Of a stretch of 64,000 nt of DNA, positions 1 through 64,000 are shown one piece after another. The stretch comes from Acidobacteriales bacterium 59-55 (GTDB lineage Bacteria; Acidobacteriota; Terriglobia; Terriglobales; Acidobacteriaceae), in contig MKSV01000007.1 in NCBI GenBank assembly GCA_001897435.1, positions 1,364,001-1,428,000 of the forward strand, in the 5' to 3' direction. A program made the translations under genes and the position numbers. The notes beneath the pieces were generated by a model, which saw nothing but the letters and a program-made list of their open reading frames with translations, did not search any database and was not told where the DNA came from. Position 1 is the first letter of the stretch. Each line of letters opens with the position of its first letter.

Positions 1-158
1 TCAGCTACTTTGTTCCCTCGAAACAAATGCACCTCCAAAGAATCGAGAAGAAGAAGCGGCAAAAGCCAAAGCTCGCAGCGCGGAGAGATTTTCAGTTTAA
101 GAATGCAGGGCACTTCCGGTTAGTTAAAGGGTATCCCCGAAGTCATACTCCGTATTCA

Positions 159-186
159 GCATAAGGCCGCCATGAAGGCCTTATGC
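159..186. other. Hairpin downstream of the GH28 gene
   Basis: Perfect 10-bp inverted repeat: GCATAAGGCC at 159-168 and GGCCTTATGC at 177-186, with an 8-base loop. It lies about 47 bp beyond the stop of the minus-strand GH28 gene and may act as its terminator, but no run of T follows on that strand. I see no gene in 1-232. Confidence 0.45.
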
Positions 187-232
187 ACGCTGACCTGAAG
201 TGAATTCATCATCATGCTTGTACCGGCCGGAC

Positions 233-1519
233 TTAAACGGAGTAGGGCTTTCCGTTGACGATGACGTTTTCCAGCTTGAGGTTGGTGACGCCGGAGGTGT
301 TGAGCTTGTCGTTCTTGATGGTGACGTCAAAATCTTTCAGGAGGACGTCGCTGATCTCGGTCTGGCCGGGGTTGGGCTTGATGGTGCCGAAGGAGTTGAA
401 CGTGCCCTTGATGCCGATGATCTTCAGGTTTTTGACGATGGATTTGGGCGGCGCCATGCCCTGGAGATCGAAGTACTGCGACCAGGGCGCCATGTTGATG
501 ATGCTGCTCGCGGGGCCTTCGGAGGTGATGTTGCGAAAGGTGATGTCCTCGTAGTGCTGGGGAGTGTCGGGGCGCAGCTTGAGGGTTGCGATGCGGACGC
601 GGCCGGCGATCTTGCAGTCCTCGGCGATGACGTCTCGAACAATGGTGGCTTCGCTGCCGCAGGTGAGAACGCCGCCGCCGCGCTTGAAGGTGCAGTTGCG
701 GACGCGGATGCGCTCGACCGGAGGGCTGTCCTTGTCCTGCATGGCGCGCGGCCCCTTGGAGCCTTTGCAGGCAATGCAGTCGTCGGTGACTGAGAAGACG
801 CAGCCGTCGACGGTGACGTCGCGGGAGCTGTCGATATCGATGCCGTCGGTGCTGGGAGCCTGCCTGTAGTCGTCCGGCACCTGGAAGTGGACGTTGCGCA
901 CGAGAACCCCGTCGTTGTTATAGAGATGACAGTTCCAGAACTGGGAGTCCTTGAAGGTGATGCCTTCGATCCTGACATCTTTCGAGCCTTCGATGAGTGC
1001 CAGACGGGCGCGCGGCAGGCCGGTGTTCGCAAAGTTTCTGTCTTTGGCTCGCCCTTTCCAGAACGCCTCCCAGACAGGCATGCCGGCACCGTCGAGGATG
1101 CCTTCGCCGGTAAGCTGGAATCCGTGGCAATTCTTCGCATTGATGAAGGCGGGGGTGAAGTGCTCCAGGAAGTGGCCTTCGATGCGCGTGCGCTGCGCGG
1201 GGAAGTTCGAGAGGTCGGTGGAACACTTGAGGACGGCACCCTCGGTCAGGCGAAGATGGACCTTCGGTTTGAAGAAGAGAGCGCCGGAGACGAAGACGCC
1301 TTTGGGCACGACGACTGTACCGCCGCCCCTGGCGGCAAGCTGATCGATGGCGGCCTGGATAGCCTTTGTGTTGACGGTGGAGTCGTCGGCGACCGCGCCG
1401 GATTTGGTAATAAGAAGTTCATGAGTGGACGCGGCGAAGGCTTTCGCAGCGAGCGGCCACAGAGAAGCCGAGGCGATGAGGGAGTTAAAGCGGCGGCGGG
1501 AGTAGAGCTCGATAGACAT
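233..1519 (-). CDS. Glycoside hydrolase family 28 protein (polygalacturonase-like), secreted
   Basis: Predicted pectin-degrading right-handed beta-helix enzyme of 428 residues. The N-terminus (SRRRFNSLIASASLWPL then AAKAFA) looks like a Tat-type or Sec signal peptide. A pectate-lyase-3-like segment follows (DDSTVNTKAIQAAIDQLAARGGGTVVVPKG). The GH28 core has TDGIDI and TDDCIACKGS, matching the usual NTDG and DD catalytic positions. The usual GHG motif is replaced by TCGSEA, so catalysis may differ. The start at 1519 is chosen because AAGGA lies 8-12 bases upstream and the signal peptide begins there; an upstream extension to 1660 is possible but lacks such support. The gene is chromosomal, just outside the left end of the integrated element. 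The family is firm; the exact substrate (polygalacturonan, rhamnogalacturonan or other) cannot be read from the sequence. Confidence 0.85.
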   Translation of the reverse strand: MSIELYSRRRFNSLIASASLWPLAAKAFAASTHELLITKSGAVADDSTVNTKAIQAAIDQLAARGGGTVVVPKGVFVSGALFFKPKVHLRLTEGAVLKCSTDLSNFPAQRTRIEGHFLEHFTPAFINAKNCHGFQLTGEGILDGAGMPVWEAFWKGRAKDRNFANTGLPRARLALIEGSKDVRIEGITFKDSQFWNCHLYNNDGVLVRNVHFQVPDDYRQAPSTDGIDIDSSRDVTVDGCVFSVTDDCIACKGSKGPRAMQDKDSPPVERIRVRNCTFKRGGGVLTCGSEATIVRDVIAEDCKIAGRVRIATLKLRPDTPQHYEDITFRNITSEGPASSIINMAPWSQYFDLQGMAPPKSIVKNLKIIGIKGTFNSFGTIKPNPGQTEISDVLLKDFDVTIKNDKLNTSGVTNLKLENVIVNGKPYSV

Positions 1520-1677
1520 CAGCAGATCCTTAGGATAGTGGTCAGGGCCGAATGATCCAGGACCCGACTCCTGATCATCCGTTGCCGAGAGGTTTCTTGT
1601 CCAATACGAGTACAAATTGGAGGGTTTTGCCTGGCAAAGGCCTCTCAGCGCCTCCATCAATTCTTGTGCGTCCGTTA

Positions 1678-1857
1678 GAAGACTGGCTGCGCGAAACTGT
1701 GGTACCCGCCTACGATGCCCTCAAAGCCGACCTGTCTCGCGCCGTGTCTGCGACGCATGTGCATTCTGCCCTCTCCAAGGCACATCAGAAGGCGCTCGCA
1801 AAGAAGAGATCATGTCCTATTCCGTCGTCTTTACACCGGAGGCAAAAATCCACACCT
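1678..1857 (+). pseudogene. Truncated parDE relic outside the left attachment site
   Basis: Bases 1678-1843 match 2250-2415 without gaps, at about nine bases in ten. They cover the C-terminal half of the ParD-like antitoxin and the first codons of the ParE-like toxin. Homology stops abruptly inside parE. The following 17 bases (GGCAAAAATCCACACCT, 1841-1857) are found again at 25750-25766, so the break is at a mobile or recombining junction. The fragment has no start of its own and cannot make either protein. It lies just left of attL, so it is either a remnant of an older related element at the same tRNA or a duplicated end. Confidence 0.75.
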
Positions 1858-1887
1858 GTCAGATCGAACTAAGTTATTGATTTTATT

Positions 1888-1908
1888 TTGGTTGCCCCCC
1901 AGGGATTC
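1888..1908. repeat. attL: left attachment site of the ICE
   Basis: Contains the 16-bp core TGCCCCCCAGGGATTC at 1893-1908, identical to 52194-52209 inside the tRNA-Gln gene. With one mismatch (1892) the match extends left to 1888, covering the encoded CCA end. On the minus strand this is a copy of the tRNA 3' end (T-arm and acceptor strand). Only this 3' fragment is present, as expected when a tyrosine recombinase integrates into a tRNA gene. Confidence 0.9.
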
Positions 1909-1964
1909 AGAGGTATTGAAAATAAATAAGATAGCCTAGATTTCCACAGTGATACCCTCCTCGA

Positions 1965-1973
1965 TACCCGCAA
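1965..1973 (+). repeat. Integrase arm-type site candidate, left end
   Basis: TACCCGCAA lies 57 bp inside attL, within TCGATACCCGCAA (1961-1973). The same 13 bases occur at the right end at 52021-52033, next to the integrase gene. A partial copy GATACCC precedes it at 1951-1957. Such short repeats at both ends of an element fit the arm-type binding sites of tyrosine recombinases. Confidence 0.6.
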
Positions 1974-2073
1974 AAGAATCCCTGACGTGAAAAACGACGG
2001 CAGCACACGTTGACTCTTGCGGCAAGTTGCGTGGTTCCTCGTCCTCCCAAACGGAGTAGGATGGAATAGGATT

Positions 2074-2098
2074 CAATCCTTGTTCTGGATTGGGAGGA
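2074..2098. promoter_or_regulatory. Operator and RBS region of the parDE operon
   Basis: An inverted repeat CAATCC (2074-2079) / GGATTG (2087-2092) overlaps the start of a strong ribosome binding site GGGAGGA (2092-2098), 4 bases before the parD ATG at 2103. ParD-type antitoxins usually bind such a site to repress their own operon; binding here is inferred. Confidence 0.45.
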
Positions 2099-2102
2099 TT
2101 CC

Positions 2103-2384
2103 ATGCGATCGACACAACAACTCAGTATCACGCTGCCTAACGAAATGGCCGATCTGGTCCGTGCAAAAGTCTCCACAGGAGAGTACGCCACTGAGAGCGA
2201 GGTCATCCGCGACGGTCTTCGGACACTTCTCGCTCGCGACCGTGCTGTCGAAGACTGGCTGCGCGAAACTGTGGCACCCGCCTACGATGCCCTCAAAGCA
2301 GATCCGTCTCGCGCTGTATCTGCGACGCATGTGCGCTCTGCCCTCTCCAATGCACATAAGAAGGCGCTCGCAAAGAAGGGATAA
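2103..2384 (+). CDS. parD: ParD/CopG-family type II antitoxin
   Basis: A 93-residue protein with an N-terminal ribbon-helix-helix segment (QLSITLPNEMADLVRAKVSTGEYATESEVIRDGLRTLL, about residues 5-43), typical of ParD-type antitoxins. These bind DNA as dimers and neutralise the toxin with their C-terminal tail. The stop codon overlaps the ATG of the toxin gene (TAATG). The RBS is GGGAGGA. It is the first gene inside the left end, a frequent place for addiction modules that stabilise integrated elements. The C-terminal half is duplicated as a relic at 1678-1843, outside the element. Family assignment is good; the specific ParD label rests on the pairing with a ParE-like partner. Confidence 0.85.
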   Translation: MRSTQQLSITLPNEMADLVRAKVSTGEYATESEVIRDGLRTLLARDRAVEDWLRETVAPAYDALKADPSRAVSATHVRSALSNAHKKALAKKG

Positions 2385-2692
2385 TGCCCTATACCGTCGT
2401 CTTTACACCAGAGGCCGAAGCGCAGCTCGTTGAGGTGTATGGCTACATCGCTGCAGCGGCATCGCCGGAGATCGCCGCCCGCTTCACTGACGGCATCGTA
2501 ACCTATTGCGAAAGCCTAAGCACCTTCCCCAATCGTGGGAACAGGCGTGAGGATATTTGCCCCGGCTTGCGTGTAACCAGCTATCGCAAGCGTGTCGCCA
2601 TCGCCTTCGATGTGGAGGAGGACCGGGTCAACATCATAGGAGTCTTCTACGGTGGTCAGGATTTTGAATCGGCCTTATCAGACGACGAATGA
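2384..2692 (+). CDS. parE: ParE/RelE-family toxin
   Basis: A 102-residue protein starting PYTVVFTPEAEAQLVEVYGYIA, the typical beginning of the ParE/RelE fold. It continues with a helix pair and a core containing GLRVTSYRKRVAIAFDVEEDRVNIIGVFYGGQDFESAL, the usual C-terminal strand region of ParE-type toxins. ParE toxins block DNA gyrase, whereas RelE toxins cut ribosome-bound mRNA. The lack of clear RelE catalytic residues and the CopG/ParD-like partner favour ParE. It is translationally coupled to the antitoxin gene and followed by a hairpin at 2702-2726. Confidence 0.85.
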   Translation: MPYTVVFTPEAEAQLVEVYGYIAAAASPEIAARFTDGIVTYCESLSTFPNRGNRREDICPGLRVTSYRKRVAIAFDVEEDRVNIIGVFYGGQDFESALSDDE

Positions 2693-2701
2693 GATGAGCA
2701 G

Positions 2702-2726
2702 ATTGTGCAACCGCTTGTTGCACAAT
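2702..2726. terminator. Hairpin after parDE
   Basis: Perfect 10-bp inverted repeat ATTGTGCAAC (2702-2711) / GTTGCACAAT (2717-2726) with a 5-base loop, 10 bp after the parE stop and followed by TT. It probably ends the parDE transcript and separates it from the secretion operon. The U-tract is weak, so an operator role is also possible. Confidence 0.5.
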
Positions 2727-2790
2727 TTCGCCGCTCGGAAAAGCGCGCTGCCCACCCGCATTACTCCAGATAATCAGGTGTCTCACCCAC

Positions 2791-2838
2791 GTCGTCATTC
2801 CATTTTGGAATGACGCTCGCTCAAAATGTCATTGGACG
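2791..2838 (+). promoter_or_regulatory. 48-bp control element with palindrome, before the secretion operon
   Basis: Holds a perfect palindrome with 10-bp arms (CGTCATTCCA at 2793-2802, TGGAATGACG at 2806-2815, 3-base centre) followed by GCTCGCTCAAAATG and TCATTGGACG. About 40 of 48 bases recur in the same orientation at 50275-50322, in the lysR-alpA intergenic region. It ends 63 bp before the first secretion gene. It is most simply read as the operator of an element-encoded regulator that controls both transfer and excision. Confidence 0.7.
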
Positions 2839-2900
2839 TTTGCGCCATCTGATCTTAGCGTTGCGCCTAGCTGACACACCGAGTCAGCGGAGGTGCAAAG

Positions 2901-3311
2901 ATGCTCAGAATCCGCCGCGCAATCCGGTTGGGAAAGCCTCTCAATTGGTTGTCTAATCTCCCCGCCAAACGGTGGGCAAACCCCTTCTCCAAGCAATCGC
3001 TCCGACATGCCCTTCATGTCATGGGGCCGACACTTACTGCGCTCGTGTTTGCCGGAGTCGGAAGTGGTGTCGCTCACGCCCAGGGAACGATGGACTTCTC
3101 CGGGGCGACGACTCTCATGTCCACGTTCAAAACTTTCGCTATCTATGCAGGCGCTGTCATCTGCTTTGGCGGCTTGATCTTCGCCGGCATTCGCATGATG
3201 AGCGGGCGGTTCCAAGACGCTATTCCCGGCCTTTTCGGGGCGCTGTTTGGTGCCGGAGTTCTGGGATGGGGCGCGGGCTGGATCGGTTCTCTCACCGGCC
3301 AGAACATGTGA
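2901..3311 (+). CDS. virB2: VirB2/TrbC-family conjugative pilin
   Basis: Predicted pilus subunit of the type IV secretion system, 136 residues. A basic N-terminal extension leads into a signal-like hydrophobic segment ending GVGSGVAHAQ (about residues 52-61). The mature part has the two hydrophobic helices typical of VirB2/TrbC (FAIYAGAVICFGGLIFAGIRMM and AIPGLFGALFGAGVLGWGAGWIG). GGAGGT lies 7 bases before the ATG. It is first in the operon, followed 9 bp later by the VirB3-like gene. The long N-terminus compared with VirB2 suggests processing. Confidence 0.8.
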   Translation: MLRIRRAIRLGKPLNWLSNLPAKRWANPFSKQSLRHALHVMGPTLTALVFAGVGSGVAHAQGTMDFSGATTLMSTFKTFAIYAGAVICFGGLIFAGIRMMSGRFQDAIPGLFGALFGAGVLGWGAGWIGSLTGQNM

Positions 3312-3320
3312 GGTGCGCCC

Positions 3321-3584
3321 ATGACCAAGCGGGGAGAACCGTTACCGATCAATCAGGCGCTCAACCGGCCTCGGGCCAAACTTGGCCTCGACCTCAGCGC
3401 ATGGATGGCGATTGTCTTCGTCTGCGTAACGGTTTTCCTCATTGGGTTTCGCCTCCTGGCGATGATGGCCTTCCCCGCGCTTACGGTCGCCGCGTGGCTC
3501 ATCGTCCGCAAACACCCAAAGATGTTCCAGCTATGGGGCCTGAGCCTCGGCCAGAAGTCCTATTATGACCCGCGCAAATACTGA
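3321..3584 (+). CDS. virB3: VirB3/TrbD-family inner-membrane protein
   Basis: An 87-residue protein with a hydrophilic N-terminus (PLPINQALNRPRAKLGLDL) and a paired hydrophobic stretch (WMAIVFVCVTVFLIGFRLLAMMAFPALTVAAWLIV), the usual design of VirB3/TrbD. This subunit works with VirB4 in pilus assembly. It lies between the pilin and VirB4 genes, as in most such operons, and its end overlaps the virB4 start by 20 bp. Confidence 0.8.
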   Translation: MTKRGEPLPINQALNRPRAKLGLDLSAWMAIVFVCVTVFLIGFRLLAMMAFPALTVAAWLIVRKHPKMFQLWGLSLGQKSYYDPRKY

Positions 3585-5934
3585 GCAAGCCAAATTCGTT
3601 CCGTGGTTCGCCAAAGCCGGGGCCGCGTGCTCGATTGTGCCAATCTCGCGCTTTATCGCCCCGAATGTGTTTGCCCTCAAGGGCGGCGGCTACGGATGCC
3701 TGTTTGCTCTCACTGGCATCGATGAAGAGGGATTGACCGACCAGGAGATTGAGTCGCGGATGCGGTCGATTGAAGGAGCATTGCACGGTTTGCCCGAAGG
3801 CGCGTGCCTGTATCAATACACCCGTGTCATGTCGGGCTATGAGCTGCCACGGCAGAAGGCGTACAGCAACCCCGTCACACAGGCATTCGTCGATGACCGG
3901 CTAGCGTTCCTTGAGAGGACGGCAGGTTTCCGTCGCATTGACCTTCATTGGTGCCTTACATTGGAGCCACCTAAGCTAAAGGCGTTCGAGCGTAGGCCGC
4001 AGGAACACTCCGCCAACACATCGCGGATGCTGGCAGAGCTTCAGAAGTCGGCAACGATTCTGGAAGGGCATCTCGGCAGTCTGTTGGGCCTGCGAATGCT
4101 GGACAAGAACACCGCATTCCAGTTCTTTTCTTATCTCTTCAACCTTGAGGAATGGGCCTCGCAGTCGCAGCTCCGCGACGATACCGGGGTAGACCGCCAG
4201 ATCGTCAGCAATCCCGTCGCATGGCACCGCGATCACCTCCGCGTCGGCAAACGCTATGTCCAGATGTATTCGCTCAAAACGACGCCAGAGGCATCGAGGC
4301 CGTGTCTCTTCTCCGGTTTACTGACACTGGACTGCGATAGCGTCCTGTGCTCGACATGGCGGCCCAAGTCCACGGCGGCGGCGCGGCATGAGATCGACGC
4401 GCAAGAGAAGTTCATCAGCTTTTTCAAAGTCGGCGTGCTTACCCGTGTGATGAGCGGACGCGATATAGCATCGCTCGAAACCGGAGCAGGAGCGAAGGCC
4501 GCGAATAGCAGCGTCGATGACTTGAGCGTTGTCATCCGCGAGCTGGACAAGAAGGCGCAGGGCGAATACTCGCTGCGCTTGCTGCTCGCAGCCGACAGCG
4601 CGGAGCAGCTTCGTGACAATGCGCCTGCCGTGCATCGGATCTTCGTCGATGCTCGCGCCCAGGTAATCGAGGAGACGCTTGGCAATCTCTGTGCGTTCTA
4701 TGCCATGTTCCCCGGCAATGGGAAGTTCAACGTCTTCCCCCTGTGGCTGTCCGAGGAACACCATGCGCGGCTGTCTTCCGTGTTTACCCCACACGTCGGC
4801 CATCCGCGTTCGGAAGACCTCGACTCTGAATACCTCAACGTATTCGAGACGCGCACACGGACACCGTTCTTTCAAGACGTTTATGTAGACGGAGTGCGCG
4901 TCATGCTCATCATCGGCCCCACGGGTTCAGGCAAAAGCGTGATTGGGAATGCCACCGTTGCGCTTGAGCAGAAATACGGTGGTTTCACCTACATCTTCGA
5001 CATTGGCGGCAGCTATGAAAGCGTCGTCGAGCTGTACGGCGGTCGCGTTGACCGCATCGGGAAAGATGGCCCGCGTGTCGCATTGTTTTCTCTTGAACCG
5101 ACCGAGAGCAACATTAAGTTCCTGTATTCGTTCATCAAGCTCCTATTGACCAATGGCGGCGCAGAGTTGGAGCCGGAAGACGAAGATGTGATCCACAAAG
5201 CCGTGCAGGATATGTACCTGCTCGACCCTGACAACCGCCGCCTGTCCAATCTCTTCCTTCCCAAAACGCTAGACAGGTATCTCTCGAAATGGGTTGGGAG
5301 AGGCATCTACAGCGCCATCTTCGATAACGTGGAGGACAGCCTCTCGCTCTCTCGTGTCCAGTGTTTCGACTTCCAGAGCGTCAATAACCCACAGTACGCC
5401 GACCTCATAGAGCCGCTGATGGTGTGGCTGCTGCGGCGTATCAACGACGTACTTTATGACCCCGCCAATCTTGGCGCTCCGAAACACATCCTCATCGAGG
5501 AAATCTTCTCTTCCATGAAGAATCGCCACTTGCTCGAAGGTGCGTTGGCTTCCATCAAGACCGTCCGCAAGAACCTTGGCGGCGTCACCATGATTGGGCA
5601 GTCGGCAGAGGATTTAGGCAAGAACGCTGACTCCATCGTGAACTCCTGCACGTCGTTCGTGTTTCTCAAAGACGCGACGTTCAATCGCAAACGCTACGCA
5701 GAGCTATTCAAGATGACGGACCAGCAGCTTGCACTGTTTGAGAGCTTACAGGACCGCGAGGCGCTGTACATGCGCCGCGACGGACTCACCAAGGTTGTTC
5801 GTTTCAATCTCGATGCACGCAGCTACGCGACGTTCTCCACCAAACCCAAGGACCGGGTGCGCCGGTCGAAGCTGATCGCGAAGTACGGACTCACCGAGGG
5901 TATTACGCGCTTTGCCCAGGGTGAGTCTGCATAA
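3565..5934 (+). CDS. virB4: VirB4/TrbE ATPase of the conjugative secretion system
   Basis: A 789-residue ATPase that energises pilus biogenesis and substrate transfer at the inner membrane. An N-terminal CagE/TrbE-VirB4 domain covers about the first 400 residues. Walker A is GPTGSGKSVIGN near residue 450, and Walker B is seen at HILIEEIFSS near residue 640. The conserved motif near GGVTMIGQSAEDL (about residue 672) follows. Length is normal for the family. The start overlaps the virB3 end, suggesting translational coupling. Confidence 0.93.
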   Translation: MTRANTEQAKFVPWFAKAGAACSIVPISRFIAPNVFALKGGGYGCLFALTGIDEEGLTDQEIESRMRSIEGALHGLPEGACLYQYTRVMSGYELPRQKAYSNPVTQAFVDDRLAFLERTAGFRRIDLHWCLTLEPPKLKAFERRPQEHSANTSRMLAELQKSATILEGHLGSLLGLRMLDKNTAFQFFSYLFNLEEWASQSQLRDDTGVDRQIVSNPVAWHRDHLRVGKRYVQMYSLKTTPEASRPCLFSGLLTLDCDSVLCSTWRPKSTAAARHEIDAQEKFISFFKVGVLTRVMSGRDIASLETGAGAKAANSSVDDLSVVIRELDKKAQGEYSLRLLLAADSAEQLRDNAPAVHRIFVDARAQVIEETLGNLCAFYAMFPGNGKFNVFPLWLSEEHHARLSSVFTPHVGHPRSEDLDSEYLNVFETRTRTPFFQDVYVDGVRVMLIIGPTGSGKSVIGNATVALEQKYGGFTYIFDIGGSYESVVELYGGRVDRIGKDGPRVALFSLEPTESNIKFLYSFIKLLLTNGGAELEPEDEDVIHKAVQDMYLLDPDNRRLSNLFLPKTLDRYLSKWVGRGIYSAIFDNVEDSLSLSRVQCFDFQSVNNPQYADLIEPLMVWLLRRINDVLYDPANLGAPKHILIEEIFSSMKNRHLLEGALASIKTVRKNLGGVTMIGQSAEDLGKNADSIVNSCTSFVFLKDATFNRKRYAELFKMTDQQLALFESLQDREALYMRRDGLTKVVRFNLDARSYATFSTKPKDRVRRSKLIAKYGLTEGITRFAQGESA

Positions 5935-5956
5935 CCGCCGAAAGGAACAGAAAGCA

Positions 5957-6799
5957 ATGAAACCGCCAATCCTTATCTTCGCCACCTGTGGGCTTCTCTT
6001 TGCTGCCACCGCCGCGTTTGCCTCTGGCCCCGGTACTCCCGACGCAAAGCACCTCACGCCGAATGCGCCGCGTACCATTACCGTGTCCGAAGCGGACACG
6101 CCGCCTGTGGTTCGCGCCGGACTTCTGCAATCGACATTGATTCTCCTGCCCGCCGAGGAAAAGGTTGCAAACGTCTTCGCCGGTGACACGGTGGATTGGG
6201 TCTTCGATGGCGGCCATGTTGCCAGCCGCTTCATCAGCATCAAGCCAAAGGTCGCAGGCAGCACAACGGACGTGCATATTGTCTCCGACCACGGCAACGA
6301 ATACACCTTGCAGTTACGTGAAGTCTCCGGCGACGAAGATCCCCACTTCGATTCCAAAATCTTCATACTTCCGGGTGACAAGGCCGCGAAGCAGAAACTG
6401 ACCGAGCTACCCGTCTTCGTCCCCGCCGCCGAGTTGGATCAGGCCAGGCAGCAAATCGCAGCCGCGAAAGCAGCCGAGGCCGCCACTCTCAACGCCGAGC
6501 AGACAAAGGAGGAAGTCTACCGCAGCCAGTATCCCGGCTCGCTGCACTTTGACTACACATGGGACAAGTCGAAGGGCGAAGAGCTTGGCTTGCAGGAGAT
6601 ATGGCGTGACGACAAGTTCACCTACCTGCGCGGCCAGTTTCAGGAGACGCCCGCTCTCTACGAAGTGAAGGACAAAAAGCCTTCGCTTATCAATTTCGAT
6701 TTCTCGAATGGCCTTTATACCGTCCCGAAGGAGTTGGACAACGGCTACCTCGCTATCGGCAAGCAGAAGGTGGAGTTTCACCGTGAGGGAGCGAGGTAG
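5957..6799 (+). CDS. virB9: VirB9/TrbG-family outer-membrane core protein
   Basis: A 280-residue secreted protein, part of the outer-membrane ring of the secretion channel. The start at 5957 is chosen over an in-frame upstream ATG at 5912 because a clean signal peptide (MKPPILIFATCGLLFAATAAFAS) begins there and AAAGGAA precedes it. The body has beta-rich segments typical of VirB9/TrbG (TLILLPAEEKVANVFAGDTVDWVF; later SLHFDYTW and the C-terminal GLYTVPKELDNGYLAIGKQKVEFH). It ends 2 bp before virB10. Confidence 0.82.
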   Translation: MKPPILIFATCGLLFAATAAFASGPGTPDAKHLTPNAPRTITVSEADTPPVVRAGLLQSTLILLPAEEKVANVFAGDTVDWVFDGGHVASRFISIKPKVAGSTTDVHIVSDHGNEYTLQLREVSGDEDPHFDSKIFILPGDKAAKQKLTELPVFVPAAELDQARQQIAAAKAAEAATLNAEQTKEEVYRSQYPGSLHFDYTWDKSKGEELGLQEIWRDDKFTYLRGQFQETPALYEVKDKKPSLINFDFSNGLYTVPKELDNGYLAIGKQKVEFHREGAR

Positions 6800-6801
6800 C
6801 C

Positions 6802-8064
6802 ATGCCGGAACCGAATCAGAATGTCCCTGCGACCGTGCCGGAACAGCCGGAATCCAAACCTCCGCTGCGAAAAAGTATGCCGGTGGTGATTGCCCTGGTT
6901 GTCATCATCGGGTTTATTGGCATCGCCAATCTCGCCAGCCTCTTGAGCGGCAATAAGAAGAGTGCGCCGGTGAGTGCGATGCCGATGCGCCCGGCAGCGC
7001 CAAATGCACAGCAGGTAAACAGCTTCGAGTCGCAGCAGCAGTTGCAGGCGCAGCGCGACGCCGAGGCACGGCAGCATCAGCAGGAACTTGCCGCCGCTCT
7101 CCAGCAGTTGCAGCGGACGGAAGGTGCGCCCGGCCCGGAGGCGGCTGGCGCACCGCCGATGACCCCTGCGCAGCGCGATGCGATCTATGGGGACAGTCCC
7201 AATGCGCCGCAGCGCACCTCGAATATGTCTCAAGCTCAGGCCGAGGCCAAGCAGAAGGAACTTGCAAGAGAGAAACAGCAACAGGACGCCATCAACAGCG
7301 ACACGGTTGCGATTGATTTTGAGCGTACCGCCCCATCTCCAGGAACGGCAGAGGCCGCCGCGCAGGAAACGGCTGCTATCGCAGCCGGCGGCGCGGCTCC
7401 GTCCAAGCCAGTCAGTACAGCGGCGAAGATTGAGCGCCAGAAAAACCCGATGGCCGGATATGACTTCGATACCTACGATGGCCGCCTCTATCGCGTCTTC
7501 GAGGGCACCGTGCTTGAGGGAGTTGTCACCAATCACATCGACGGCGGATTTAGCGGTCCCATTATGGTTTCACTGACAACTGACCTGTATTCCCACGACC
7601 ATCAACAGCTTCTCTTGCCGCAAGGCACGCGGCTACTCGGCGACGTGCAGAGTGTAGGTAATGCACAGCAGCGCAAGATGTTCGTTACCTTCCATCGTGC
7701 TATCTGCCCAGATGGGTTTTCGTTGGAGTTTGCCAAGTACATCGGCCTTGACCAGATCGGGACGACCGGCCTCGCAACCAAAGTCAATCACGGCTACTTG
7801 CAGGCATTCGCCGCCGCCGCAGCCATCGGCGGCTTAGGTGGCCTCGCGCAGATCGGCAACAACGGAAGCGTTCTTGATCCCTCGGTGCAGATTCGTAACG
7901 GGATCTCCGAACAGTCCGCCGTGGAAGGTGAGCAGGTCTTAAACCATTTCTTAAATAGGCTTCCGATTATCACTCTCAAAGAAGGCTCGCGCGCCCGCGT
8001 GTATATCGGCACCGATCTCCTGATTCCGTCTTACGCGGAACACCACGTCGATCCCACGTTATAG
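6802..8064 (+). CDS. virB10: VirB10/TrbI-family channel protein
   Basis: A 420-residue protein that spans the periplasm and links the inner membrane to the outer-membrane ring. One N-terminal membrane helix (SMPVVIALVVIIGFIGIANLASLL, about residues 30-53) is followed by a Gln/Ala/Pro-rich linker. The conserved C-terminal TrbI/VirB10 domain begins near GRLYRVFEGTVLEGVVTNHIDGGFSGPI and includes LLLPQGTRLLGDVQSVGNAQQRKMFV and the closing RVYIGTDLLIP. All family hallmarks are present. Confidence 0.93.
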   Translation: MPEPNQNVPATVPEQPESKPPLRKSMPVVIALVVIIGFIGIANLASLLSGNKKSAPVSAMPMRPAAPNAQQVNSFESQQQLQAQRDAEARQHQQELAAALQQLQRTEGAPGPEAAGAPPMTPAQRDAIYGDSPNAPQRTSNMSQAQAEAKQKELAREKQQQDAINSDTVAIDFERTAPSPGTAEAAAQETAAIAAGGAAPSKPVSTAAKIERQKNPMAGYDFDTYDGRLYRVFEGTVLEGVVTNHIDGGFSGPIMVSLTTDLYSHDHQQLLLPQGTRLLGDVQSVGNAQQRKMFVTFHRAICPDGFSLEFAKYIGLDQIGTTGLATKVNHGYLQAFAAAAAIGGLGGLAQIGNNGSVLDPSVQIRNGISEQSAVEGEQVLNHFLNRLPIITLKEGSRARVYIGTDLLIPSYAEHHVDPTL

Positions 8065-8077
8065 AGAGGAGCCTGCA

Positions 8078-8311
8078 ATGAATGACCGTTACGAACATCT
8101 GCTCCGCAAATCCCGCGATGCGAAGCGTGGAGGGCATGAGGCATGGTCTGTGCAATCCACCGGCGAGAAGGTTGCCGTCGCACTTGTCCTCAATCGAGCC
8201 GATTGGCTTTCCACGATCCAGTACACCGTCGCGGATGCTATCGAGCGGAGCGGTATTGAGTGGGTTGCAATCATTCCGCAGGTTGCCCGCCAGCTTGCAG
8301 AGGAGGAGTGA
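8078..8311 (+). CDS. Small soluble protein in the secretion operon, function unknown
   Basis: A 77-residue, mainly charged protein with no signal peptide or membrane segment. GAGAGGA lies 9 bases before the ATG. It sits between virB10 and a small membrane-protein gene, co-directional and closely spaced, so it belongs to the operon. I recognise no domain. It could be a regulator or an accessory factor of pilus assembly. Confidence 0.6.
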   Translation: MNDRYEHLLRKSRDAKRGGHEAWSVQSTGEKVAVALVLNRADWLSTIQYTVADAIERSGIEWVAIIPQVARQLAEEE

Positions 8312-8316
8312 CGGTC

Positions 8317-8514
8317 ATGCAGATAATTCCTTTTCATCGGTTCTTTCAGATGTCTGGAATTATCGCTGCCATCCTGCTTGCCCTCCTGCTCTTTGGGACA
8401 GCCACCGGCAGGAATACGCTTGCGTGGATTTATCTCCAATCCACCGAAGCCATAACAAACACACCACATATTTCTCTGGACAGGCTCGATCCGACCTGCC
8501 CGCAGTGCATGTAA
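8317..8514 (+). CDS. Small membrane protein in the secretion operon
   Basis: A 65-residue protein with one hydrophobic helix near the N-terminus (MSGIIAAILLALLLFGTAT, about residues 12-30) and a C-terminal tail ending DPTCPQCM, a CxxC pair. The start at 8317 is favoured by GGAGGAG a few bases upstream; a longer frame from 8260 lacks this. It is not a VirB7 lipoprotein by motif, since no lipobox cysteine follows a signal. Its position and size suggest an accessory envelope component. The CPQC pair could form a disulphide in the periplasm. Confidence 0.6.
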   Translation: MQIIPFHRFFQMSGIIAAILLALLLFGTATGRNTLAWIYLQSTEAITNTPHISLDRLDPTCPQCM

Positions 8515-8535
8515 ACACCAACCGCAGGAGGCAGC

Positions 8536-9324
8536 ATGAAACTTACTCTCACCAAACGTCGGAAATGGCTCATCGGAGCGGGCGCGGCAGTATTGCTCAC
8601 CGCGACGCCCAGCTTCGCCTTGTTCGGCATCGGCGATATTGTCTTCGACCCGACCAGCTACGCGAGCCTCGTATCACAACTCACTACCCTTCAGACGCAG
8701 TACAACATGCTGAAAAACAACATCACGCACTTCTCCGTGAAACAGCAGTGGCAGACGACGCTCCATGCCCTTGAAAACGTCAACGTCGCCAATATGTTCG
8801 GCGAAACGGCAGGCATGAGCATTGCGCTCAATACGAACTCGCCGTCCGCATCGAGTACGGCATGGAAGGCTGCCACTATCACCATGAACGGCAGCGCACC
8901 GACCTACCTTGCCAGTCAGCCTCTCGGCAGCTCTCGCACCTCGCAGCTTGCCTTGATTGAAACCTCCGATGCTGTCTCGCCGGACTGCCTTACGGCCGTC
9001 GGCCAGTACCGCACAGCTCGCAGTGAAAATGCGACGGCCAACACCTCGCTTCTGTCACAGCAGTTCGACGGCAGCGATTCCACCAACAGCGAAGTGCAAC
9101 AGCTTAATCTTCTCAACGCTGCCGAGGCGCAGAAGATGGCCGAGATGCAGTCGCAGGGCACACTACAGGCTTGCCTTGCTTCGCAGATGACGCTTGCAAA
9201 CATGGAGCGGCGGGACGCCCAGGCCGAAGACCTGAACACCGCCGTCTTCGTCCAGCAGCAGCGTTCGGTTAACGACACCAGCGCCGCCAATGAAGGAAGG
9301 ACCTGGGACACCTATCTTCCCTAA
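8536..9324 (+). CDS. trbJ: TrbJ/VirB5-family conjugal transfer protein
   Basis: A 262-residue secreted protein with a signal peptide (KRRKWLIGAGAAVLLTATPSFALF) and the TrbJ-like opening IGDIVFDPTSYASLVSQLTTLQTQYNMLK, which leads into long amphipathic helices. VirB5/TrbJ proteins act at the pilus tip or in mating-pair contact. AGGAGG precedes the ATG. The last residues, SAANEGRTWDTYLP, closely resemble the end of the next gene product, SAAHEGKTWQKYIP, which suggests a common docking motif. Confidence 0.85.
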   Translation: MKLTLTKRRKWLIGAGAAVLLTATPSFALFGIGDIVFDPTSYASLVSQLTTLQTQYNMLKNNITHFSVKQQWQTTLHALENVNVANMFGETAGMSIALNTNSPSASSTAWKAATITMNGSAPTYLASQPLGSSRTSQLALIETSDAVSPDCLTAVGQYRTARSENATANTSLLSQQFDGSDSTNSEVQQLNLLNAAEAQKMAEMQSQGTLQACLASQMTLANMERRDAQAEDLNTAVFVQQQRSVNDTSAANEGRTWDTYLP

Positions 9325-9336
9325 TCGGAGACCGCA

Positions 9337-9606
9337 ATGCTGAAAGCGATCAATACGAAAATCCTGCTCGCCATCCTCGCGGTTCTCACGGCGATTGGTG
9401 GCGCGCTTACCTACCAGCGGCACGACGCAGCGAAAGCCGCCGCTGCCGCCGCCAAAGCAGCGACCATCCTTCAGCAACGGCAGAACGAGGTCGAGGAACG
9501 CAAAGCCGAGGATGAGGCGTTCCGGCGGCGTGTGGAAGCGGACAAGAAAAAACACAACTCCTCAGCCGCCCATGAAGGCAAGACCTGGCAGAAGTACATC
9601 CCCTAA
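9337..9606 (+). CDS. Small membrane-anchored protein with TrbJ-like C-terminal tail
   Basis: An 89-residue protein with one N-terminal hydrophobic segment (ILLAILAVLTAIGGALTY), an alanine-rich helix and a charged coiled-coil-like stretch (RQNEVEERKAEDEAFRRRVEADKKK). It ends SAAHEGKTWQKYIP, nearly the same as the TrbJ C-terminus encoded 12 bp upstream. It may be a TrbK-like entry-exclusion protein by position, since trbK follows trbJ in IncP plasmids, but it has no lipobox, so this is only a guess. RBS GGAGA. Confidence 0.65.
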   Translation: MLKAINTKILLAILAVLTAIGGALTYQRHDAAKAAAAAAKAATILQQRQNEVEERKAEDEAFRRRVEADKKKHNSSAAHEGKTWQKYIP

Positions 9607-9630
9607 ACGCAACTGAGGGAGAGTAGCGAT

Positions 9631-10548
9631 ATGGTCTCCGTAGCTCTATTAGCGCAGGCGCTTCCGAGCGCAAGTTCCGGCGTCGATTGGCTGTACCAGT
9701 TCACCAACAACTTAACCAATCTGACGACGCAGAACGGTGGTGCGCTCACGCAACTTGGACTGACGGAGCTGGCCTGCATCTCCCTCTTTGTGCTCATTAG
9801 CATGGTCGTTAATTGGAATACGCAGAGCATGACACTTCGCTTCCATGCCCAGCCAGTCCACGCAGGCGATTTGGTGAACTTCCTTGTACGTCTCATCGTT
9901 TGCTGCCTGCTCCTGAACTATTGGGTGAATCCCTTCCCCGGTGCGACCTTCGGCATCAACCATTTCTTTTCGTACATCGCGCAGGCGATGGTTGCCGCCT
10001 TCGATCAGAACTCACTCGATAATCTGCTCCAGCTTTTCAAGACCGCTGGCGATAGTACCGCCATGCCGTCGCTCATGGCTCCGGTTCAGATCCTTTGCTA
10101 CTTCGTCGTGCAGGCGCTTCTCGGCATTTCGTCTGCAATTCTGTTTGTGATTAATTGCAGCGCCTTCATCCTCTACGGCGTAACTGCCTTATTCGGTCCT
10201 ATCTTCGTCCCGCTCCTAATGACAAGAACATTCCGAGCGAAGTTCTTTCACTTCCTCGACGTGCTTATCAGCTTTGCGATGATTCGGGCTGTAGCCGCCG
10301 CGTTCATCTTCGTGTGGGGCGGCTTTATGAACGCTTTTATCCAGCAGACTTTCAATGGAAATTACTCGATTGAAATGTGGCTTGCGAATCTCATTCCGTG
10401 CATCATGGTATTCGTCGCCTTCATCGTGAATATGCTCTTTATTCCGAGCATGACACAAGCGATCTTCGGCGGAGCGGCAGGGCTTACCGGAGCACCAGCG
10501 CAACTCGCTGGCGGTGCGGCTGCCCTCGCAATCAAATCGGGAGGATGA
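9631..10548 (+). CDS. trbL: TrbL/VirB6-family polytopic inner-membrane protein
   Basis: A 305-residue protein with at least five to six hydrophobic segments, including LACISLFVLISMVV, FLVRLIVCCLLLNYW, ILCYFVVQALLGISSAILFVIN, FILYGVTALFGPIFVPLLM and LIPCIMVFVAFIVNMLF. VirB6/TrbL proteins form part of the inner-membrane channel. The C-terminus is Gly/Ala-rich, as often in this family. RBS GGGAGAG. It overlaps the next small gene region at its stop. Confidence 0.88.
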   Translation: MVSVALLAQALPSASSGVDWLYQFTNNLTNLTTQNGGALTQLGLTELACISLFVLISMVVNWNTQSMTLRFHAQPVHAGDLVNFLVRLIVCCLLLNYWVNPFPGATFGINHFFSYIAQAMVAAFDQNSLDNLLQLFKTAGDSTAMPSLMAPVQILCYFVVQALLGISSAILFVINCSAFILYGVTALFGPIFVPLLMTRTFRAKFFHFLDVLISFAMIRAVAAAFIFVWGGFMNAFIQQTFNGNYSIEMWLANLIPCIMVFVAFIVNMLFIPSMTQAIFGGAAGLTGAPAQLAGGAAALAIKSGG

Positions 10549-10550
10549 GC

Positions 10551-10739
10551 ATGTGGAATTTCTTGTTGGGGTTTCTATTCGCGCGAGCTACCGGAGCATC
10601 ACGAATCATTCGGCCCTTGTTGCTGCTTCTGCTAGCAGGGTCCATGATCGCCGGACTGATTTACGCTTTCGCGGTCTTTCATGCAGTCAATCAAAGGAGT
10701 CATTCTCCCCATGTCCACGCACACAGCAGTAGTCAATGA
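10551..10739 (+). CDS. Small membrane protein between trbL and trbF
   Basis: A 62-residue protein: a short N-terminus, one strong hydrophobic helix (IIRPLLLLLLAGSMIAGLIYAFAVF) and a His/Ser-rich tail (RSHSPHVHAHSSSQ). The ATG at 10551 is chosen because GGAGG lies 6 bases upstream; an ATG at 10545 overlapping the trbL stop is also in frame. The 3' end overlaps the start of trbF. No family is recognised; it may be an accessory inner-membrane subunit. Confidence 0.6.
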   Translation: MWNFLLGFLFARATGASRIIRPLLLLLLAGSMIAGLIYAFAVFHAVNQRSHSPHVHAHSSSQ

Positions 10740-11523
10740 GCAACCAATACTGACGCCGGAGCAGGCAGTGCTCACGGACCAGATAGGCAATGAAGTCTAC
10801 GCCTCTCACTATGCTGAACGGAAAACCTACCGTTTCATCCTCGCCTGTGAAACGGTCCTGCTATGCGGAGCAATATGGAGCAGCGTATCCCTAGCCCATC
10901 GCCCGGTCATTAACCGCTACGTCCGCATTGATGAAATGGGCCGCGCCCAGGCCATCCAGTACAGCGATCTTGACTACACTCCCCGCGAAGGCGAGGTGCG
11001 AACATACCTCACTGATTGGGCGAACTACCGCTACACGATCAATCGGGACACGATTGCCAGCAAGTACCCTCTCAACTACTACTTTCTTTCTCAATCGCTT
11101 GCCTCGCAGTTGATGACCGATGACAACCAGAACCATCTGGTTTCTCAAGTCATGGGCGGCCAGATGGAGCAGAGCGATGTAGAGGTGCGAGACGTAACGA
11201 TTACCTCCATGTCTGTGCAGACGATTCAGCGGGCTAAGGTCGCCCGTGGCACAGCACTGGTAGCCATCGACAGAACCTATTCCCCAGACCACTCGCGCCA
11301 GCCCCGGACGGAGCATTGGATGCTGAGTGTGACCTACTATCTCAATCCGGCCCAGGTGAGCGATCAGGCCAAAATCTTCCCACAATTTGAGACCATCAAC
11401 CCGCTTGGATTGACCATTACAGAGTTCCATGAGAATCGCATCTCCGTCGATCCAATCGCGCCAGGCGCTCCGGCTCCTACCGCGAGCGGAGTTGCCGTGC
11501 CGATGACAGGAGCGGCACGGTGA
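10711..11523 (+). CDS. trbF: VirB8/TrbF-family inner-membrane scaffold protein
   Basis: A 270-residue bitopic protein. The N-terminal cytoplasmic part (ASHYAERKTYRF) leads into one membrane helix (ILACETVLLCGAIWSSVSLA). A periplasmic VirB8-like domain follows, with RYVRIDEMGRAQ, YTPREGEVRTYLTDWANYRYTI and WMLSVTYYLNP. VirB8 proteins nucleate assembly of the channel. The start at 10711 is preferred because AAAGGAG lies 11 bases upstream; an in-frame ATG at 10681 would overlap the preceding gene further. Confidence 0.88.
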   Translation: MSTHTAVVNEQPILTPEQAVLTDQIGNEVYASHYAERKTYRFILACETVLLCGAIWSSVSLAHRPVINRYVRIDEMGRAQAIQYSDLDYTPREGEVRTYLTDWANYRYTINRDTIASKYPLNYYFLSQSLASQLMTDDNQNHLVSQVMGGQMEQSDVEVRDVTITSMSVQTIQRAKVARGTALVAIDRTYSPDHSRQPRTEHWMLSVTYYLNPAQVSDQAKIFPQFETINPLGLTITEFHENRISVDPIAPGAPAPTASGVAVPMTGAAR

Positions 11524-12500
11524 GCTTCGACCTGATACTGCCGTTCTTTCCCGATGAACTGCGGGCGCTGCTGCTGGACCCGTCCATCTCGGATCTGATG
11601 ATTAATGGGACGCGCGGCGTGTACGCGGATCGCGGCGGCGTTGTCGAGCAAATAATGCTCTCCACGCCGTACACAAACGACCGCTTGCAGGCTGCGATAG
11701 AGCGCGTCGCCCGTTTACTTGGGCAAGACCTCACCAGCCAGAACCCCATCCTGAATACCCGCCTGCCGGATGGCTCCAGAGTCGCCGTTGTCGGTTCGCC
11801 ATCATCCATCAACGGGCCGACGTTCACGGTGCGGAAATTCAATCGCTGGTTCACGTCCGATGAGCTGATTGCATCAGGCAGCTTGCCGAAAGAGATTCGA
11901 GACAGGGTTGTGGACTTCATTGGAGAGCGAAAGAACGGCATTATCAGCGGCGGAACTGGCAGCGGGAAGACGACTCTGATGAAAGCCTTGCTTGACCATG
12001 TGCCGTTGCAGGAACGGCTCATCGTCATCGAGCAGCCCGCCGAGTTGAAAATAACCCATCCGAACGCCGTTCGGTGGGAGGCGGTGGAAGCCATCCCCGG
12101 CCAGGTTGCCGTCACTCCGAGCCAGCTTGTAGCCGCCGCGCTACGCCATCGTCCCGACCGCATCATCATGGGCGAGATACGCGATGAATGCGGCTACGAC
12201 CTCTTGCAAGCGATGAATACGGGGCATGGTGGAACGCTGTCCACCATCCATGCAAAGAGCGCGTGGGACGCGCTCAATCGTCTCTCCGACCTCGCCCTGA
12301 GTGCAAGGCCGAATCTTAACCACTCTTTCATCCGTTCGGAGACGGCCGAGGCCATTGACTTTGTTCTTTATTGCGAGCGCGATCATGCGGGCCGACGCCG
12401 GGTACGCGAGTTGATTCGCGTGAAGGGCTACAGCCATGCGGAGCAATCCTTCGAGACAGAGGACATCTACCGAGCCTCCACCACGGCAAGTGCGGCATGA
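11520..12500 (+). CDS. virB11: VirB11/TrbB secretion ATPase
   Basis: A 326-residue hexameric traffic ATPase at the base of the secretion channel. It has an N-terminal domain with LLLDPSISDLMINGTRGVYADRGG, Walker A GGTGSGKTTLMKAL near residue 143, an Asp box (LIVIEQPAELKI), Walker B-type region RPDRIIMGEIRDE and His box GHGGTLSTIHA. The start is GTG, overlapping the trbF stop (GTGA), a sign of translational coupling. It is the last recognised secretion gene; the region after it to 12997 has no clear gene. Confidence 0.94.
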   Translation: MSFDLILPFFPDELRALLLDPSISDLMINGTRGVYADRGGVVEQIMLSTPYTNDRLQAAIERVARLLGQDLTSQNPILNTRLPDGSRVAVVGSPSSINGPTFTVRKFNRWFTSDELIASGSLPKEIRDRVVDFIGERKNGIISGGTGSGKTTLMKALLDHVPLQERLIVIEQPAELKITHPNAVRWEAVEAIPGQVAVTPSQLVAAALRHRPDRIIMGEIRDECGYDLLQAMNTGHGGTLSTIHAKSAWDALNRLSDLALSARPNLNHSFIRSETAEAIDFVLYCERDHAGRRRVRELIRVKGYSHAEQSFETEDIYRASTTASAA

Positions 12501-12534
12501 GTTGAGGACGGAAACCCGAATTGGAGCGTCCGGC

Positions 12535-12957
12535 ATGAATAACCTTCTTGAGCATGATGCGGCGAATACACCCTCACCGTTGGAGTGTGCTCTTGAGCAT
12601 GGCCGCACCGAACTTCAAGACGAGCGAATACGGATGCGAGGGACGCTGCTTTGCCCGGAGATCGGGCAGAGAACATGGTTCTGGTTTGCCGTTCAAATGA
12701 CATCGTCAGGAAGCGAAGGATGCGCGGTCGTTCCGGCGCGTGTCTCCCCAGAGTCATTCCGTCCATGTTCGGTCACTGCTTCGGGGCTTATGCGACGCCC
12801 GGCGGCAGGCTCGTTCTTCTGCTTTTACGGCTTTCAGAAAATCTTTTCGGTAAAAACTCCGCACAGAATGCGGACGAAAAGAGTTTCCGAACCTTCCGCA
12901 AATGCAGAACTTCGGCCTTGGGAGTCGCGCCCACTCGCTAGGCTTCGCCCGGTGTGA
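12535..12957 (+). CDS. Doubtful hypothetical protein after virB11
   Basis: An open frame of 140 codons beginning 34 bp after virB11 with a weak GGAG upstream. The first 50 residues (NNLLEHDAANTPSPLECALEHGRTELQDERIRMRG) look protein-like; the later part does not and overlaps a strong hairpin at 12843-12881. I recognise no domain. The stretch could instead be a non-coding transfer-related region. Confidence 0.25.
   Translation: MNNLLEHDAANTPSPLECALEHGRTELQDERIRMRGTLLCPEIGQRTWFWFAVQMTSSGSEGCAVVPARVSPESFRPCSVTASGLMRRPAAGSFFCFYGFQKIFSVKTPHRMRTKRVSEPSANAELRPWESRPLARLRPV
12843..12881. other. Bulged hairpin between the secretion and mobilisation modules
   Basis: Two stacked inverted repeats: CTTTTCG (12843-12849) with CGAAAAG (12875-12881), and TCCGCA (12858-12863) with TGCGGA (12869-12874). 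They are separated by an 8-base bulge on one side. The place, between virB11 and ssb, would suit an origin of transfer or a regulatory RNA; neither is shown. Confidence 0.4.
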
Positions 12958-12974
12958 CCCGAACAAGGTTCGGG
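12958..12974. promoter_or_regulatory. Palindrome upstream of ssb
   Basis: Perfect inverted repeat CCCGAAC-AAG-GTTCGGG, ending 23 bp before the ssb ATG. A likely operator, or a hairpin in the ssb leader. Confidence 0.45.
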
Positions 12975-12997
12975 AATTCAAAAACGGAGACACTACC

Positions 12998-13390
12998 ATG
13001 TACCTCAATCGCGCTACCCTTATCGGCTACCTTGGCAACGACGCCGAGGTTCGCAACGGCAACAACAACCAGAACTTCACCACGTTCTCGGTTGCCACCA
13101 AGACCTCCCACAAGGACAAAGAGAGCGGCGAATACATCTCGCATACCGAATGGCATCGCTGCATCGTCTTCGGGAAGTTCGGTGAGTTCGCGGCCACGCT
13201 CAAGAAGGGCGCACACGTACAGGTTGAGGGTGAGATTCGCCACACCGAGTACACGCCTAAGAAGGCGAAGAAGCCGGTACGCACTGACAGCGTTCGGGTC
13301 ACTTCCATCCTCAAGCTCGACCGCGCAGAGAAGGCCAGCGCGGACGAGCAGGAGTTCGATGAGATGCCCGCAGAGGAAGAGGCCGAATAG
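12998..13390 (+). CDS. ssb: Single-stranded DNA-binding protein of the element
   Basis: A 130-residue SSB. It has the OB-fold landmarks MYLNRATLIGYLGNDAEVR, FTTFSVATKTS, HTEWHRCIVFGKFGEFAATLKKGAHVQVEGEIRHTEY and an acidic tail. The tail ends EEEAE rather than the canonical DDDIPF-type tip, so docking to host SSB partners may be altered. The start at 12998 is set by homology and GGAG 9 bases upstream. It probably coats the transferred strand. A clear terminator follows at 13413. Confidence 0.93.
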   Translation: MYLNRATLIGYLGNDAEVRNGNNNQNFTTFSVATKTSHKDKESGEYISHTEWHRCIVFGKFGEFAATLKKGAHVQVEGEIRHTEYTPKKAKKPVRTDSVRVTSILKLDRAEKASADEQEFDEMPAEEEAE

Positions 13391-13412
13391 GCCCTTCCTC
13401 CACATGGCTGAG

Positions 13413-13438
13413 GCCCGGTCAATCACCGGGCTTCTTTT
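13413..13438 (+). terminator. Rho-independent terminator after ssb
   Basis: Stem GCCCGGT (13413-13419) / ACCGGGC (13425-13431), 5-base loop, then TTCTTTT. It lies 23 bp after the ssb stop. Confidence 0.75.
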
Positions 13439-13481
13439 CCTGCTAAGGCCCGCAGCATCGCGCTCCAAAAGAGGTGCTTCC

Positions 13482-14429
13482 ATGAATCTAGTCGCCCACC
13501 AATTCCTCAACCGTTGCTTCGCACCGGAAGAGACGATTGCTCTCCTGCTTCGCAGGGAGAGTCCAACCGTTCCGACGCAGCGCGTCGTCACACTGGAAAC
13601 TGCGCTTGCCCCACGCTATCAGGCGTGGCTCTCGTATGAGAACGGCACCGGAGCGAACGTCTATGCCGCCGCGAATCCTCTTCGCCCTGGCAGCCGCAAG
13701 CGCACGAAAGAGTGCATCGCTTCCGTCCGGCATCTGTACCTCGACATTGACGAGGATGGCGATGCCCGACTCGCTGCGCTCCGGGCATCGCAACTTGTAC
13801 CGCCGCCGACCTCGATTCTCTCCACATCTCCCGGCAAGTATCAGGTACTTTGGCGCGTCGAAGGCTTCGACTTTGCGGGGCAAGAACGGACGCTCAAGCT
13901 GCTCGCTATCGCCTTCGGCGGCGATCCCGCTTGCACCGATTGCAACCGTGTCCTGCGCGTCCCCGGTTTCCTGAATCGGAAATACGATCCTTCATACCGA
14001 GTCACGGTCGAATATCCCGACGATTCCATCTGGACTCCTGATGACTTCGAGCTTGATACGGATGCGGTCGATGCCATGCACTTTGTTTCCATCTCGACGC
14101 CTCGCAAGCCGCCGTTGAAGCACAGCCATTCGGAGAGCGATTGGGCATGGGTTTCCCATGAGCTTGCCCACGGCAAAGATGCCGTGAAGCTCACGCGGGA
14201 GTTGGCTTCGCTCCGCCTCGACAAGCCCAATCCTCTCTACTACTCGCAGCGCACCGTCGATATTGCTTCGGCTCGCCTTTGGCTCATCGAAGGTATCGCC
14301 ATCGACGACGTAATCACCATGCTTGAGTCGCGCCGCTGCGCCGAGCTTTCCGCCGCACTTTGCTCCGCTCGTGCGCGGGAGATTGCGGCGACCGCACAGC
14401 GCATGATTGCCCACCGAAAGACAGTTTGA
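13482..14429 (+). CDS. RepB-like primase domain protein
   Basis: A 315-residue protein with an archaeo-eukaryotic primase-type (RepB primase-like) fold. The metal-binding motif is LYLDIDEDG near residue 87. A later SPGKYQVLWRVEG segment and the FGGDPACTDCNRVLRVPGFLNRKY segment are also typical of this family. It probably primes replication of the transferred strand. The start at 13482 has GAGGTG upstream; an open frame continues upstream through ssb in another phase and is not the gene. Confidence 0.82.
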   Translation: MNLVAHQFLNRCFAPEETIALLLRRESPTVPTQRVVTLETALAPRYQAWLSYENGTGANVYAAANPLRPGSRKRTKECIASVRHLYLDIDEDGDARLAALRASQLVPPPTSILSTSPGKYQVLWRVEGFDFAGQERTLKLLAIAFGGDPACTDCNRVLRVPGFLNRKYDPSYRVTVEYPDDSIWTPDDFELDTDAVDAMHFVSISTPRKPPLKHSHSESDWAWVSHELAHGKDAVKLTRELASLRLDKPNPLYYSQRTVDIASARLWLIEGIAIDDVITMLESRRCAELSAALCSARAREIAATAQRMIAHRKTV

Positions 14430-14452
14430 TTTCAACCCTAAAGGAGAATGCA

Positions 14453-14779
14453 ATGCCACTGCTGGAAGTCATCCAAACCCGCCACGTCAGCGCCTCGATT
14501 CGGCTCACCGATTCAACGGCTTTATTGGTCGATCAGTATGCCGCTTTCATCAAAGCGCCCGCAGACAATGTTGTCGAAGAATCCTTGAAGCATGTCTTCG
14601 CCAAAGACCGCGACTTTCAGGAGTATCTGAAGTCGCCCGAAGCGCAGCGGATTACGCCGACGCTTCGCGTGCGTCGTGCCAATGCCAATGATGGCGCGGA
14701 AGCATCACCGAAGAAGCCTGTTTCCACTGCATCATCAGCGTCCCAAACACCGGCAGTTGTGGCGGGATCGAGAGCATGA
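14453..14779 (+). CDS. Small conserved-looking accessory protein, function unknown
   Basis: A 108-residue protein with an N-terminal strand-helix region (SASIRLTDSTALLVDQYAAFIKAPADNVVEESLKHVFAKDRDFQEYL) that resembles a ribbon-helix-helix DNA-binding unit, then a Ser/Ala/Pro-rich tail. AAAGGAG precedes the ATG at 14453. It lies between the primase and the MobC-like gene. A DNA-binding role in the relaxosome or in regulation is plausible but not proven. Confidence 0.6.
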   Translation: MPLLEVIQTRHVSASIRLTDSTALLVDQYAAFIKAPADNVVEESLKHVFAKDRDFQEYLKSPEAQRITPTLRVRRANANDGAEASPKKPVSTASSASQTPAVVAGSRA

Positions 14780-14864
14780 TTCTCCGCCTGCATCCGTGGC
14801 AGTACCAGAGCGGTGCTTCGCACCGGATGTATTTCGACACTCCACCCCTAGTAGGGTCGTGCAG

Positions 14865-14928
14865 GGTGCACTTAGGTGCACTTGTTTAGAACCAACCACA
14901 TAGCAAAATCGGGTGCACCTGGGTGCAC
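14865..14928 (+). repeat. Four GGTGCAC iterons before the mobilisation operon
   Basis: GGTGCAC occurs at 14865, 14875, 14912 and 14922: two pairs, each with an exact 10-bp period, with the pairs 47 bp apart. The centre GTGCAC is itself a palindrome. The block fills the gap upstream of the MobC-like gene (ATG 14949). It is the best candidate for the relaxosome/oriT binding region or for an autoregulatory operator. Confidence 0.65.
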
Positions 14929-14948
14929 CTGAGATTTTGAGGTGTTGC

Positions 14949-15311
14949 ATGGCAATTCTCGATGCCGAAACCACCGCGGTTTCAGACGCCGACCGCGCAG
15001 CCAACAGGGTATGTCCCGTGACGGTGAAACTCACTCAGGAGGAGCATCGCGCCGTCACGGAACACGCCGAAGGATTGGGTCAGGCCCGCAGCGAATGGAT
15101 GCGCGATGTCATTCTCCGCGAGTTGCAAACTTCTCCCAACGATCCTCTGTTGGAGGAAGTTGTCGGCATTCGCCTGCTCCTTATCAATGTCCTTCGCCCG
15201 CTCGCGGGCGGCCAACAAATGCCTTCTGAAGCGTTCGATAAGTTGCTCGAAAACGTCGGCACGCGGAAGCAGGAGATTGTTCAAAAGATGATTTCGGCAC
15301 GGAGGAGGTGA
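14949..15311 (+). CDS. MobC/CopG-like relaxosome accessory protein
   Basis: A 120-residue protein with a ribbon-helix-helix-like segment (CPVTVKLTQEEHRAVTEHAEGLGQARSEWMRDVILREL, about residues 22-59), followed by a helical C-terminus (EEVVGIRLLLINVLRPLAGG). This layout is common to MobC- and TraY-type proteins that help the relaxase at oriT. It starts 21 bp after the last GGTGCAC repeat, and the coupling-protein gene follows 4 bp later. The family call is by layout, not by detailed identity. Confidence 0.65.
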   Translation: MAILDAETTAVSDADRAANRVCPVTVKLTQEEHRAVTEHAEGLGQARSEWMRDVILRELQTSPNDPLLEEVVGIRLLLINVLRPLAGGQQMPSEAFDKLLENVGTRKQEIVQKMISARRR

Positions 15312-15315
15312 GGCG

Positions 15316-17325
15316 ATGGCAAAGATGACATGGGGCCGCAAGGAAACAATCATCTGGCCGCAGAACCGGCCTATCTATACCTACGCGGCTATCTTCTCCG
15401 CAATGATTCTGGCGGTAGTGTTTGTGTTTGGATGGCTTCGCTTTCTCACGAAGCCATTGCAATGGTTCTACGCTCCGGTCTACGTCCGCACGTCTGTCTT
15501 CGGCAGCTTCAGCCGGACGCACAAAAGCGAGTACCGGATGCTCTTTCTTACCGGCCACGGCCTGAAGGCGGGGCCGGTGATGAATGGGGATGTCGTGCAT
15601 GGAAAGACACCGGAACCCGGTGGCCGTGTCCTCCCGCTGGCGCTCTCTGTCACGGCACTTCAGCGCGGGAATGACCTGCTGTTTCGCGGGCCGGTACGGA
15701 GCTACGTGGATGCCCGGCTCCATGAGTACCTGAAAGCCGCCGTCTATGAAGGACACGACGTGTCCGCCGTCCTGAAGCCGCCGATGCTTTGCGGGGCCGG
15801 CTTGTTTCTGGTACTGCTTCCGTTCGCCGTCACGCTGGACGTGAAGCGGCAAAAAGCGTTGAAGTACGGGCGGCGCTTGAAAGGCCCGGAACGGCTCACC
15901 CCGCAGGCGTTCAATCGCGCCGTCAAAGGTGACGGCATCGGCTTCAAAACGGACGACATGAAAGAGATGATTCGGATTCCCGCGAAGGCCGAAGCGCAGC
16001 ACATGCAGATCATCGGGGACACCGGCGCGGGCAAGTCCGCCATGCTCTTTCAGGTACTCCGGCAGGTGCGGGGCCGGGAAGATTCCGCCATTGTGTATGA
16101 CCCTGCCCGCGAGTTCGTGAAGCGATTTTATGACCCGTCGCGTGGGGATGTGATCTTGAATCCTCTGGACAAGCGTTGCCCCTATTGGGGGCCAGCCGAG
16201 GAGCTACGCAGCCGGTCGGAAGCGAAGGCCCTGGCCGCATCTTTCTTCCAACCTCCGCAGGACCGGAAGGGAGAGTTTTTCATCGAATCGCCGCAGAAAA
16301 TCTTTGCCTTCCTGATGGCCTATGGGCCGACGCCGGACGAGCTGGTGCAGTGGATGTCCAACCCGGATGAGATTGACCGTAGGCTGAAAGGTACAGAGCA
16401 CGCGCACCTGATTGACCCGCGGGCGCACCAGCAGCGGGCCGGTGTTCTCGGTTCGCTTGGATTGGTCGCGGACAGCTTGCGGCTGCTGCCGAAGAAGGGC
16501 GAAGGCAATGGCAGATGGACGGCAACCGAATGGGCCGAGAAGCGCCAGGGCTGGATCTTCATTACGTCCCTTCCAGCGGAACGTGAAGCCCTGCGTCCGC
16601 TGCAAAGTTTGTGGATTGATTGGCTGGTTTTGCGGCTGCTGAATGAGCCGACCAAAGAGCAAAAGCGCGTATGGTTTGTGATCGACGAGCTGGCGAGTTT
16701 GCAGAAGTTGCCGCAGCTTCACACGGCCATCACGGAGAGCCGCAAGAGCCGGAATCCGGTCGTACTCGGCTTTCAGGGAAAAGCCCAACTGGAATATCTG
16801 TACGGCCATCTAGCCGAGGTCATGCTATCGCAGCCCGCAACCAGCGTTTGGCTCACCACGAAGGAGCCAAATGCAGGCGAGTGGGTGAGCAAATTCATCG
16901 GCAAGGTGGAGATTGAACGCCTCCGTGAGACGCACTTCGACGGCACGCGGTCGGGCCACAACTTCACCATCGAGCGGCAAGTTGAGCCGCTGGTATTGGA
17001 GTCGGAAATCTCCGGCCTGCCCGACCTGCACGCCTTCATGAAATATCAAAATTTCGTGACTTACTTCTCGTTTCCGTACTTCGATATGCCTGAAGTCGCC
17101 AAGCCCTTCGAGCTGCGCGAACGCACCGACGACAAGCTACCATACGACCCCACGGCTTTGCGCGAAGGCCGACAGCAAGCGGAATTAAAGCAGGAGCCGG
17201 AACCCCCAGCGACCGCACCGGAGCCGAACGAACCTGCGGCGGCGCAGTCCATTCAACCGGAAACAGTCGTGACTCCTGATGTCCATGAGGAACATGCTGC
17301 CGTACACGACGGATGGAGTCTCTGA
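15316..17325 (+). CDS. virD4: VirD4/TraG/TraD type IV coupling protein
   Basis: A 669-residue ATPase that delivers the relaxase-DNA complex to the secretion channel. Two N-terminal membrane helices (YAAIFSAMILAVVFVFGWLRF and LCGAGLFLVLLPFAVTL) flank a periplasmic loop. Walker A is GDTGAGKSAMLF near residue 235; Walker B is VWFVIDELASL near residue 455. The C-terminus is Pro/Glu/Ala-rich. The stop overlaps the relaxase ATG (TGATG), so the two are coupled. GGAGGAGG precedes the start. Confidence 0.93.
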   Translation: MAKMTWGRKETIIWPQNRPIYTYAAIFSAMILAVVFVFGWLRFLTKPLQWFYAPVYVRTSVFGSFSRTHKSEYRMLFLTGHGLKAGPVMNGDVVHGKTPEPGGRVLPLALSVTALQRGNDLLFRGPVRSYVDARLHEYLKAAVYEGHDVSAVLKPPMLCGAGLFLVLLPFAVTLDVKRQKALKYGRRLKGPERLTPQAFNRAVKGDGIGFKTDDMKEMIRIPAKAEAQHMQIIGDTGAGKSAMLFQVLRQVRGREDSAIVYDPAREFVKRFYDPSRGDVILNPLDKRCPYWGPAEELRSRSEAKALAASFFQPPQDRKGEFFIESPQKIFAFLMAYGPTPDELVQWMSNPDEIDRRLKGTEHAHLIDPRAHQQRAGVLGSLGLVADSLRLLPKKGEGNGRWTATEWAEKRQGWIFITSLPAEREALRPLQSLWIDWLVLRLLNEPTKEQKRVWFVIDELASLQKLPQLHTAITESRKSRNPVVLGFQGKAQLEYLYGHLAEVMLSQPATSVWLTTKEPNAGEWVSKFIGKVEIERLRETHFDGTRSGHNFTIERQVEPLVLESEISGLPDLHAFMKYQNFVTYFSFPYFDMPEVAKPFELRERTDDKLPYDPTALREGRQQAELKQEPEPPATAPEPNEPAAAQSIQPETVVTPDVHEEHAAVHDGWSL

Positions 17326-20087
17326 TGCTGAATATCTCGAAACCGCTCTCCGCATCCCAGGCACAGAACTACCACACCAAAGAGTTCACCGCCGCAGAGC
17401 AGAACTATTGGAAGCAGGGCGACACCATTCAGGGCGAATGGCACGGCAAGCTGGCTTCTAAGTTTGGTTTGTCGGGAGCCGTGGGCGCGGAGGAGTTTGC
17501 CCGTCTCTCCGAAGGGCAGCACCCGCAAACGGGCAAGCAGTTGGTATTGCATCGTGTCGTTCACGAATACAAGAACGCAGATGGCAAGATCATCTCTCCG
17601 GTCGAGCACCGTGCCGGTTGGGATGCGACGTTCTCCGCACCCAAATCCATTTCATTGACTGCGCTTGTCGGCGGCGATAACCGGGTGCGTGAGGCACACC
17701 GGGAAGCTGTCGATGTTGCGCTGCATGAGCTGGAGAAGTACACGCAGGCCCGCATCGGCGGCAACAGTCCCGCCGAGACGACCGGCAAGTTTGCAGCAGC
17801 CAAGTTCGAGCATGACACGGCGAGGCCCGTAGACGGATACGCCGCGCCGCAGCTTCACACGCATGTTGTCGTGTTCAATATGACAGAGCGTGACAATGGA
17901 AAAATGCGGGCCTTGCAGCCGCACTCCCTGTTTGACAGCCAGCAGTTTGCTACCGCTGTTTACCAATCCCATCTGACATATAAATTGCGCGAGCTTGGCT
18001 ATGAAATCGAAGCGGGCAAGAGTGGAGCACCTGACGTAAAAGGCTACACAGCGGCCTATCTTGAGGCATCCAGCCCGCGCCGCCAGCAGATAGAAGAAGC
18101 CCTCTCCCGCAGCGGTTTCACCGGGCCGGAGGCGGCGCAAATCGCGGCACACAACACCCGCGATAAGAAAGTGATTTTATCCCCCGATCAAATCCTGGCC
18201 GCACACAAACAGATTGCCGACGAGTTCGGCAATCAGGCCGACCGGGTTGTGGCCGAAGCCCGCGAACGCCGGAAGGAACAGGCGCAGGAACGGCCTGCAA
18301 ATGAGCGGCAGCAGCAGGTGCGCGAAGCTGTGACCTTTGCCCGCGATAAGAGCTTTGAGCGGGAGGCCGTCATCGACGAACGCGCTATCTACGTGGACGC
18401 CTTACGCCGGGGTATGGGCGAGATGACCTACCCGGAGGTCAGAGCCAGCTTCGAGGCGCGTGTTGCCTCCGGCGAGTTCAAGCAAGTTCCGGCGAACGTG
18501 CGCGAAGCCGGACGCAGATTCACAACCGCGGCGACCATCAAGGCCGAGAATGAGATTGTCCAGAAGGTGCGGGATGGGCAGAGCCGCGCACCGCAGATCA
18601 TGAGGATTGAAAGCGCAGTGCCGCTTGTGGACTCGCGCCCGCACTTCAACGCCGCACAGAAGAGGGTTGTTGAAGAAGTTTTAACCTCCTATGACCGCGT
18701 TCAGGGACTACAGGGGCGGGCAGGAAGTGGCAAAACTTCAGTCTTGGCAACCATCCGAGAAGGAGCCGAAAAGAACGGCTACGCCGTGGAAGGTTTCGCG
18801 CCGACATCAAGGGCGGCGAAGCAGCTCCGTGATGCAGGAGTTAAAGCGGATACCTTGCAACGCTTCCTTGTGGGCGGCGGCCTGCAGGCCGCCGGCGATC
18901 CCGCAAGCAAGCATCTCTACATGATCGATGAATCCTCTCTGGCATCGACGCAACAGATGCGCGACTTCCTCAACAAGATTGCTAAGCAGGATAAGGTTCT
19001 CTTGATTGGCGACACGCGCCAGCATCAGGGCGTCGATGCCGGAAAGCCCTTCGAGCAGTTGCAGGAATCAGGCATGAGGACCGCGCAGCTTGACCAGATC
19101 ATGCGCCAGAAAAATGCCGCGCTATTGCAAGCCGTCGAGCATCTATCCAACAACGAAACCGCTGTTGGCGTCGAGATGCTTTCGCAGCAGGGACGGATTA
19201 CACAGATTGAAGACCCGCAGGAACGTGTCGCGGCCATCGCTAAAGAGTATGCCGCACATCCTGAAAGCACGCTGATCGTTTCACCCGACAACGTTTCGCG
19301 CCGTGCCATCAATCAGGCCGTGCGGCAGGAGTTGCAATCTCTCGGTGTCCTGGATAAAACCGATCATTCCATGCGCGTGCTTGCGCCGCGCAACGATATG
19401 ACCGGGGCTGACCGCGAATGGGCCGCACGCTACCAGCCCGGAGATGTTCTCCATTACGTTCGCGGCAGCAAAGAGTACGGCATCGAGGCCAGAAGCTACG
19501 CCCAGGTCGTCACTACGAACCCGGGTGAAAATCTCGTTACCGTGCGCAAAGAAGATGGTCAGCAAGTGACCTATGACCCGTCACGATTGCGCGGCATCGC
19601 CGCGTACCGCGAGATCGAACGCGAGTTTGCTCTTGGCGACAAAATCCAGTTCACGGCTCCGCAAAGAGACTTGCAGGTTGCAAATCGTGATCTCGGCACC
19701 ATCCAGAGTATCGGGGATGACGGCAGTATCAGCGTTCGCGTGGATGGTACGAAAGACCGAATTGTCCATTTCGATGCGAACGAGATGCGGCACTTCGATC
19801 ATGGCTACGCCGTTACGTCGCACAGCTCACAGGGCCTCACTTCCGAGCGTGTCTTGGTCAACATGGACACAGAGGTTCACCCCGACCTAATAAACAATCG
19901 CTTCGCGTATGTTTCCATTTCGCGTGCTTCCCATGACGCCCAGGTGTTCACAAACGACGCCGCAGCACTGGCCGAAAGCCTGAGCCATGATGTGTCCAAG
20001 GCATCTGCAATAGACTTCAGAACCGAACAACTGATCAAGATTACACCGGTTGGAACGAAGGCAGCTGCTCTGGCGCTAGGCTTGTGA
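17325..20087 (+). CDS. traI: MobF-family (TrwC/TraI-like) conjugative relaxase-helicase
   Basis: A 920-residue protein that nicks oriT, stays bound to the 5' end and unwinds the strand. The N-terminal relaxase domain has catalytic tyrosine candidates Y16 and Y28 (QNYHTKEF, QNYWKQGD) and the three-histidine metal motif region QLHTHVVVFN near residue 175. The C-terminal part is a RecD2/TraI-type helicase: Walker A QGRAGSGKTSVLATI near residue 462, MIDESSLAS, and the late motif HGYAVTSHSSQGLTSERVLV. It is close to TrwC in size. The ATG at 17325 overlaps the coupling-protein stop. Confidence 0.94.
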   Translation: MLNISKPLSASQAQNYHTKEFTAAEQNYWKQGDTIQGEWHGKLASKFGLSGAVGAEEFARLSEGQHPQTGKQLVLHRVVHEYKNADGKIISPVEHRAGWDATFSAPKSISLTALVGGDNRVREAHREAVDVALHELEKYTQARIGGNSPAETTGKFAAAKFEHDTARPVDGYAAPQLHTHVVVFNMTERDNGKMRALQPHSLFDSQQFATAVYQSHLTYKLRELGYEIEAGKSGAPDVKGYTAAYLEASSPRRQQIEEALSRSGFTGPEAAQIAAHNTRDKKVILSPDQILAAHKQIADEFGNQADRVVAEARERRKEQAQERPANERQQQVREAVTFARDKSFEREAVIDERAIYVDALRRGMGEMTYPEVRASFEARVASGEFKQVPANVREAGRRFTTAATIKAENEIVQKVRDGQSRAPQIMRIESAVPLVDSRPHFNAAQKRVVEEVLTSYDRVQGLQGRAGSGKTSVLATIREGAEKNGYAVEGFAPTSRAAKQLRDAGVKADTLQRFLVGGGLQAAGDPASKHLYMIDESSLASTQQMRDFLNKIAKQDKVLLIGDTRQHQGVDAGKPFEQLQESGMRTAQLDQIMRQKNAALLQAVEHLSNNETAVGVEMLSQQGRITQIEDPQERVAAIAKEYAAHPESTLIVSPDNVSRRAINQAVRQELQSLGVLDKTDHSMRVLAPRNDMTGADREWAARYQPGDVLHYVRGSKEYGIEARSYAQVVTTNPGENLVTVRKEDGQQVTYDPSRLRGIAAYREIEREFALGDKIQFTAPQRDLQVANRDLGTIQSIGDDGSISVRVDGTKDRIVHFDANEMRHFDHGYAVTSHSSQGLTSERVLVNMDTEVHPDLINNRFAYVSISRASHDAQVFTNDAAALAESLSHDVSKASAIDFRTEQLIKITPVGTKAAALALGL

Positions 20088-20115
20088 CGACCGCTAGTGT
20101 CAGAGAAGAATTAGG

Positions 20116-21318
20116 TCAGTTTTCAGTCGTGTCCTCAGAAGCAGGCGACAGCGCCTCTGGCAGGTTTTCGGCAGAAAGATTTTTTCGATCTTCAAGGTCA
20201 CCGAAAAGCGAGAGTTCAGCCTCTTCCAGCTGAATCGTGCCCTCGTTGGCTCGATTGGTCGGATAGACCCGCCAACGGTTCTCCATCTTTCCTCGGTCCA
20301 CAAAGCGGGTGTGAAACACCACGGCAGACACTCTCGATGATTTGCCGAAAAATCCGCGGCCATTCCGAAACAACGTTGGTTCGCCAATTGGGCCGCCAGG
20401 AGTTGAAGCAGCAGTGAGCCTTACGACGAGATCTCCATACAATGCCGACTCGATCGAGAAATCAGACAGCATAAATAGCTCACTCACGTCGAAGACAAGA
20501 ATTCCACGGGAATTCTCTGGAAGTTGTGTCCTTTTCTTGCTAAGCATCTTCTTCAGTCTCTCGTGAGTCTGATCAGGCTCGGGTGGAGACTTATATGGCC
20601 TCCAGGCAGATGCCACCGTCTGTTCTTCATCTTTGCCGGTGTCATTAAAGTGCGCAATGATCTCCGCCTTTGCAACCATATCTTTTTCTTCAGCACTTAA
20701 ACCTGTACCGGGATCAAGGATTGAGCCGCTAGACGAATGAAACAAGCGGGCATGTCCCCATTTCTTCTCCTTCATCACGGATAGCGCATTGACAATTTGA
20801 TCGATCGCTTTTTTGAGTTCTCCGCTTCCGGCAATGCAATCATCTCCCACCGTTACTTCGACCGTATACCGTGATGGAGTCGCGCTGAGACGAGCGAATA
20901 CCTCGGAGCTAACCGCATTAAACCGCTCATCGTCCTCGGAGTCACTGACTGCGCGAACCTCCACGAAGTACGATTTGTCAGCGATGTCAGCGCGGAAGTC
21001 TGGCCCCTTCGCTGGAGCTGTTGGCTCCAACACAAGACCGAACCCTTGTTCGAGAAGATGTACTGCCACTTCGATTTCCGCCAGAGTTGAAACGTATTCA
21101 GCTGCCAGCTTGCGAGCCAGCGCTGCTTTATCAAATGCCAACCTGTCGCTTCCCATCAATCTCTCGACAAGTTGATCTGTGTATTGCACCCAAGGATTCC
21201 CATCTGCCTTGCGATACCAACGCCCCAACAAGTGCTCTGACTTCTCTGACAGGATGTTAGCTTCTACCCACGCATCTCCCATCAGGGCACGCAGTGCAAC
21301 AAATTCCGGTGTAACCAT
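20116..21318 (-). CDS. Putative PD-(D/E)XK-type nuclease, unknown function
   Basis: A 400-residue protein I do not recognise as a named family. Residues 81-122 look like a degenerate PD-(D/E)XK nuclease core: EIEVAVHLLEQGF, then GPDFRADI (D107), then YFVEVRAV with E120 and R122 in place of the usual ExK. The C-terminal half has beta-rich segments (RGILVFDVSELFML, VSAVVFHTRFV) and an acidic tail. It converges on the relaxase and is divergent from the small gene and methyltransferase at 21553-25004. It opens a stretch richer in A+T than the transfer genes, suggesting separate acquisition. Possibly the nuclease or effector of a defence system with the neighbouring methyltransferase. Confidence 0.6.
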   Translation of the reverse strand: MVTPEFVALRALMGDAWVEANILSEKSEHLLGRWYRKADGNPWVQYTDQLVERLMGSDRLAFDKAALARKLAAEYVSTLAEIEVAVHLLEQGFGLVLEPTAPAKGPDFRADIADKSYFVEVRAVSDSEDDERFNAVSSEVFARLSATPSRYTVEVTVGDDCIAGSGELKKAIDQIVNALSVMKEKKWGHARLFHSSSGSILDPGTGLSAEEKDMVAKAEIIAHFNDTGKDEEQTVASAWRPYKSPPEPDQTHERLKKMLSKKRTQLPENSRGILVFDVSELFMLSDFSIESALYGDLVVRLTAASTPGGPIGEPTLFRNGRGFFGKSSRVSAVVFHTRFVDRGKMENRWRVYPTNRANEGTIQLEEAELSLFGDLEDRKNLSAENLPEALSPASEDTTEN

Positions 21319-21552
21319 AGGTCTTGCCGTCCTCTCATGCGCGGCCTATTTAGCGATTCGAGCAATGCCTTCCGCAAGCTGGTGCAGGATTGCGCATCCA
21401 GCATGTGCCGACCACAGCTAGAATTGGCCACTACCTAAAGCGTTTGTAAGCGTGCTGAGCCATTCTCGCCAGATCCATGGCAACCATGAATAATAATAAT
21501 AATTGTAATTCTCGTTGTATGATGATGAGTATTCGAGCAGGAGATGGATCAG

Positions 21553-21795
21553 ATGGCAAGTGCAAAGGTTTCCGCGCTGACTCGGCAGGACATAATTGCA
21601 GCAGCCCAAAAATTTATGCAGACAAGACGGTTGCCGAAATGGACCGCCCTTATTGATGGAAGAGAGTTCCCGGCGCGCCCGCTTGTGCTTGAGGCCGCTG
21701 GGGTTGCGCCGAATGACACCACCAACTCTCATCAGGCGGTGGCGATCTTAAAAGACTTGGGATTTGAAACTCGGTACGAGGGAAAACCGGTCTAA
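21553..21795 (+). CDS. Small protein upstream of the methyltransferase, function unknown
   Basis: An 80-residue protein. The ATG at 21553 is preferred because AGGAG lies about 10 bases upstream; an ATG at 21544 abuts that site. The pattern WTALIDGREFPARPLVLEAAGV and HQAVAILKDLGFETRYEG recalls the small N-terminal head domains of McrA/McrB-type restriction proteins, but the match is from memory and weak. It lies 89 bp upstream of the methyltransferase in the same direction, so it is probably part of that system. A short ATAATAATAATAAT run precedes it near 21488. Confidence 0.55.
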   Translation: MASAKVSALTRQDIIAAAQKFMQTRRLPKWTALIDGREFPARPLVLEAAGVAPNDTTNSHQAVAILKDLGFETRYEGKPV

Positions 21796-21884
21796 ATTCA
21801 CGTGGCATAATGGCGAATAAAATGCGAAAATGAGACGACTATCCAAATCTGTCGAGATCTGGTTCATTTGGATTAAGGGCGAGA

Positions 21885-24800
21885 ATGAGCGTGGCGGCAC
21901 ATAGCGAGTGGCGGGAAGAATTCGGCGTCGGACCGGCGGGCGCGAAAGGTTTTTTCGCCAGCAAAGCCGAACTAAGTGCACCTGGCGTGAACGCATCTCA
22001 GAGCCATGTCCTCCGCCGTGCCTTCGATCTCCTCCAGCTTGATGGCGTCTTATGTGCTGAAAGCACTCCCCTCGTCTATTTCAAACAGGTCAAGAGACTT
22101 GATAAACAGGAAATACTTAAACTTCACCGCACCTTTTGGAATCACGGCGGCGCCCCAGTCCTGGTTCTGATTGCCGATGACGAAGTTCATATCTATTCAG
22201 GGCTCGTCAAACCGGGAAGCCCTGGCACTGATACTCCGGGGCTGGTAGAAACCATTCAGAGATCTACGACGGCCATAAAGGAATTCCTGCCGTCGGTGGA
22301 AACGGGCACGTTTTTCACCCGCCACAGCACGCTCTTCGATCCAGCAAATCGTGTTGACCGGGAGTTGCTCGAAAATCTTCAAGCGACCCGCGACAAGCTC
22401 ATCACAGCGGCCGGCGAAAAGCTCGATAGCAGAGTTCTAGATGCGCTCCTGTGCAGGCTCGTCTTCGCCTGTTATCTGTTCGACCGAGACGTTGTCGGAG
22501 AGGCTTACCTTCGCTCACTCGGTCTGCGTAACGCGAAGCATCTGCGTGATGTTCTTGGTGTTCAACACCGGCCACTGGCAAAGCGCCACCTTTACGAGCT
22601 GTTCAAGAAACTGGGGCGTGACTTCAACGGAGATCTGTTCAGCGACAACCTTGATGCAGAAGCGAGAATCGTCCATTCGGACTGTATCGATCCGCTGAAT
22701 GAATTTTTCCAAGCGACGAACGTTGTCACTGGGCAGAAATCGTTCTGGCCTTACGATTTTGCGGTCATTCCCATCGAGGCCATCAGCGCCATCTACGAGC
22801 GTTTCCTGCACAGCTCCGAGAAGCGCGATGGCGCGTTCTACACTCCCAGATTCCTTGCCGAACTTGTACTTGACGTTGCGCTCTCGAATCAATCCTCTCT
22901 TCTTGGCAAACGCTATCTCGATCCGGCATGCGGCTCCGGGATTTTCCTGGTTACTCTGTTCAATCGGATGGCCGAAGAATGGAAGCGGACAAATCCAACC
23001 GCCCGGAACGACCGGCGGGCACGCGAGCTGAGAGAGATACTGTGTAACAGCCTTTTTGGGATTGACATTAATCCCACTGCCTGCCGAATTACCGCCTTCA
23101 GCCTTTATCTGGCATACCTTGATCAGCTTTCTCCACGCGATGTCCTTGAGCTCGGGGCAAAGGGCCACAGGCTTCCGAAGCTTGTCCATTATCCCGACCA
23201 CGAAAACGGCAAGCCGGTTGAAGGGCACATTTGGTGCGCTGATTTCTTCGACGACAAATCCCAATATCCGACCGACGTGGACTTAGTGATTGGCAACCCT
23301 CCTTGGGGCAGCACCGCCGAAAAGAATACCCCGCCGGGAAAATGGTGCAGCGATCAAACGCGTCGATTGCCTTTGCCCGACAACCAAATCGCGGCCGCAT
23401 TCATTTGGAAGGCTGCAGACCACGTGGACCCGAAGGGGCAAGTCTGCCTGATTGTTCCTCACAGCACGCTTTTCAATCACACCACCACCGCAACCGCTTT
23501 CCAGAAGCAGCTGTTCAGTGCGCACACGGTTGAGCGTGTATTGAACCTGGCGGATTATCGATTTTTCCTCTTCGCGGAGGCTCGTCATCCCGCATTGATC
23601 GTCACCTACCGAAAAGATCGACCTTCCAGCCTTCAGCAAGGAATCGAGTATTGGTCCCCTAAATCCGATTGGCTCGTCATGCAAACGGACGTAATAACGA
23701 TTGCACCAGAGGACAGAGCCTATTTGAAGGTGGAAGATGTTCTCCGAGATTTGCAAGGCAAAGACGGTCCCCAAGTCTGGAAGCAACGATATTGGGCGAC
23801 CGCGCGGGACCGCCGTTTAATCGAGCGCTTATCGCTTTATCCAAGACTAAGAGATGTAGTTAAGCAACCAAAGGATCGGAATACGACAAAGCGCTGGACT
23901 ATGGCGGCTGGCTTACAGCCAGTCTCTGAAAATGATGATCCGGCCAAGGCAGAAGTCATAAAGCTGCCCGGAAAGCACTTCATTGAGGCATCGTCGGCTG
24001 CAAAGATTGATCTCTTCCTACTTCCTTCCGACTGCCGCGAACTTAAAGAAGCCGCATTCACCGTCCGGAGTGGCTCAAATAAGGACACGACCGTATTCAA
24101 GTCGCCTCATGTTTTGGTCACTAAGGGTTTCACGCGTGTTGCCTTCGCCAACTTCAATGTGTCCTTTCAAGATTTCCTGCGCGGCATTCACGGCCCTGAG
24201 AAGGACCGCGACTTGTTGGCATTCCTCGCGGCCTATCTTCGTTCCGATCTCGCGCGTTTCTTTCTGTTCCACACTTCGTCGCACTGGGGAATCACGCGGC
24301 AGCAGGTCCACATCGACGAGCTTCTCCGACTACCGTTCTGCCTGCCCGAATCCCTCGACAACCCGTCGCGCGGCAAGGAGATCGTCCAGGAGGTGAGCAG
24401 GATTGTGCACGACGCAACCTCTCAGGCAGACAGATATTTCGTCGATCGCGCAGGTATTGTCGATGCAGCTAGCACCTCGATCGACAAGCTACTGGACGAG
24501 TATTTCGACATCCTTCCGGTTGAGCGGGCTCTCATTGCGGATACCGCGCAAATCACGATTCCAAGTGTCCTTCCAAGTAGGAATAAGACGAATGTGCCGA
24601 CAATTATGCCGGCTGGGGAAAACCGGAGGGACACCTATATCAAGCTGCTTTGCGATACCTTGAACGGGTGGTCGAAAAACAGCTCGTACACCGTGCGTGG
24701 CGTGTCAATCGCCTCTGAAAAATTAGGGGTGGGAATCGCCGTACTGGAGAAAACATCCCGGAATGCACCTTCGATGCAAAACCACGAACTCCCCGACATT

Positions 24801-25004
24801 CTTGTCGCGCTCGATGAGCTAAGGACGGCAGCGGGGCAGAAATTGAACAGCTTTGAGTTGCTTCGCGGGACGAAGGTCTTTAGCGGAAACAGTCTCTATC
24901 TTGTGAAGCAGATCGGCCAGAGATTCTGGAGTTCAACAGCCGCCCTAAATGACGCAGACGAAATAGCGGCCACCATCCTGATGCAGGCGCGGGGGGAAGT
25001 GTGA
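21885..25004 (+). CDS. N6-adenine DNA methyltransferase, Eco57I/TaqI-like
   Basis: A 1039-residue protein. An N-terminal module of about 300 residues includes HVLRRAFDLLQLDGVL and PVLVLIADDEVHIYSG. The methyltransferase core has GAFYTPRFLAELVLDVAL, motif I YLDPACGSGIFLV (about residue 344) and motif IV DLVIGNPPWGS (about residue 467). A TaqI_C-like target-recognition part follows (HWGITRQQVHIDELLRLPF). It carries no helicase motifs, so it is not a type I/III or BREX-complete enzyme. The stop overlaps the GTG of the nuclease gene downstream, implying an obligate pair. It protects host DNA and perhaps recognises the target for cleavage. Confidence 0.88.
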   Translation: MSVAAHSEWREEFGVGPAGAKGFFASKAELSAPGVNASQSHVLRRAFDLLQLDGVLCAESTPLVYFKQVKRLDKQEILKLHRTFWNHGGAPVLVLIADDEVHIYSGLVKPGSPGTDTPGLVETIQRSTTAIKEFLPSVETGTFFTRHSTLFDPANRVDRELLENLQATRDKLITAAGEKLDSRVLDALLCRLVFACYLFDRDVVGEAYLRSLGLRNAKHLRDVLGVQHRPLAKRHLYELFKKLGRDFNGDLFSDNLDAEARIVHSDCIDPLNEFFQATNVVTGQKSFWPYDFAVIPIEAISAIYERFLHSSEKRDGAFYTPRFLAELVLDVALSNQSSLLGKRYLDPACGSGIFLVTLFNRMAEEWKRTNPTARNDRRARELREILCNSLFGIDINPTACRITAFSLYLAYLDQLSPRDVLELGAKGHRLPKLVHYPDHENGKPVEGHIWCADFFDDKSQYPTDVDLVIGNPPWGSTAEKNTPPGKWCSDQTRRLPLPDNQIAAAFIWKAADHVDPKGQVCLIVPHSTLFNHTTTATAFQKQLFSAHTVERVLNLADYRFFLFAEARHPALIVTYRKDRPSSLQQGIEYWSPKSDWLVMQTDVITIAPEDRAYLKVEDVLRDLQGKDGPQVWKQRYWATARDRRLIERLSLYPRLRDVVKQPKDRNTTKRWTMAAGLQPVSENDDPAKAEVIKLPGKHFIEASSAAKIDLFLLPSDCRELKEAAFTVRSGSNKDTTVFKSPHVLVTKGFTRVAFANFNVSFQDFLRGIHGPEKDRDLLAFLAAYLRSDLARFFLFHTSSHWGITRQQVHIDELLRLPFCLPESLDNPSRGKEIVQEVSRIVHDATSQADRYFVDRAGIVDAASTSIDKLLDEYFDILPVERALIADTAQITIPSVLPSRNKTNVPTIMPAGENRRDTYIKLLCDTLNGWSKNSSYTVRGVSIASEKLGVGIAVLEKTSRNAPSMQNHELPDILVALDELRTAAGQKLNSFELLRGTKVFSGNSLYLVKQIGQRFWSSTAALNDADEIAATILMQARGEV

Positions 25005-25726
25005 CCACTATTGGGGCATCCGAAGAATGGGCCGACCTTATCGATTCCATGGTGCCGCAGATCCTTGAACTCGTTATTGCCAGCTGGCAACAAATGACCT
25101 CTCCGGTGGCGGACGAGAAGGAAGACGATATCACGATTGCCTTATGGCGAATACTTACCCAAAACCGCACTGCTCGCCATCTGATGTTTCAGATTCGACT
25201 TCAAGTGGTTGAATTGGACCCGATGCCGGGGGAAGATTTCGGCAGGATGGACATTGCCTTCATCCCACCGGTGCCCAGCGAAGACATCTATTTTTGCTTG
25301 GAAAGCAAGCGGCTTAACGCGATAAAGAGTGGCAAGACGCGTACCTATGCCTCCGAATATGTACGACTCGGTATGCTCCGATTCATTACCGGTCGGTATT
25401 CAAAAGCTGTGCAACACGGCGGAATGCTTGGATACGTTCTTGATGCGAAGGTGCCTGAGGCCATCAACAGTGTAGAGGAGAACATAAAACAGCGGCACAA
25501 GGAGCTGTGCATGGCATCTCCTGGCGTATTTCAACTGTCGTCCGTTGTGCCCGCCGACGATAGAGCGCGTGAAACCCATCATCAGAGAGCGCACCAGAAA
25601 AGTTGCTTCCACATCCATCATCTGTTCATGCCGTCGGCTCCCGTTTCTGCGACAACCTCAATGGTGCGAAGCGCTAATCGAAAAAGAAAGAAGAAGCGAT
25701 CAGTTCCCGTCGGCCCAAAACCCTGA
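25001..25726 (+). CDS. Putative restriction endonuclease partner, PD-(D/E)XK fold
   Basis: A 241-residue protein translated from a GTG that overlaps the methyltransferase stop by 4 bases. A clear nuclease signature is seen: E41 in EDDITIALWRIL, D84 in GRMDIAFIPP, and E101-S-K103 in YFCLESKRL. The C-terminus has CFHIHHLFM and a very basic tail (RKRKKKR). With the methyltransferase it forms a two-gene restriction-modification unit of a type I cannot name. Specificity probably resides in the methyltransferase. A nickase or non-cleaving role is possible. Confidence 0.72.
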   Translation: MTTIGASEEWADLIDSMVPQILELVIASWQQMTSPVADEKEDDITIALWRILTQNRTARHLMFQIRLQVVELDPMPGEDFGRMDIAFIPPVPSEDIYFCLESKRLNAIKSGKTRTYASEYVRLGMLRFITGRYSKAVQHGGMLGYVLDAKVPEAINSVEENIKQRHKELCMASPGVFQLSSVVPADDRARETHHQRAHQKSCFHIHHLFMPSAPVSATTSMVRSANRKRKKKRSVPVGPKP

Positions 25727-25749
25727 TGTGACATATGTACTCCGCGATC

Positions 25750-25766
25750 GGCAAAAATCCACACCT
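25750..25766 (+). repeat. 17-bp sequence shared with the left flank
   Basis: GGCAAAAATCCACACCT is identical at 1841-1857, where it abuts the break of the parDE relic. The surrounding bases differ. It may be the trace of a small mobile fragment or an old recombination joint. The rest of 25727-25922 holds no gene I can support. Confidence 0.5.
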
Positions 25767-25922
25767 CTAGTTAAAGCATTGATTCTGTGAAGAGAACGCG
25801 GAGAGACGACACTTGTCCAGCCGGGATAGAAGTGCCCACTAGTTCCGATGAAAAGTTGCACGCCGCGGCTGTGGGAATGTGTCATGAGAGTAGGATGCTT
25901 GTTCCCATCGTGAATTTTTTCT

Positions 25923-27152
25923 TTAGCAGGATGAGGTCTCCTCATCAACCATCCATATCCGCAAGCGAGGTAACTGACCAGTTTCTTGACCGTGGTTGTA
26001 AACCAAATCGAATGCTTCGAAAAATTTCCCTCGACTGCTCATCCCGGTGTAAACCTGCAATTCAGAATAATCAAGAGCAATACACGGAATCCCGGTTTCC
26101 TTAGAAAGTTGAAGGATCGGGAGGCTATACTCTCCGAACTCGTCGTTAAAAAGTTCTTTGACCACAATGAGAGCCCGTACTTGCCGGCCGCCCAGCTCAA
26201 CTGGTACGACAATATTTCCTACTATCATCTCGAACGGAGATGCGGACCGCATATAACGGAGCGCACCTCGTACCTGATTGATTGCCTTCAGGAGTGCCTT
26301 CTTCGCAGTAGCTTTTTTACGGACGATTGTGTTGCGCAGCACTTGCTCCGTATTCGGACTGTCCTTCGCTTGCACGACAATGATCTCGGAATCCGTCAAC
26401 ACAAGGAGATCGGCAATTTCCTCCCGGTCCGTCACCCGGAGCGGGTTCATATAGATGTCCCTCGAATCGAAAAGACGTCCGAGCAAATGTGCAATGTCCC
26501 TCTCCTGAAAAGCCCCAGGCTCTTGACGTTCGAGCTGAGAGAAGCTAAAAGACTGGCCGCCCTGATAGAGATGGTTATCTGCGCGAGCATCTAAAATCAC
26601 CAGGTCATCGGCAAAGTGGCTTTCCTGAAAATCGATCGAGATGGCATCCTGATCGTCGCTTTGCATTCGGCTCCCAAACCATAAATGAAGCTGCATATGT
26701 GTGAGTCGTGCCAGATTCAAATCAAAAGGCAGTAGGCGTCCCTTTTCCATGCGGTCCTTCGCAACTGGTGAACAGGTCAAGGAGCACGTATATCCGAGCC
26801 ATTCGCGGTTTTGTTCGTCGAAAAAGTGAATCTCCAGAGTGGGCTGCGTCAGCATATTGACCACCTTGCTTGTGTCATCGTCCGCGAAGAGCGGCGTGTA
26901 GATAACGAGGGGTTCATCTTCGACATCGAAGAATGCCGACATGAGGCCAATAGTCTCTTTTCCTGAGAGCATCAATGGGACAACATAGATTTTGAATCCA
27001 CCGTTTACCTTCGCCGCAAGCAACATCTCCTTGGTTGTTTTTATTACGAGCCTCGCAGTTGCATCGCCGGGCAGCGATAGAGGCCATAGCCCTATCCCGA
27101 TCGAGTGGACGAAATGAGCGCTTTCTGGATGGAGTATCGTCAACATGGTCAA
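25923..27152 (-). CDS. Putative QxK nuclease of a two-gene defence unit
   Basis: A 409-residue protein without a familiar full-length match. Residues 244-263 form a PD-(D/E)XK-type core with Gln in the ExK place, as in Mrr-like nucleases: EEIADLLVLTDSEIIVVQAK (E244/E245, D248, Q261-A-K263). The first 200 residues are beta-rich and could sense or bind a partner. It is 14 bp downstream of an Abi_C-like gene on the same strand, so the two form an operon. I infer an anti-phage role; the target may be DNA or RNA. Confidence 0.62.
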   Translation of the reverse strand: MTMLTILHPESAHFVHSIGIGLWPLSLPGDATARLVIKTTKEMLLAAKVNGGFKIYVVPLMLSGKETIGLMSAFFDVEDEPLVIYTPLFADDDTSKVVNMLTQPTLEIHFFDEQNREWLGYTCSLTCSPVAKDRMEKGRLLPFDLNLARLTHMQLHLWFGSRMQSDDQDAISIDFQESHFADDLVILDARADNHLYQGGQSFSFSQLERQEPGAFQERDIAHLLGRLFDSRDIYMNPLRVTDREEIADLLVLTDSEIIVVQAKDSPNTEQVLRNTIVRKKATAKKALLKAINQVRGALRYMRSASPFEMIVGNIVVPVELGGRQVRALIVVKELFNDEFGEYSLPILQLSKETGIPCIALDYSELQVYTGMSSRGKFFEAFDLVYNHGQETGQLPRLRIWMVDEETSSC

Positions 27153-27166
27153 TAGTCTCGTCTTCG

Positions 27167-28051
27167 TTATTCTGATGGCGCGTGGTCCACAGCAGTGAGG
27201 AGTTCGTATTCAGACAAAAGGTAAGAAATATAACTCCGGGTCAGATTGCAGAACAACTCAGCCTCGTGCTTCTTCAAACCTTCCAGATGTAGATGACGTC
27301 CGTGCCGGATTCCAGCTTCACCTGGCCCGGAGAGATACGACTGAAGTGCTTCGAGCCAGCGCACGACAGCCCCCATAACCGGGGCATCTCCTGCGGCTCG
27401 CTTGAGGCTTCTTGCAACTTCATTGAAATACGTGCCTGAAATTTCCTGTCCATTCAGATGGCAGCCTGGGAAGGAAAGCATGATTGATTCGAGAAGCCAC
27501 CATATTTGGGCGACCGCTTCGTCACCATTGTTTTCCTCCAGCAATACCCGCGATCTCTCGATGGCCTCTCGAAATCGCGCCTGCGCTTGTTCCAGAACCG
27601 TTGTTGATTGCACTGGGATGACCTCGACCTGTTCCCGCAGGACAAGATTCGGAGGAGTAATGACATAACCAAGACCGTGCATTTCAAGCAATCTGTTCAT
27701 CACCTGTACACTCGGAGCCGTTCTCGCCCCAAGTTGTTGTTTGATCTGTTCGCATGTCTCATAAAAAGCGGAAATGAATACAGGTGCGTTTTCCGCTGCG
27801 CTATCCATTGCTGCCCTTGCGTCCCCCGGAGCGAAATATAGAGACGAACTTCTGTAAACGGGAAGCCCCATCGCCTCGCTGAATTGTGCTCGAATCATGT
27901 AGTACACCTCTTCGGGATCACCGGTACGATTTGCGGCTCGCGTCAAAATTCCCCAAAAGTTCTCTACTGCATCCGGTGGAACCTTGCTGTTGATATAGGT
28001 GCCATCTTGAGGAGGCATCAGTTCCCAGGCGATATCGAAGGTGAGGCTCAA
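27167..28051 (-). CDS. Abortive-infection Abi_C-like protein
   Basis: A 294-residue helical protein. The C-terminal third (SGPGEAGIRHGRHLHLEGLKKHEAE and following residues to YLLSEYE) resembles the Abi_C domain, whose mark is a GxxHG/RHG turn followed by an Ala/Glu-rich helix and a hydrophobic one. The N-terminal 200 residues are not recognised. It is first in a two-gene operon with the QxK nuclease. Abi_C proteins often accompany nucleases or other effectors in phage defence. The domain call is from the visible pattern only. Confidence 0.6.
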   Translation of the reverse strand: MSLTFDIAWELMPPQDGTYINSKVPPDAVENFWGILTRAANRTGDPEEVYYMIRAQFSEAMGLPVYRSSSLYFAPGDARAAMDSAAENAPVFISAFYETCEQIKQQLGARTAPSVQVMNRLLEMHGLGYVITPPNLVLREQVEVIPVQSTTVLEQAQARFREAIERSRVLLEENNGDEAVAQIWWLLESIMLSFPGCHLNGQEISGTYFNEVARSLKRAAGDAPVMGAVVRWLEALQSYLSGPGEAGIRHGRHLHLEGLKKHEAELFCNLTRSYISYLLSEYELLTAVDHAPSE

Positions 28052-28151
28052 TTGTTTTCTCCACCTTCCATTATGAGGGCCTTTTTCTCCAGTTCAGCCG
28101 CTTCGTGTCTTACGCTCCCACCTCGGCGACCTGGGCCAGATGTCGAAAAGT

Positions 28152-31100
28152 CTAATGAAAGTCGTGCGACCGCATATCAATCGGCCCAAGCTCCAGCACG
28201 CGCACAGCAGATGCCTTTACCGAAATCACACCGTCCTGATTTTGGAGCGTGCCTTCCAGAAGAAGAAACTTTCCCCGCGTCACGGCCATGCGGTACTGCT
28301 CATACACCTTAGGGTGAATAATCGCGTTCGAGATGCCGGTTTCATCCTCGTCACTGATGAAGATAAAACCGCTCGCCGTCCCCGGACGTTGCCGCGCAAT
28401 CACGGCTCCGGCGATCCGCACGAACGTTCCATCCGGTAAATCTTTTAGGTCTGCGGCCCGCATGACACCTTCCGCATTCAGCCTGGCGCGGTGATACTCC
28501 ATCGGGTGCGGCCCAATGGTGAAGCCGGTAATGAAGAAGTCCGCCACCAGCCGCTCATCAATTGTCATGTTCAGGAGCGGTGAGGAAAGGTCGATTTCAA
28601 ATTCGTCGGGAATGTTTTCAAACAGAGGCCCAATGCTCTGTCCTGCCCGCTCTGCCCGCCATAGAGCCGTGCGGCGGTCGTGTTTTTCGCCCGTCCAGTT
28701 GAAGGCTCCGGCGTTGGCAAGCTGCGCTAACTCGGTTTTCCGGATTGCGGGTACGCGCCGCTTGAGATCGTATTCGGACGTGAACGGCCCATCGCTGATT
28801 CTTGCTTCCGCGATGGCTTGACCAGTCTCCTGCCGCAGACTCTTCACGTAGCGAAGCCCCACCCGCAGAGCGAAGGGATCACTGTATTGGCTGCTTTCCG
28901 TTTCTTCCAGACGTTCCAGCGTACAGTCCCACTCCGAACGCTGCACGTCAATGGGACGAATCTTTAGTCCGTGGAGCTTGGCATCATGGATGAGCGTCGA
29001 TGGCCGATAGAATCCCATCGGTTGATTGTTCAGCATGGCGCAGGTGTAGGCGGCGCGATAGTAATACCGCGCATACGCACTCGAATAGGCAAGCGAGGCA
29101 AAACTGTGGGCGTGCGACTCGGGGAACATGAACTCCCGCACGGTCGAGAGAATCCGCAGAATCTCCGTCTGCGCCTCCGGCCCGATACCATTGGCGGTCA
29201 TTCCGTCAATGAGGCGCGACCGCATCCTGGCGAGAATGGCGTCCGATCGCTTGCCTCCCATCGCCTTACGCAACTCTTCCGCTTCGCCGCCCGTCAGGTT
29301 CGCCGCCGCCATGCCAATCTTCATCACTTGTTCCTGAAATAACGGAACACCAAACGTCTTCTTCAGGAACGGCTCGAATGATGGATGCAGATATGTCACC
29401 GGTTGCCTGCCCAGCTTGCGCTGGATGTACGGGTTCACAAACTGCCCTGTGACCGGCCCAGGTCGAATGATGGCAACTTGCTGCGACAAGTCCTCGAAAC
29501 ATGCTGGGCGCGAGCGAGGCAGCGCCGACATCTGCGCTCTCGATTCAATCTGAAAGAGGCCCACCGTGTCGGCAGCCTGAATCGTCTTGTACACAGCCGG
29601 GTCTTGCGGGATCTGAGCGTAGTCGAGCGACACGCCGTAGTGCTTCGGCACTAATTCCAGACAATCCGCGAGCACGGCCATCATGCCGAGGCCCAGCAGA
29701 TCGACCTTGATAATCTTCATGTCCGACGCATCATCCTTGTCCCACTGAATGACCGTCCTTGCTTCCATCGACGCCCGCTCAATCGGGACCACGGCATCGA
29801 GCTGGCCCTGGCAGATCACCATGCCGCCGCTGTGTTGTGAGAGATTGCGCGGAAGGTGCTGCATCCGCTCGCATATCTCCAGATACTTCACAACGCGGGG
29901 ATTCTTAAGGTCGAAGCCCGCCGTCTTGAAGCTGGTTTCGAGTGTGTCTTTCGGCCCCTTCCATTCCCACGGAGTTTCGAGCGCCGAGATGCGCGAGGTT
30001 TCCGCTTCGGAGAAGCCAAGCACCTTGCCCGTCTCTCTGGACGCCGACCGATGGCGATAAGTGGTGACATTCGCCATCATCGCGCACCCAAGTTCTCCAT
30101 ACCTGCGATAGACGTACTGGATGGCGCGTTCGCGGTCGGTCTCGCTCGGCAGATCAATGTCAATGTCGGGCCACTCTCCGCGTTCGAGCGAAAGGAACCG
30201 CTCAAAGAGCAGATCAAGTCCAACCGAATCGACGATGGTGATTTCAAGCGCGTAGCAGACGACGCTATTTGCGGCACTGCCGCGGCCTTGCACAAGGATG
30301 CCGTTGTCCTTGCAGTAGCGAACGACATCCCACACGATGAGAAAGTATCCCGCTAGTCCCAACTGCTCAATCACTCGTAGCTCGCGCTCCGCTTGCTTTG
30401 CTGCCTTTGCGTAAAGCGCGGCATTGTTTTTCGGGAGGTAACGCCTGCGTATCCCTTCCTCGACACGCTGACGAAGAAACGAGTCCATCGTCTCCCCATC
30501 CGGCACCGGATAGGCTGGAAACTCATAGCCGAGATTCGTCATCTCGAATTCGAGCCGCGAGGACAGTTCGCGTGTATTCGAGATGGCTTCGGGATAGTCA
30601 TAAAAAAGCTGCCGCATCTCTCGTGCGGATCGGAGATACCGCTCCGTGTTTGTGGTCAGCAGCCGTCCCGCCTTATCGAGCGTCGTCTTATGGCGAATGC
30701 ATGTGAAAACATCGAGGATTTCACGCTCATGCTCCGTCGCGTAGTTCACGCCGCCCGTTGCCAGCAGCGGCAGATTTAATGAACGTGCAATGCGAATTGC
30801 CGCACGGTTGCGATGCTCTTCCTCACGGTCGAAGTGGCGTTGTATCTCGACATAGACATTGCTCCGCCCAAAGAGATGTACCAGGCGTTCGACGCTCTGC
30901 TGTGCCGCGTCGAAGCCGCCACGTGCCAGCGCAGCCGCAAGCGGCCCCTCACTGCCACCCGTCAGGCAGATAAGACCTTCATGGAACTCCGCAAAATCTG
31001 TAGTCAGTGCCGCGCCCTCTGCTTTCGTGCTCTCGCGCAACTTGTAGCGCGTGATGAGACGGCAAAGGTTCTGATATCCAATGCGCGACTTTGCCAGCAG

Positions 31101-31385
31101 AGGCAGGCGCACCGGCTCGACGGGATATTGATGCGGCAGATATTTGGCAGGCCGCAGCCGTTCGCCGAGGTCGCTTACGGCGACCTCCGCACCGATATGC
31201 GCCCGCACGCCTCGCCTCTGGCCTTCCATGTGAAGACGCGGCGCACCATACACGCCGTTGCGGTCGAGGAGTGCCATCGCTGGCATCTCCAGTTCGGCGG
31301 CTCGCGCAATCAGGGCCTCCGGCAGAGACGCGCCTTCGAGAAAAGAGAAGGCGGAGCGGCTATGCAGTTCCACATACTCAGTCAT
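28152..31385 (-). CDS. dnaE2: Error-prone DNA polymerase DnaE2 (ImuC)
   Basis: A 1077-residue C-family polymerase for translesion synthesis. PHP domain at the start (EYVELHSRSAFSFLEGASLPEALI), palm residues in PDIDIDLPSETDRERAI, finger region with IIRPGPVTGQFVNPYIQRKLG, and an OB-fold near the end (FVRIAGAVIARQRPGTASGFIFISDEDE). The start at 31385 overlaps the imuB stop by 8 bp; longer upstream frames run inside imuB. It is the last gene of an imuA-imuB-dnaE2 operon. Length is normal for DnaE2, and no interruption is seen. Confidence 0.95.
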   Translation of the reverse strand: MTEYVELHSRSAFSFLEGASLPEALIARAAELEMPAMALLDRNGVYGAPRLHMEGQRRGVRAHIGAEVAVSDLGERLRPAKYLPHQYPVEPVRLPLLAKSRIGYQNLCRLITRYKLRESTKAEGAALTTDFAEFHEGLICLTGGSEGPLAAALARGGFDAAQQSVERLVHLFGRSNVYVEIQRHFDREEEHRNRAAIRIARSLNLPLLATGGVNYATEHEREILDVFTCIRHKTTLDKAGRLLTTNTERYLRSAREMRQLFYDYPEAISNTRELSSRLEFEMTNLGYEFPAYPVPDGETMDSFLRQRVEEGIRRRYLPKNNAALYAKAAKQAERELRVIEQLGLAGYFLIVWDVVRYCKDNGILVQGRGSAANSVVCYALEITIVDSVGLDLLFERFLSLERGEWPDIDIDLPSETDRERAIQYVYRRYGELGCAMMANVTTYRHRSASRETGKVLGFSEAETSRISALETPWEWKGPKDTLETSFKTAGFDLKNPRVVKYLEICERMQHLPRNLSQHSGGMVICQGQLDAVVPIERASMEARTVIQWDKDDASDMKIIKVDLLGLGMMAVLADCLELVPKHYGVSLDYAQIPQDPAVYKTIQAADTVGLFQIESRAQMSALPRSRPACFEDLSQQVAIIRPGPVTGQFVNPYIQRKLGRQPVTYLHPSFEPFLKKTFGVPLFQEQVMKIGMAAANLTGGEAEELRKAMGGKRSDAILARMRSRLIDGMTANGIGPEAQTEILRILSTVREFMFPESHAHSFASLAYSSAYARYYYRAAYTCAMLNNQPMGFYRPSTLIHDAKLHGLKIRPIDVQRSEWDCTLERLEETESSQYSDPFALRVGLRYVKSLRQETGQAIAEARISDGPFTSEYDLKRRVPAIRKTELAQLANAGAFNWTGEKHDRRTALWRAERAGQSIGPLFENIPDEFEIDLSSPLLNMTIDERLVADFFITGFTIGPHPMEYHRARLNAEGVMRAADLKDLPDGTFVRIAGAVIARQRPGTASGFIFISDEDETGISNAIIHPKVYEQYRMAVTRGKFLLLEGTLQNQDGVISVKASAVRVLELGPIDMRSHDFH

Positions 31386-32865
31386 ACGTCCCCTGCACAT
31401 ACCAGCAGCGCGACCGAGGATCGTAAGCGATGCGGCAGACGCGCTCCGCACTCTCCGCCGCCAATCGTACATCCCACTCTTCGCGGCACCAGTTAGACTC
31501 CGACCACCACTGCCCACTCACGCGCCACGGCCCTGCAATCTCACGAACGGTATACCGCTCTCCTCCCCAAAGGACGCGCACCGGCGCGTTCCCAACCAGC
31601 GTTACGCCGACTGTCTGCGGCGGACGGCAGACACGCAGCGCCGTTGTGATGGAAAGCGAGGATGGCACACTCTTCTTCGGAGGCGGCGGCGCGAACGGAA
31701 CCATGCGAAAAGCATTGGGGCGGTGCTCGTCTTTAAGTTCCACGGAGCCGACACGATCCTCTCCCAACAGCTTCCGCAGCCGCGCCAGCAATACCTCCAG
31801 TCTTCCCGGCTCCGGGGCCTGGGGAAGAAACAGGCCATGTTGAGTGCGATACGGCGCGGCGGATTGTGCGTGCAGTTCCAGTTTCAGAATCGCGGCACTT
31901 GGTGGATGTGTTTCGAGATCGAGTTGCAACAGCTTGAGCAGTGTCGATTTGTCCTCGAGCGGCAAGGCTGGCCGGACAAGCCTTTCATGCTGCTCGCCTC
32001 CGTCCAGATGAAGCACGACGCGGAGCATCGCTATCGCAAGCGCCCTCGACTTTACGCGCTCCAGCAGCGCATCAGTCATGCGGGCGAGCAGGAACAGCAA
32101 CGGCTCCAGCATTTCTACGGGAAAATCCAGTTCCATCCGCTCGATGAGACTTTCCTCGAAGTTCGGCTCCATCGGAAACATCAGGTGCGGCCATGCGCCG
32201 CGCGCCAGCAGATGCAGCCGCTTTCCGGCTTGTCCGATACGGGAGATTAAATCTGTCTCTGCAAGCGCGGCGAGCTGGCCGCAGGTGCGGATGCCCCATG
32301 CGTGAAACGTCTCCGCGTGCTCCACAGAAGGATTCAGAACATGCAGTGGAAGATCCCGCAACGCTTCGGCCTCGCAGCCTGGCGGCACGACAGAGACTCC
32401 ATTCCTGCCACGCGCAAGACACACCGCCGCATCGAAGTTCTGCGACACAGCAATATTCGCCAGAAAGCCCGCCTCCGTGATGCGCTGGCGCAGTGTGTTT
32501 GCAAGCTGTGTCTCATCTCCAAACAGCCCATTCATCCCGCGTATATCGAGCGCATAAGTTCCGGGTAGATACTCGACATGCTCGATGCGCGGCGAGAACA
32601 TGCACGCTGTTGTATGAAGCACCATGAGCGCCGAGATTTCATCCTCCGGCACACGGCGCACGACAGCTACTCCGGGGATCGTCTCGGCTTGCAGTCTCGT
32701 CATTCCGGCTTCGACGCCGGACGAACGCGCTGCTCTGTTCGCCGTAATCACCACCTCTGCCGGTGGCTCTCCCTCTACTAGCGCAAAGGGGTTGTTCCGC
32801 AGCTCCGGGCGTTGCTGCACCGCGACCTGTGCCGCGAAGTTCGGGGTATGAATGACGGCATACAT
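31378..32865 (-). CDS. imuB: ImuB, catalytically inactive Y-family polymerase
   Basis: A 495-residue Y-family polymerase homologue that bridges DnaE2 and the sliding clamp. The catalytic acidic residues of DinB are missing: the first motif reads YAVIHTPNFAAQVAV, and the SIDE motif is replaced by EYLPGTYALDI. This is the hallmark of ImuB. A QHGLF stretch near residue 382 fits the clamp-binding motif Qxx(L)F. The ATG overlaps the imuA stop (TGATG) and the stop overlaps the dnaE2 start. Confidence 0.93.
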   Translation of the reverse strand: MYAVIHTPNFAAQVAVQQRPELRNNPFALVEGEPPAEVVITANRAARSSGVEAGMTRLQAETIPGVAVVRRVPEDEISALMVLHTTACMFSPRIEHVEYLPGTYALDIRGMNGLFGDETQLANTLRQRITEAGFLANIAVSQNFDAAVCLARGRNGVSVVPPGCEAEALRDLPLHVLNPSVEHAETFHAWGIRTCGQLAALAETDLISRIGQAGKRLHLLARGAWPHLMFPMEPNFEESLIERMELDFPVEMLEPLLFLLARMTDALLERVKSRALAIAMLRVVLHLDGGEQHERLVRPALPLEDKSTLLKLLQLDLETHPPSAAILKLELHAQSAAPYRTQHGLFLPQAPEPGRLEVLLARLRKLLGEDRVGSVELKDEHRPNAFRMVPFAPPPPKKSVPSSLSITTALRVCRPPQTVGVTLVGNAPVRVLWGGERYTVREIAGPWRVSGQWWSESNWCREEWDVRLAAESAERVCRIAYDPRSRCWYVQGTYD

Positions 32866-33638
32866 CACCGCACCCTCGACCACAGTGTTTCCGCAGTCCA
32901 CTCAGCCCGTAGAGGCGGCTTCTTTTGCTGGAAGCTGGAGCCTTCATTGCGGTTGCGCTCCCGCACCAGCGCGTAGCGTTGTCCCTCAAACAATGCCGTC
33001 TCTCCATTGCGGCTGAAAGATGGAATCTGAGCCGGTTCGCAGCGCAATGCGAGCGCGGCGCAACTGTTGGCACACAGAGTTTGTGTCAGAAGCACAAGAG
33101 CAGTGCGAGCCTGCTCTGCCGCAAGTCGATAGCGATACCACGTCGATAATGGAATCCGCGTCGCGTGCTGTGGCAGCACGTCACTTATATCGAGGACGAT
33201 GGCCGCGAAGCTTCCGGCCTGAAGCAACAGGTCTGTCGCCTTTAATGCCTGTTCCAGCCGCGGCCACGGTTTATCCGTTACTCTCTGTCTGCGTTCCGCC
33301 GACAGCCGCAGCCATAACAACTGTTTCAGAACGATGTCAGCCGCAGCCGCCGACTCCGGCGAAAGGGCATCGCCCACATCGACCCACGCGCAAGCAGCGC
33401 CCGATTGTGTGATGGCCGCGATAGTCGAGAGCGCAAAAGAAGTCTTGCCCGTCGAGCGTGTGCCCACGATCTCCGAGATGCTGCCACGCGGGATGCCCCC
33501 GCCAAGCATCGTATCCACCTCATGAATCCCTGTAGAGAACAACTCCGGGGCCTGCTTGATCTTGAGTGTCAGGGCGGCAGGCACCCGTTTTGCAAGGGTG
33601 GTTTCGACTTGAAGGCGGATTGCGGCGGCGGCGGGCAT
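32865..33638 (-). CDS. imuA: ImuA, RecA-like mutasome protein
   Basis: A 257-residue RecA/SulA-like protein. A RecA-type core is seen (FSTGIHEVDTMLGGGIPRGSISEIVG, then TRSTGKTSFALS as a Walker A variant with R in place of G, AAIVLDISDVLP as Walker B). It is first in the imuA-imuB-dnaE2 operon, which carries out SOS mutagenesis in many bacteria. The promoter region faces the SRAP gene, with a possible LexA-type box at 33649. Confidence 0.9.
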   Translation of the reverse strand: MPAAAAIRLQVETTLAKRVPAALTLKIKQAPELFSTGIHEVDTMLGGGIPRGSISEIVGTRSTGKTSFALSTIAAITQSGAACAWVDVGDALSPESAAAADIVLKQLLWLRLSAERRQRVTDKPWPRLEQALKATDLLLQAGSFAAIVLDISDVLPQHATRIPLSTWYRYRLAAEQARTALVLLTQTLCANSCAALALRCEPAQIPSFSRNGETALFEGQRYALVRERNRNEGSSFQQKKPPLRAEWTAETLWSRVR

Positions 33639-33648
33639 AACGAAGTGT

Positions 33649-33699
33649 ATTCGTCTTATGTTCGCCTATCCTGTCCGAGCGCTGTCAAATGACATTTGA
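33649..33699. promoter_or_regulatory. Putative SOS control region of imuA
   Basis: ATTC-N7-GTTC at 33649-33663 is one base from the direct-repeat GTTC-N7-GTTC box bound by alphaproteobacterial LexA; it ends 11-25 bp before the imuA ATG. A perfect palindrome TCAAATG-A-CATTTGA lies at 33685-33699. Whether the host LexA uses either site is unknown. Confidence 0.4.
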
Positions 33700-33788
33700 A
33701 CCGCAACTTGTGCAGAATGCTCTAACTAATTGCTCCCATTCAGTTTGAAGATCGAACGTTTTTGCGTCTGACGACTTACACTTAGCCC

Positions 33789-34436
33789 ATGTGTGGCCGC
33801 TATCGCCGAAAATCCGACAAACAGCGTATCGCTGACGCCTTCGGCGTCACCGAGGGCATGGAAGACCTCGATCTCGGCCCGAAAGAGGACATCGCGCCCG
33901 GCTCCGTGCAACCCGTCGTCTCTGTCAACGCGGACGGCCGGCGTCAACTCGAACTGATGCGTTGGGGATTCAAGCTCCCCGACCGGCTTCTCTTCAATGC
34001 CCGTTCCGAAGGCATCGAGATTTCCAAGTTCTGGAAAGATGCTTTTCTCAAAGGCCGCGTCATCGTCCCTGCGGATGCGATCTTCGAGTGGAAAGAGATG
34101 CCCAAGGGACAGAAGAAACCGAAATACGAATTTACGTTGCCAGGCCAGGAGCCGTTCGGTATGGCTGGCGTCTGGAAACTCTGGAAGAACCCGAAGACGG
34201 ACCATTGGGAGCGCGCGTTCGCCGTCATCACCGGAGAGCCGAACGAACTCATGCAGCCGATCCACGACCGCATGACGACCTTTCTGGAACCGCGTGACTA
34301 TGCCGAGTATTTAGAGCCTTCCGACAGACTGCCACTCCATCTGCTCCGCATCCTTCCTTCCGAAAATATGCGAGCAGCCCTGGTCGAGAAGTCGCCTATC
34401 ACCAATCGGCAAGTGAGTCTCTTCGATAGCCATTGA
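33789..34436 (+). CDS. yedK: SRAP-family abasic-site protein (YedK/HMCES-like)
   Basis: A 215-residue SOS-response-associated peptidase. The catalytic Cys2 follows the initiator Met (MCGRYRRK), and the family motifs RWGFKLPD, FNARSEGI, RVIVPADAIFEWK and NELMQPIHDRMTTFL are visible. SRAP proteins form a covalent link with abasic sites in single-stranded DNA and shield them. It is divergent from imuA, with which it may share SOS control. This fits a transfer element whose single strand is exposed. Confidence 0.93.
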   Translation: MCGRYRRKSDKQRIADAFGVTEGMEDLDLGPKEDIAPGSVQPVVSVNADGRRQLELMRWGFKLPDRLLFNARSEGIEISKFWKDAFLKGRVIVPADAIFEWKEMPKGQKKPKYEFTLPGQEPFGMAGVWKLWKNPKTDHWERAFAVITGEPNELMQPIHDRMTTFLEPRDYAEYLEPSDRLPLHLLRILPSENMRAALVEKSPITNRQVSLFDSH

Positions 34437-34503
34437 CCTTGGGCGTCCCAGCCCATGACCCACCCTAGTTGCTTTTTCAATCCTGATCCGAAATCATGGA
34501 TGC

Positions 34504-34690
34504 GGGACGGGCACGCACCGTCCTGGGGTGTGGAAACCCCAACAGTACAAAGGCGCGTTTTTGCGCTGAGGTATCCCTACGACTTTTGCGTCGGGGAGCC
34601 GTGGACGTATGTCCAGGCCCCCAAAGCTAAAGGTCCACGGAGCCGGGTACTGTCGGCTTTCCAACTCCCCGACCTGGGTTTATAGGGCAT
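34504..34690 (+). ncRNA. Highly structured non-coding region, possible structured RNA
   Basis: Several inverted repeats follow one another: GGACGG/CCGTCC (34505-34523), GGGGT/ACCCC (34525-34540), then a junction-like set. Its outer stem is TCGGGGAG (34591-34598) / CTCCCCGA (34665-34672), enclosing CCGTGGAC (34599-34606) / GTCCACGG (34633-34640) and AGCCG (34641-34645) / CGGCT (34654-34658). This resembles a three-way junction. No convincing gene lies between 34437 and 34954. No known RNA family is recognised. Confidence 0.4.
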
Positions 34691-34954
34691 GTTTGCGGGG
34701 GCGCACCGCAGACGTTCTTCCCTAAATCCTGTTGAGGAGACACGATGGGGACTACTGCTCTTTTTCTCAGCTCGAAATTTCGCAGGGGCCATCCGTTCTC
34801 TTCCAATCCCCAGAGTGGGCCACTCCGCTACGATTGCCAGGGCCTCTTCGGGACAAATCTTCATCGCGGATTTCAAACCGTGCTCGTTACGGCAGCGCGC
34901 AGCTATTCCCTATGGAAACACGCTGGTATCTGCGTAGATGAGAAAGGATCTTGC

Positions 34955-35173
34955 ATGGTCGAATGTCAGGAATTTGTTGGAAAGGTCGTCAGCAGCTTCA
35001 AACTCTACGAAGACTCCATCGAAGGCCCGGAAATCTGCATCGAGTTCACCGATGGCACCGTGTTCTCTTCCTGCTTGAAAACATCGACTGCCCTTGAAGC
35101 CAAGGTGACACGGAATGAAGGTGGGCATCCTCGCCTTCTTAAGGACTACTCCACTCCTCCTGTGTCTCGTTAA
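34955..35173 (+). CDS. Small hypothetical protein of the element
   Basis: A 72-residue protein (opening VECQEFVGKVVSSFKLYED) with a short beta-strand-rich core (ICIEFTDGTVFSSCL). The ATG at 34955 has AAAGGA about 10 bases upstream. A longer upstream extension exists in the same frame but reads poorly. No family is recognised. It lies before the ArdC module. Confidence 0.5.
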   Translation: MVECQEFVGKVVSSFKLYEDSIEGPEICIEFTDGTVFSSCLKTSTALEAKVTRNEGGHPRLLKDYSTPPVSR

Positions 35174-35190
35174 GAGACTTACGCCGAGCT

Positions 35191-35461
35191 GCGGGAGGCG
35201 TCACCTCCCGCGCTGCGACCGCTCTCGCGTTCTCCGCTTCCCACCTCAGCGGCCTGTTCCTGCCGCAACGCGACCCTGACAATTCATGCGTGCTGACGCA
35301 CGCGCAGAAGGAAGACAAGCCTCGCTAAGGGGCTCTGCCCCGATCGCGCGGCGCAAGGGGCTTCCCCAATCTTCCGCGCTGCGCTTGTGCAGACCTCCGC
35401 TGCGCTCCGTCCTTTCCGCTCCAGCTTTGCTTCCGCTTCAAGGATGGGGAGACCCCTCCCC
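35191..35461 (+). other. Hairpin-rich leader of the ardC operon
   Basis: The 396-bp gap before ardC (35174-35569) holds GC-rich hairpins: GCGGGAGG/CCTCCCGC (35191-35211), GGGGC/GCCCC (35329-35341), GGGG/CCCC (35357-35367) and GGGGAG/CTCCCC (35446-35461). No gene is evident. Such leaders before anti-restriction genes in conjugative elements can act as single-strand promoters; here this is a hypothesis. Confidence 0.4.
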
Positions 35462-35569
35462 GTTGCGCCTTGCTACCCCCGCCTTCGCCAGGAGGCGTTC
35501 GGCATGTACATGCCGCGTTTCAACGCGGACGTGCAAAAGCAAATGCCGACCGGCAAAGGAGCAGACACC

Positions 35570-36460
35570 ATGAGCAGCACAGCCATCACCAGCACCAACA
35601 ACCAGCCCAAGACGGCGAAAGAAGTAATCGCCGCCAACGTCCAGAACCTCATCGAGCAGCTAGAGGCAGGACAGAGCGATGCACTCACAGCCTACCTAAA
35701 CGCGATGAGTCGTTTTCATAACTACTCGTTCGGAAACATCCTCGAAATCGCACGGCAAAAGTCGAACGCGACCAGAGTAGCCGGGTTCTGGAAATGGAAG
35801 GAGCTAGGCCGCAACGTCAAGAAGGGCGAGAAAGGCATCCGCATCCTTGCTCCCATCATCGGCGTTCGTCGCAAGAAAGACGAGGAAGCCGAGAAGGACA
35901 TCACCAAACAGAACACGGCGGTATTGGTTGGGTTCCGTTCGGCCTATGTCTTCGACGTCTCGCAGACCGAAGGAGCGGAGCTTCCCGAGTTGCGCGAGAT
36001 CAGCGGCGACGTTGGAGAAAACAGAGACAGGCTGATTGCTTTCATTGAGCAGCGAGGCATCGAGCTTGTCTTTACCGAGCGCATTGCACCCGCTCTTGGC
36101 ATGAGCTACGGCGGACGCATCGCCATCCTGCCGGGACAGTCCAAGGCCGAGGAGTTTTCAACACTCGTTCACGAACTGGCGCACGAGATGTTGCACAAGG
36201 CGGAGCGCCGCACCGCGACAACGAAGGTTGTCCGCGAAACGGAGGCCGAGGCTATCGCCTTTGTCATCGGAAAGGCCGTGGGTTTGGAGACACGTTCGGC
36301 CAGTGCCGACTATATCCACCTGTACCACGGCAACGCGTCGCTGCTAGCGGAATCGCTCGAAGTCATCCAGCAGACCTCCGCTGTCATCCTTGCCGCATTG
36401 CAGCCGCCGACTGCAGCAGAGGCGACGATGGCCGATGCAGAACTGGCGAAGGTGGCGTGA
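35570..36460 (+). CDS. ardC: ArdC-family anti-restriction protein with metalloprotease domain
   Basis: A 296-residue protein. The N-terminal ArdC/DUF1738 single-stranded-DNA-binding domain has NLIEQLEAGQSDALTAYLNAMSRFHNYSFGNILEIARQ and the motif FWKWKELGRNVKKGEKGIRILAPI. The C-terminal zinc metalloprotease-like domain has HELAHEMLH and a downstream EAEAIAFVIG, as in ImmA/IrrE-like proteins. ArdC proteins shield entering DNA from host restriction. AAAGGA lies about 10 bases before the ATG. The stop overlaps the next gene (TGATG). Confidence 0.9.
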   Translation: MSSTAITSTNNQPKTAKEVIAANVQNLIEQLEAGQSDALTAYLNAMSRFHNYSFGNILEIARQKSNATRVAGFWKWKELGRNVKKGEKGIRILAPIIGVRRKKDEEAEKDITKQNTAVLVGFRSAYVFDVSQTEGAELPELREISGDVGENRDRLIAFIEQRGIELVFTERIAPALGMSYGGRIAILPGQSKAEEFSTLVHELAHEMLHKAERRTATTKVVRETEAEAIAFVIGKAVGLETRSASADYIHLYHGNASLLAESLEVIQQTSAVILAALQPPTAAEATMADAELAKVA

Positions 36461-36873
36461 TGCAGACCATCCTTCAAATCCTCAAGATGGCCGGTGGGTG
36501 GCACCCCGGCCTCTACCTCAAGATCGACAACCCGCCGTACATGGAGCTTGTCATCGAGGCGATGGACGAGTCCGGCCCGATGGGATTGCCCGCAATTTCC
36601 GTTTGTCACTACGGCGAACAGAACGGCGATGCCATGCGCGACCCGGAGATGTGCTTCGAGCTTGGCCTTGCAGGGGGAGCGCATCTGTCCGCGTTCTACT
36701 ATCGCAACGATTACGCAGGCGTGGAGCAGTGGAGCCGGAACATCGTGAACGGGAACTACGTCCACCTGATCGCTCTCCACGAGCAGCACCAGCGTTTCGC
36801 AAACTCGTGGGATAACAACCTGCGATTGCAGGGATTCGCAGAGGCTTTCACGGACAAGTCGATTCGTGGCTAG
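36460..36873 (+). CDS. Hypothetical protein coupled to ardC
   Basis: A 137-residue protein starting QTILQILKMAGGWHPGLYLKIDNPPYMELVIEAM, with an alpha-beta core (LPAISVCHYGEQNGDAMRDPEMCFEL). The ATG overlaps the ardC stop. The family resembles small proteins of unknown function (DUF6908-like, from memory) common in conjugative elements. No catalytic motif stands out. A hairpin TCCGCTC/GAGCGGA (36874-36893) follows at once. Confidence 0.6.
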   Translation: MQTILQILKMAGGWHPGLYLKIDNPPYMELVIEAMDESGPMGLPAISVCHYGEQNGDAMRDPEMCFELGLAGGAHLSAFYYRNDYAGVEQWSRNIVNGNYVHLIALHEQHQRFANSWDNNLRLQGFAEAFTDKSIRG

Positions 36874-36955
36874 TCCGCTCTCTTCGGAGCGGATAGAGCC
36901 AGTGTGTCCGCTCCGTTTCTATTCACCCTCAACCGCTCGAAAGGAGCATACCATC

Positions 36956-38545
36956 ATGCAAACCCAAGTCAACAACGCTACCGAGTACCGCAATGTTTCG
37001 CTCTCGCTTCTCAGCGAGTCGAAGACCAACCCGCGCCGCATCTTCGAGGATGCAGCCTTGAAGGAACTAGCCGAGTCCATCCGCACCCAGGGCGTTCTCT
37101 CTCCCTTGCTTGTGCGGCCCTTGGATGAGCGCGGTTTTGAAATCGTCGCGGGAGCGCGACGGTATCGCGCCGCACAGATGGCCGAGCAGGATACCGTACC
37201 CGTCCGTATCGTCAACCTCTCCGATGCCGCGGCGTTGGAGGCTCAATTAGTGGAGAACCTGATTCGCGCCGAAATTCATCCGATGGAGGAAGCGCAAGGA
37301 TTCCGCGCGTTGCTGGACTTGGACGAGCCGAAATACAGCATCGAGCAGATCGCGGCCAAGGTAGGCAAAACGCCCATCTTCGTAGCTTCGAGGTTGAAAT
37401 TGGCTGATCTTATACCCGCAGCGGTGGATGCGTTCTATGCCGATGAAATCGGCGTAGGCCATGCGTTGCTGCTGGCGAAGCTGCCCGCCAACGTGCAAGA
37501 ACAGGCGCTCTCCGCTTGCTTCAAAGAGGTATATAACAACGGAGCCAAGCCCGCTCGTATCCTGCTGCCTGTCCGCAACCTGCAATTCTGGATTGATAGC
37601 AACATCCTGTTAGTCCTCAAGGATGCGCCCTTCAACAAGCGGGATGCGCAGTTAGTTCCCTCCGTTGGCAGTTGTGCCGATTGCCCGAAGCGGACAGGAC
37701 ATAACAAACTGCTGTTTGGCGATGACCTCGGCAGACAGGGCGACCGCTGCACCGACCCAGGCTGCTACGCCGCCAAAGTCTCGGCGCATGTTGCCAAGAC
37801 CATCGCCGCCAAGCCGGAGCTGGTGCAGATCAGCACGGCCTACGGTGCTCAAAAGGAAGGCAGTCCGGTACTGCCGCGCAACAAGTACACCGCCATTCAG
37901 GATGAAAAGCCGAAGAACAAGCAGCAAGCCCAGAGGCCGGAGTACAAATCCTGTAAGTTCACGACCGAGGCCATCGTCACTGAAGGTTCGGACGTTGGCA
38001 CCATCCATAAGGTGTGCGCCAATGCGTCTTGCCCAGTGCATCATCCGAAGCAGCAAAACAGCCGCGACGATGAGAAGTGGAAGGCCGAGCAGGAGAGGCA
38101 GCGGAAGGAACAGGCCATCTCCAACGCGACCGGCCTCCGTGTCCTTGCCGCCATCGGGGACGCCGTCCCGGTTCGCCTGATGAAACGTGACCTGCTTTTC
38201 GTCATCGAGAAGTTGGTAGGCACATTGGACGAGAGCCACGTCGAGATGCTGGCGCGGCAGCACGGCATACGGCAGAAGCGCGACGATGGAGGCATTGCAA
38301 AGACCTTGGGTGCTTTCCTTCGCCGCGCCGATGAAGGTACGCTCTCTCGGCTGCTGGTAGAGTCCAGTATCCTTCTTGCGGCCTCGCGCTCGAATCCCAC
38401 CTCGGTACTCCGCGATGCGGCCAGCATATACAAGGTGGATGCCGACGCCATCGCCACCAAGGTACGGCAAGAATTCACCGCCAAGGAGAAAGCGAAGAGG
38501 ACGACGGGGCAGCCCGCAGCCAAAGGCGCAAAGAAAGCGGCATAG
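36956..38545 (+). CDS. ParB/RepB/Spo0J-family protein of the element
   Basis: A 529-residue protein. The ParB-N (sulfiredoxin-like) domain spans about residues 10-105 with NPRRIFEDAALKELAESIRTQGVLSPLLVRPL, GARRYRAA and VENLIRAEIHPMEEAQGFRAL. A helix-turn-helix follows (YSIEQIAAKVGKTPIFVASRLKLADL). A cysteine-bearing middle (CADCPKRTG, CTDPGCYAAK, CANASCPVHH) looks zinc-binding, and a long basic C-terminus ends TTGQPAAKGAKKA. No ParA partner is visible, so this may be a stabilisation or regulatory factor rather than a true partition system. RBS AAAGGAG. Confidence 0.85.
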   Translation: MQTQVNNATEYRNVSLSLLSESKTNPRRIFEDAALKELAESIRTQGVLSPLLVRPLDERGFEIVAGARRYRAAQMAEQDTVPVRIVNLSDAAALEAQLVENLIRAEIHPMEEAQGFRALLDLDEPKYSIEQIAAKVGKTPIFVASRLKLADLIPAAVDAFYADEIGVGHALLLAKLPANVQEQALSACFKEVYNNGAKPARILLPVRNLQFWIDSNILLVLKDAPFNKRDAQLVPSVGSCADCPKRTGHNKLLFGDDLGRQGDRCTDPGCYAAKVSAHVAKTIAAKPELVQISTAYGAQKEGSPVLPRNKYTAIQDEKPKNKQQAQRPEYKSCKFTTEAIVTEGSDVGTIHKVCANASCPVHHPKQQNSRDDEKWKAEQERQRKEQAISNATGLRVLAAIGDAVPVRLMKRDLLFVIEKLVGTLDESHVEMLARQHGIRQKRDDGGIAKTLGAFLRRADEGTLSRLLVESSILLAASRSNPTSVLRDAASIYKVDADAIATKVRQEFTAKEKAKRTTGQPAAKGAKKAA

Positions 38546-38558
38546 CTCTCCATTCATC

Positions 38559-38589
38559 GAGGGGTGGCGTTCGCTGCCCCTCATTTTTC
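38559..38589 (+). terminator. Terminator after the ParB-like gene
   Basis: Stem GAGGGG (38559-38564) / CCCCTC (38577-38582), with an inner GCG/CGC pairing, then ATTTTT. The remaining gap to 38907 shows no supported gene. Confidence 0.65.
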
Positions 38590-38907
38590 GTCCGCAAAAA
38601 AGCGGCAGGGAGAACCCGTGCTGGTTTCTCCCTGCACTCTCTGCCCGCTTGCCTTCCGGCCTCCGCTCGCCGGCTGCGCGGACAGGGCGTTCGTTTTTCC
38701 GTGCTGTGGCCGAGTAGCGATCTACTCGGAGATAATCGACGGATCGAACACGGCAAAGGTACGACCCAGAGGTTATGGGCTTATACAGCCCGTCGGGTGG
38801 CAAATCAGGTTTGGCGCGGAGTGCCAGCACGCTCATGGGCGTCGATCGCGCATAACGCGGGGTGATCTTCGGCCACTCGCCGTTTCCTCCGCGAGTTGTG
38901 TCACGTT

Positions 38908-40311
38908 CTAGGCTATACCCTTCACAATCGGAATCTGCACACGAAAGATGGAGCCAAGGCCAAGGGTACTTTCGACCTCAATGATTCCACCATGCGCGCC
39001 TGCAATCGAGCGTGCGATCGCGAGGCCAAGCCCTGCGCCCCCTCCATCGCGGGAGCGCGCGCGATCAGCCCTATAAAACCTCTCGAAGATGCGGGGAAGC
39101 TCCTCTTCCGATATGCCGATGCCATTATCAGAGACCTCGCAGACAGCATTGGAATTTGTCTCCCTCAAGGAGACAGACACTCTGCCATTACACGGCGAAT
39201 ATTTCAGGGCGTTGTCGATCAAAATCGCGAACAATCGCGCCAGCGCGTGTGGATCTCCTCTTGCTTGAAAATCTTTTTCAGGCAGGCTCACGACGAACTC
39301 AATGTGCTTCGACTTGGCCAGAGCTTCGCAGCGACCACATGCCAGCCACACGGTTTCGCTCAAGTCGAGGACCGAGGGTTGCACACTCACTTCGCCGAAA
39401 TCCGAGCGGGCAAGCGTCATCAAATCCTCGATCAGACACTTCGTGCGCACGGCCTCGGTGCGGACCTCCTCCAGCGCCTCTCGCCACTCTCCGTGTGACG
39501 CATTCGGCCGCAGAGCAAGCTCGGATGTCGTCAGGATCAACGCGATGGGTGTTCGGAGTTCGTGGGCGGCATCGGCGGTAAAGCCGGAAATTCTGTTGAA
39601 GGCTTTCTCCAACCGAGCGATCATGCCGTTTAGAGTCTCGGACAACCGAGCAAGCTCATCGCCGGTTCGAGGCACAGCCAAACGCAAACTCAGATTCCGG
39701 GCGCTGATCTCCCGTGCTGTGTTCGCGATCTCGTCAACCGGCGCTAGAGCCCGGCGGCATAGCCAATAGCCGATTGCCCACGAAAGCGCAAGAAGAGCGG
39801 GGAGGAACCACAGTGCTAGAGTACGAAAGCGACCCAGCATTGCATAGTATTCTCCTACTGGCTCGGCGAGTTCGACGACGTATGACGTGCCTTCCACCTG
39901 CACGTTAGCCGAGAGCGTTCGGAGTAGAGCGCCCGGCACCGGAACCGTCGCGAAGCGCGGTTTCGTTAGCTGCGCAACCGGAGGCGGGGAAATGTCATAA
40001 GGGGCAATGGAAGGGGAACGGTAGAGCCAAACACCCCGAGATCTCACTTGCAAAAGGTCGCCCCCGGGTCTGAGGCCAGATAGATGTGCCTCGAATTCGT
40101 GCGCCAAGCTATGCATATCCCGGTTGAGCAGGCGGCCCTCGATAAATGGTCCGATCTCCTCCAACCGGCTCGAAAGGTCGTTGTCGGCGGCGCGAGTAAT
40201 TGTGTGGCGCATAGCAAAATACATCGCCACGCCCAGCGCACAGACTATCAAAGCGAGCATGGCTGTGAACCAAGCGGTCAGGATCACTCGAATCGAAAAT
40301 CGTCTTATCAC
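38908..40311 (-). CDS. Sensor histidine kinase, CusS-like
   Basis: A 467-residue two-component sensor. Two membrane helices (VILTAWFTAMLALIVCALGVAMYFA and LALWFLPALLALSWAIGYWLC) flank a periplasmic domain. A HAMP segment, H box DAAHELRTPIAL, and ATPase boxes (LARLFAILIDNALKY, VCEVSDNGIGI, GAGLGLAIARSI) follow. The start is GTG, overlapping the regulator stop (GTGA). It ends the TonB receptor - SHOCT - regulator - kinase run. The metal context suggests copper or silver sensing; this is inference. Confidence 0.9.
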   Translation of the reverse strand: MIRRFSIRVILTAWFTAMLALIVCALGVAMYFAMRHTITRAADNDLSSRLEEIGPFIEGRLLNRDMHSLAHEFEAHLSGLRPGGDLLQVRSRGVWLYRSPSIAPYDISPPPVAQLTKPRFATVPVPGALLRTLSANVQVEGTSYVVELAEPVGEYYAMLGRFRTLALWFLPALLALSWAIGYWLCRRALAPVDEIANTAREISARNLSLRLAVPRTGDELARLSETLNGMIARLEKAFNRISGFTADAAHELRTPIALILTTSELALRPNASHGEWREALEEVRTEAVRTKCLIEDLMTLARSDFGEVSVQPSVLDLSETVWLACGRCEALAKSKHIEFVVSLPEKDFQARGDPHALARLFAILIDNALKYSPCNGRVSVSLRETNSNAVCEVSDNGIGISEEELPRIFERFYRADRARSRDGGGAGLGLAIARSIAGAHGGIIEVESTLGLGSIFRVQIPIVKGIA

Positions 40312-40985
40312 TCGCCGCCTCTTCCTACCCGATAACCGACCCCACGCACCGTCTGGATCAGTTGCATAGCGTCGTCTTTGTCGATCTTCTGGCGCAACAA
40401 GCTGATGAACGCGTTCAGGTTACTGTCTTCCCCGGACTCTTCGGTGTTCCAGACAGCCGCGATGATGGCATCACGCTCCAGCACACGGCCTGCGTTCCTC
40501 ATCAGCAGCTCCAGCAGGGAGAATTCGGTCAGCGTCAATTCGATAGGCCGCTTGTTCCGAAAGACCTGATGAGTTGCCGGATTGAGTGTAAGATCCGCCA
40601 CCTTGAGGACCGCTGGACGGGGAATGGGACCCCTTCGCGAAACCGCCCGCAAACGCGCCACGAGTTCGTTGAACAGGAACGGCTTCGTTAGGTAATCGTC
40701 CGCGCCTATATCCAACCCTTTCACTTTATCGAGTGGAGCGTCACGCGCCGTCAGCATGAGAACGGGTGTCTGATTCCTCCGCTCGCGCAGCCTGCGGACA
40801 ACCTCGAATCCATCGAAACCAGGGAGCATAACATCAAGGACGATGACGTCAAACGTACAGTTTTGGGCTGTCTCAACGGCGCTTGCGCCCGTATAGGCAA
40901 CCATAACGGCATGACCCTCGGCACGGAGGCCCTTTTCCAGCAACGCCGCCATTCGGGTCTCGTCCTCGACAATCAGAATCTGCAT
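40308..40985 (-). CDS. OmpR-family response regulator, CusR-like
   Basis: A 225-residue regulator with a receiver domain (ILIVEDETRMAALLEKGLRAEGH, phospho-acceptor D in DVIVLDVMLPG, LMLTARDA, GADDYLTKPF) and a winged-helix DNA-binding domain (LTLTEFSLLELLMRNAGRVLERDAI, GEDSNLNAFISLLRQKID). It is coupled to the kinase gene and 13 bp after the SHOCT gene. The block of about 34 bp before the TonB receptor and cupin genes is a candidate target. Confidence 0.92.
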   Translation of the reverse strand: MQILIVEDETRMAALLEKGLRAEGHAVMVAYTGASAVETAQNCTFDVIVLDVMLPGFDGFEVVRRLRERRNQTPVLMLTARDAPLDKVKGLDIGADDYLTKPFLFNELVARLRAVSRRGPIPRPAVLKVADLTLNPATHQVFRNKRPIELTLTEFSLLELLMRNAGRVLERDAIIAAVWNTEESGEDSNLNAFISLLRQKIDKDDAMQLIQTVRGVGYRVGRGGE

Positions 40986-40998
40986 GGCCGGTTACTTC

Positions 40999-41223
40999 CT
41001 ATCCTCGCAGGCGCTTTAGAATTTTCTCGAATTCTTCTTCATCGACCTCTCCCCGCGCAAAACGCCACTTCACGATTTCTTCTGGATTCTGGCGTATCAA
41101 CCAAGACCGGATCAACGGTCTCACAGAGACGAGCACGAGCGCGACCAGCACTAAAACGAAGATAATCCAGATCAATTCGTGTGGCCACCACCATTCATGC
41201 CAATGAATCTCATGTGCCTGCAT
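40999..41223 (-). CDS. Small membrane protein with His/Trp-rich N-terminus and SHOCT domain
   Basis: A 74-residue protein. The N-terminus is unusual, QAHEIHWHEWWWPHELI, with four histidines and four tryptophans in 15 residues. One membrane helix follows (WIIFVLVLVALVLVSV), then a C-terminal SHOCT module (NPEEIVKWRFARGEVDEEEFEKILKRL). The His/Trp cluster probably faces the periplasm and may bind copper or silver. It lies between the TonB receptor and the two-component genes on the same strand. The start is set at 41223 by AGAGGATT upstream. Confidence 0.75.
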   Translation of the reverse strand: MQAHEIHWHEWWWPHELIWIIFVLVLVALVLVSVRPLIRSWLIRQNPEEIVKWRFARGEVDEEEFEKILKRLRG

Positions 41224-41263
41224 TCTTAATCCTCTCTGCGCCCGGCGGCGCGCCCATGTGAGA

Positions 41264-43873
41264 TCAGAATGTGTATCCGAAGGAAAACTGTAATTCCCTC
41301 GGGGGGAGGGCCGAGACAGCGCGTCCAAAGAATGGTGAACTCAAGTTGCCGGTAAAGTCGGCATAGTTCACCCGATTAAGAACATTGAATGCATTAATAG
41401 CCAGCTTCAGCCCCGGCCCCTCGGTCTTTTTCGATTTGTTCAGAAAGAACTCGTGCGACCACCCCAGATCGATGTCCGCATACCCCGGGCCTTGCAGGCT
41501 GTTGCGCGGAACGCCGGATGGCCGCGCATCTGCACGCCCGTCGTTGTATTCGTCGATTCCTGTTGTTATCGTGTACGGCGCCCCGGTATAAAACGAAAGA
41601 GCGACGCCGAGATTTAGAAGCTTGCCAGGCCGCAACGTGCCCAACAGGTCGAATCGGTTGCGCCGGTCAGCATCCGACCGGCCCCACTCTCCCGTGAGGT
41701 CGTAGCTATTCGGTGGAAAGTACCAGATTCCTCCGGTATTATCGCGCGCCCATCCGAGTCGATATTGGGCCATTCCCGCAAAATACTTTGTCGCTTGGCG
41801 CCGAAGCGTAATCTCAATGGAATCGTCTGCGCCTCGCCCGGCAGATTCGAATTGCTGCAGAACGCCGATTGCAGGATCGGGCCGCGCCTCATAGAGCGGA
41901 GGCAGCGGTTGATTGAGGTCTCGCGACCGGAGCAGATGGAAGGAGCGTGACCCGATATAGGTAACGTCGAGGGTGGTCTTCTTGGCGAGATGGCGCTCCA
42001 GCCCGAAGCTGTATTGCAGGATAGAAGGCGTGTGGAAGTTCGGGTCAAGCCGCACCAGGCTGACCGGCTGATCTATGAGAGGATTATCCGGGCTAAATGG
42101 CTCTGGATATCCTGGGTTGGTAATCACATATTTCCGGAGGCGTTCGCCACTGAAATAGAGTAAATACGACTCCGGGTCGAAGTAGAGTAAAGACGACACC
42201 GGGGCGTGACCTATGCGGTCGTAGAATATTCCTGCGCCGCCTCGCAGGACAGTTTTGCGACTCTTGGACGGGGAATAAGCGAACGACACGCGCGGAGCAA
42301 AATCGTCCTTATCGCTGAAGATGTTCTGCCAATCGTATCGAAGGCCCACGGATACCGTGAGATTAGGACGGACTGTATAGTCGTCCCCGATGAATACCCC
42401 AAGGACTTTTTCAAAAAATGCCAGATGAGTATCGCCCTGCTGCAGCGTGAGGGAATAAGGACGTTGCACTTCATAATCGGCAAGGTTTGAGAAGTAAAAT
42501 GTCCCTGCGGCATCTTGCCGGTTGTCGATTCCCACCCGGCCCCAGTAGGGAACATCCACGCCCATCTTGAGCAGGTGCTTGCCATGAGAATACAGCAGTA
42601 ACTCATTCAGGTCGAAGTGCTCCTCGTCGCGCAAGTCATCAGCTTGGGCGCCGCCCCCAATGAATGCTCCCTGGACCACGATCTTCGGGCTCGATTGAAG
42701 GCTCGTCGTCGAGGCGTAGTCGTAATCCATGAGCAGATGAAACTGATTTACAAGTGAGGGAGAAAGTGTAGTTTCCTGGGAATAGACGATCCTTTCTTGA
42801 CCAATTTTGTCGTTTGTGCCCGCTTCGGGGAGAGTGAATCCTCCCACGCCACTACTCCGCGCGCTATCGTCCTTGTGCGAAAAGAAGAAGGTTGCGCGGT
42901 TCGTGTCGCTGAAGCGGTGATCGATCTGTGCGGAAAATAGACGGTTATCGGTTGGGCTGGGAACGTTCTCCTGGATCGGCCCGGATGGCCCTCTTGCGAA
43001 TACAACCGATTGCAGGTTCTCGACACTGTAATTCGCCGAAAGAAGAAATGAGGTGGTTTTGCTTCTGCCAAGTGGACCACCCAGCGCACCATCGAGTATT
43101 CGCCTCTGTTCAGAGGGCTTGACGAGAGAAAAAGCATTGCGCGCATTTAAAGCGGAGTCACGAAAGAGGAAGTTAAGGTTGCCATGATACTTGCTGGAAC
43201 CTGACTTTGTGGTGACCTCGATTCGGCCTTTGCCGGGCCGGGCAAATTCGGCATCGTAAGGATCGTGGTTGATCTTTACCTCTTTGATGGCTGAAGAAGA
43301 AACCGATACATTCTCAGCTTGAACGCCATTTACGATTAACGCTGGACCAGCGACCCCCACGTCAGTGGGACTGAGGAAGCGAGAGAGCGCCGCAAGGTAA
43401 TCTTCATCAAGGATCGGCAGCGTGTCGAGCAATTGGCTATTCATGCTGACGGCATTTGAATTCTCACTTGCCTCAACGTTATCTTCCTGGCTTCCTGCTG
43501 AGACTGTAGCCTGCTGGTTCACAGGAGCGATATCTAAGACAATGGTGAGCGGATCAAGAGCGCGTCTGTCCACCTGGATCGATTCCGCGAAGGGGCTGAA
43601 CCCAAAATACTGTATATGGATTTCATAAGTGCCCGGAAGTACCGAATTGAACTCGAATTCTCCCCGGGCGTCCGTGTGAGTGAAACGCTTGGCAGCTTGG
43701 CCGCGTTCTTCCAGCCCGACTGAAGCTCCGGCGATCAGCGCGCTGTCCGGGTCTAAAACGACACCTTTCACGCTAACCTGTGCTCTTGCGGGGCTACTCG
43801 CCGCGGCGATTACAAGCAGCAGTAAAGATGTCAATGCCGGTACGCGGCAGCGAGGCATTGCGAAAGCGGGCAT
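41264..43873 (-). CDS. TonB-dependent receptor with carboxypeptidase-regulatory-like N-terminus
   Basis: An 869-residue outer-membrane protein. A signal peptide (ALTSLLLLVIAAASSPARAQ) is followed by a beta-sandwich CarboxypepD_reg-like domain (VKGVVLDPDSALIAGASVGLEERG, GEFEFNSVLPGTYEIHIQYFGF). A plug-like segment (GPALIVNGVQAENVSVSSSAIKEVKINHDPYDAEFARPGKGRIEVTTKSG) and a long beta-barrel ending FSFGYTF follow. It is typical of Acidobacteria but shorter than many of their Oar-like receptors. It heads a run with the SHOCT protein and a CusRS-like pair, so it probably imports or senses a metal complex. The substrate is unknown. Confidence 0.85.
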   Translation of the reverse strand: MPAFAMPRCRVPALTSLLLLVIAAASSPARAQVSVKGVVLDPDSALIAGASVGLEERGQAAKRFTHTDARGEFEFNSVLPGTYEIHIQYFGFSPFAESIQVDRRALDPLTIVLDIAPVNQQATVSAGSQEDNVEASENSNAVSMNSQLLDTLPILDEDYLAALSRFLSPTDVGVAGPALIVNGVQAENVSVSSSAIKEVKINHDPYDAEFARPGKGRIEVTTKSGSSKYHGNLNFLFRDSALNARNAFSLVKPSEQRRILDGALGGPLGRSKTTSFLLSANYSVENLQSVVFARGPSGPIQENVPSPTDNRLFSAQIDHRFSDTNRATFFFSHKDDSARSSGVGGFTLPEAGTNDKIGQERIVYSQETTLSPSLVNQFHLLMDYDYASTTSLQSSPKIVVQGAFIGGGAQADDLRDEEHFDLNELLLYSHGKHLLKMGVDVPYWGRVGIDNRQDAAGTFYFSNLADYEVQRPYSLTLQQGDTHLAFFEKVLGVFIGDDYTVRPNLTVSVGLRYDWQNIFSDKDDFAPRVSFAYSPSKSRKTVLRGGAGIFYDRIGHAPVSSLLYFDPESYLLYFSGERLRKYVITNPGYPEPFSPDNPLIDQPVSLVRLDPNFHTPSILQYSFGLERHLAKKTTLDVTYIGSRSFHLLRSRDLNQPLPPLYEARPDPAIGVLQQFESAGRGADDSIEITLRRQATKYFAGMAQYRLGWARDNTGGIWYFPPNSYDLTGEWGRSDADRRNRFDLLGTLRPGKLLNLGVALSFYTGAPYTITTGIDEYNDGRADARPSGVPRNSLQGPGYADIDLGWSHEFFLNKSKKTEGPGLKLAINAFNVLNRVNYADFTGNLSSPFFGRAVSALPPRELQFSFGYTF

Positions 43874-43891
43874 AGTCTGACCTCTTTCGCA

Positions 43892-43925
43892 ATCATGGGC
43901 ACAGAACCTTAAGAACTCGTCAAAG
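43892..43925 (-). promoter_or_regulatory. Conserved 34-bp element before the TonB receptor gene
   Basis: Read on the minus strand, 31 of 34 bases agree with 48380-48413, before the cupin gene. The core TTCTTAAGGTTCTGTG is identical. TTGACG, a good -35-like hexamer, is included. The element ends 18 bp before the ATG. The remainder of the gap 43926-44225 shows no gene I can support. Confidence 0.7.
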
Positions 43926-44225
43926 GGAGGAGAGTGACCGGCAGTGACATTTTTATGAGTGCCGTCGTCCGCAGAGAATCTTGGCGAAGGGCTTTGGCCC
44001 GCCGCGGAAAACTAGACCAGACGAGGGCTGGACATTAAGAGGGCAAAACTTGGGGTGAACCTGGGATCAAAGTGTTCTTGGCAATCATTTAGCCGATAGG
44101 GAGCGCAATCGGGCCGGCAGCCTTTGCACCTCGATCCGCTTCGTGAATTCTGAATTCTCATACTATCTACGAGGAGTTGTGCGGTTCGCTCATCATCCGC
44201 AGCAGCCTGGCTTACCCACATTCGG

Positions 44226-46658
44226 TTATAGCTTCGCATTCCGCAGCCGTAGAGAATTTGAGATTACCGATACAGAACTGAAGCTCATGGCAGCGGCGGC
44301 AATCACCGGGCTCAGGAGCCACCCGAAGATCGGATAGAGCACGCCCGCTGCGATGGGCACACCTAGCGCGTTGTAGATAAATGCGAAGAAGAGGTTCTGG
44401 CGGATGTTCCGCATCGTGTATTGGCTCAATCGCCTCGCGCGCAAAATTGCTCGCAGGTCTCCCTTCACAAGCGTCACGCCCGCCGCTTCCATTGCCACAT
44501 CGGTGCCAGTTCCCATGGCGATGCCCACCTGCGCCTGCGCCAGCGCAGGTGCATCATTCACTCCATCTCCGGCCATTGCAACCAGGCCCCCTTTGGATTG
44601 GAGAGTTTTCACCACCTCGGCCTTTTGATCCGGCAGTACGTCCGCGCGATAATCGATTCCGAGTTTGTTGGCGACAGCGGCTGCGGTCGTCCGATTGTCC
44701 CCCGTAACCATCAACAGCTTGAGGCCACTTGCCTTCAGCTCGCGAACGGCTTCCGGTGCGGAAGATTTAATCGGGTCCGAGACTCCGAGGAGACCTGCGG
44801 CTTTTCCGTCAATACTGATGAGCATGACAGTTTGACCTTCGGTTCGCATTTTCTCGGCCTTTCCCTCCAGCGCAGCCGAACCGATCGATAACTCGCGAAA
44901 CAGAGATTCATTTCCAGCGGCAACGTTTTTGCCGGAAACTGTTCCCACTACGCCTTTCCCTGTGATGGAGCGAAATTCAGAAACAGGCACGAGCGACAGC
45001 CCGCGCTCCTTTGCTCCGGTCACGATGGCGTTGGCCAGCGGATGCTCGCTGGCCATCTCTAAACTCGCCGCAAGTTGCAACAGCATTGCTTCATCAAATC
45101 CCGGCAGCGGAGCAACGGATGTGAGCGCAGGCTTTCCCTCCGTCACGGTCCCGGTCTTATCAAAGATCAGCGTATTCACCTTCTCGAAGACCTCCAGCGC
45201 TTCGGCATTCCGAATCAAAACCCCGGCGCCCGCGCCCCGGCCCGTACCCACCATAATGGCCATCGGCGTAGCCAAGCCCAGCGCGCACGGGCAGGCCACG
45301 ATCAGCACGGCCACCGCGTTGACGAGCGCATGCGCAAAACGAGGTTGGGGACCAACCAAAAGCCAGACCACAAAGGTGATAACAGCAGCGGCTACTACCG
45401 CCGGCACGAAGAGACCGGAGACCCGGTCCGCAAGTCGCTGGATGGGCGCGCGCGTGCGCTGCGCCTGGCTCACCATGCGAACGATCTGCGAGAGAATGGT
45501 ATCCGCGCCAACGTGCTCGGCCAGCATTACAAAGCCGCCGGTCCCGTTCACAGTGCCGCCCGTGACCTTCGCGCCCGTGCTTTTTTCCACTGGAATCGGT
45601 TCTCCGCTGATCATCGACTCATCGACCGAACTGTATCCGTCGAGAACCGTTCCATCTACGGGAACCTTTTCGCCGGGGCGGACGCGCAGCTTGTCTCCTT
45701 TGATGACCTGCCCCAGAGGAACATCGGCTTCGTTCCCATCCTGGTCGATTCGCCTGGCGGTTCTTGGAGCGAGGCCCAGCAAGGCACGAATTGCGCTATT
45801 GGTCCGGCTGCGCGCCCGCAGTTCCATTACCTGCCCCAGCAGAACAAGGGCAATGATGATTGCCGCAGGCTCGAAATACACGGCCACTTGTCCATCAGGC
45901 CCACGCAGCGAAGGCGGAAACAGCCCGGGAAAGAACGTCGCGGCCACGCTGTAGAGATAAGCCGCGCCGGTGCCGAGGGCAATCAGCGTGAACATATTCA
46001 GGTTGCGAGTCTTAACGGATTGCCAGCCTCGCACAAAGAAAGGCGCGCCGCACCAGAGCACGACCGGAGTTGTAAGCGCAAATTCCGCGAGAGTCCACGC
46101 ACGGGAGACGACCCAGTGTGCGGCGATATCGCCGGGGAAAAACTGCGCGATCATAAGGGCCAGCATCGGTGCGGACAGCACAACACTGATCCAGAAACGG
46201 CGTGTCATGTCGCGGAGTTCGGGATTGTCCTCTTCCGCCGTGACTTCGCGCGGCTCCAGGGCCATGCCGCAGATTGGGCAGTTTCCCGGCTCGGAACGCA
46301 CGATCTCCGGGTGCATGGGGCAGGTGTATTCGACCTTGGCGGCGGGAGCTGAGATGGTCTCAGGCTCCAGCGCCATGCCGCATTTTGGGCAACTGCCTGG
46401 GCCTTTTTGCAGCACCTCTGGGTGCATCGGACAGGTGTAGTCAATATCGAGAGTGTGCGCGGGCGCAGGCGCGGGTTTGTCAGCGGCGAGATATCTTTCC
46501 GGATTTTCGCGGAACTTTGCGGCGCATCCCTGGCTGCAAAAGTAAAAGTCCTCGCCCGCGAACTCAGCCTTTGCGGCAGCTTTTTCCGGATTTACAGTCA
46601 TTCCACAGACGGGGTCTTTCACCGCTGCCGCTGTCTCGTTTGAAGAATAATGGCTCAT
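44226..46658 (-). CDS. copA: Heavy-metal P1B-type ATPase, copper/silver exporter (CopA/SilP-like)
   Basis: An 810-residue pump. A YHS domain is at the N-terminus ([32 protein letters not shown]), then two copies of the heavy-metal-binding repeat YTCPMHPE...CPxCGMALEP (about residues 74-100 and 110-136). Membrane helices follow, with the CPC motif ([15 protein letters not shown]), phosphorylation site [11 protein letters not shown] motif (SEHPLANAI) and [11 protein letters not shown]. No classical HMA domain is present. The Met-rich repeats and CPC favour Cu(I)/Ag(I). GGGAGG precedes the ATG. Confidence 0.94.
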
Positions 46659-46802
46659 CGTGCCTCCCTGATCGACCTCATACAGGCTGACGCACGAGGC
46701 CGCCCGGTCTTACAGTCTGGGATGACGGCAGGTGCAATCGAGGCATTTGCGCTCCGCGCAAACGCCGCAAACTTGGGTCAACTCGGTTGTGCTTCTTTGT
46801 CT

Positions 46803-47414
46803 TCACCTTTCCTTGCTTTTTTCTCTCCCCGTCCGTCTCATACTCGCTGCTACGGAATTTACCGGAAAGTCGTGGCTCGTCAGCGGCTTCGGGTACGCAG
46901 GCCATGTGCGAACGAGGCGACTGAGGAGTGCGGCGGACCCGGCAGCGGCGAGCGTAAACGGCAGAACGACATCGAGCGGGAACCACAGTCCCGTATGTAG
47001 CAGCAGCGGATACATCGCCAAAGCGACTCCGGGCGGGTGGTAGGCGCGAATCAGGTTCATTACGGCGAACGCCAGGACAGCGGCGAGAATGGCCATGACA
47101 GAGCCGCGCGCTACCAAGCTGAGCAAAACCCCGGTGGCGGCTCCCGCGACGGAGCCGGCAACGACGGCCCAAGGTTGGGCAACGGAAGCCTCCGGCAGGA
47201 CCAGCAGGAGCGTGAGAGTCGCGCCGAACGGCGGCACGAGAAACAGTCCGATGCGGTTGTGCTTGAGGCCGGCGAGAACGGCGAACATTAGAAGAACCCA
47301 CAGATAATGCGCGGCATTCCCGCGGAAGGTCGTTCCCCAGGAGCAGAGGACGCATCTACAGAGATTGCGCACACTCATTCGATTCACGATTGGGGACCCG
47401 CGCTGCGAACACAT
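46803..47414 (-). CDS. HPP-family integral membrane protein
   Basis: About 203 residues with several hydrophobic segments (LWVLLMFAVLAGL, LVPPFGATLTLLLVLP, VVAGSVAGAATGVLLSLVA, AILAAVLAFAVMNLIRAYHPPGVALAMYPLLL, VVLPFTLAAAGSAALLS). The YHPPG motif marks the HPP family, whose function is poorly known; some members transport nitrite. The start is uncertain: ATGs at 47414 and 47378 are both possible, and a frame to 47465 would overlap the sigma gene. It is downstream of the sigma factor on the same strand. Confidence 0.75.
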   Translation of the reverse strand: MCSQRGSPIVNRMSVRNLCRCVLCSWGTTFRGNAAHYLWVLLMFAVLAGLKHNRIGLFLVPPFGATLTLLLVLPEASVAQPWAVVAGSVAGAATGVLLSLVARGSVMAILAAVLAFAVMNLIRAYHPPGVALAMYPLLLHTGLWFPLDVVLPFTLAAAGSAALLSRLVRTWPAYPKPLTSHDFPVNSVAASMRRTGREKSKER

Positions 47415-47437
47415 TTCCGCACCACTAGCCTTTCTTC

Positions 47438-48034
47438 TTAGTGCTTGCAGGTGCAGTCGATGCACTGGTGGGTGGCGCAGGTTCCGCAGATGGCGGTGAG
47501 CTGTTTGGCGACGGCTTTGCGCGCGCGATGGAGGCGCACGCTGGCGTTGTTCGCCGTGGTGTGCTGTGCGTGGGCGAAAGATTCAACCGAGTCGCCGCGG
47601 AGATCGACCTGCTCGATGGCTGCGCGGTATTCCGGCTTGAGGGCCTGCACGGCTTCGTTGACGCAGGCGCAGACCTCGGACTTGATCTCCGGCTCGTAGC
47701 TTTCCTTCCATTCGGCTGCCCACGAGTTCATTGCGCGGGAGTCGGAGGCCTGTCGGCGGTAGTGGTCGACGATGGCGTTGCGCAGAATGCGATAGAACCA
47801 GGCGACGGAACTTTCCGCTTCGCGCAGTTGCGCACCGCGCTCGATGGCCTTGAGATAGGCCGCCTGGAGAATGTCCTCGGCGGCGGGATCGTCGACACGG
47901 CGGCGCAAAAATTGCAGGAAACGGCTGTGCTGCCCGGCAAGGCCGGCGACTGTGTCTCGGGTTGTGGGCGCGTGCGAAGTCATGGCGAAGACCGCCGGGA
48001 AACGCGGCGCGTGGCCGCGCTGCCCGGATTCCAT
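47438..48034 (-). CDS. CorE-like ECF sigma factor with cysteine-rich C-terminus
   Basis: About 198 residues. Sigma region 2 is seen at FLQFLRRRVDDPAAEDILQAAYLKAIER and AWFYRILRNAIVDHYRR. Region 4 is near LKPEYRAAIEQVDLRGDSVESFAHAQHTTANNASVRLHRARKAV. After it comes a cysteine-rich tail, AICGTCATHQCIDCTCKH. Tails of this kind in CorE-type (ECF44) factors bind copper and control activity without an anti-sigma protein. Its ATG at 48034 lies 6 bp past the stop of the small Cys-rich gene; a start at 47983 is also possible. Confidence 0.85.
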   Translation of the reverse strand: MESGQRGHAPRFPAVFAMTSHAPTTRDTVAGLAGQHSRFLQFLRRRVDDPAAEDILQAAYLKAIERGAQLREAESSVAWFYRILRNAIVDHYRRQASDSRAMNSWAAEWKESYEPEIKSEVCACVNEAVQALKPEYRAAIEQVDLRGDSVESFAHAQHTTANNASVRLHRARKAVAKQLTAICGTCATHQCIDCTCKH

Positions 48035-48039
48035 TGATG

Positions 48040-48147
48040 TTACGCGTGCTGGGCATGGGCCGTCGTCGCGCACGTGCAGTCGGTGCAGGGGCAGGGAGCG
48101 CAGGAACAGGTTTGGGTTGCGTTGGCGGGATCGGTTTTCTGTTTCAT
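48040..48147 (-). CDS. 35-residue metallothionein-like peptide
   Basis: A short gene coding MKQKTDPANATQ followed by the six-cysteine core CSCAPCPCTDCTC and a His-containing tail (ATTAHAQHA). The spacing C-x-C-x2-C-x-C-x2-C-x-C is that of a metallothionein-type metal cluster. GGAGAA lies 6 bases before the ATG. The stop is 5 bp before the sigma-factor start, so the two are probably translated together. The DCTC motif recurs at the C-terminus of the sigma factor, so the peptide may buffer or hand over the metal that the sigma factor senses. Confidence 0.65.
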   Translation of the reverse strand: MKQKTDPANATQTCSCAPCPCTDCTCATTAHAQHA

Positions 48148-48379
48148 CTTCGATTCTCCTTTTCCTCTGCACGTGCTGACGCGCCAGGACGGAGAACCTT
48201 ACAGTTGAAGGGGCCGCGGATGCGAATCTCGTGTAGATTCAAAGCCCGCGTTACTAGGGCTTAGTCCTCTAATCGTCGATTCCACGGTTACAGTCCAAAG
48301 CTGTCGCAACACTGCCCCGGATTGGTCCTTTAAAGGTTACATGCCACGCACGACAGTTGCCGCCTTATATTGCCGATCT

Positions 48380-48413
48380 CTTTGAGGAATTCTTAAGGTT
48401 CTGTGTCCATGAT
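48380..48413 (+). promoter_or_regulatory. Conserved 34-bp element before the cupin gene
   Basis: Matches the element upstream of the TonB receptor gene (43892-43925, opposite strand) at 31 of 34 positions, including TTCTTAAGGTTCTGTG. It ends 23 bp before the cupin ATG and includes TTGAGG as a possible -35. The rest of 48148-48379 shows no gene. Confidence 0.7.
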
Positions 48414-48436
48414 GGCGTCCAGGGAGGGACGTTTAA

Positions 48437-48868
48437 ATGATGAAGACATTGAATCTCATGGCGATCAGAATAGCAACGGTAGGAGTCCTGTGCATGCTTC
48501 CGGCAGGGGCCTCTGCTAGCCAAGGAAAACGCGGGGCGATACCGCATGCGCCGCTGCTGAAGACCGTATTACCCGGCACGAAAAATTTGGAGGTCGCAGT
48601 CTACGAGACGGAATATGCTCCGGGTGGGATCAACCCGCGACATCTCCATCCGGCGGCGATCACATTCTATGTCGTGTCAGGGACGGGCGTTTGGCAGGAA
48701 GATGGGAAGCCGCCGGTAACGCTGCATGCCGGAGAAAGTTTGTTTGTTCCGGCAGGCACAATCCATTCCCACTGGAATCCGAGCACCACCAAGCATCTCC
48801 GCTTCTTGGAGTTTATCGTCGCCGAGAAGGGTAAGGGGCGTTCTATTCCTGAACCGCTGAAGAAGTGA
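48437..48868 (+). CDS. Secreted cupin-domain protein of the metal module
   Basis: A 143-residue protein with a signal peptide (MAIRIATVGVLCMLPAGASAS) and one cupin domain. Metal-ligand positions are seen in GGINPRHLHPAAITFYVVSGTG and in LFVPAGTIHSHWNP. A strong RBS AGGGAGG stands before the start. The shared 34-bp element suggests that it is induced with the TonB receptor by the CusR-like regulator. Its periplasmic role is unknown; sequestering metal or modifying a ligand are options. Confidence 0.8.
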   Translation: MMKTLNLMAIRIATVGVLCMLPAGASASQGKRGAIPHAPLLKTVLPGTKNLEVAVYETEYAPGGINPRHLHPAAITFYVVSGTGVWQEDGKPPVTLHAGESLFVPAGTIHSHWNPSTTKHLRFLEFIVAEKGKGRSIPEPLKK

Positions 48869-49000
48869 GGCCCCGGGAAATTCGGCAAAGGGACGGGACG
48901 CTCTCGAACAAGTAGCGATGAGGCTCTCAATTGAGAATGAATGCTTCGATCAGCGCAGTAGGCACAACGGCACGAGATTCCTGAGGAGACTGTGTCCGCA

Positions 49001-49207
49001 ATGAAAAACTCCAATAGCCCGCCCGCAGGGCTCCTGCACTTTCATGTGTGTTTGCATTGCCGCAGTCCCTTCCGTAGAGAAGAAGTGGAAGGTCGGGTAC
49101 ATACAACAGGGCTTTTTGTCTGCCCCAAATGCGGCAAAGAAGGGCCGTTGAACATCGAGATCCATGAGATCGACGGTGACGAATCTCAAATGCTCAAGAC
49201 CGAATGA
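49001..49207 (+). CDS. Small zinc-ribbon protein
   Basis: A 68-residue protein with two CxxC knuckles, CLHCRSPFRR and CPKCGKEG, forming a likely zinc ribbon, and an acidic C-terminus. The ATG at 49001 is used; a GTG at 48992 is too close to GAGGAG. It converges with the LysR gene, whose stop is 1 bp away. It is perhaps a metal sensor or an RNA/DNA-binding adaptor; no family is recognised. Confidence 0.65.
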   Translation: MKNSNSPPAGLLHFHVCLHCRSPFRREEVEGRVHTTGLFVCPKCGKEGPLNIEIHEIDGDESQMLKTE

Positions 49208-49208
49208 A

Positions 49209-50144
49209 TCACATGGCAAGTGGAAGTTTTCTCTGAACAGTCTGTCCGACAATGCCAAACTTTCTTCCGGCAGCTTTGACGAATTCATTCACGAGTCGAG
49301 ATTTGCTGTCCGCGCGCGCCGCAAGGCTTGTGACAAGGCGAAGACGGGGTTCAGCCAGAGGTCGCATCGTAATACCATCACGTGCAATTCTCCAAGCCGC
49401 AGAACGCGGCAAGAATGCAACTCCATGATGCTCACGAATCAGCTCAGAGGCTTCTTCGGGACTCGTGAAGTGATAACTGTCCGATGGATAGGCATTTCTG
49501 TCTGCGCCGACGGAATAAATCGTGTCGTATAGATGGGCATTTGCGTGCTTCCCGAGCAGTATCCAGATTCGCCTATGCAGTTGATCCAAGCGAATCTCTC
49601 TGTACGCTGCCAGTTCATCCACCATTGGCAGTGCAATGTAGATGGGATTGTCGGCGATATGTAGGAGGCTGAGTTGCGGTTTGGGAGGGACACCTGTTAT
49701 TACGGCAAGATCGAGTGCCCCGCCGCTGACCTGACGGGCGAGTTCATTCGAGAAGTTGCTCCAGAGCTTGATCCTCATCTCGGGAAAGAGTGAGAGCTGG
49801 ATGGATAGGAGCGTTGAAACGAGAATCGGTTCGGTGTAGGACGACTTGCCGATATTGAGAATTTCATTCGGGCCATCGAGGACAGCCCGAGCGGACTGCA
49901 CCGCCCGTTCTGCATGAGAAACAACCTCACGCGCCTCGACGATGAAGACCCGCCCTGCCTCTGTGAGTTCGGCAACCTGATGGCTATGTTTGAAGACCTG
50001 AAAACCCAAGCCACGTTCCAGCTTGAATATCTGCTTGCTGAGCGTGGATTGGCTCATGTTCAGCCTTTCGGCTGCTCTTGAGAAATGAAGTTCTTCTGCA
50101 AGCACAATCGCTGATTGCAGCAATCGAATCTCTGGTAAGACCAT
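49209..50144 (-). CDS. LysR-family transcriptional regulator of the element
   Basis: A 311-residue regulator. The N-terminal HTH (LLQSAIVLAEELHFSRAAERLNMSQSTLSKQIFKLERGLGFQVF) begins at residue 6, and the LysR effector-binding domain follows. The start at 50144 is set by GGAGGA 5-10 bases upstream and the HTH boundary; an in-frame extension to 50282 would run over the palindromic element. It is divergent from the AlpA-like gene, with the 48-bp element between them. It is a good candidate for the protein that binds that element and its copy at 2791-2838. Confidence 0.88.
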   Translation of the reverse strand: MVLPEIRLLQSAIVLAEELHFSRAAERLNMSQSTLSKQIFKLERGLGFQVFKHSHQVAELTEAGRVFIVEAREVVSHAERAVQSARAVLDGPNEILNIGKSSYTEPILVSTLLSIQLSLFPEMRIKLWSNFSNELARQVSGGALDLAVITGVPPKPQLSLLHIADNPIYIALPMVDELAAYREIRLDQLHRRIWILLGKHANAHLYDTIYSVGADRNAYPSDSYHFTSPEEASELIREHHGVAFLPRSAAWRIARDGITMRPLAEPRLRLVTSLAARADSKSRLVNEFVKAAGRKFGIVGQTVQRKLPLAM

Positions 50145-50274
50145 GACTATCCTCCAGACGGCAGATTCTGGGAGGGACAGCAAACACTTCAATACAGCGG
50201 AATCAACCACCGAATGCAGTAATTGTAATCCTGAATCGTGTCGATTTGCGGCTGCATGAGCTTCCGCACTAGGA

Positions 50275-50322
50275 GTCGTCATTCCAAAAAGGAATGACGC
50301 TCACCCAAATTTTCATTGGACG
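50275..50322 (+). promoter_or_regulatory. 48-bp control element in the lysR-alpA intergenic region
   Basis: Holds CGTCATTCC (50277-50285) / GGAATGACG (50291-50299) with a 5-A centre, then GCTCACCC and TTCATTGGACG. About 40 of 48 bases agree with 2791-2838 before the secretion operon, in the same orientation. It lies 92 bp before the alpA ATG. Confidence 0.7.
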
Positions 50323-50413
50323 ATTTCCCGCGACACATGGAATCTCATAGGCAACACGTCTTCGGAGCCAATTGCGTTCTATAACACTCCGAACTGTTGA
50401 ACGAGAGGTGAGT

Positions 50414-50767
50414 ATGAGTCTGCGTTTCTCATCGGAATCGGAGGGTGCGAAAAGCACGCAAGGCAGCTTTAGAAACGAAAGCGAAAGCTCAAGCATTCTG
50501 AAGGACGTAATCTTTCTCCGCCTTCCCGAAGTGAAGGCCGTGACAGGCCTATCCAAGACAACCCTTTACACTTTGATACGGGAGAAAAGTTTCCCCGCAC
50601 CTGTCCAGGTTGGACCGCGCGCTGTGGCATGGGTAAGGTCCGAAGTGAAGCAATGGGCGGCCAATCGTGTCCTCGCATCCCGAACTGCTGTGTACGTGGC
50701 AAGCGGAAAGCGGATGCCACACTCGGTTCGTCCAGCGCCGAAGACATCATCGAGAAGATCGGCTTAG
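50414..50767 (+). CDS. AlpA-family regulator / excisionase
   Basis: A 117-residue protein with a winged HTH of the AlpA/MerR-like type (FLRLPEVKAVTGLSKTTLYTLIREKSFPAPVQVGPRAVAWVRSEVKQWAANRV, about residues 34-86). The N-terminus is Ser-rich and the C-terminus basic. AlpA proteins act as excisionases or activate integrase expression of P4-like elements. Its end overlaps the 3' end of the convergent integrase gene by 4 bp. The start at 50414 follows GAGAGGTGAGT. Confidence 0.88.
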   Translation: MSLRFSSESEGAKSTQGSFRNESESSSILKDVIFLRLPEVKAVTGLSKTTLYTLIREKSFPAPVQVGPRAVAWVRSEVKQWAANRVLASRTAVYVASGKRMPHSVRPAPKTSSRRSA

Positions 50768-51993
50768 GCCGCTAATGCTTGTCTGCCCCTTGCTAATTGT
50801 TCATCCAGATAGTCAGCCCACCACTGCATCATCGCTGTGCGCTGCTTCAAATACTTGGCGTGGTTGTAGGCCCCTTTAACCTTGTTGCGTTGGACATGGG
50901 CGAGCTGCATCTCAATCCAATCTTCCTCAAACTGACCGGAGTCATATAAGACCGTTGACGCAACTCCCCGAAAGCCATGACCAGTCATTTCGCCCTTATA
51001 CCCAAGACGGTAGAGTGCAAACAGAATGGTGTTGTTGCTCATGGTCTTTCCTTTATCATTCGCGCCGGGAAAAACTTTCTTGCCTCTGCCTGTGCGCCAA
51101 TGCAAGATCCGGAGGATTGCCACAGCTTGCGTAGGTAGCGGCACGATATGAGGACGCTTTTTCTTCATACGCTCCGGTGGAATCTCCCATCGCGCTCTGT
51201 CCAGGTCAAACTCCGGCCACTCAGCCTCAATGAGTTCCGATGTTCTGACCCACAGGTAAGCCATGAGTTGCAGAGCATAGATCGTGAGAATATCGCCCTC
51301 GTACTCCCACATCTTCAGCAGCAACGCGGGCAGGTCTTTTGCCTCTACACGCGCGAAATTTTCCTCTTCCGCTGGTTTGAGAACGTCACGCGGTTTGAAG
51401 TCCGCTGCGGGATTACGTGTCGCCCGTCCATTCGCAATGGCATAGCGGAAAATCTGACCGATGGTTTCGTGGGCACGTTTAGCAACGTCGCGCGCACCGC
51501 GTGCCTCAATCGGCAGGATTAGTTCTCGAACATCAGCGGCGGTAATGGCGTCGATGAATTTGTGGCCGATCACAGGAAAAACGTCGGCCTCCAGACGACG
51601 CATGACTGTATCGACATGACGAGGAGACTTGCCAACAGACCACCATGCCCACCATTTGCGGCCAATCTTCTCAAAGCTGTTTTCCGCTTGCCGCAGCCGG
51701 TCGTCAGTTTCTTTTTGCTTGGCCTCAGATTCCGACCTGCGTTCCGCCATCGGATCGGTGCCAGCTGCCAATGTCTTGCGTGCCGCGAAGTGCAGATCGC
51801 GAGCGTCCTTGAGCGAGACGACCGGGTATTCGCCAAATGCCATCATCTTCTCTTTGCCGTCGAAGTAGTACCGCCAGCGCCATAGCTTCGCACCGGAAGG
51901 AGCGATCAGGAGACAAAGGCCGCCGCCATCGGTCATTTTGTACGGTTTGCCGGCAGGCTTCGCGTTTTCAATCTCCCGGATTGTGAGTGACAT
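50764..51993 (-). CDS. int: P4-type tyrosine integrase of the ICE
   Basis: A 409-residue site-specific recombinase. The N-terminal arm-binding DUF4102 domain (IENAKPAGKPYKMTDGGGLCLLIAPSGAKLWRWRYYFDGKEKMMAFGEYPVVSL) is followed by a core-binding domain and a catalytic domain. Visible residues include R in WVRTSELIEAEW, HGFR in MTGHGFRGVAST, H in LAHVQRNKVKGAYN and the nucleophile Y in GAYNHAKYL. GGAGG precedes the ATG at 51993. It starts 196 bp from the tRNA end and most likely acts on the 16-bp core at 1893 and 52194. Confidence 0.94.
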   Translation of the reverse strand: MSLTIREIENAKPAGKPYKMTDGGGLCLLIAPSGAKLWRWRYYFDGKEKMMAFGEYPVVSLKDARDLHFAARKTLAAGTDPMAERRSESEAKQKETDDRLRQAENSFEKIGRKWWAWWSVGKSPRHVDTVMRRLEADVFPVIGHKFIDAITAADVRELILPIEARGARDVAKRAHETIGQIFRYAIANGRATRNPAADFKPRDVLKPAEEENFARVEAKDLPALLLKMWEYEGDILTIYALQLMAYLWVRTSELIEAEWPEFDLDRARWEIPPERMKKKRPHIVPLPTQAVAILRILHWRTGRGKKVFPGANDKGKTMSNNTILFALYRLGYKGEMTGHGFRGVASTVLYDSGQFEEDWIEMQLAHVQRNKVKGAYNHAKYLKQRTAMMQWWADYLDEQLARGRQALAA

Positions 51994-52008
51994 CGTGAGC
52001 CTCCAAAA

Positions 52009-52067
52009 TTGCGGGTACACTCGATACCCGCAATTTGTACTCACTATACCCGCATCCGTACCCGCAA
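52009..52067. repeat. Integrase arm-type sites, right end
   Basis: Four copies of the motif TACCCGCA(A): inverted at 52009-52017 (TTGCGGGTA), direct at 52025-52033, 52047-52054 and 52059-52067. The first two make a palindrome with 9-bp arms and a 7-bp centre, 16 bp before the integrase start, so binding may also repress the int promoter. The left end has one copy at 1965-1973. Confidence 0.75.
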
Positions 52068-52188
52068 GAAAGTCCGGCTTCCCCCGAACCCTATCGAACG
52101 TCCACGAACGCTAAATCGACGTAAGTTACACAAAATAAAACGCTCCGAGAGTTCGGAGCGGTTCAGGGAAGTTCGGGGAAGTATTGGA

Positions 52189-52209
52189 TTGGCTGCCCCC
52201 CAGGGATTC
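52189..52209. repeat. attR: right attachment site, inside the tRNA-Gln gene
   Basis: The 16-bp core TGCCCCCCAGGGATTC at 52194-52209 is identical to 1893-1908. With one mismatch at 52193 it extends to 52189. It covers the T-arm and acceptor strand of the tRNA. Confidence 0.92.
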
Positions 52210-52263
52210 GAACCCCGATTGATCGGTTCAGAGCCGACTGTCCTACCATTGAACGAGGGGGCA
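52190..52263 (-). tRNA. tRNA-Gln (anticodon CUG), integration target
   Basis: A 74-nt cloverleaf on the minus strand with an encoded CCA. Acceptor stem TGCCCCC / GGGGGCA, anticodon loop CTCTGAA with anticodon CTG, and T-loop TTCGAAT. The discriminator base is G. The gene is intact, although its 3' end now belongs to the ICE side of the attachment site. Confidence 0.95.
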
Positions 52264-52363
52264 ACGGGCGATGCTGGCGCCACGTAGTGCTTCTCGTCGG
52301 CTGCCTTCTAGAGTGTACGGGGCACGTGGATTCTGGTCAACGCCCGTCAGCTAGAATCCAGAG

Positions 52364-52864
52364 ATGGACAACGAAATCGCACGGCTGTTTCTGGACTTTT
52401 CGTGCCGCAGGCTGGACATGGTGGCGGCTCATATGAAGACCTGTCTGGGGAAGTTGACGGATGAACAGATATGGTCTCGCGGCGGCGCGCACGAGAACGC
52501 CGTGGGCAACCTGGTGCTGCATCTCTGCGGGAATATCCGGCAGTGGGTGATGCACGGCGTGGGCAACGCCGAGGATGTTCGTGTACGCGCGGAGGAGTTT
52601 GCGGCAGATGGCGGCCAGAGCGGAGCGGCACTGGCAGAGATGTTTGCCTCGACCGTAGCGGAGGCGCGCGGCGTGATCGCTTCCCTGCCCGTGGAGCGAC
52701 TGACTGAGCGCACCAGTCCGCAGCCGGGACGGCCCGAGGTGAGCGTACTGGAGGCGATCTATCAGGTGGTGGCTCATGCGCATGAGCACGTAGGACAGGT
52801 GATCCTGGCAACCAAACAGATGATCGCGACAGATCTGGATTTGACCGTGCCCCGGCCTCGTTGA
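52364..52864 (+). CDS. DinB-family (DUF1572-like) protein
   Basis: A 166-residue four-helix-bundle protein. Possible metal ligands are H in NLVLHLCGNIRQW and the HAHEHVGQ motif near residue 139, typical of DinB/YfiT-like proteins. The function is unknown; some members are thiol-dependent transferases. It is the first chromosomal gene right of the tRNA. A short N-terminal segment (NEIARLFLDFSCRRLDMVAAHM) matches the family start. Confidence 0.85.
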   Translation: MDNEIARLFLDFSCRRLDMVAAHMKTCLGKLTDEQIWSRGGAHENAVGNLVLHLCGNIRQWVMHGVGNAEDVRVRAEEFAADGGQSGAALAEMFASTVAEARGVIASLPVERLTERTSPQPGRPEVSVLEAIYQVVAHAHEHVGQVILATKQMIATDLDLTVPRPR

Positions 52865-52938
52865 AGCTCAAAACCTCTCCAAAGGCGCTGCCTCCAGTCG
52901 AGATGACGTAGTCTTCGTCTCGCTTCGAAAGGGCGAAC

Positions 52939-54132
52939 CTATTCGACGGGGAGTTTGGCGTTGTAGCCGTCGCGGGCGATGATGGAGTACTTCAACGCCT
53001 TGCCCTTTTCGTCCTGCATGCGCAGCGGGTGGCCTTCGTTGTCGACCAGCAGCACCTTGATCTTGCGGTAAGAGCCGTCGTCCTTGGTGTTGGTGGGACG
53101 GTAGGTGAGCACGTACTGGTTGCGGATAGAGTTGTTGATCTCGGAAAAGATGTCAGGCAGCGCGCCCTGGAAGAGCGGGCTGAAGCTGAGACCGCCGGTC
53201 ATGCTGGCGAAGGTCTTTAGCTGGTTCTGCGCCTGGAGATAGTTCAGGTCGGCCATGCCGCCGCTCATGCCGCCGCGGCCGCTGTACATCTCATTGAGCA
53301 GCGCGCCGGTGCCGATGGTGAAGATGGTGACGTTTGGCGTCGCTTTGACCTTGGCGAGGATCTTGTCGAGAGTGAGTTTGGAGAAGGTGTCGCGACCGCT
53401 GCCGATCAGGATGATGTACTTGCGGCCTTCGATGCGGCTGAGCCGGTCGAGCGTCTCGTAGAGCGCATCGAAGAGGTTGGTGTCGGAGAAGCCCGGAATG
53501 ACGAGCGATTGGAGCGCCTGGGCGACGATATCCTTATTGTTGGTGAAGTCGGTCAGGATGTGGGTGTGGAGGTCGTAGGTGACGACGGCAACATAGTCGT
53601 CCGGCCGCAGAGTGCGGAAGAAGCTGTAGGAGGCATTCCGCATATCATTGATGAGGTAGTAGCTGTTGGCGGCGAACTCCAGCAGCATGACGGCGGTGAT
53701 CGGCGTCTGCGTGGTGCGGACGCTGGTGATGGTCTGGGGTACGCCATCCTCAAGCACGAGAAAGTTGCCGGACTTGAGGCCGGGGACGAACTGGTGTGTC
53801 TTGTCGAGGATCACGTTGACATCGAGGTTGACGATGGGTACATCGACGCGGAGCGAAAAGGTCTCGTTGTTGGGATTCTTGACGGTGGGCTCGGCAGGTG
53901 CGGGCGGCGGTGGCGGCTCTTCCGCTTCCGGCTTCTTCCTGATGACGATGGGACCGGAGTCGGACTGGGGGCCGCCATCCTCGGGGGCCTGATCGGCTTT
54001 GGGCTGCTGGGGCGCGGCTTGAGACGGAGCAGAGGAGTTCTGCGCCCGTGCGGAGACAGGGGAGAGTATGAGAACCGTGAGCGCGAAGATAGTGGCCAGA
54101 AGCTGAAGTCGGTTCACGGCGTTGGTCATCAT
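52939..54132 (-). CDS. VWFA-related domain protein, secreted
   Basis: A 397-residue protein with a signal peptide (LLATIFALTVLILSPVSARAQ), a Pro/Gln/Glu-rich linker (EAEEPPPPPAPAEP), the strand FSLRVDVPIVNLDVNVI and a von Willebrand type A-like domain. The usual metal-binding DxSxS motif is missing; the place reads VMLLEFAANSYYL. Such VWFA-related proteins are abundant in Acidobacteria and have unknown roles in the envelope. The start at 54132 is set by the signal peptide; the frame extends upstream to 54351 without support. Confidence 0.82.
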   Translation of the reverse strand: MMTNAVNRLQLLATIFALTVLILSPVSARAQNSSAPSQAAPQQPKADQAPEDGGPQSDSGPIVIRKKPEAEEPPPPPAPAEPTVKNPNNETFSLRVDVPIVNLDVNVILDKTHQFVPGLKSGNFLVLEDGVPQTITSVRTTQTPITAVMLLEFAANSYYLINDMRNASYSFFRTLRPDDYVAVVTYDLHTHILTDFTNNKDIVAQALQSLVIPGFSDTNLFDALYETLDRLSRIEGRKYIILIGSGRDTFSKLTLDKILAKVKATPNVTIFTIGTGALLNEMYSGRGGMSGGMADLNYLQAQNQLKTFASMTGGLSFSPLFQGALPDIFSEINNSIRNQYVLTYRPTNTKDDGSYRKIKVLLVDNEGHPLRMQDEKGKALKYSIIARDGYNAKLPVE

Positions 54133-54370
54133 GATGAAAACTTTACTCCGGACTGTTGGACGATGCTGAGGGTTGCTGGTGAGAGGCGCCGCATCCGGCC
54201 GGCTTCGATCGCGGGTACGGCAGAACGCTAAAAAGAGTTTATGTTGCAATGTCTTGCAGCCAGCACTCCCCATCGGGAAATTTCTATCAACATTTTGCTC
54301 GTGTCGATGTTGTAGCATCAAACAGCAGATGCCGACGAGTACGTTAGGCATGCAAAGGAAAAGATTTCAA

Positions 54371-55378
54371 ATGAGTGAAATACATGGTCTGGCGGCGCAC
54401 GCGGCCGGTGCGCATTTGCTGCCTTATAAGTACGATCCGGGTGAGTTGCAGGCGGATGAGATCGAGATCAAGATCTCGCACTGCGGTGTGTGCCACAGTG
54501 ATATTCACCTGATCGACAACGACTTCGGATACAGCAAGTATCCATTCATCCCCGGGCACGAGATTGTCGGAACCGTGGTGGCCGTGGGCAGCCATGTGCT
54601 CGATCGCACAACCGGCGAGCGCGTGGGCGTGGGCTGGCAGTCGGACAGCTGCGGCATCTGCGAGTGGTGCCGGCAGGGCGACGAGCATCTTTGCGCAAAG
54701 GCGCAACCGACCTGCGTGGGTCGGAACGGCGGATACGCAGATCGGATTCGCGTGAACTCGCGCTTTGCGATCCCGGTTCCGGCGGTGCTTGATAGCGAGA
54801 ATGTGGCTCCGCTCCTGTGCGCGGGGGTCACGGTCTACAGCCCGCTGCGCAACCATGGGGTCCGGCCCTCGTCGCGCGTGGGCGTGATCGGGATTGGCGG
54901 GCTGGGGCATCTGGGAGTTCAGTTCGCCAGGGCGTTTGGCGCCGAGGTGACGGCATTTTCTACCTCGAAGGACAAGGAGGCGGAGGCGCGGGAGCTGGGC
55001 GCGCATCACTTCCTGAACACGCGGGACACGGGCGCGTTGAAGAAGGTTGCGGGATCGTTCGATTTTCTGCTCTCGACCGTCAGCGCCGACCAGGACTGGC
55101 AGGGATATATCAATGCGCTCCGGCCCAAGGGAGTTCTTTGCGTCGTGGGAATTGCACCCTCGCCGCTGCAGATTCAGGCGTTCTCGCTGATTGGCGGGCA
55201 GAGAGCCGTCTCCGGCAGCCCCTCGGGTAGCCCGCGCGACCTGCACGAGATGCTCGATATCGCGGCGCGGCATGGCGTGAAGGCCATCACCGAGCGCTTC
55301 GCCATGAGCAAGGCGAACGACGCGGTAGCCAGGGTGAAGAAGAATCAGGTGCGCTATCGCGCCGTTCTGGCGAATTAG
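54371..55378 (+). CDS. Zinc-dependent alcohol dehydrogenase (AdhC/CAD-like)
   Basis: A 335-residue NAD(P)-dependent enzyme. Catalytic zinc ligands are in CGVCHSDIH, GHEIVG and the later LLCAGVTVYSPL region; structural zinc is in CGICEWCRQGDEHLC. The nucleotide-binding site is GIGGLGHLGVQFA. These mark the cinnamyl-alcohol-dehydrogenase-like branch, such as YahK. AAAGGAAAAG lies before the ATG at 54371; the open frame upstream to 54173 overlaps the VWFA promoter region and is rejected as coding. Confidence 0.93.
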   Translation: MSEIHGLAAHAAGAHLLPYKYDPGELQADEIEIKISHCGVCHSDIHLIDNDFGYSKYPFIPGHEIVGTVVAVGSHVLDRTTGERVGVGWQSDSCGICEWCRQGDEHLCAKAQPTCVGRNGGYADRIRVNSRFAIPVPAVLDSENVAPLLCAGVTVYSPLRNHGVRPSSRVGVIGIGGLGHLGVQFARAFGAEVTAFSTSKDKEAEARELGAHHFLNTRDTGALKKVAGSFDFLLSTVSADQDWQGYINALRPKGVLCVVGIAPSPLQIQAFSLIGGQRAVSGSPSGSPRDLHEMLDIAARHGVKAITERFAMSKANDAVARVKKNQVRYRAVLAN

Positions 55379-55515
55379 AGCGGCATGATTTGGCGAAGGA
55401 TGCAAAGGCGAAGGCTTCGGTCTTCGCCTTTCTTTTTAGCCTCTTGTGAGTCGATTCGAGGAACAAGACTCGCCGGATAGTAAGCTGAGGGTTCAAGAGT
55501 TCCTTCAAGGGTTCG

Positions 55516-56778
55516 ATGCGATTTGAATTGTTCATTGCGGCGCGGTATCTGCGGGCCAAGCGGCGGCAGGCAGTGGTGGGGGTCATCACCATCATCTCCG
55601 TCGTTGGCGTGGCGGCAGGTGTGGCGTCGTTGATTATCGCGCTGGCCATTACCAACGGGATGCAGAAGGACCTGCAGGCGCGGCTGGTGGGCTCGACTGC
55701 ACACGTCGAACTCATGCGGATAAAGGCAGACGGCATCCGCGACTGGAGGCCTCTGCTCGAAAAGCTGCGCAAGCTGCCGCACGTAACGGCAGCGGCGCCG
55801 GGGCTCTATGGGCAGGTTTTGGTCACACGAGGCGCGCGGAGTGGCGGAGCCTTGATTAAAGGCATTCTGCCCAAGGACGAGAAGACGGTGGGAGATTTGT
55901 TGCAGTCGATGGTGGAAGGATCGGCCAAGGATCTCGAACCTGTTGCCACAGTGAATGCCAACTCCACAGCAGTGCAGGCCGCACAGCCCATTCCTCCCAT
56001 CGTGATCGGAAAGGACATGGCAGAGACAATTGGAGCCGGAGTCGGCGATACGGTACAGGTAATCAGCCCGCAGGGAGAGCTGTCCCCGCTGGGGTTAGTA
56101 CCTCGCTATCGCGCTTTCCTGGTGGTGGGGATATTCAAGTCCGGGTTCTATCAATACGACTCAACGTATACGTTTGTACGGCTGGCTGATGCGCAGAGAC
56201 TGTTCAGCGAGCCGGATCTGATCTCGGTGATCACCTTCAAGGTGGACGATCTCTATCATGCCGACAGGATCGGCACCGCAATTGAAAAAGCAGCGGGGCC
56301 GGGCTTCGAGACTACCAACTGGATGGAGCAGAACCGAGAGTTGTTCCGCGCGCTGAAGCTGGAACAGATCGTCACGTTCATCGTGCTGGCGCTGATCGTC
56401 TGCGTGGCCGCGCTGAATATCCTGATCGCGCTGACGATGATGGTGATGGAGAAGACGCGGGACATCGCCGTCCTGATGAGCTTCGGCGTGCGGGCCGAGC
56501 AGGTGCGGCGAATCTTCCTGCTGCAGGGGCTGCTGATCTCGGTGATCGGCACAGCGATTGGACTGGTCCTGGGCTACGGGCTGAGCTGGCTGGGAGGACA
56601 CTATCACTTCCCTCTCGATGCATCGGTCTACTCGATCGACTACCTGCCGTTTGCCCCGCGGATTCGGGATGCTGTAATCGTGGCGGCGGTTTCTCTGGGG
56701 GTGAGTCTGGTTGCTACCCTGTATCCTTCGAGATCGGCGGCGAAGGTATTGCCTGCGGAGGCTTTGCGCTATGAGTGA
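55516..56778 (+). CDS. lolC: LolC/LolE-family lipoprotein-releasing ABC permease
   Basis: A 420-residue permease. The N-terminus has ARYLRAKRRQAVVGVITIISVVGVAAGVASLIIALAITNGM, typical of LolC/E. A large periplasmic domain follows. The C-terminal FtsX-like membrane core reads IVTFIVLALIVCVAALNILIALTMMVMEKTRDIAVLMSFGV, LLISVIGTAIGLVLGYGLSWLG and VIVAAVSLGVSLVATLYPS. It moves lipoproteins from the inner membrane to the LolA carrier. The stop overlaps the next gene by 8 bp. Confidence 0.92.
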   Translation: MRFELFIAARYLRAKRRQAVVGVITIISVVGVAAGVASLIIALAITNGMQKDLQARLVGSTAHVELMRIKADGIRDWRPLLEKLRKLPHVTAAAPGLYGQVLVTRGARSGGALIKGILPKDEKTVGDLLQSMVEGSAKDLEPVATVNANSTAVQAAQPIPPIVIGKDMAETIGAGVGDTVQVISPQGELSPLGLVPRYRAFLVVGIFKSGFYQYDSTYTFVRLADAQRLFSEPDLISVITFKVDDLYHADRIGTAIEKAAGPGFETTNWMEQNRELFRALKLEQIVTFIVLALIVCVAALNILIALTMMVMEKTRDIAVLMSFGVRAEQVRRIFLLQGLLISVIGTAIGLVLGYGLSWLGGHYHFPLDASVYSIDYLPFAPRIRDAVIVAAVSLGVSLVATLYPSRSAAKVLPAEALRYE

Positions 56779-57241
56779 ACCACGGCTGAAGTACACGCGG
56801 CTGGCGCCGGACGGTATGGCGAAGATGCGGGAGCTTGGGCACTATTTGAATACCGGGACCGGCTTGCCGACGTCGTTGCTTGAACTGGTGAGGCTGCGCG
56901 CTTCGCTGATGAACGGCTGCGAGTATTGCATCCATGTCCACACGGCGGAGTTGCGGAAGTTGAATGAGCCGGTAGAGCGCATCGACGGCCTTGCCGATTG
57001 GCGGAGTTCGAGCAGCTACACGCAGCGGGAGCGGGCGGCCCTAACGTGGACCGAGGCGGTAACGAATATTCAGGACGGCCATGCCCCGGATGTGATCTAC
57101 GACGAGGTTCGCGCGCACTTCAGCGATGTGGAGACGGTGAATCTTACGCTGGTGATTACGACGATCAATGCATGGAACCGGCTGGCGATCTCGCTGGGGG
57201 CTTACCCTGGCCATGCCGGGGCGGCGAAGGCGGAGGGATAG
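56771..57241 (+). CDS. AhpD-like carboxymuconolactone-decarboxylase-family protein
   Basis: A 156-residue protein with the AhpD signature: ELVRLRASLMNGCEYCIHVHTAEL, a CxxC followed by HxxxH, which acts as a redox centre in alkylhydroperoxidases. The ATG lies inside the lolC 3' end. A LolD ATPase gene follows 3 bp after its stop. A redox enzyme placed between a permease and its ATPase is odd. Confidence 0.9.
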   Translation: MSEPRLKYTRLAPDGMAKMRELGHYLNTGTGLPTSLLELVRLRASLMNGCEYCIHVHTAELRKLNEPVERIDGLADWRSSSSYTQRERAALTWTEAVTNIQDGHAPDVIYDEVRAHFSDVETVNLTLVITTINAWNRLAISLGAYPGHAGAAKAEG

Positions 57242-57244
57242 CAT

Positions 57245-58063
57245 TTGGGACCAGCGGACAAGATTCGGCGGTCGCTGCGCTTCGGCGCAAAGCACACTGC
57301 TCCGGTTCGGGATGAGAGCGCCTGGCAGGCGGAGAGATTGCAGCCGCTGCCGGGCGCGGTCGCGCCGACGGCGGTGCTGCGGGCGGACGGCCTGACCAAG
57401 ACCTATGCCGCGGTGCCGGGAGCGGCTGGCCGAGGCGAGCTGGAGCTTTTTCGTGGGCTGGATCTGACGGTCCACGCCGGGGAGATGGTGGCCATCGTCG
57501 GGGAGAGCGGCGCGGGCAAGAGTTCCCTGCTGCACCTGCTGGCCGCGTTGGACACGCCGACGGCGGGAGAGGTGTGGTGCGGGGGGAGCCGGTTGAGCAC
57601 CTTCACAGTGGCACAGGCGGCGGACTATCGCAACCGTGACGTAGGCTATGTGTGGCAGTTTCACTATCTGTTACCCGAGTTCACGGCGCTGGAAAATGTC
57701 GCCATGCCTCTGCTGGCGCGCGGGATGGGGCGGTCATCGGCTTTGGAGCGGTCGCGAATCTGGCTGGAGGAGGTGGGGCTGGCAGATCGGGCCGGGCACC
57801 GCAGCGGCGAATTGAGCGGAGGCGAGCAGCAGAGGGTATCGCTGGCGCGGGCGCTGGTGACGGAGCCGAAGATCCTGCTGGCGGACGAGCCGACGGGCGA
57901 TCTTGACGGAAAGACGGCGGAGGCGGTGTTCGGGCTGATTCAGCGGCTGCATACGGCCCACGGGCTGACCAGTGTGATCGTGACGCATAGTCTTGACTTT
58001 GCAGGTCGTTGCGGGCGGATGCTGCAATTGCGGGAAGGACGTCTGGTCGAGGCCGGAGCTTGA
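57245..58063 (+). CDS. lolD: LolD-family ABC transporter ATPase
   Basis: A 272-residue ATPase with Walker A GESGAGKSSLLHLL, Q-loop VWQFHYLLPEFTALENV, signature ELSGGEQQRVSLARAL, Walker B ILLADEPTGDLDG and H-loop VTHS. The N-terminal ~45 residues are an extension not needed for the fold. The start is probably TTG at 57245, or a later codon. It pairs with the LolC permease upstream, across the AhpD-like gene. Confidence 0.9.
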   Translation: MGPADKIRRSLRFGAKHTAPVRDESAWQAERLQPLPGAVAPTAVLRADGLTKTYAAVPGAAGRGELELFRGLDLTVHAGEMVAIVGESGAGKSSLLHLLAALDTPTAGEVWCGGSRLSTFTVAQAADYRNRDVGYVWQFHYLLPEFTALENVAMPLLARGMGRSSALERSRIWLEEVGLADRAGHRSGELSGGEQQRVSLARALVTEPKILLADEPTGDLDGKTAEAVFGLIQRLHTAHGLTSVIVTHSLDFAGRCGRMLQLREGRLVEAGA

Positions 58064-58307
58064 TGCACCAGGTTTGGTGCCTTTTTTGCACAGACTTCAT
58101 CTAATAGACAGTGCTAGGGTATTGCATAACTTTTGAGGGATTTCCGGATGTGTTGCACAGGCGACTACACTGATAGAAGCAGAATGGATGCTTCGCAAGC
58201 TGAAGTAGCCTGAAGGTCTTCGCGAGCGGTTGGCGCGGAGACGGTACGGTACCAACGGCGCTATGCGGCCTTCGGGCTGGGTGGTGTCCGGCGTTGAAGG
58301 GGAGAAC

Positions 58308-60779
<2,472 letters not shown>

Positions 60780-60793
60780 CTGAAATAGCAGAG

Positions 60794-60834
60794 AAACAAT
60801 ACGCCCCGGCAATGTATGCCGGGGCGTATTGTTT
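60794..60834. terminator. Strong bidirectional-type hairpin after clpC
   Basis: A perfect stem of 18 bp (60794-60811 with 60817-60834) around a 5-base loop, 14 bp after the clpC stop. It has a T-rich 3' arm end. The cupin gene begins 24 bp later. Confidence 0.85.
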
Positions 60835-60858
60835 AAGGCGGAGGAAGACCAGAGCCCT

Positions 60859-61308
60859 ATGGATCGTCGTGAGTTTGCAGCCTTGTTGCCGGCATTGCTG
60901 GCTTGTTCCGCCGCTATACCGGAGGTCGCGCAGGCCCAGAGCAACCCATCTGCTCTGCCTTTTATCGAGTCGGGCGTGTTTCCGCCTGCGCCGCCGAAGT
61001 CGGGCAGCGTGAAGGAGCGCGTGTCGCGCCACTATGTCACCGGAATGCTGAAGGCCGGCAATGTGCGACTGGAGATGCACGAGACGACGCAGGCGGCGGG
61101 CGCTCCGCATGAGGCGATAGGAACGCACCTGCACAATGAGTTGTGGCTGGTGCGTGAAGGGACCGTGGAATTGATGACGAACGGCGTCAGCAGAAAGATG
61201 GTGGCCGGAGATGTCGGCATCTGCGTCGCCGGGGACGAGCACTTCATCAAGAACGTCGGCGACACGCCGGCAACTTACTTTGTTGTGACCGTGGGCCCGC
61301 GCGAATAA
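60859..61308 (+). CDS. Secreted cupin-domain protein
   Basis: A 149-residue protein with a signal peptide (ALLPALLACSAAIPEVAQA), preceded by MDRREF, which resembles a Tat-like start. A cupin fold follows with ligand-like residues in GTHLHNELWLVREG and GDEHFIKN. It is unrelated by sequence detail to the ICE cupin at 48437. The strong hairpin before it suggests its own promoter. The function is unknown. Confidence 0.82.
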   Translation: MDRREFAALLPALLACSAAIPEVAQAQSNPSALPFIESGVFPPAPPKSGSVKERVSRHYVTGMLKAGNVRLEMHETTQAAGAPHEAIGTHLHNELWLVREGTVELMTNGVSRKMVAGDVGICVAGDEHFIKNVGDTPATYFVVTVGPRE

Positions 61309-61322
61309 GAGAGATTAATGCA

Positions 61323-61356
61323 GGTCATCCCGGGGGAGTTCCCGGGATGACCTTTT
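61323..61356 (+). terminator. Terminator after the cupin gene
   Basis: Stem GGTCATCCCGGG (61323-61334) / CCCGGGATGACC (61341-61352), loop of 6, then TTTT. It also faces the end of the minus-strand YtxH gene. Confidence 0.85.
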
Positions 61357-61399
61357 CTGCCTGAAGATAGAAGGTCTGCATCCGTATGAGCGGTCGAAG

Positions 61400-61696
61400 T
61401 TATACAAGCGACTGCGCCGATTTGACGACGCTCTGCACCGCGTCGCCTGCCTTCTCGACCGCGGACTCGACTTTTCCGCGAGTACGCTTGAGGGCCTTCT
61501 GGCTCTCCTCGCTGAAGCGTTCCGCCTGCTCTTTGAGATAGTCTCCCGCGTCCACAAGGTAATCCCCCGCGTCCTCGACGCCCTTGCGCAGGCGCTTGCG
61601 CGTCTTGACCCCGGTTTGCGGCGCATAAAGAAGGGCGACCGCGGCTCCCGCGCTGACGCCGATACCGAAAGCTAACCAATAATTTTTTGCACTCAT
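61400..61696 (-). CDS. YtxH-domain small membrane protein
   Basis: A 98-residue protein with the YtxH pattern NYWLAFGIGVSAGAAVALLYAPQTGVKTRKRLRKG at the N-terminus (one membrane helix ending in a basic cluster), followed by a long amphipathic helix rich in Lys, Glu and Ala. YtxH proteins are general-stress-related. GGGAGT precedes the ATG. It is monocistronic. Confidence 0.88.
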   Translation of the reverse strand: MSAKNYWLAFGIGVSAGAAVALLYAPQTGVKTRKRLRKGVEDAGDYLVDAGDYLKEQAERFSEESQKALKRTRGKVESAVEKAGDAVQSVVKSAQSLV

Positions 61697-61915
61697 GCGC
61701 TACTCCCTTTTTTCGATTATTTCTTTTTTCTTCTTTCTTTCTCTGTTCGATTGGATTCAAAGGAGCGGCATCTGGTTGGTTTTTCCATTCATTGCCCTCA
61801 GCACTCGGATTGCCGCAGGCAGCAAGCACTTGGTAGCACCAATTGACTCTGATAGCCTGTATTTACCCAGGGAACCCGTGCGTACGAATCTCCGTACACA
61901 CCAACATCGTCCAGC

Positions 61916-63427
61916 ATGACAACAGCATCGGAACCCGGACCCATGGAAACAACGACCCTCCCGACCGAGCCCTATCTCGTCCCCGTCACCCCGGTAGCCC
62001 CCACCCCGCTGCCTGAGATCATCGAAGCCCTGCGTACCATCTCGCCGCTCAATGGCCTTACGGAAGAAGAGTACGGCTGGCTGGCCTCCCACGGGAGCGA
62101 ACGCATCAGCGACAGCGACGCGCTCGTCTTCAATGAGGGCGAGCCCGCCACGCATCTGGTCTTCATCCTGCGCGGAGAGATCCACGTCCGCCGCCGGCAC
62201 TCCGGCCCCATGGCGCTGTTCATCGGCCGCGCCGGGCAGATGACCGGCAAGCTGCCCTTCTCGCGCATGAAGACCTACGGCGGCGACGGCTACACCATCG
62301 GCCCCACGTGGATCCTCGACATCCACGAGTCTCTGTTTCCGGAGATGCTCGCCGCCGTGCCTTCCATGGCGCAGCGCTGCGTCTCGGTTCTCCTCGATCG
62401 CGTGCGCGAGGTGACGCGCATGGAGCAGCAGGCAGAGAAGCTGGCCGCCCTGGGCAAGCTTGCGGGCAACCTGTCGCACGAGTTGAACAACCCTGCCTCG
62501 GCCGCCCAACGCTCCGCCGCCAGCCTGTTCGGCGAACTCCGCCGCTATGGCGACCAGAAGTACCGCTTGGGCTCGCTCTGCCTCAAGGCCGAGCAATCGG
62601 CGGTCTACAAGAGCTGGCTGATTCGCACCCGCTCCAAGATGGCCGAATTCTCGAACGTGGTGAACGCATCGCAGAACCCGCTGGCTGCGGCAGACCGGGA
62701 AGAGCAGCTTACAGCATGGCTGACCGCCCATGGCGTCGCCGAGCCGTGGGAGATCGCGCCTTCGCTCTCGGAGACGAGATTAACCATCGAGCAACTCGAC
62801 GACCTGGCCAGCCACGCCTCGCCGGAGCTGCTGCCCATCGCCGTCAGCACCTTCGCCACGTCGCTGCGGGTCGAGCGCATGACCGAGGCCATCATCGACT
62901 CGACCGTGCGCATCTTCGACCTGATCAGCGCCATCAAGGACTACTCCTACATGGACCAGGCGCCGATTCAGGACATCGACCTGGCGCAGTCGCTTGAAAC
63001 CACGCTGGCCATGTTCGCCTCACGGCTGCAGGGAGTCGCCATCGAACGCGACTTCGACCCCTCGCTGCCGGCCATCAGCGCCTATGGCAGCGAGTTGAGC
63101 CAGGTCTGGACAGCGCTGATCGAGAACGCCATCGACGCCATGCATGCAAGCGGCATTCCCGGCGTCCTGCGCCTTCGCACCACCCTCACCGGCAGCATGG
63201 CCTACGTCGAGGTCTGGGACAACGGCCCCGGCGTCGATCCTGCCATCCAGTCGCGCATCTTCGAGCCATTCTTCACCACCAAAGCCCCGGGGCACGGGCT
63301 GGGACTGGGACTCGATACCGCACAGCGCATCGTCAGCCGCCACTCCGGCTTCCTCACCGTGGAATCAAGGCCCGGCGCTACCTGCTTCCAGGTGCGGATT
63401 CCGCTCGACCAGGCACAGGCTTACTAA
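61916..63427 (+). CDS. Sensor histidine kinase with N-terminal cyclic-nucleotide-binding domain
   Basis: A 503-residue soluble kinase. A CNMP-binding-like domain spans about residues 40-165 (SDSDALVFNEGEPATHLVFILRGEIHVRRRHSGPM and IGRAGQMTGKLP). An HisKA-like helix pair has the H box NLSHELNNPASAAQRS. The HATPase part has LSQVWTALIENAIDAM, VWDNGPGVDPAIQSRIFEPFFTT and GHGLGLGLDTAQRIV. No membrane helix is seen, so it senses an internal signal. No regulator gene is adjacent. Confidence 0.88.
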   Translation: MTTASEPGPMETTTLPTEPYLVPVTPVAPTPLPEIIEALRTISPLNGLTEEEYGWLASHGSERISDSDALVFNEGEPATHLVFILRGEIHVRRRHSGPMALFIGRAGQMTGKLPFSRMKTYGGDGYTIGPTWILDIHESLFPEMLAAVPSMAQRCVSVLLDRVREVTRMEQQAEKLAALGKLAGNLSHELNNPASAAQRSAASLFGELRRYGDQKYRLGSLCLKAEQSAVYKSWLIRTRSKMAEFSNVVNASQNPLAAADREEQLTAWLTAHGVAEPWEIAPSLSETRLTIEQLDDLASHASPELLPIAVSTFATSLRVERMTEAIIDSTVRIFDLISAIKDYSYMDQAPIQDIDLAQSLETTLAMFASRLQGVAIERDFDPSLPAISAYGSELSQVWTALIENAIDAMHASGIPGVLRLRTTLTGSMAYVEVWDNGPGVDPAIQSRIFEPFFTTKAPGHGLGLGLDTAQRIVSRHSGFLTVESRPGATCFQVRIPLDQAQAY

Positions 63428-63432
63428 AACGA

Positions 63433-63462
63433 CAACGGGAGAGGCAATCGCCTCTCCCGTTG
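63433..63462. terminator. Hairpin between the convergent kinase and DUF427 genes
   Basis: Stem of 13 bp (CAACGGGAGAGGC at 63433-63445 with GCCTCTCCCGTTG at 63450-63462), loop AATC, just after the kinase stop. It lies between convergent genes; no long T-run follows. Confidence 0.6.
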
Positions 63463-63503
63463 CCTCCTTGACGGTCTATTCTGGCCCGCCGACCTTATCC
63501 TTT

Positions 63504-63788
63504 TTATTTTGTTACTTCTACGCCGCGCCAGAACGCCACATGATGCTTCACATTCCGCGCCGCAGGCTTCGGATCGGGGTAGTACCACGCCGCATCCTGA
63601 TTTTCCTGCCCGTCCACGAGGACCGTGTAGTAACGTGCCTGCCCCTTCCAGGGGCAACTGGAGGTGGTTGAACTCGGCTTCAAAAATTCGCGTTTGACCG
63701 ATTCTTCCGGGAAGTAAATATTTCCCTCGACCGTCTCGAATGTCTCACTCTCGGCCAGCGTCTGGCCGTTCCATACTGCCTTTGCCAT
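63504..63788 (-). CDS. DUF427-family small protein
   Basis: A 94-residue protein. The family marks are KAVWNGQTLAESETFETVEGNIYFPEESVKREFLKPS, then CPWKGQARYYTVLVDGQENQDAAWYYPDPKPAA and HVAFWRG. The fold is a small beta-barrel; its function is unknown. The start at 63788 is clear. It is monocistronic and converges with the kinase. Confidence 0.9.
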   Translation of the reverse strand: MAKAVWNGQTLAESETFETVEGNIYFPEESVKREFLKPSSTTSSCPWKGQARYYTVLVDGQENQDAAWYYPDPKPAARNVKHHVAFWRGVEVTK

Positions 63789-63940
63789 AATTCGCTACCT
63801 GTTTTCTTTTCAATAGGTTACGTGAAAACGACCGCTCAGGCGACCAGCGCAGCGGTGTTCTGAACCCTGAAGTCCACAACCTATTTGTAACAGAAATGAG
63901 GCTTAAAAGGAAGCCGGAGGAGGCTGGCTTCCAGCCAGCC

Positions 63941-64000
63941 TTAGGCCTGTGAAGGCGCGATTCCCAGCATCTTCAGGAAGGCTTCGTGCCTCGCCTTTGC
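63941..64000 (-). CDS. C-terminal end of an unidentified gene
   Basis: The last 19 codons of a minus-strand gene that begins beyond the window, reading AKARHEAFLKMLGIAPSQA before TAA (63941-63943). A hairpin AGGCTGGCT/AGCCAGCCT (63921-63941) overlaps the stop, a likely terminator. No family can be assigned. The gap 63789-63920 shows nothing else. Confidence 0.5.
   Translation of the reverse strand, partial: AKARHEAFLKMLGIAPSQA

Follow-up and report, generated by a model that had tools for sequence, protein, structure and literature searches.

What could a peptide of 35 residues, patterned by cysteines, be doing directly before the gene of an ECF sigma factor whose own tail is rich in cysteines? 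The question arises on the minus strand of the DNA analysed here, a stretch of 64,000 nt referred to below as the window. A first-pass annotation had described this pair, and its coordinates and motifs proved correct: the micro-ORF (MKQKTDPANATQTCSCAPCPCTDCTCATTAHAQHA) starts with ATG behind the ribosome site AAAAGGAG, and the sigma tail indeed reads CGTCATHQCIDCTCKH. From 5′ to 3′, a promoter box, the micro-ORF, a hairpin, the sigma gene, an HPP-family gene, a sigma relic, a second box and copA follow one another, with 56 nt between the micro-ORF and the sigma gene.

48176-48204, minus strand: promoter box CTGTAAGGTTCTCCGTCCTGGCGCGTCAG, putative autoregulated CorE-like sigma promoter (-35 TGTAAG, 16 nt, -10 CGTC)
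48040-48147, minus strand: ORF of the 35-aa cysteine-rich micropeptide, a proposed metallothionein-like effector (CxCxxCxCxxCxC)
47995-48027, minus strand: hairpin in the segment that separates the micropeptide stop from the sigma start (z only -0.85 in the window)
47438-47983, minus strand: CorE-like ECF sigma factor gene, 181 aa (domain matches, alignment A2)
47663-47671, minus strand: CxC motif of the sigma factor, residues 105-107, in the sigma2-sigma4 linker (alignment A2)
47447-47488, minus strand: C-terminal cysteine-rich domain of the sigma factor, CxxC-x4-CxxCxC, residues 166-179 (CorE spacing)
46803-47414, minus strand: HPP-family (TM_HPP) membrane protein gene, 3′ of the sigma gene (Pfam, E 3e-18)
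46710-46784, minus strand: relic of another CorE-like sigma gene (its 3′ end), ELTQVCGVCAERKCLDCTCRHPRL and stop (aligns with the 3′ ends of copA-linked sigma genes)
46687-46715, minus strand: second promoter box CTGTAAGACCGGGCGGCCTCGTGCGTCAG, ending 28 nt 5′ of the copA start codon
44226-46658, minus strand: copA, P-type ATPase of the Cu type, carrying YHS and heavy-metal-binding domains at its N-terminus (TIGR01511, E 1.3e-181)

The sigma factor is CorE-like (former ECF44), as its domains, its linker CxC and its tail all fit. It matches Sigma70_r2 of Pfam (E 3e-10) and TIGR02937, sigma70-ECF, of NCBIfam above the respective cut-offs, and Sigma70_r4_2 of Pfam at E 6e-4, which is below the cut-off of that model. 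Its start, the ATG at 47983, recurs in the homologue L001 (91% identity); an alternative ATG at 48034 would give a protein of 198 aa. An AlphaFold model of the protein was set aside (pLDDT 66.9, pTM 0.41).

In Myxococcus xanthus, CorE and CorE2 (ECF44, in part now ECF238) are likewise ECF sigma factors with a C-terminal cysteine-rich domain, dependent on Cu in the case of CorE and on Cd/Zn in that of CorE2. In the available portions of the CorE literature, the cysteines of CorE occupy positions 181, 184, 189, 192, 194 and 206, only four of which are absolutely conserved among 21 CorE-like factors (PMC3107203), and CxC in the sigma2-sigma4 linker is given as a CorE-like feature (PMC8999054). 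As far as these portions go, the first five cysteines are spaced identically to those of the window sigma and both proteins carry the linker CxC (PMC3107203, PMC8999054). The sixth, Cys206, has no counterpart in the window sigma. Cys189, in the part of the report available to us, is the main residue of CorE activation by copper and is kept in 11 of the 21 factors, several of the strains that keep it having copper genes nearby (PMC3107203).

We followed these traits through 61 sigma genes obtained from a scan of genome contigs (10 loci), the window's own genome, an even draw over the phylum and the genomes to which the first eight loci belong, with flanks of about 4 kb on each side where the contig allowed. 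The even draw covered 396 genomes, 46 of which held a sigma gene at E 1e-25 or better. It accounts for 51 of the 61 genes, own genome included; the other 10 were found by similarity to the window sigma. The set excludes three short fragments, which stem from L092 and from the split sigma gene of L105, as well as L104 (E 8e-28, with another tail), the weak relatives L009 and L010, and L124-L152, which are duplicates of genomes already counted. C105 and C107 are invariant in the 10 rows of alignment A2, and the linker CxC was found by motif scan in 58 of the 61 genes. The tail pattern CxxC-x4-CxxCxC occurs in all of them, with or without a micropeptide. Since all 61 also keep the Cys189 equivalent, the window sigma, besides being CorE-like, most probably belongs to the copper type and would then depend on copper as CorE does. 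The equivalent of Cys189 is missing in nine of ten plasmid-borne sigma genes (Alphaproteobacteria and one Nitrospirota record), and no micro-ORF accompanies any of the ten (8 plasmid records examined, of 31 with a match).

To be scored as a micro-ORF, a frame had to have an ATG with a Shine-Dalgarno match, 15-60 aa, at least five cysteines and at least three CxC/CxxC pairs, and to end between -215 and +50 nt of the sigma start. Such a frame accompanies 27 of the 61 sigma genes, where 0.01 would be expected from 100 dinucleotide shuffles per locus, which rules out a chance ORF. Applied to the 365 remaining ORFs that reach 200 aa in these loci, the definition retained a single case, which is a sigma tail. 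The proportion is 21/51 for the evenly drawn genes and 6/10 for those found by similarity. At the remaining 34 loci no micro-ORF was scored, L081 being counted among these although a cysteine-rich frame without ATG and SD is present there. On the sigma tree the micro-ORF label needs 7 changes, compared to a mean of 21.8 when shuffled, and it is present in all five rows closest to the window. The first-pass annotation had suggested a search for tiny cysteine-rich frames beside related sigma genes and had named a lack of conservation as what would speak against the pair; the frame turns out to be conserved.

The window's own genome contains two further CorE-like sigma genes. One of them (L056, C7:853196-853267) has its own micropeptide, MTTYICPCGADCPCGSDCACPSSN; the other (L055, C8:297288-297824) has none and carries a box 5′ of copA. 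At L105 (G329 C2:3585139-3585664) a sigma gene of the micropeptide type is split in two frames, and the micropeptide and box look intact.

The 27 micropeptides measure 22-51 aa and contain 6-11 cysteines (17-33% of residues). All contain CxC, only eight have any F, W or Y, and beyond CxC and CxxC their sequences have little in common. The window peptide, with six cysteines, is a shortened form, differing in length by 15 codons from that of L001. When the codons of five close pairs were summed, pS was 0.39 and pN 0.11 (0.34 and 0.11 for window versus L001), so that the micro-ORF codons of close pairs are under purifying selection. The traits of metallothioneins are there, namely small size, a wealth of cysteines in CxC/CxxC and few aromatic residues. 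The window micropeptide found no match in Pfam or NCBIfam at E up to 1, nor did the seven of the 27 that were scanned, for which reason we do not file the peptides under a described metallothionein family. A search of PDB sequences with one micropeptide and a tblastn search of plasmids with one micropeptide returned no match.

A profile (A3) built from 25 of the 27 micropeptides was run over the 396 genomes and gave 14 places at E up to 1e-3, 13 of them at sigma loci; as A3 misses known members, the window's own included, its silence elsewhere is weak evidence of absence. One contig, L008, is titled Verrucomicrobia, and occurrence in a second phylum is not claimed on this ground. A draw over the phylum around the L008 genome gave, besides L008 itself, only matches at places of the acidobacterial draw. 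For this reason we claim no spread beyond Acidobacteriota, and the title of the contig is probably wrong.

The pattern TGTAA-N17-CGT starts 49-105 nt 5′ of the micro-ORF ATG in 26 of the 27 loci (expected from shuffles, 0.02), and in 20 of the 27 it ends in CGTC. The coupling of a metallothionein-like micropeptide to a CorE-like sigma factor, as first proposed from the window alone, thus holds both as a gene pair (27/61) and through a single box in all but one of these loci. Among the 34 loci without a micro-ORF, the strict box lies at or just 3′ of the sigma end in 14, 13 of which have copA downstream. In several of these copA-type loci, the TAA stop codon of the sigma gene forms part of the -35 element. 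In seven of the 20 peptide-less loci with copA downstream, the strict box is missing at this position; at L081 the box stands upstream of the sigma gene. Box-like sites before copper genes, copA among them, are also described for CorE in the available portions of its literature (PMC3107203, PMC8999054).

We then scanned 16 chosen genomes with a strict form of the box (MCTGTAAK-N16-CGTCWG), using the reversed pattern as control. There were 22 matches in 14 of the 16 genomes, the reversed pattern giving 4. Of the 22, 13 lie before a micropeptide, seven before copA and one at the 3′ end of the L073 sigma gene, and one is unexplained. No match was found in G233 and G398, which both bear a sigma gene. 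G049, G370, G382, G103 and G119 have a single strict box each, before the micropeptide that adjoins the sigma gene. In the window's own genome the four strict boxes belong to two micropeptide operons and two copA genes. A plainer pattern showed no enrichment in that genome (5 matches, 5 in the control), its fifth match lying inside an unrelated gene; it is the placement of these boxes and not their count that matters. A looser pattern (GTGTAAK..CGTCW) was not discriminating, with 24 matches versus 33 for the reversed control. In G036 and G195, a box of this looser pattern stands about 50 nt 5′ of the sole TIGR01511-type ATPase gene found.

The window carries both outputs, a micropeptide operon and a box 5′ of copA. 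A P-type ATPase lies within 4.3 kb in 1 of the 27 micropeptide loci, the window itself, versus 25 of the 34 others (Fisher p 1e-8), the flanks being 3 kb for L001-L008 and also shorter in some other loci, e.g. L077, L092, L101, L114 and L115. Loci of the micropeptide and copA kinds differ only in the position of the box and in their neighbourhood. The exclusion is suggestive and unproven, because the tree provides only five supported independent contrasts; a proof of mutual exclusion by phylogeny was not reached, as with n = 5 such pairs the effect is not significant allowing for descent. The idea that the peptide replaces copA in the cell could be ruled out: all 38 genomes checked, with or without a micropeptide, matched the model of Cu-type P-type ATPases (37 over cut-off), so the peptide would add to efflux, not replace it. 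At L076, a CopZ-like ORF (MTCRAC motif, by eye) with a cysteine-rich tail occupies the micropeptide position 5′ of the sigma gene.

We next consider the segment between the two cistrons. A hairpin with z of -2 or below follows the micro-ORF stop in 22 of the 27 loci (mean z -3.35), while among 44 peptide-less loci such a hairpin precedes the sigma gene in 10 (mean z -0.76). The difference has a Mann-Whitney p of 7e-8, for stretches that differ, being the 75 nt after the micro-ORF stop in the first case and -70 to +5 of the sigma start in the second. In the window itself the hairpin, which is GC-rich, has a z of only -0.85 and is therefore weak evidence. The Shine-Dalgarno match averages 6.3 nt for the micro-ORF and 2.7 nt for the sigma gene. 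Together with the hairpin, this stronger ribosome site suggests that more peptide than sigma factor is produced.

An operon headed by a cysteine-rich ORF and a hairpin might also be read as a cis-acting, metal-sensing leader, in which the nascent peptide would bind copper or stall for charged tRNA-Cys and the hairpin would relay this to sigma translation or termination. The nearest regulatory precedent, going by the available part of its report, is the CruR uORF, where a small cysteine-containing ORF also stands first in a copper-linked operon, regulation takes place between the cistrons, and copper acts on the nascent CXXC peptide (PMC9426467). CruR, according to the same portion, belongs to DUF2946, carries a RAPP arrest motif at its C-terminus and acts in cis through Rho termination (PMC9426467). 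The RAPP motif is absent by eye from all 27 micropeptides, and the seven scanned of the 27 had no Pfam match and hence no DUF2946. Peptide length and cysteine count, moreover, vary widely, the hairpin stems inspected have no U-run behind them, and no alternative pairing was found.

Three exceptional loci bear on the same point. In G036, a micropeptide with its box (L179, C6:161104-161175) lies 131 kb from the sigma gene of that genome and has a weak hairpin (z -0.97), which speaks for a product acting in trans and against a purely cis-acting leader. Another peptide lies 214 nt from the sigma gene, without a strong hairpin. At L165 (G397 C43), a match to the box alone near a contig end, one of the 13 counted above as preceding a micropeptide, led to a new cysteine-rich ORF of 53 aa with a ribosome site, and no sigma gene is seen before the contig ends; a hairpin-like stretch (by eye) follows this ORF. 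In the light of these loci, we consider a cis-acting leader unlikely.

The first-pass annotation had also pointed to a DCTC motif shared by peptide and sigma tail, and had raised the possibility that metal is handed over. The shared motif is real in the window, and yet only three of the 27 micropeptides contain DCTC. It is thus incidental, and a direct hand-over of metal to the sigma factor is unsupported. More generally, a dedicated partner of the sigma factor could deliver or remove metal or mimic the tail, as a metallo-anti-sigma factor or metallochaperone. Such a role would suit the adjacency in 27 of 61 loci and the CxxCxC that 22 of the 27 micropeptides have in common with the sigma tail; in the available part of the survey, moreover, no linked anti-sigma factor is reported for the 21 CorE-like factors (PMC3107203). 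However, what is common is a type of cysteine spacing alone. The tail motif is identical in sigma factors with and without a micropeptide, and the peptides are far more variable in sequence than the sigma tails. We judge such partnership improbable. The rarity of DCTC, the peptide 131 kb from its sigma gene and the box before copA in 13 of the 34 loci without a micro-ORF speak against hand-over or mimicry, and for these reasons the evidence points to the micropeptide as an output of the sigma factor in the first place, any effect on the metal of the sigma factor being a probable consequence.

Taken together, we put at about 0.68 the probability that the micropeptide is a dedicated effector of a CorE-like, probably copper-responsive sigma factor, within a metal-sponge feedback loop. 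Our own analysis provides the conservation, the codon selection, the box placement and the hairpin in most loci, from which we infer expression, metal and regulation. On the best reading, a copper sigma operon that activates itself produces a surplus of the peptide, which acts as a metallothionein-like effector and, by trapping metal, should also damp the sensor. Metal would bind the C-terminal cysteine domain of the sigma factor, as in CorE, and the activated sigma factor, to judge from the box positions, would recognise TGTAAG-N16-CGTC and transcribe its own operon. The first cistron, with its strong ribosome site, would yield a CxC/CxxC peptide of 22-51 aa that should bind Cu(I) in thiolate clusters in the manner of metallothioneins, and the hairpin after the first stop and the weak sigma ribosome site would hold peptide output well above that of the sigma factor. 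By taking up metal, the peptide would shield the cell and lower free metal, so that the sigma factor would be switched off. The net result would be a positive autoregulation closed by the negative feedback of a metal sponge. In sister sigma loci, it is the efflux pump gene copA that the same box precedes. That the peptide buffers the metal or competes for it, as also proposed in the first-pass annotation, is plausible. CorE, in the available part of its description, requires Cu(II), and Cu(I) inactivates it (PMC8999054), so that direct competition of a Cu(I) sponge for the sensor site may not occur.

Ten neighbour genes, from 10 of the 27 micropeptide loci, were scanned and no metal-related family was found among them, which favours the effector reading; they comprise two Orn/Lys/Arg decarboxylases, a VWA protein, a menaquinone-synthesis protein, a DeoC-type aldolase, an acyltransferase, a MarR regulator, a photolyase-related protein and two without a match. 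A tiny cysteine peptide under a sigma factor might in principle be the precursor of a modified, methanobactin-like copper chelator. No modification enzyme was recognised among these ten genes or among the scanned neighbours in the window, and we regard this origin as extremely unlikely.

The preferred effector reading has parallels in known systems. Pairs such as SmtB-SmtA place a metal sensor beside a small cysteine-rich metal sponge under its control, SmtB being an ArsR-family repressor. The present system would work like a metallothionein under a metal sensor, with the difference that the sensor is a sigma factor seemingly activating its own operon, and that the peptides have 22-51 aa. Like the micropeptides, MymT-type small copper metallothioneins are short, CxC-rich and poor in aromatic residues, and Cu(I) binding is expected of both. 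The micropeptides differ from these in their regulator, and no sequence relation was seen for the seven scanned in Pfam and NCBIfam or for the one searched against PDB sequences. The available portions of the CorE reports name, as targets or candidates, a multicopper oxidase, CopB, CopA, an efflux protein and a heavy-metal-associated protein; a micropeptide does not figure there. Nor was a micropeptide accompanying a CorE-like sigma factor described in the literature searched, which covered few subscription journals.

An acidobacterial branch of the CorE-like factors thereby gains a likely dedicated target, and a set of metallothionein-like micropeptides emerges through synteny and promoter code instead of sequence similarity. 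Very short cysteine-rich genes can evidently escape family libraries, as illustrated by the seven scanned of the 27 without a Pfam or NCBIfam match. A two-gene operon of an activator and what may be its own metal trap would also be a simple test bed for the reset of a metal sensor. Only tentatively, and at odds well short of even, do we extend this to a class of copper responses in bacteria: sigma factors whose main or only own target would be a metal sponge of 22-51 aa in their own operon, forming a self-limiting loop in which the sensor would turn on both itself and its trap, with peptide and pump as alternative outputs of one promoter code, and an unannotated metallothionein-like set of Acidobacteriota that may act directly on the metal site of the sigma factor.

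The window finally bears traces of its own history. The strip 46784-46710, together with the box that follows it, aligns with the 3′ ends of copA-linked sigma genes, and the last codons of this relic also serve as the copA promoter's -35 element. It is likely that a unit of micropeptide, sigma and HPP genes came to stand before an older sigma-copA unit, and that the sigma gene of the latter was lost save for the part carrying the copA promoter. Conceivably, a TTG serves as start codon for translation of the strip into a cysteine peptide of 23 aa. The HPP-family gene 3′ of the sigma gene recurs in L003 and L004, thus in three loci with the window. An ORF of 71 aa at 48992-49207 (plus strand) has two CxxC pairs and only weak zinc-ribbon matches. 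Near the copper locus, the ORF at 50764-52044 (minus strand), which we take to be integrase-like, and that at 50372-50767 (plus strand), presumably a small AlpA-like regulator, hint at a genomic island.
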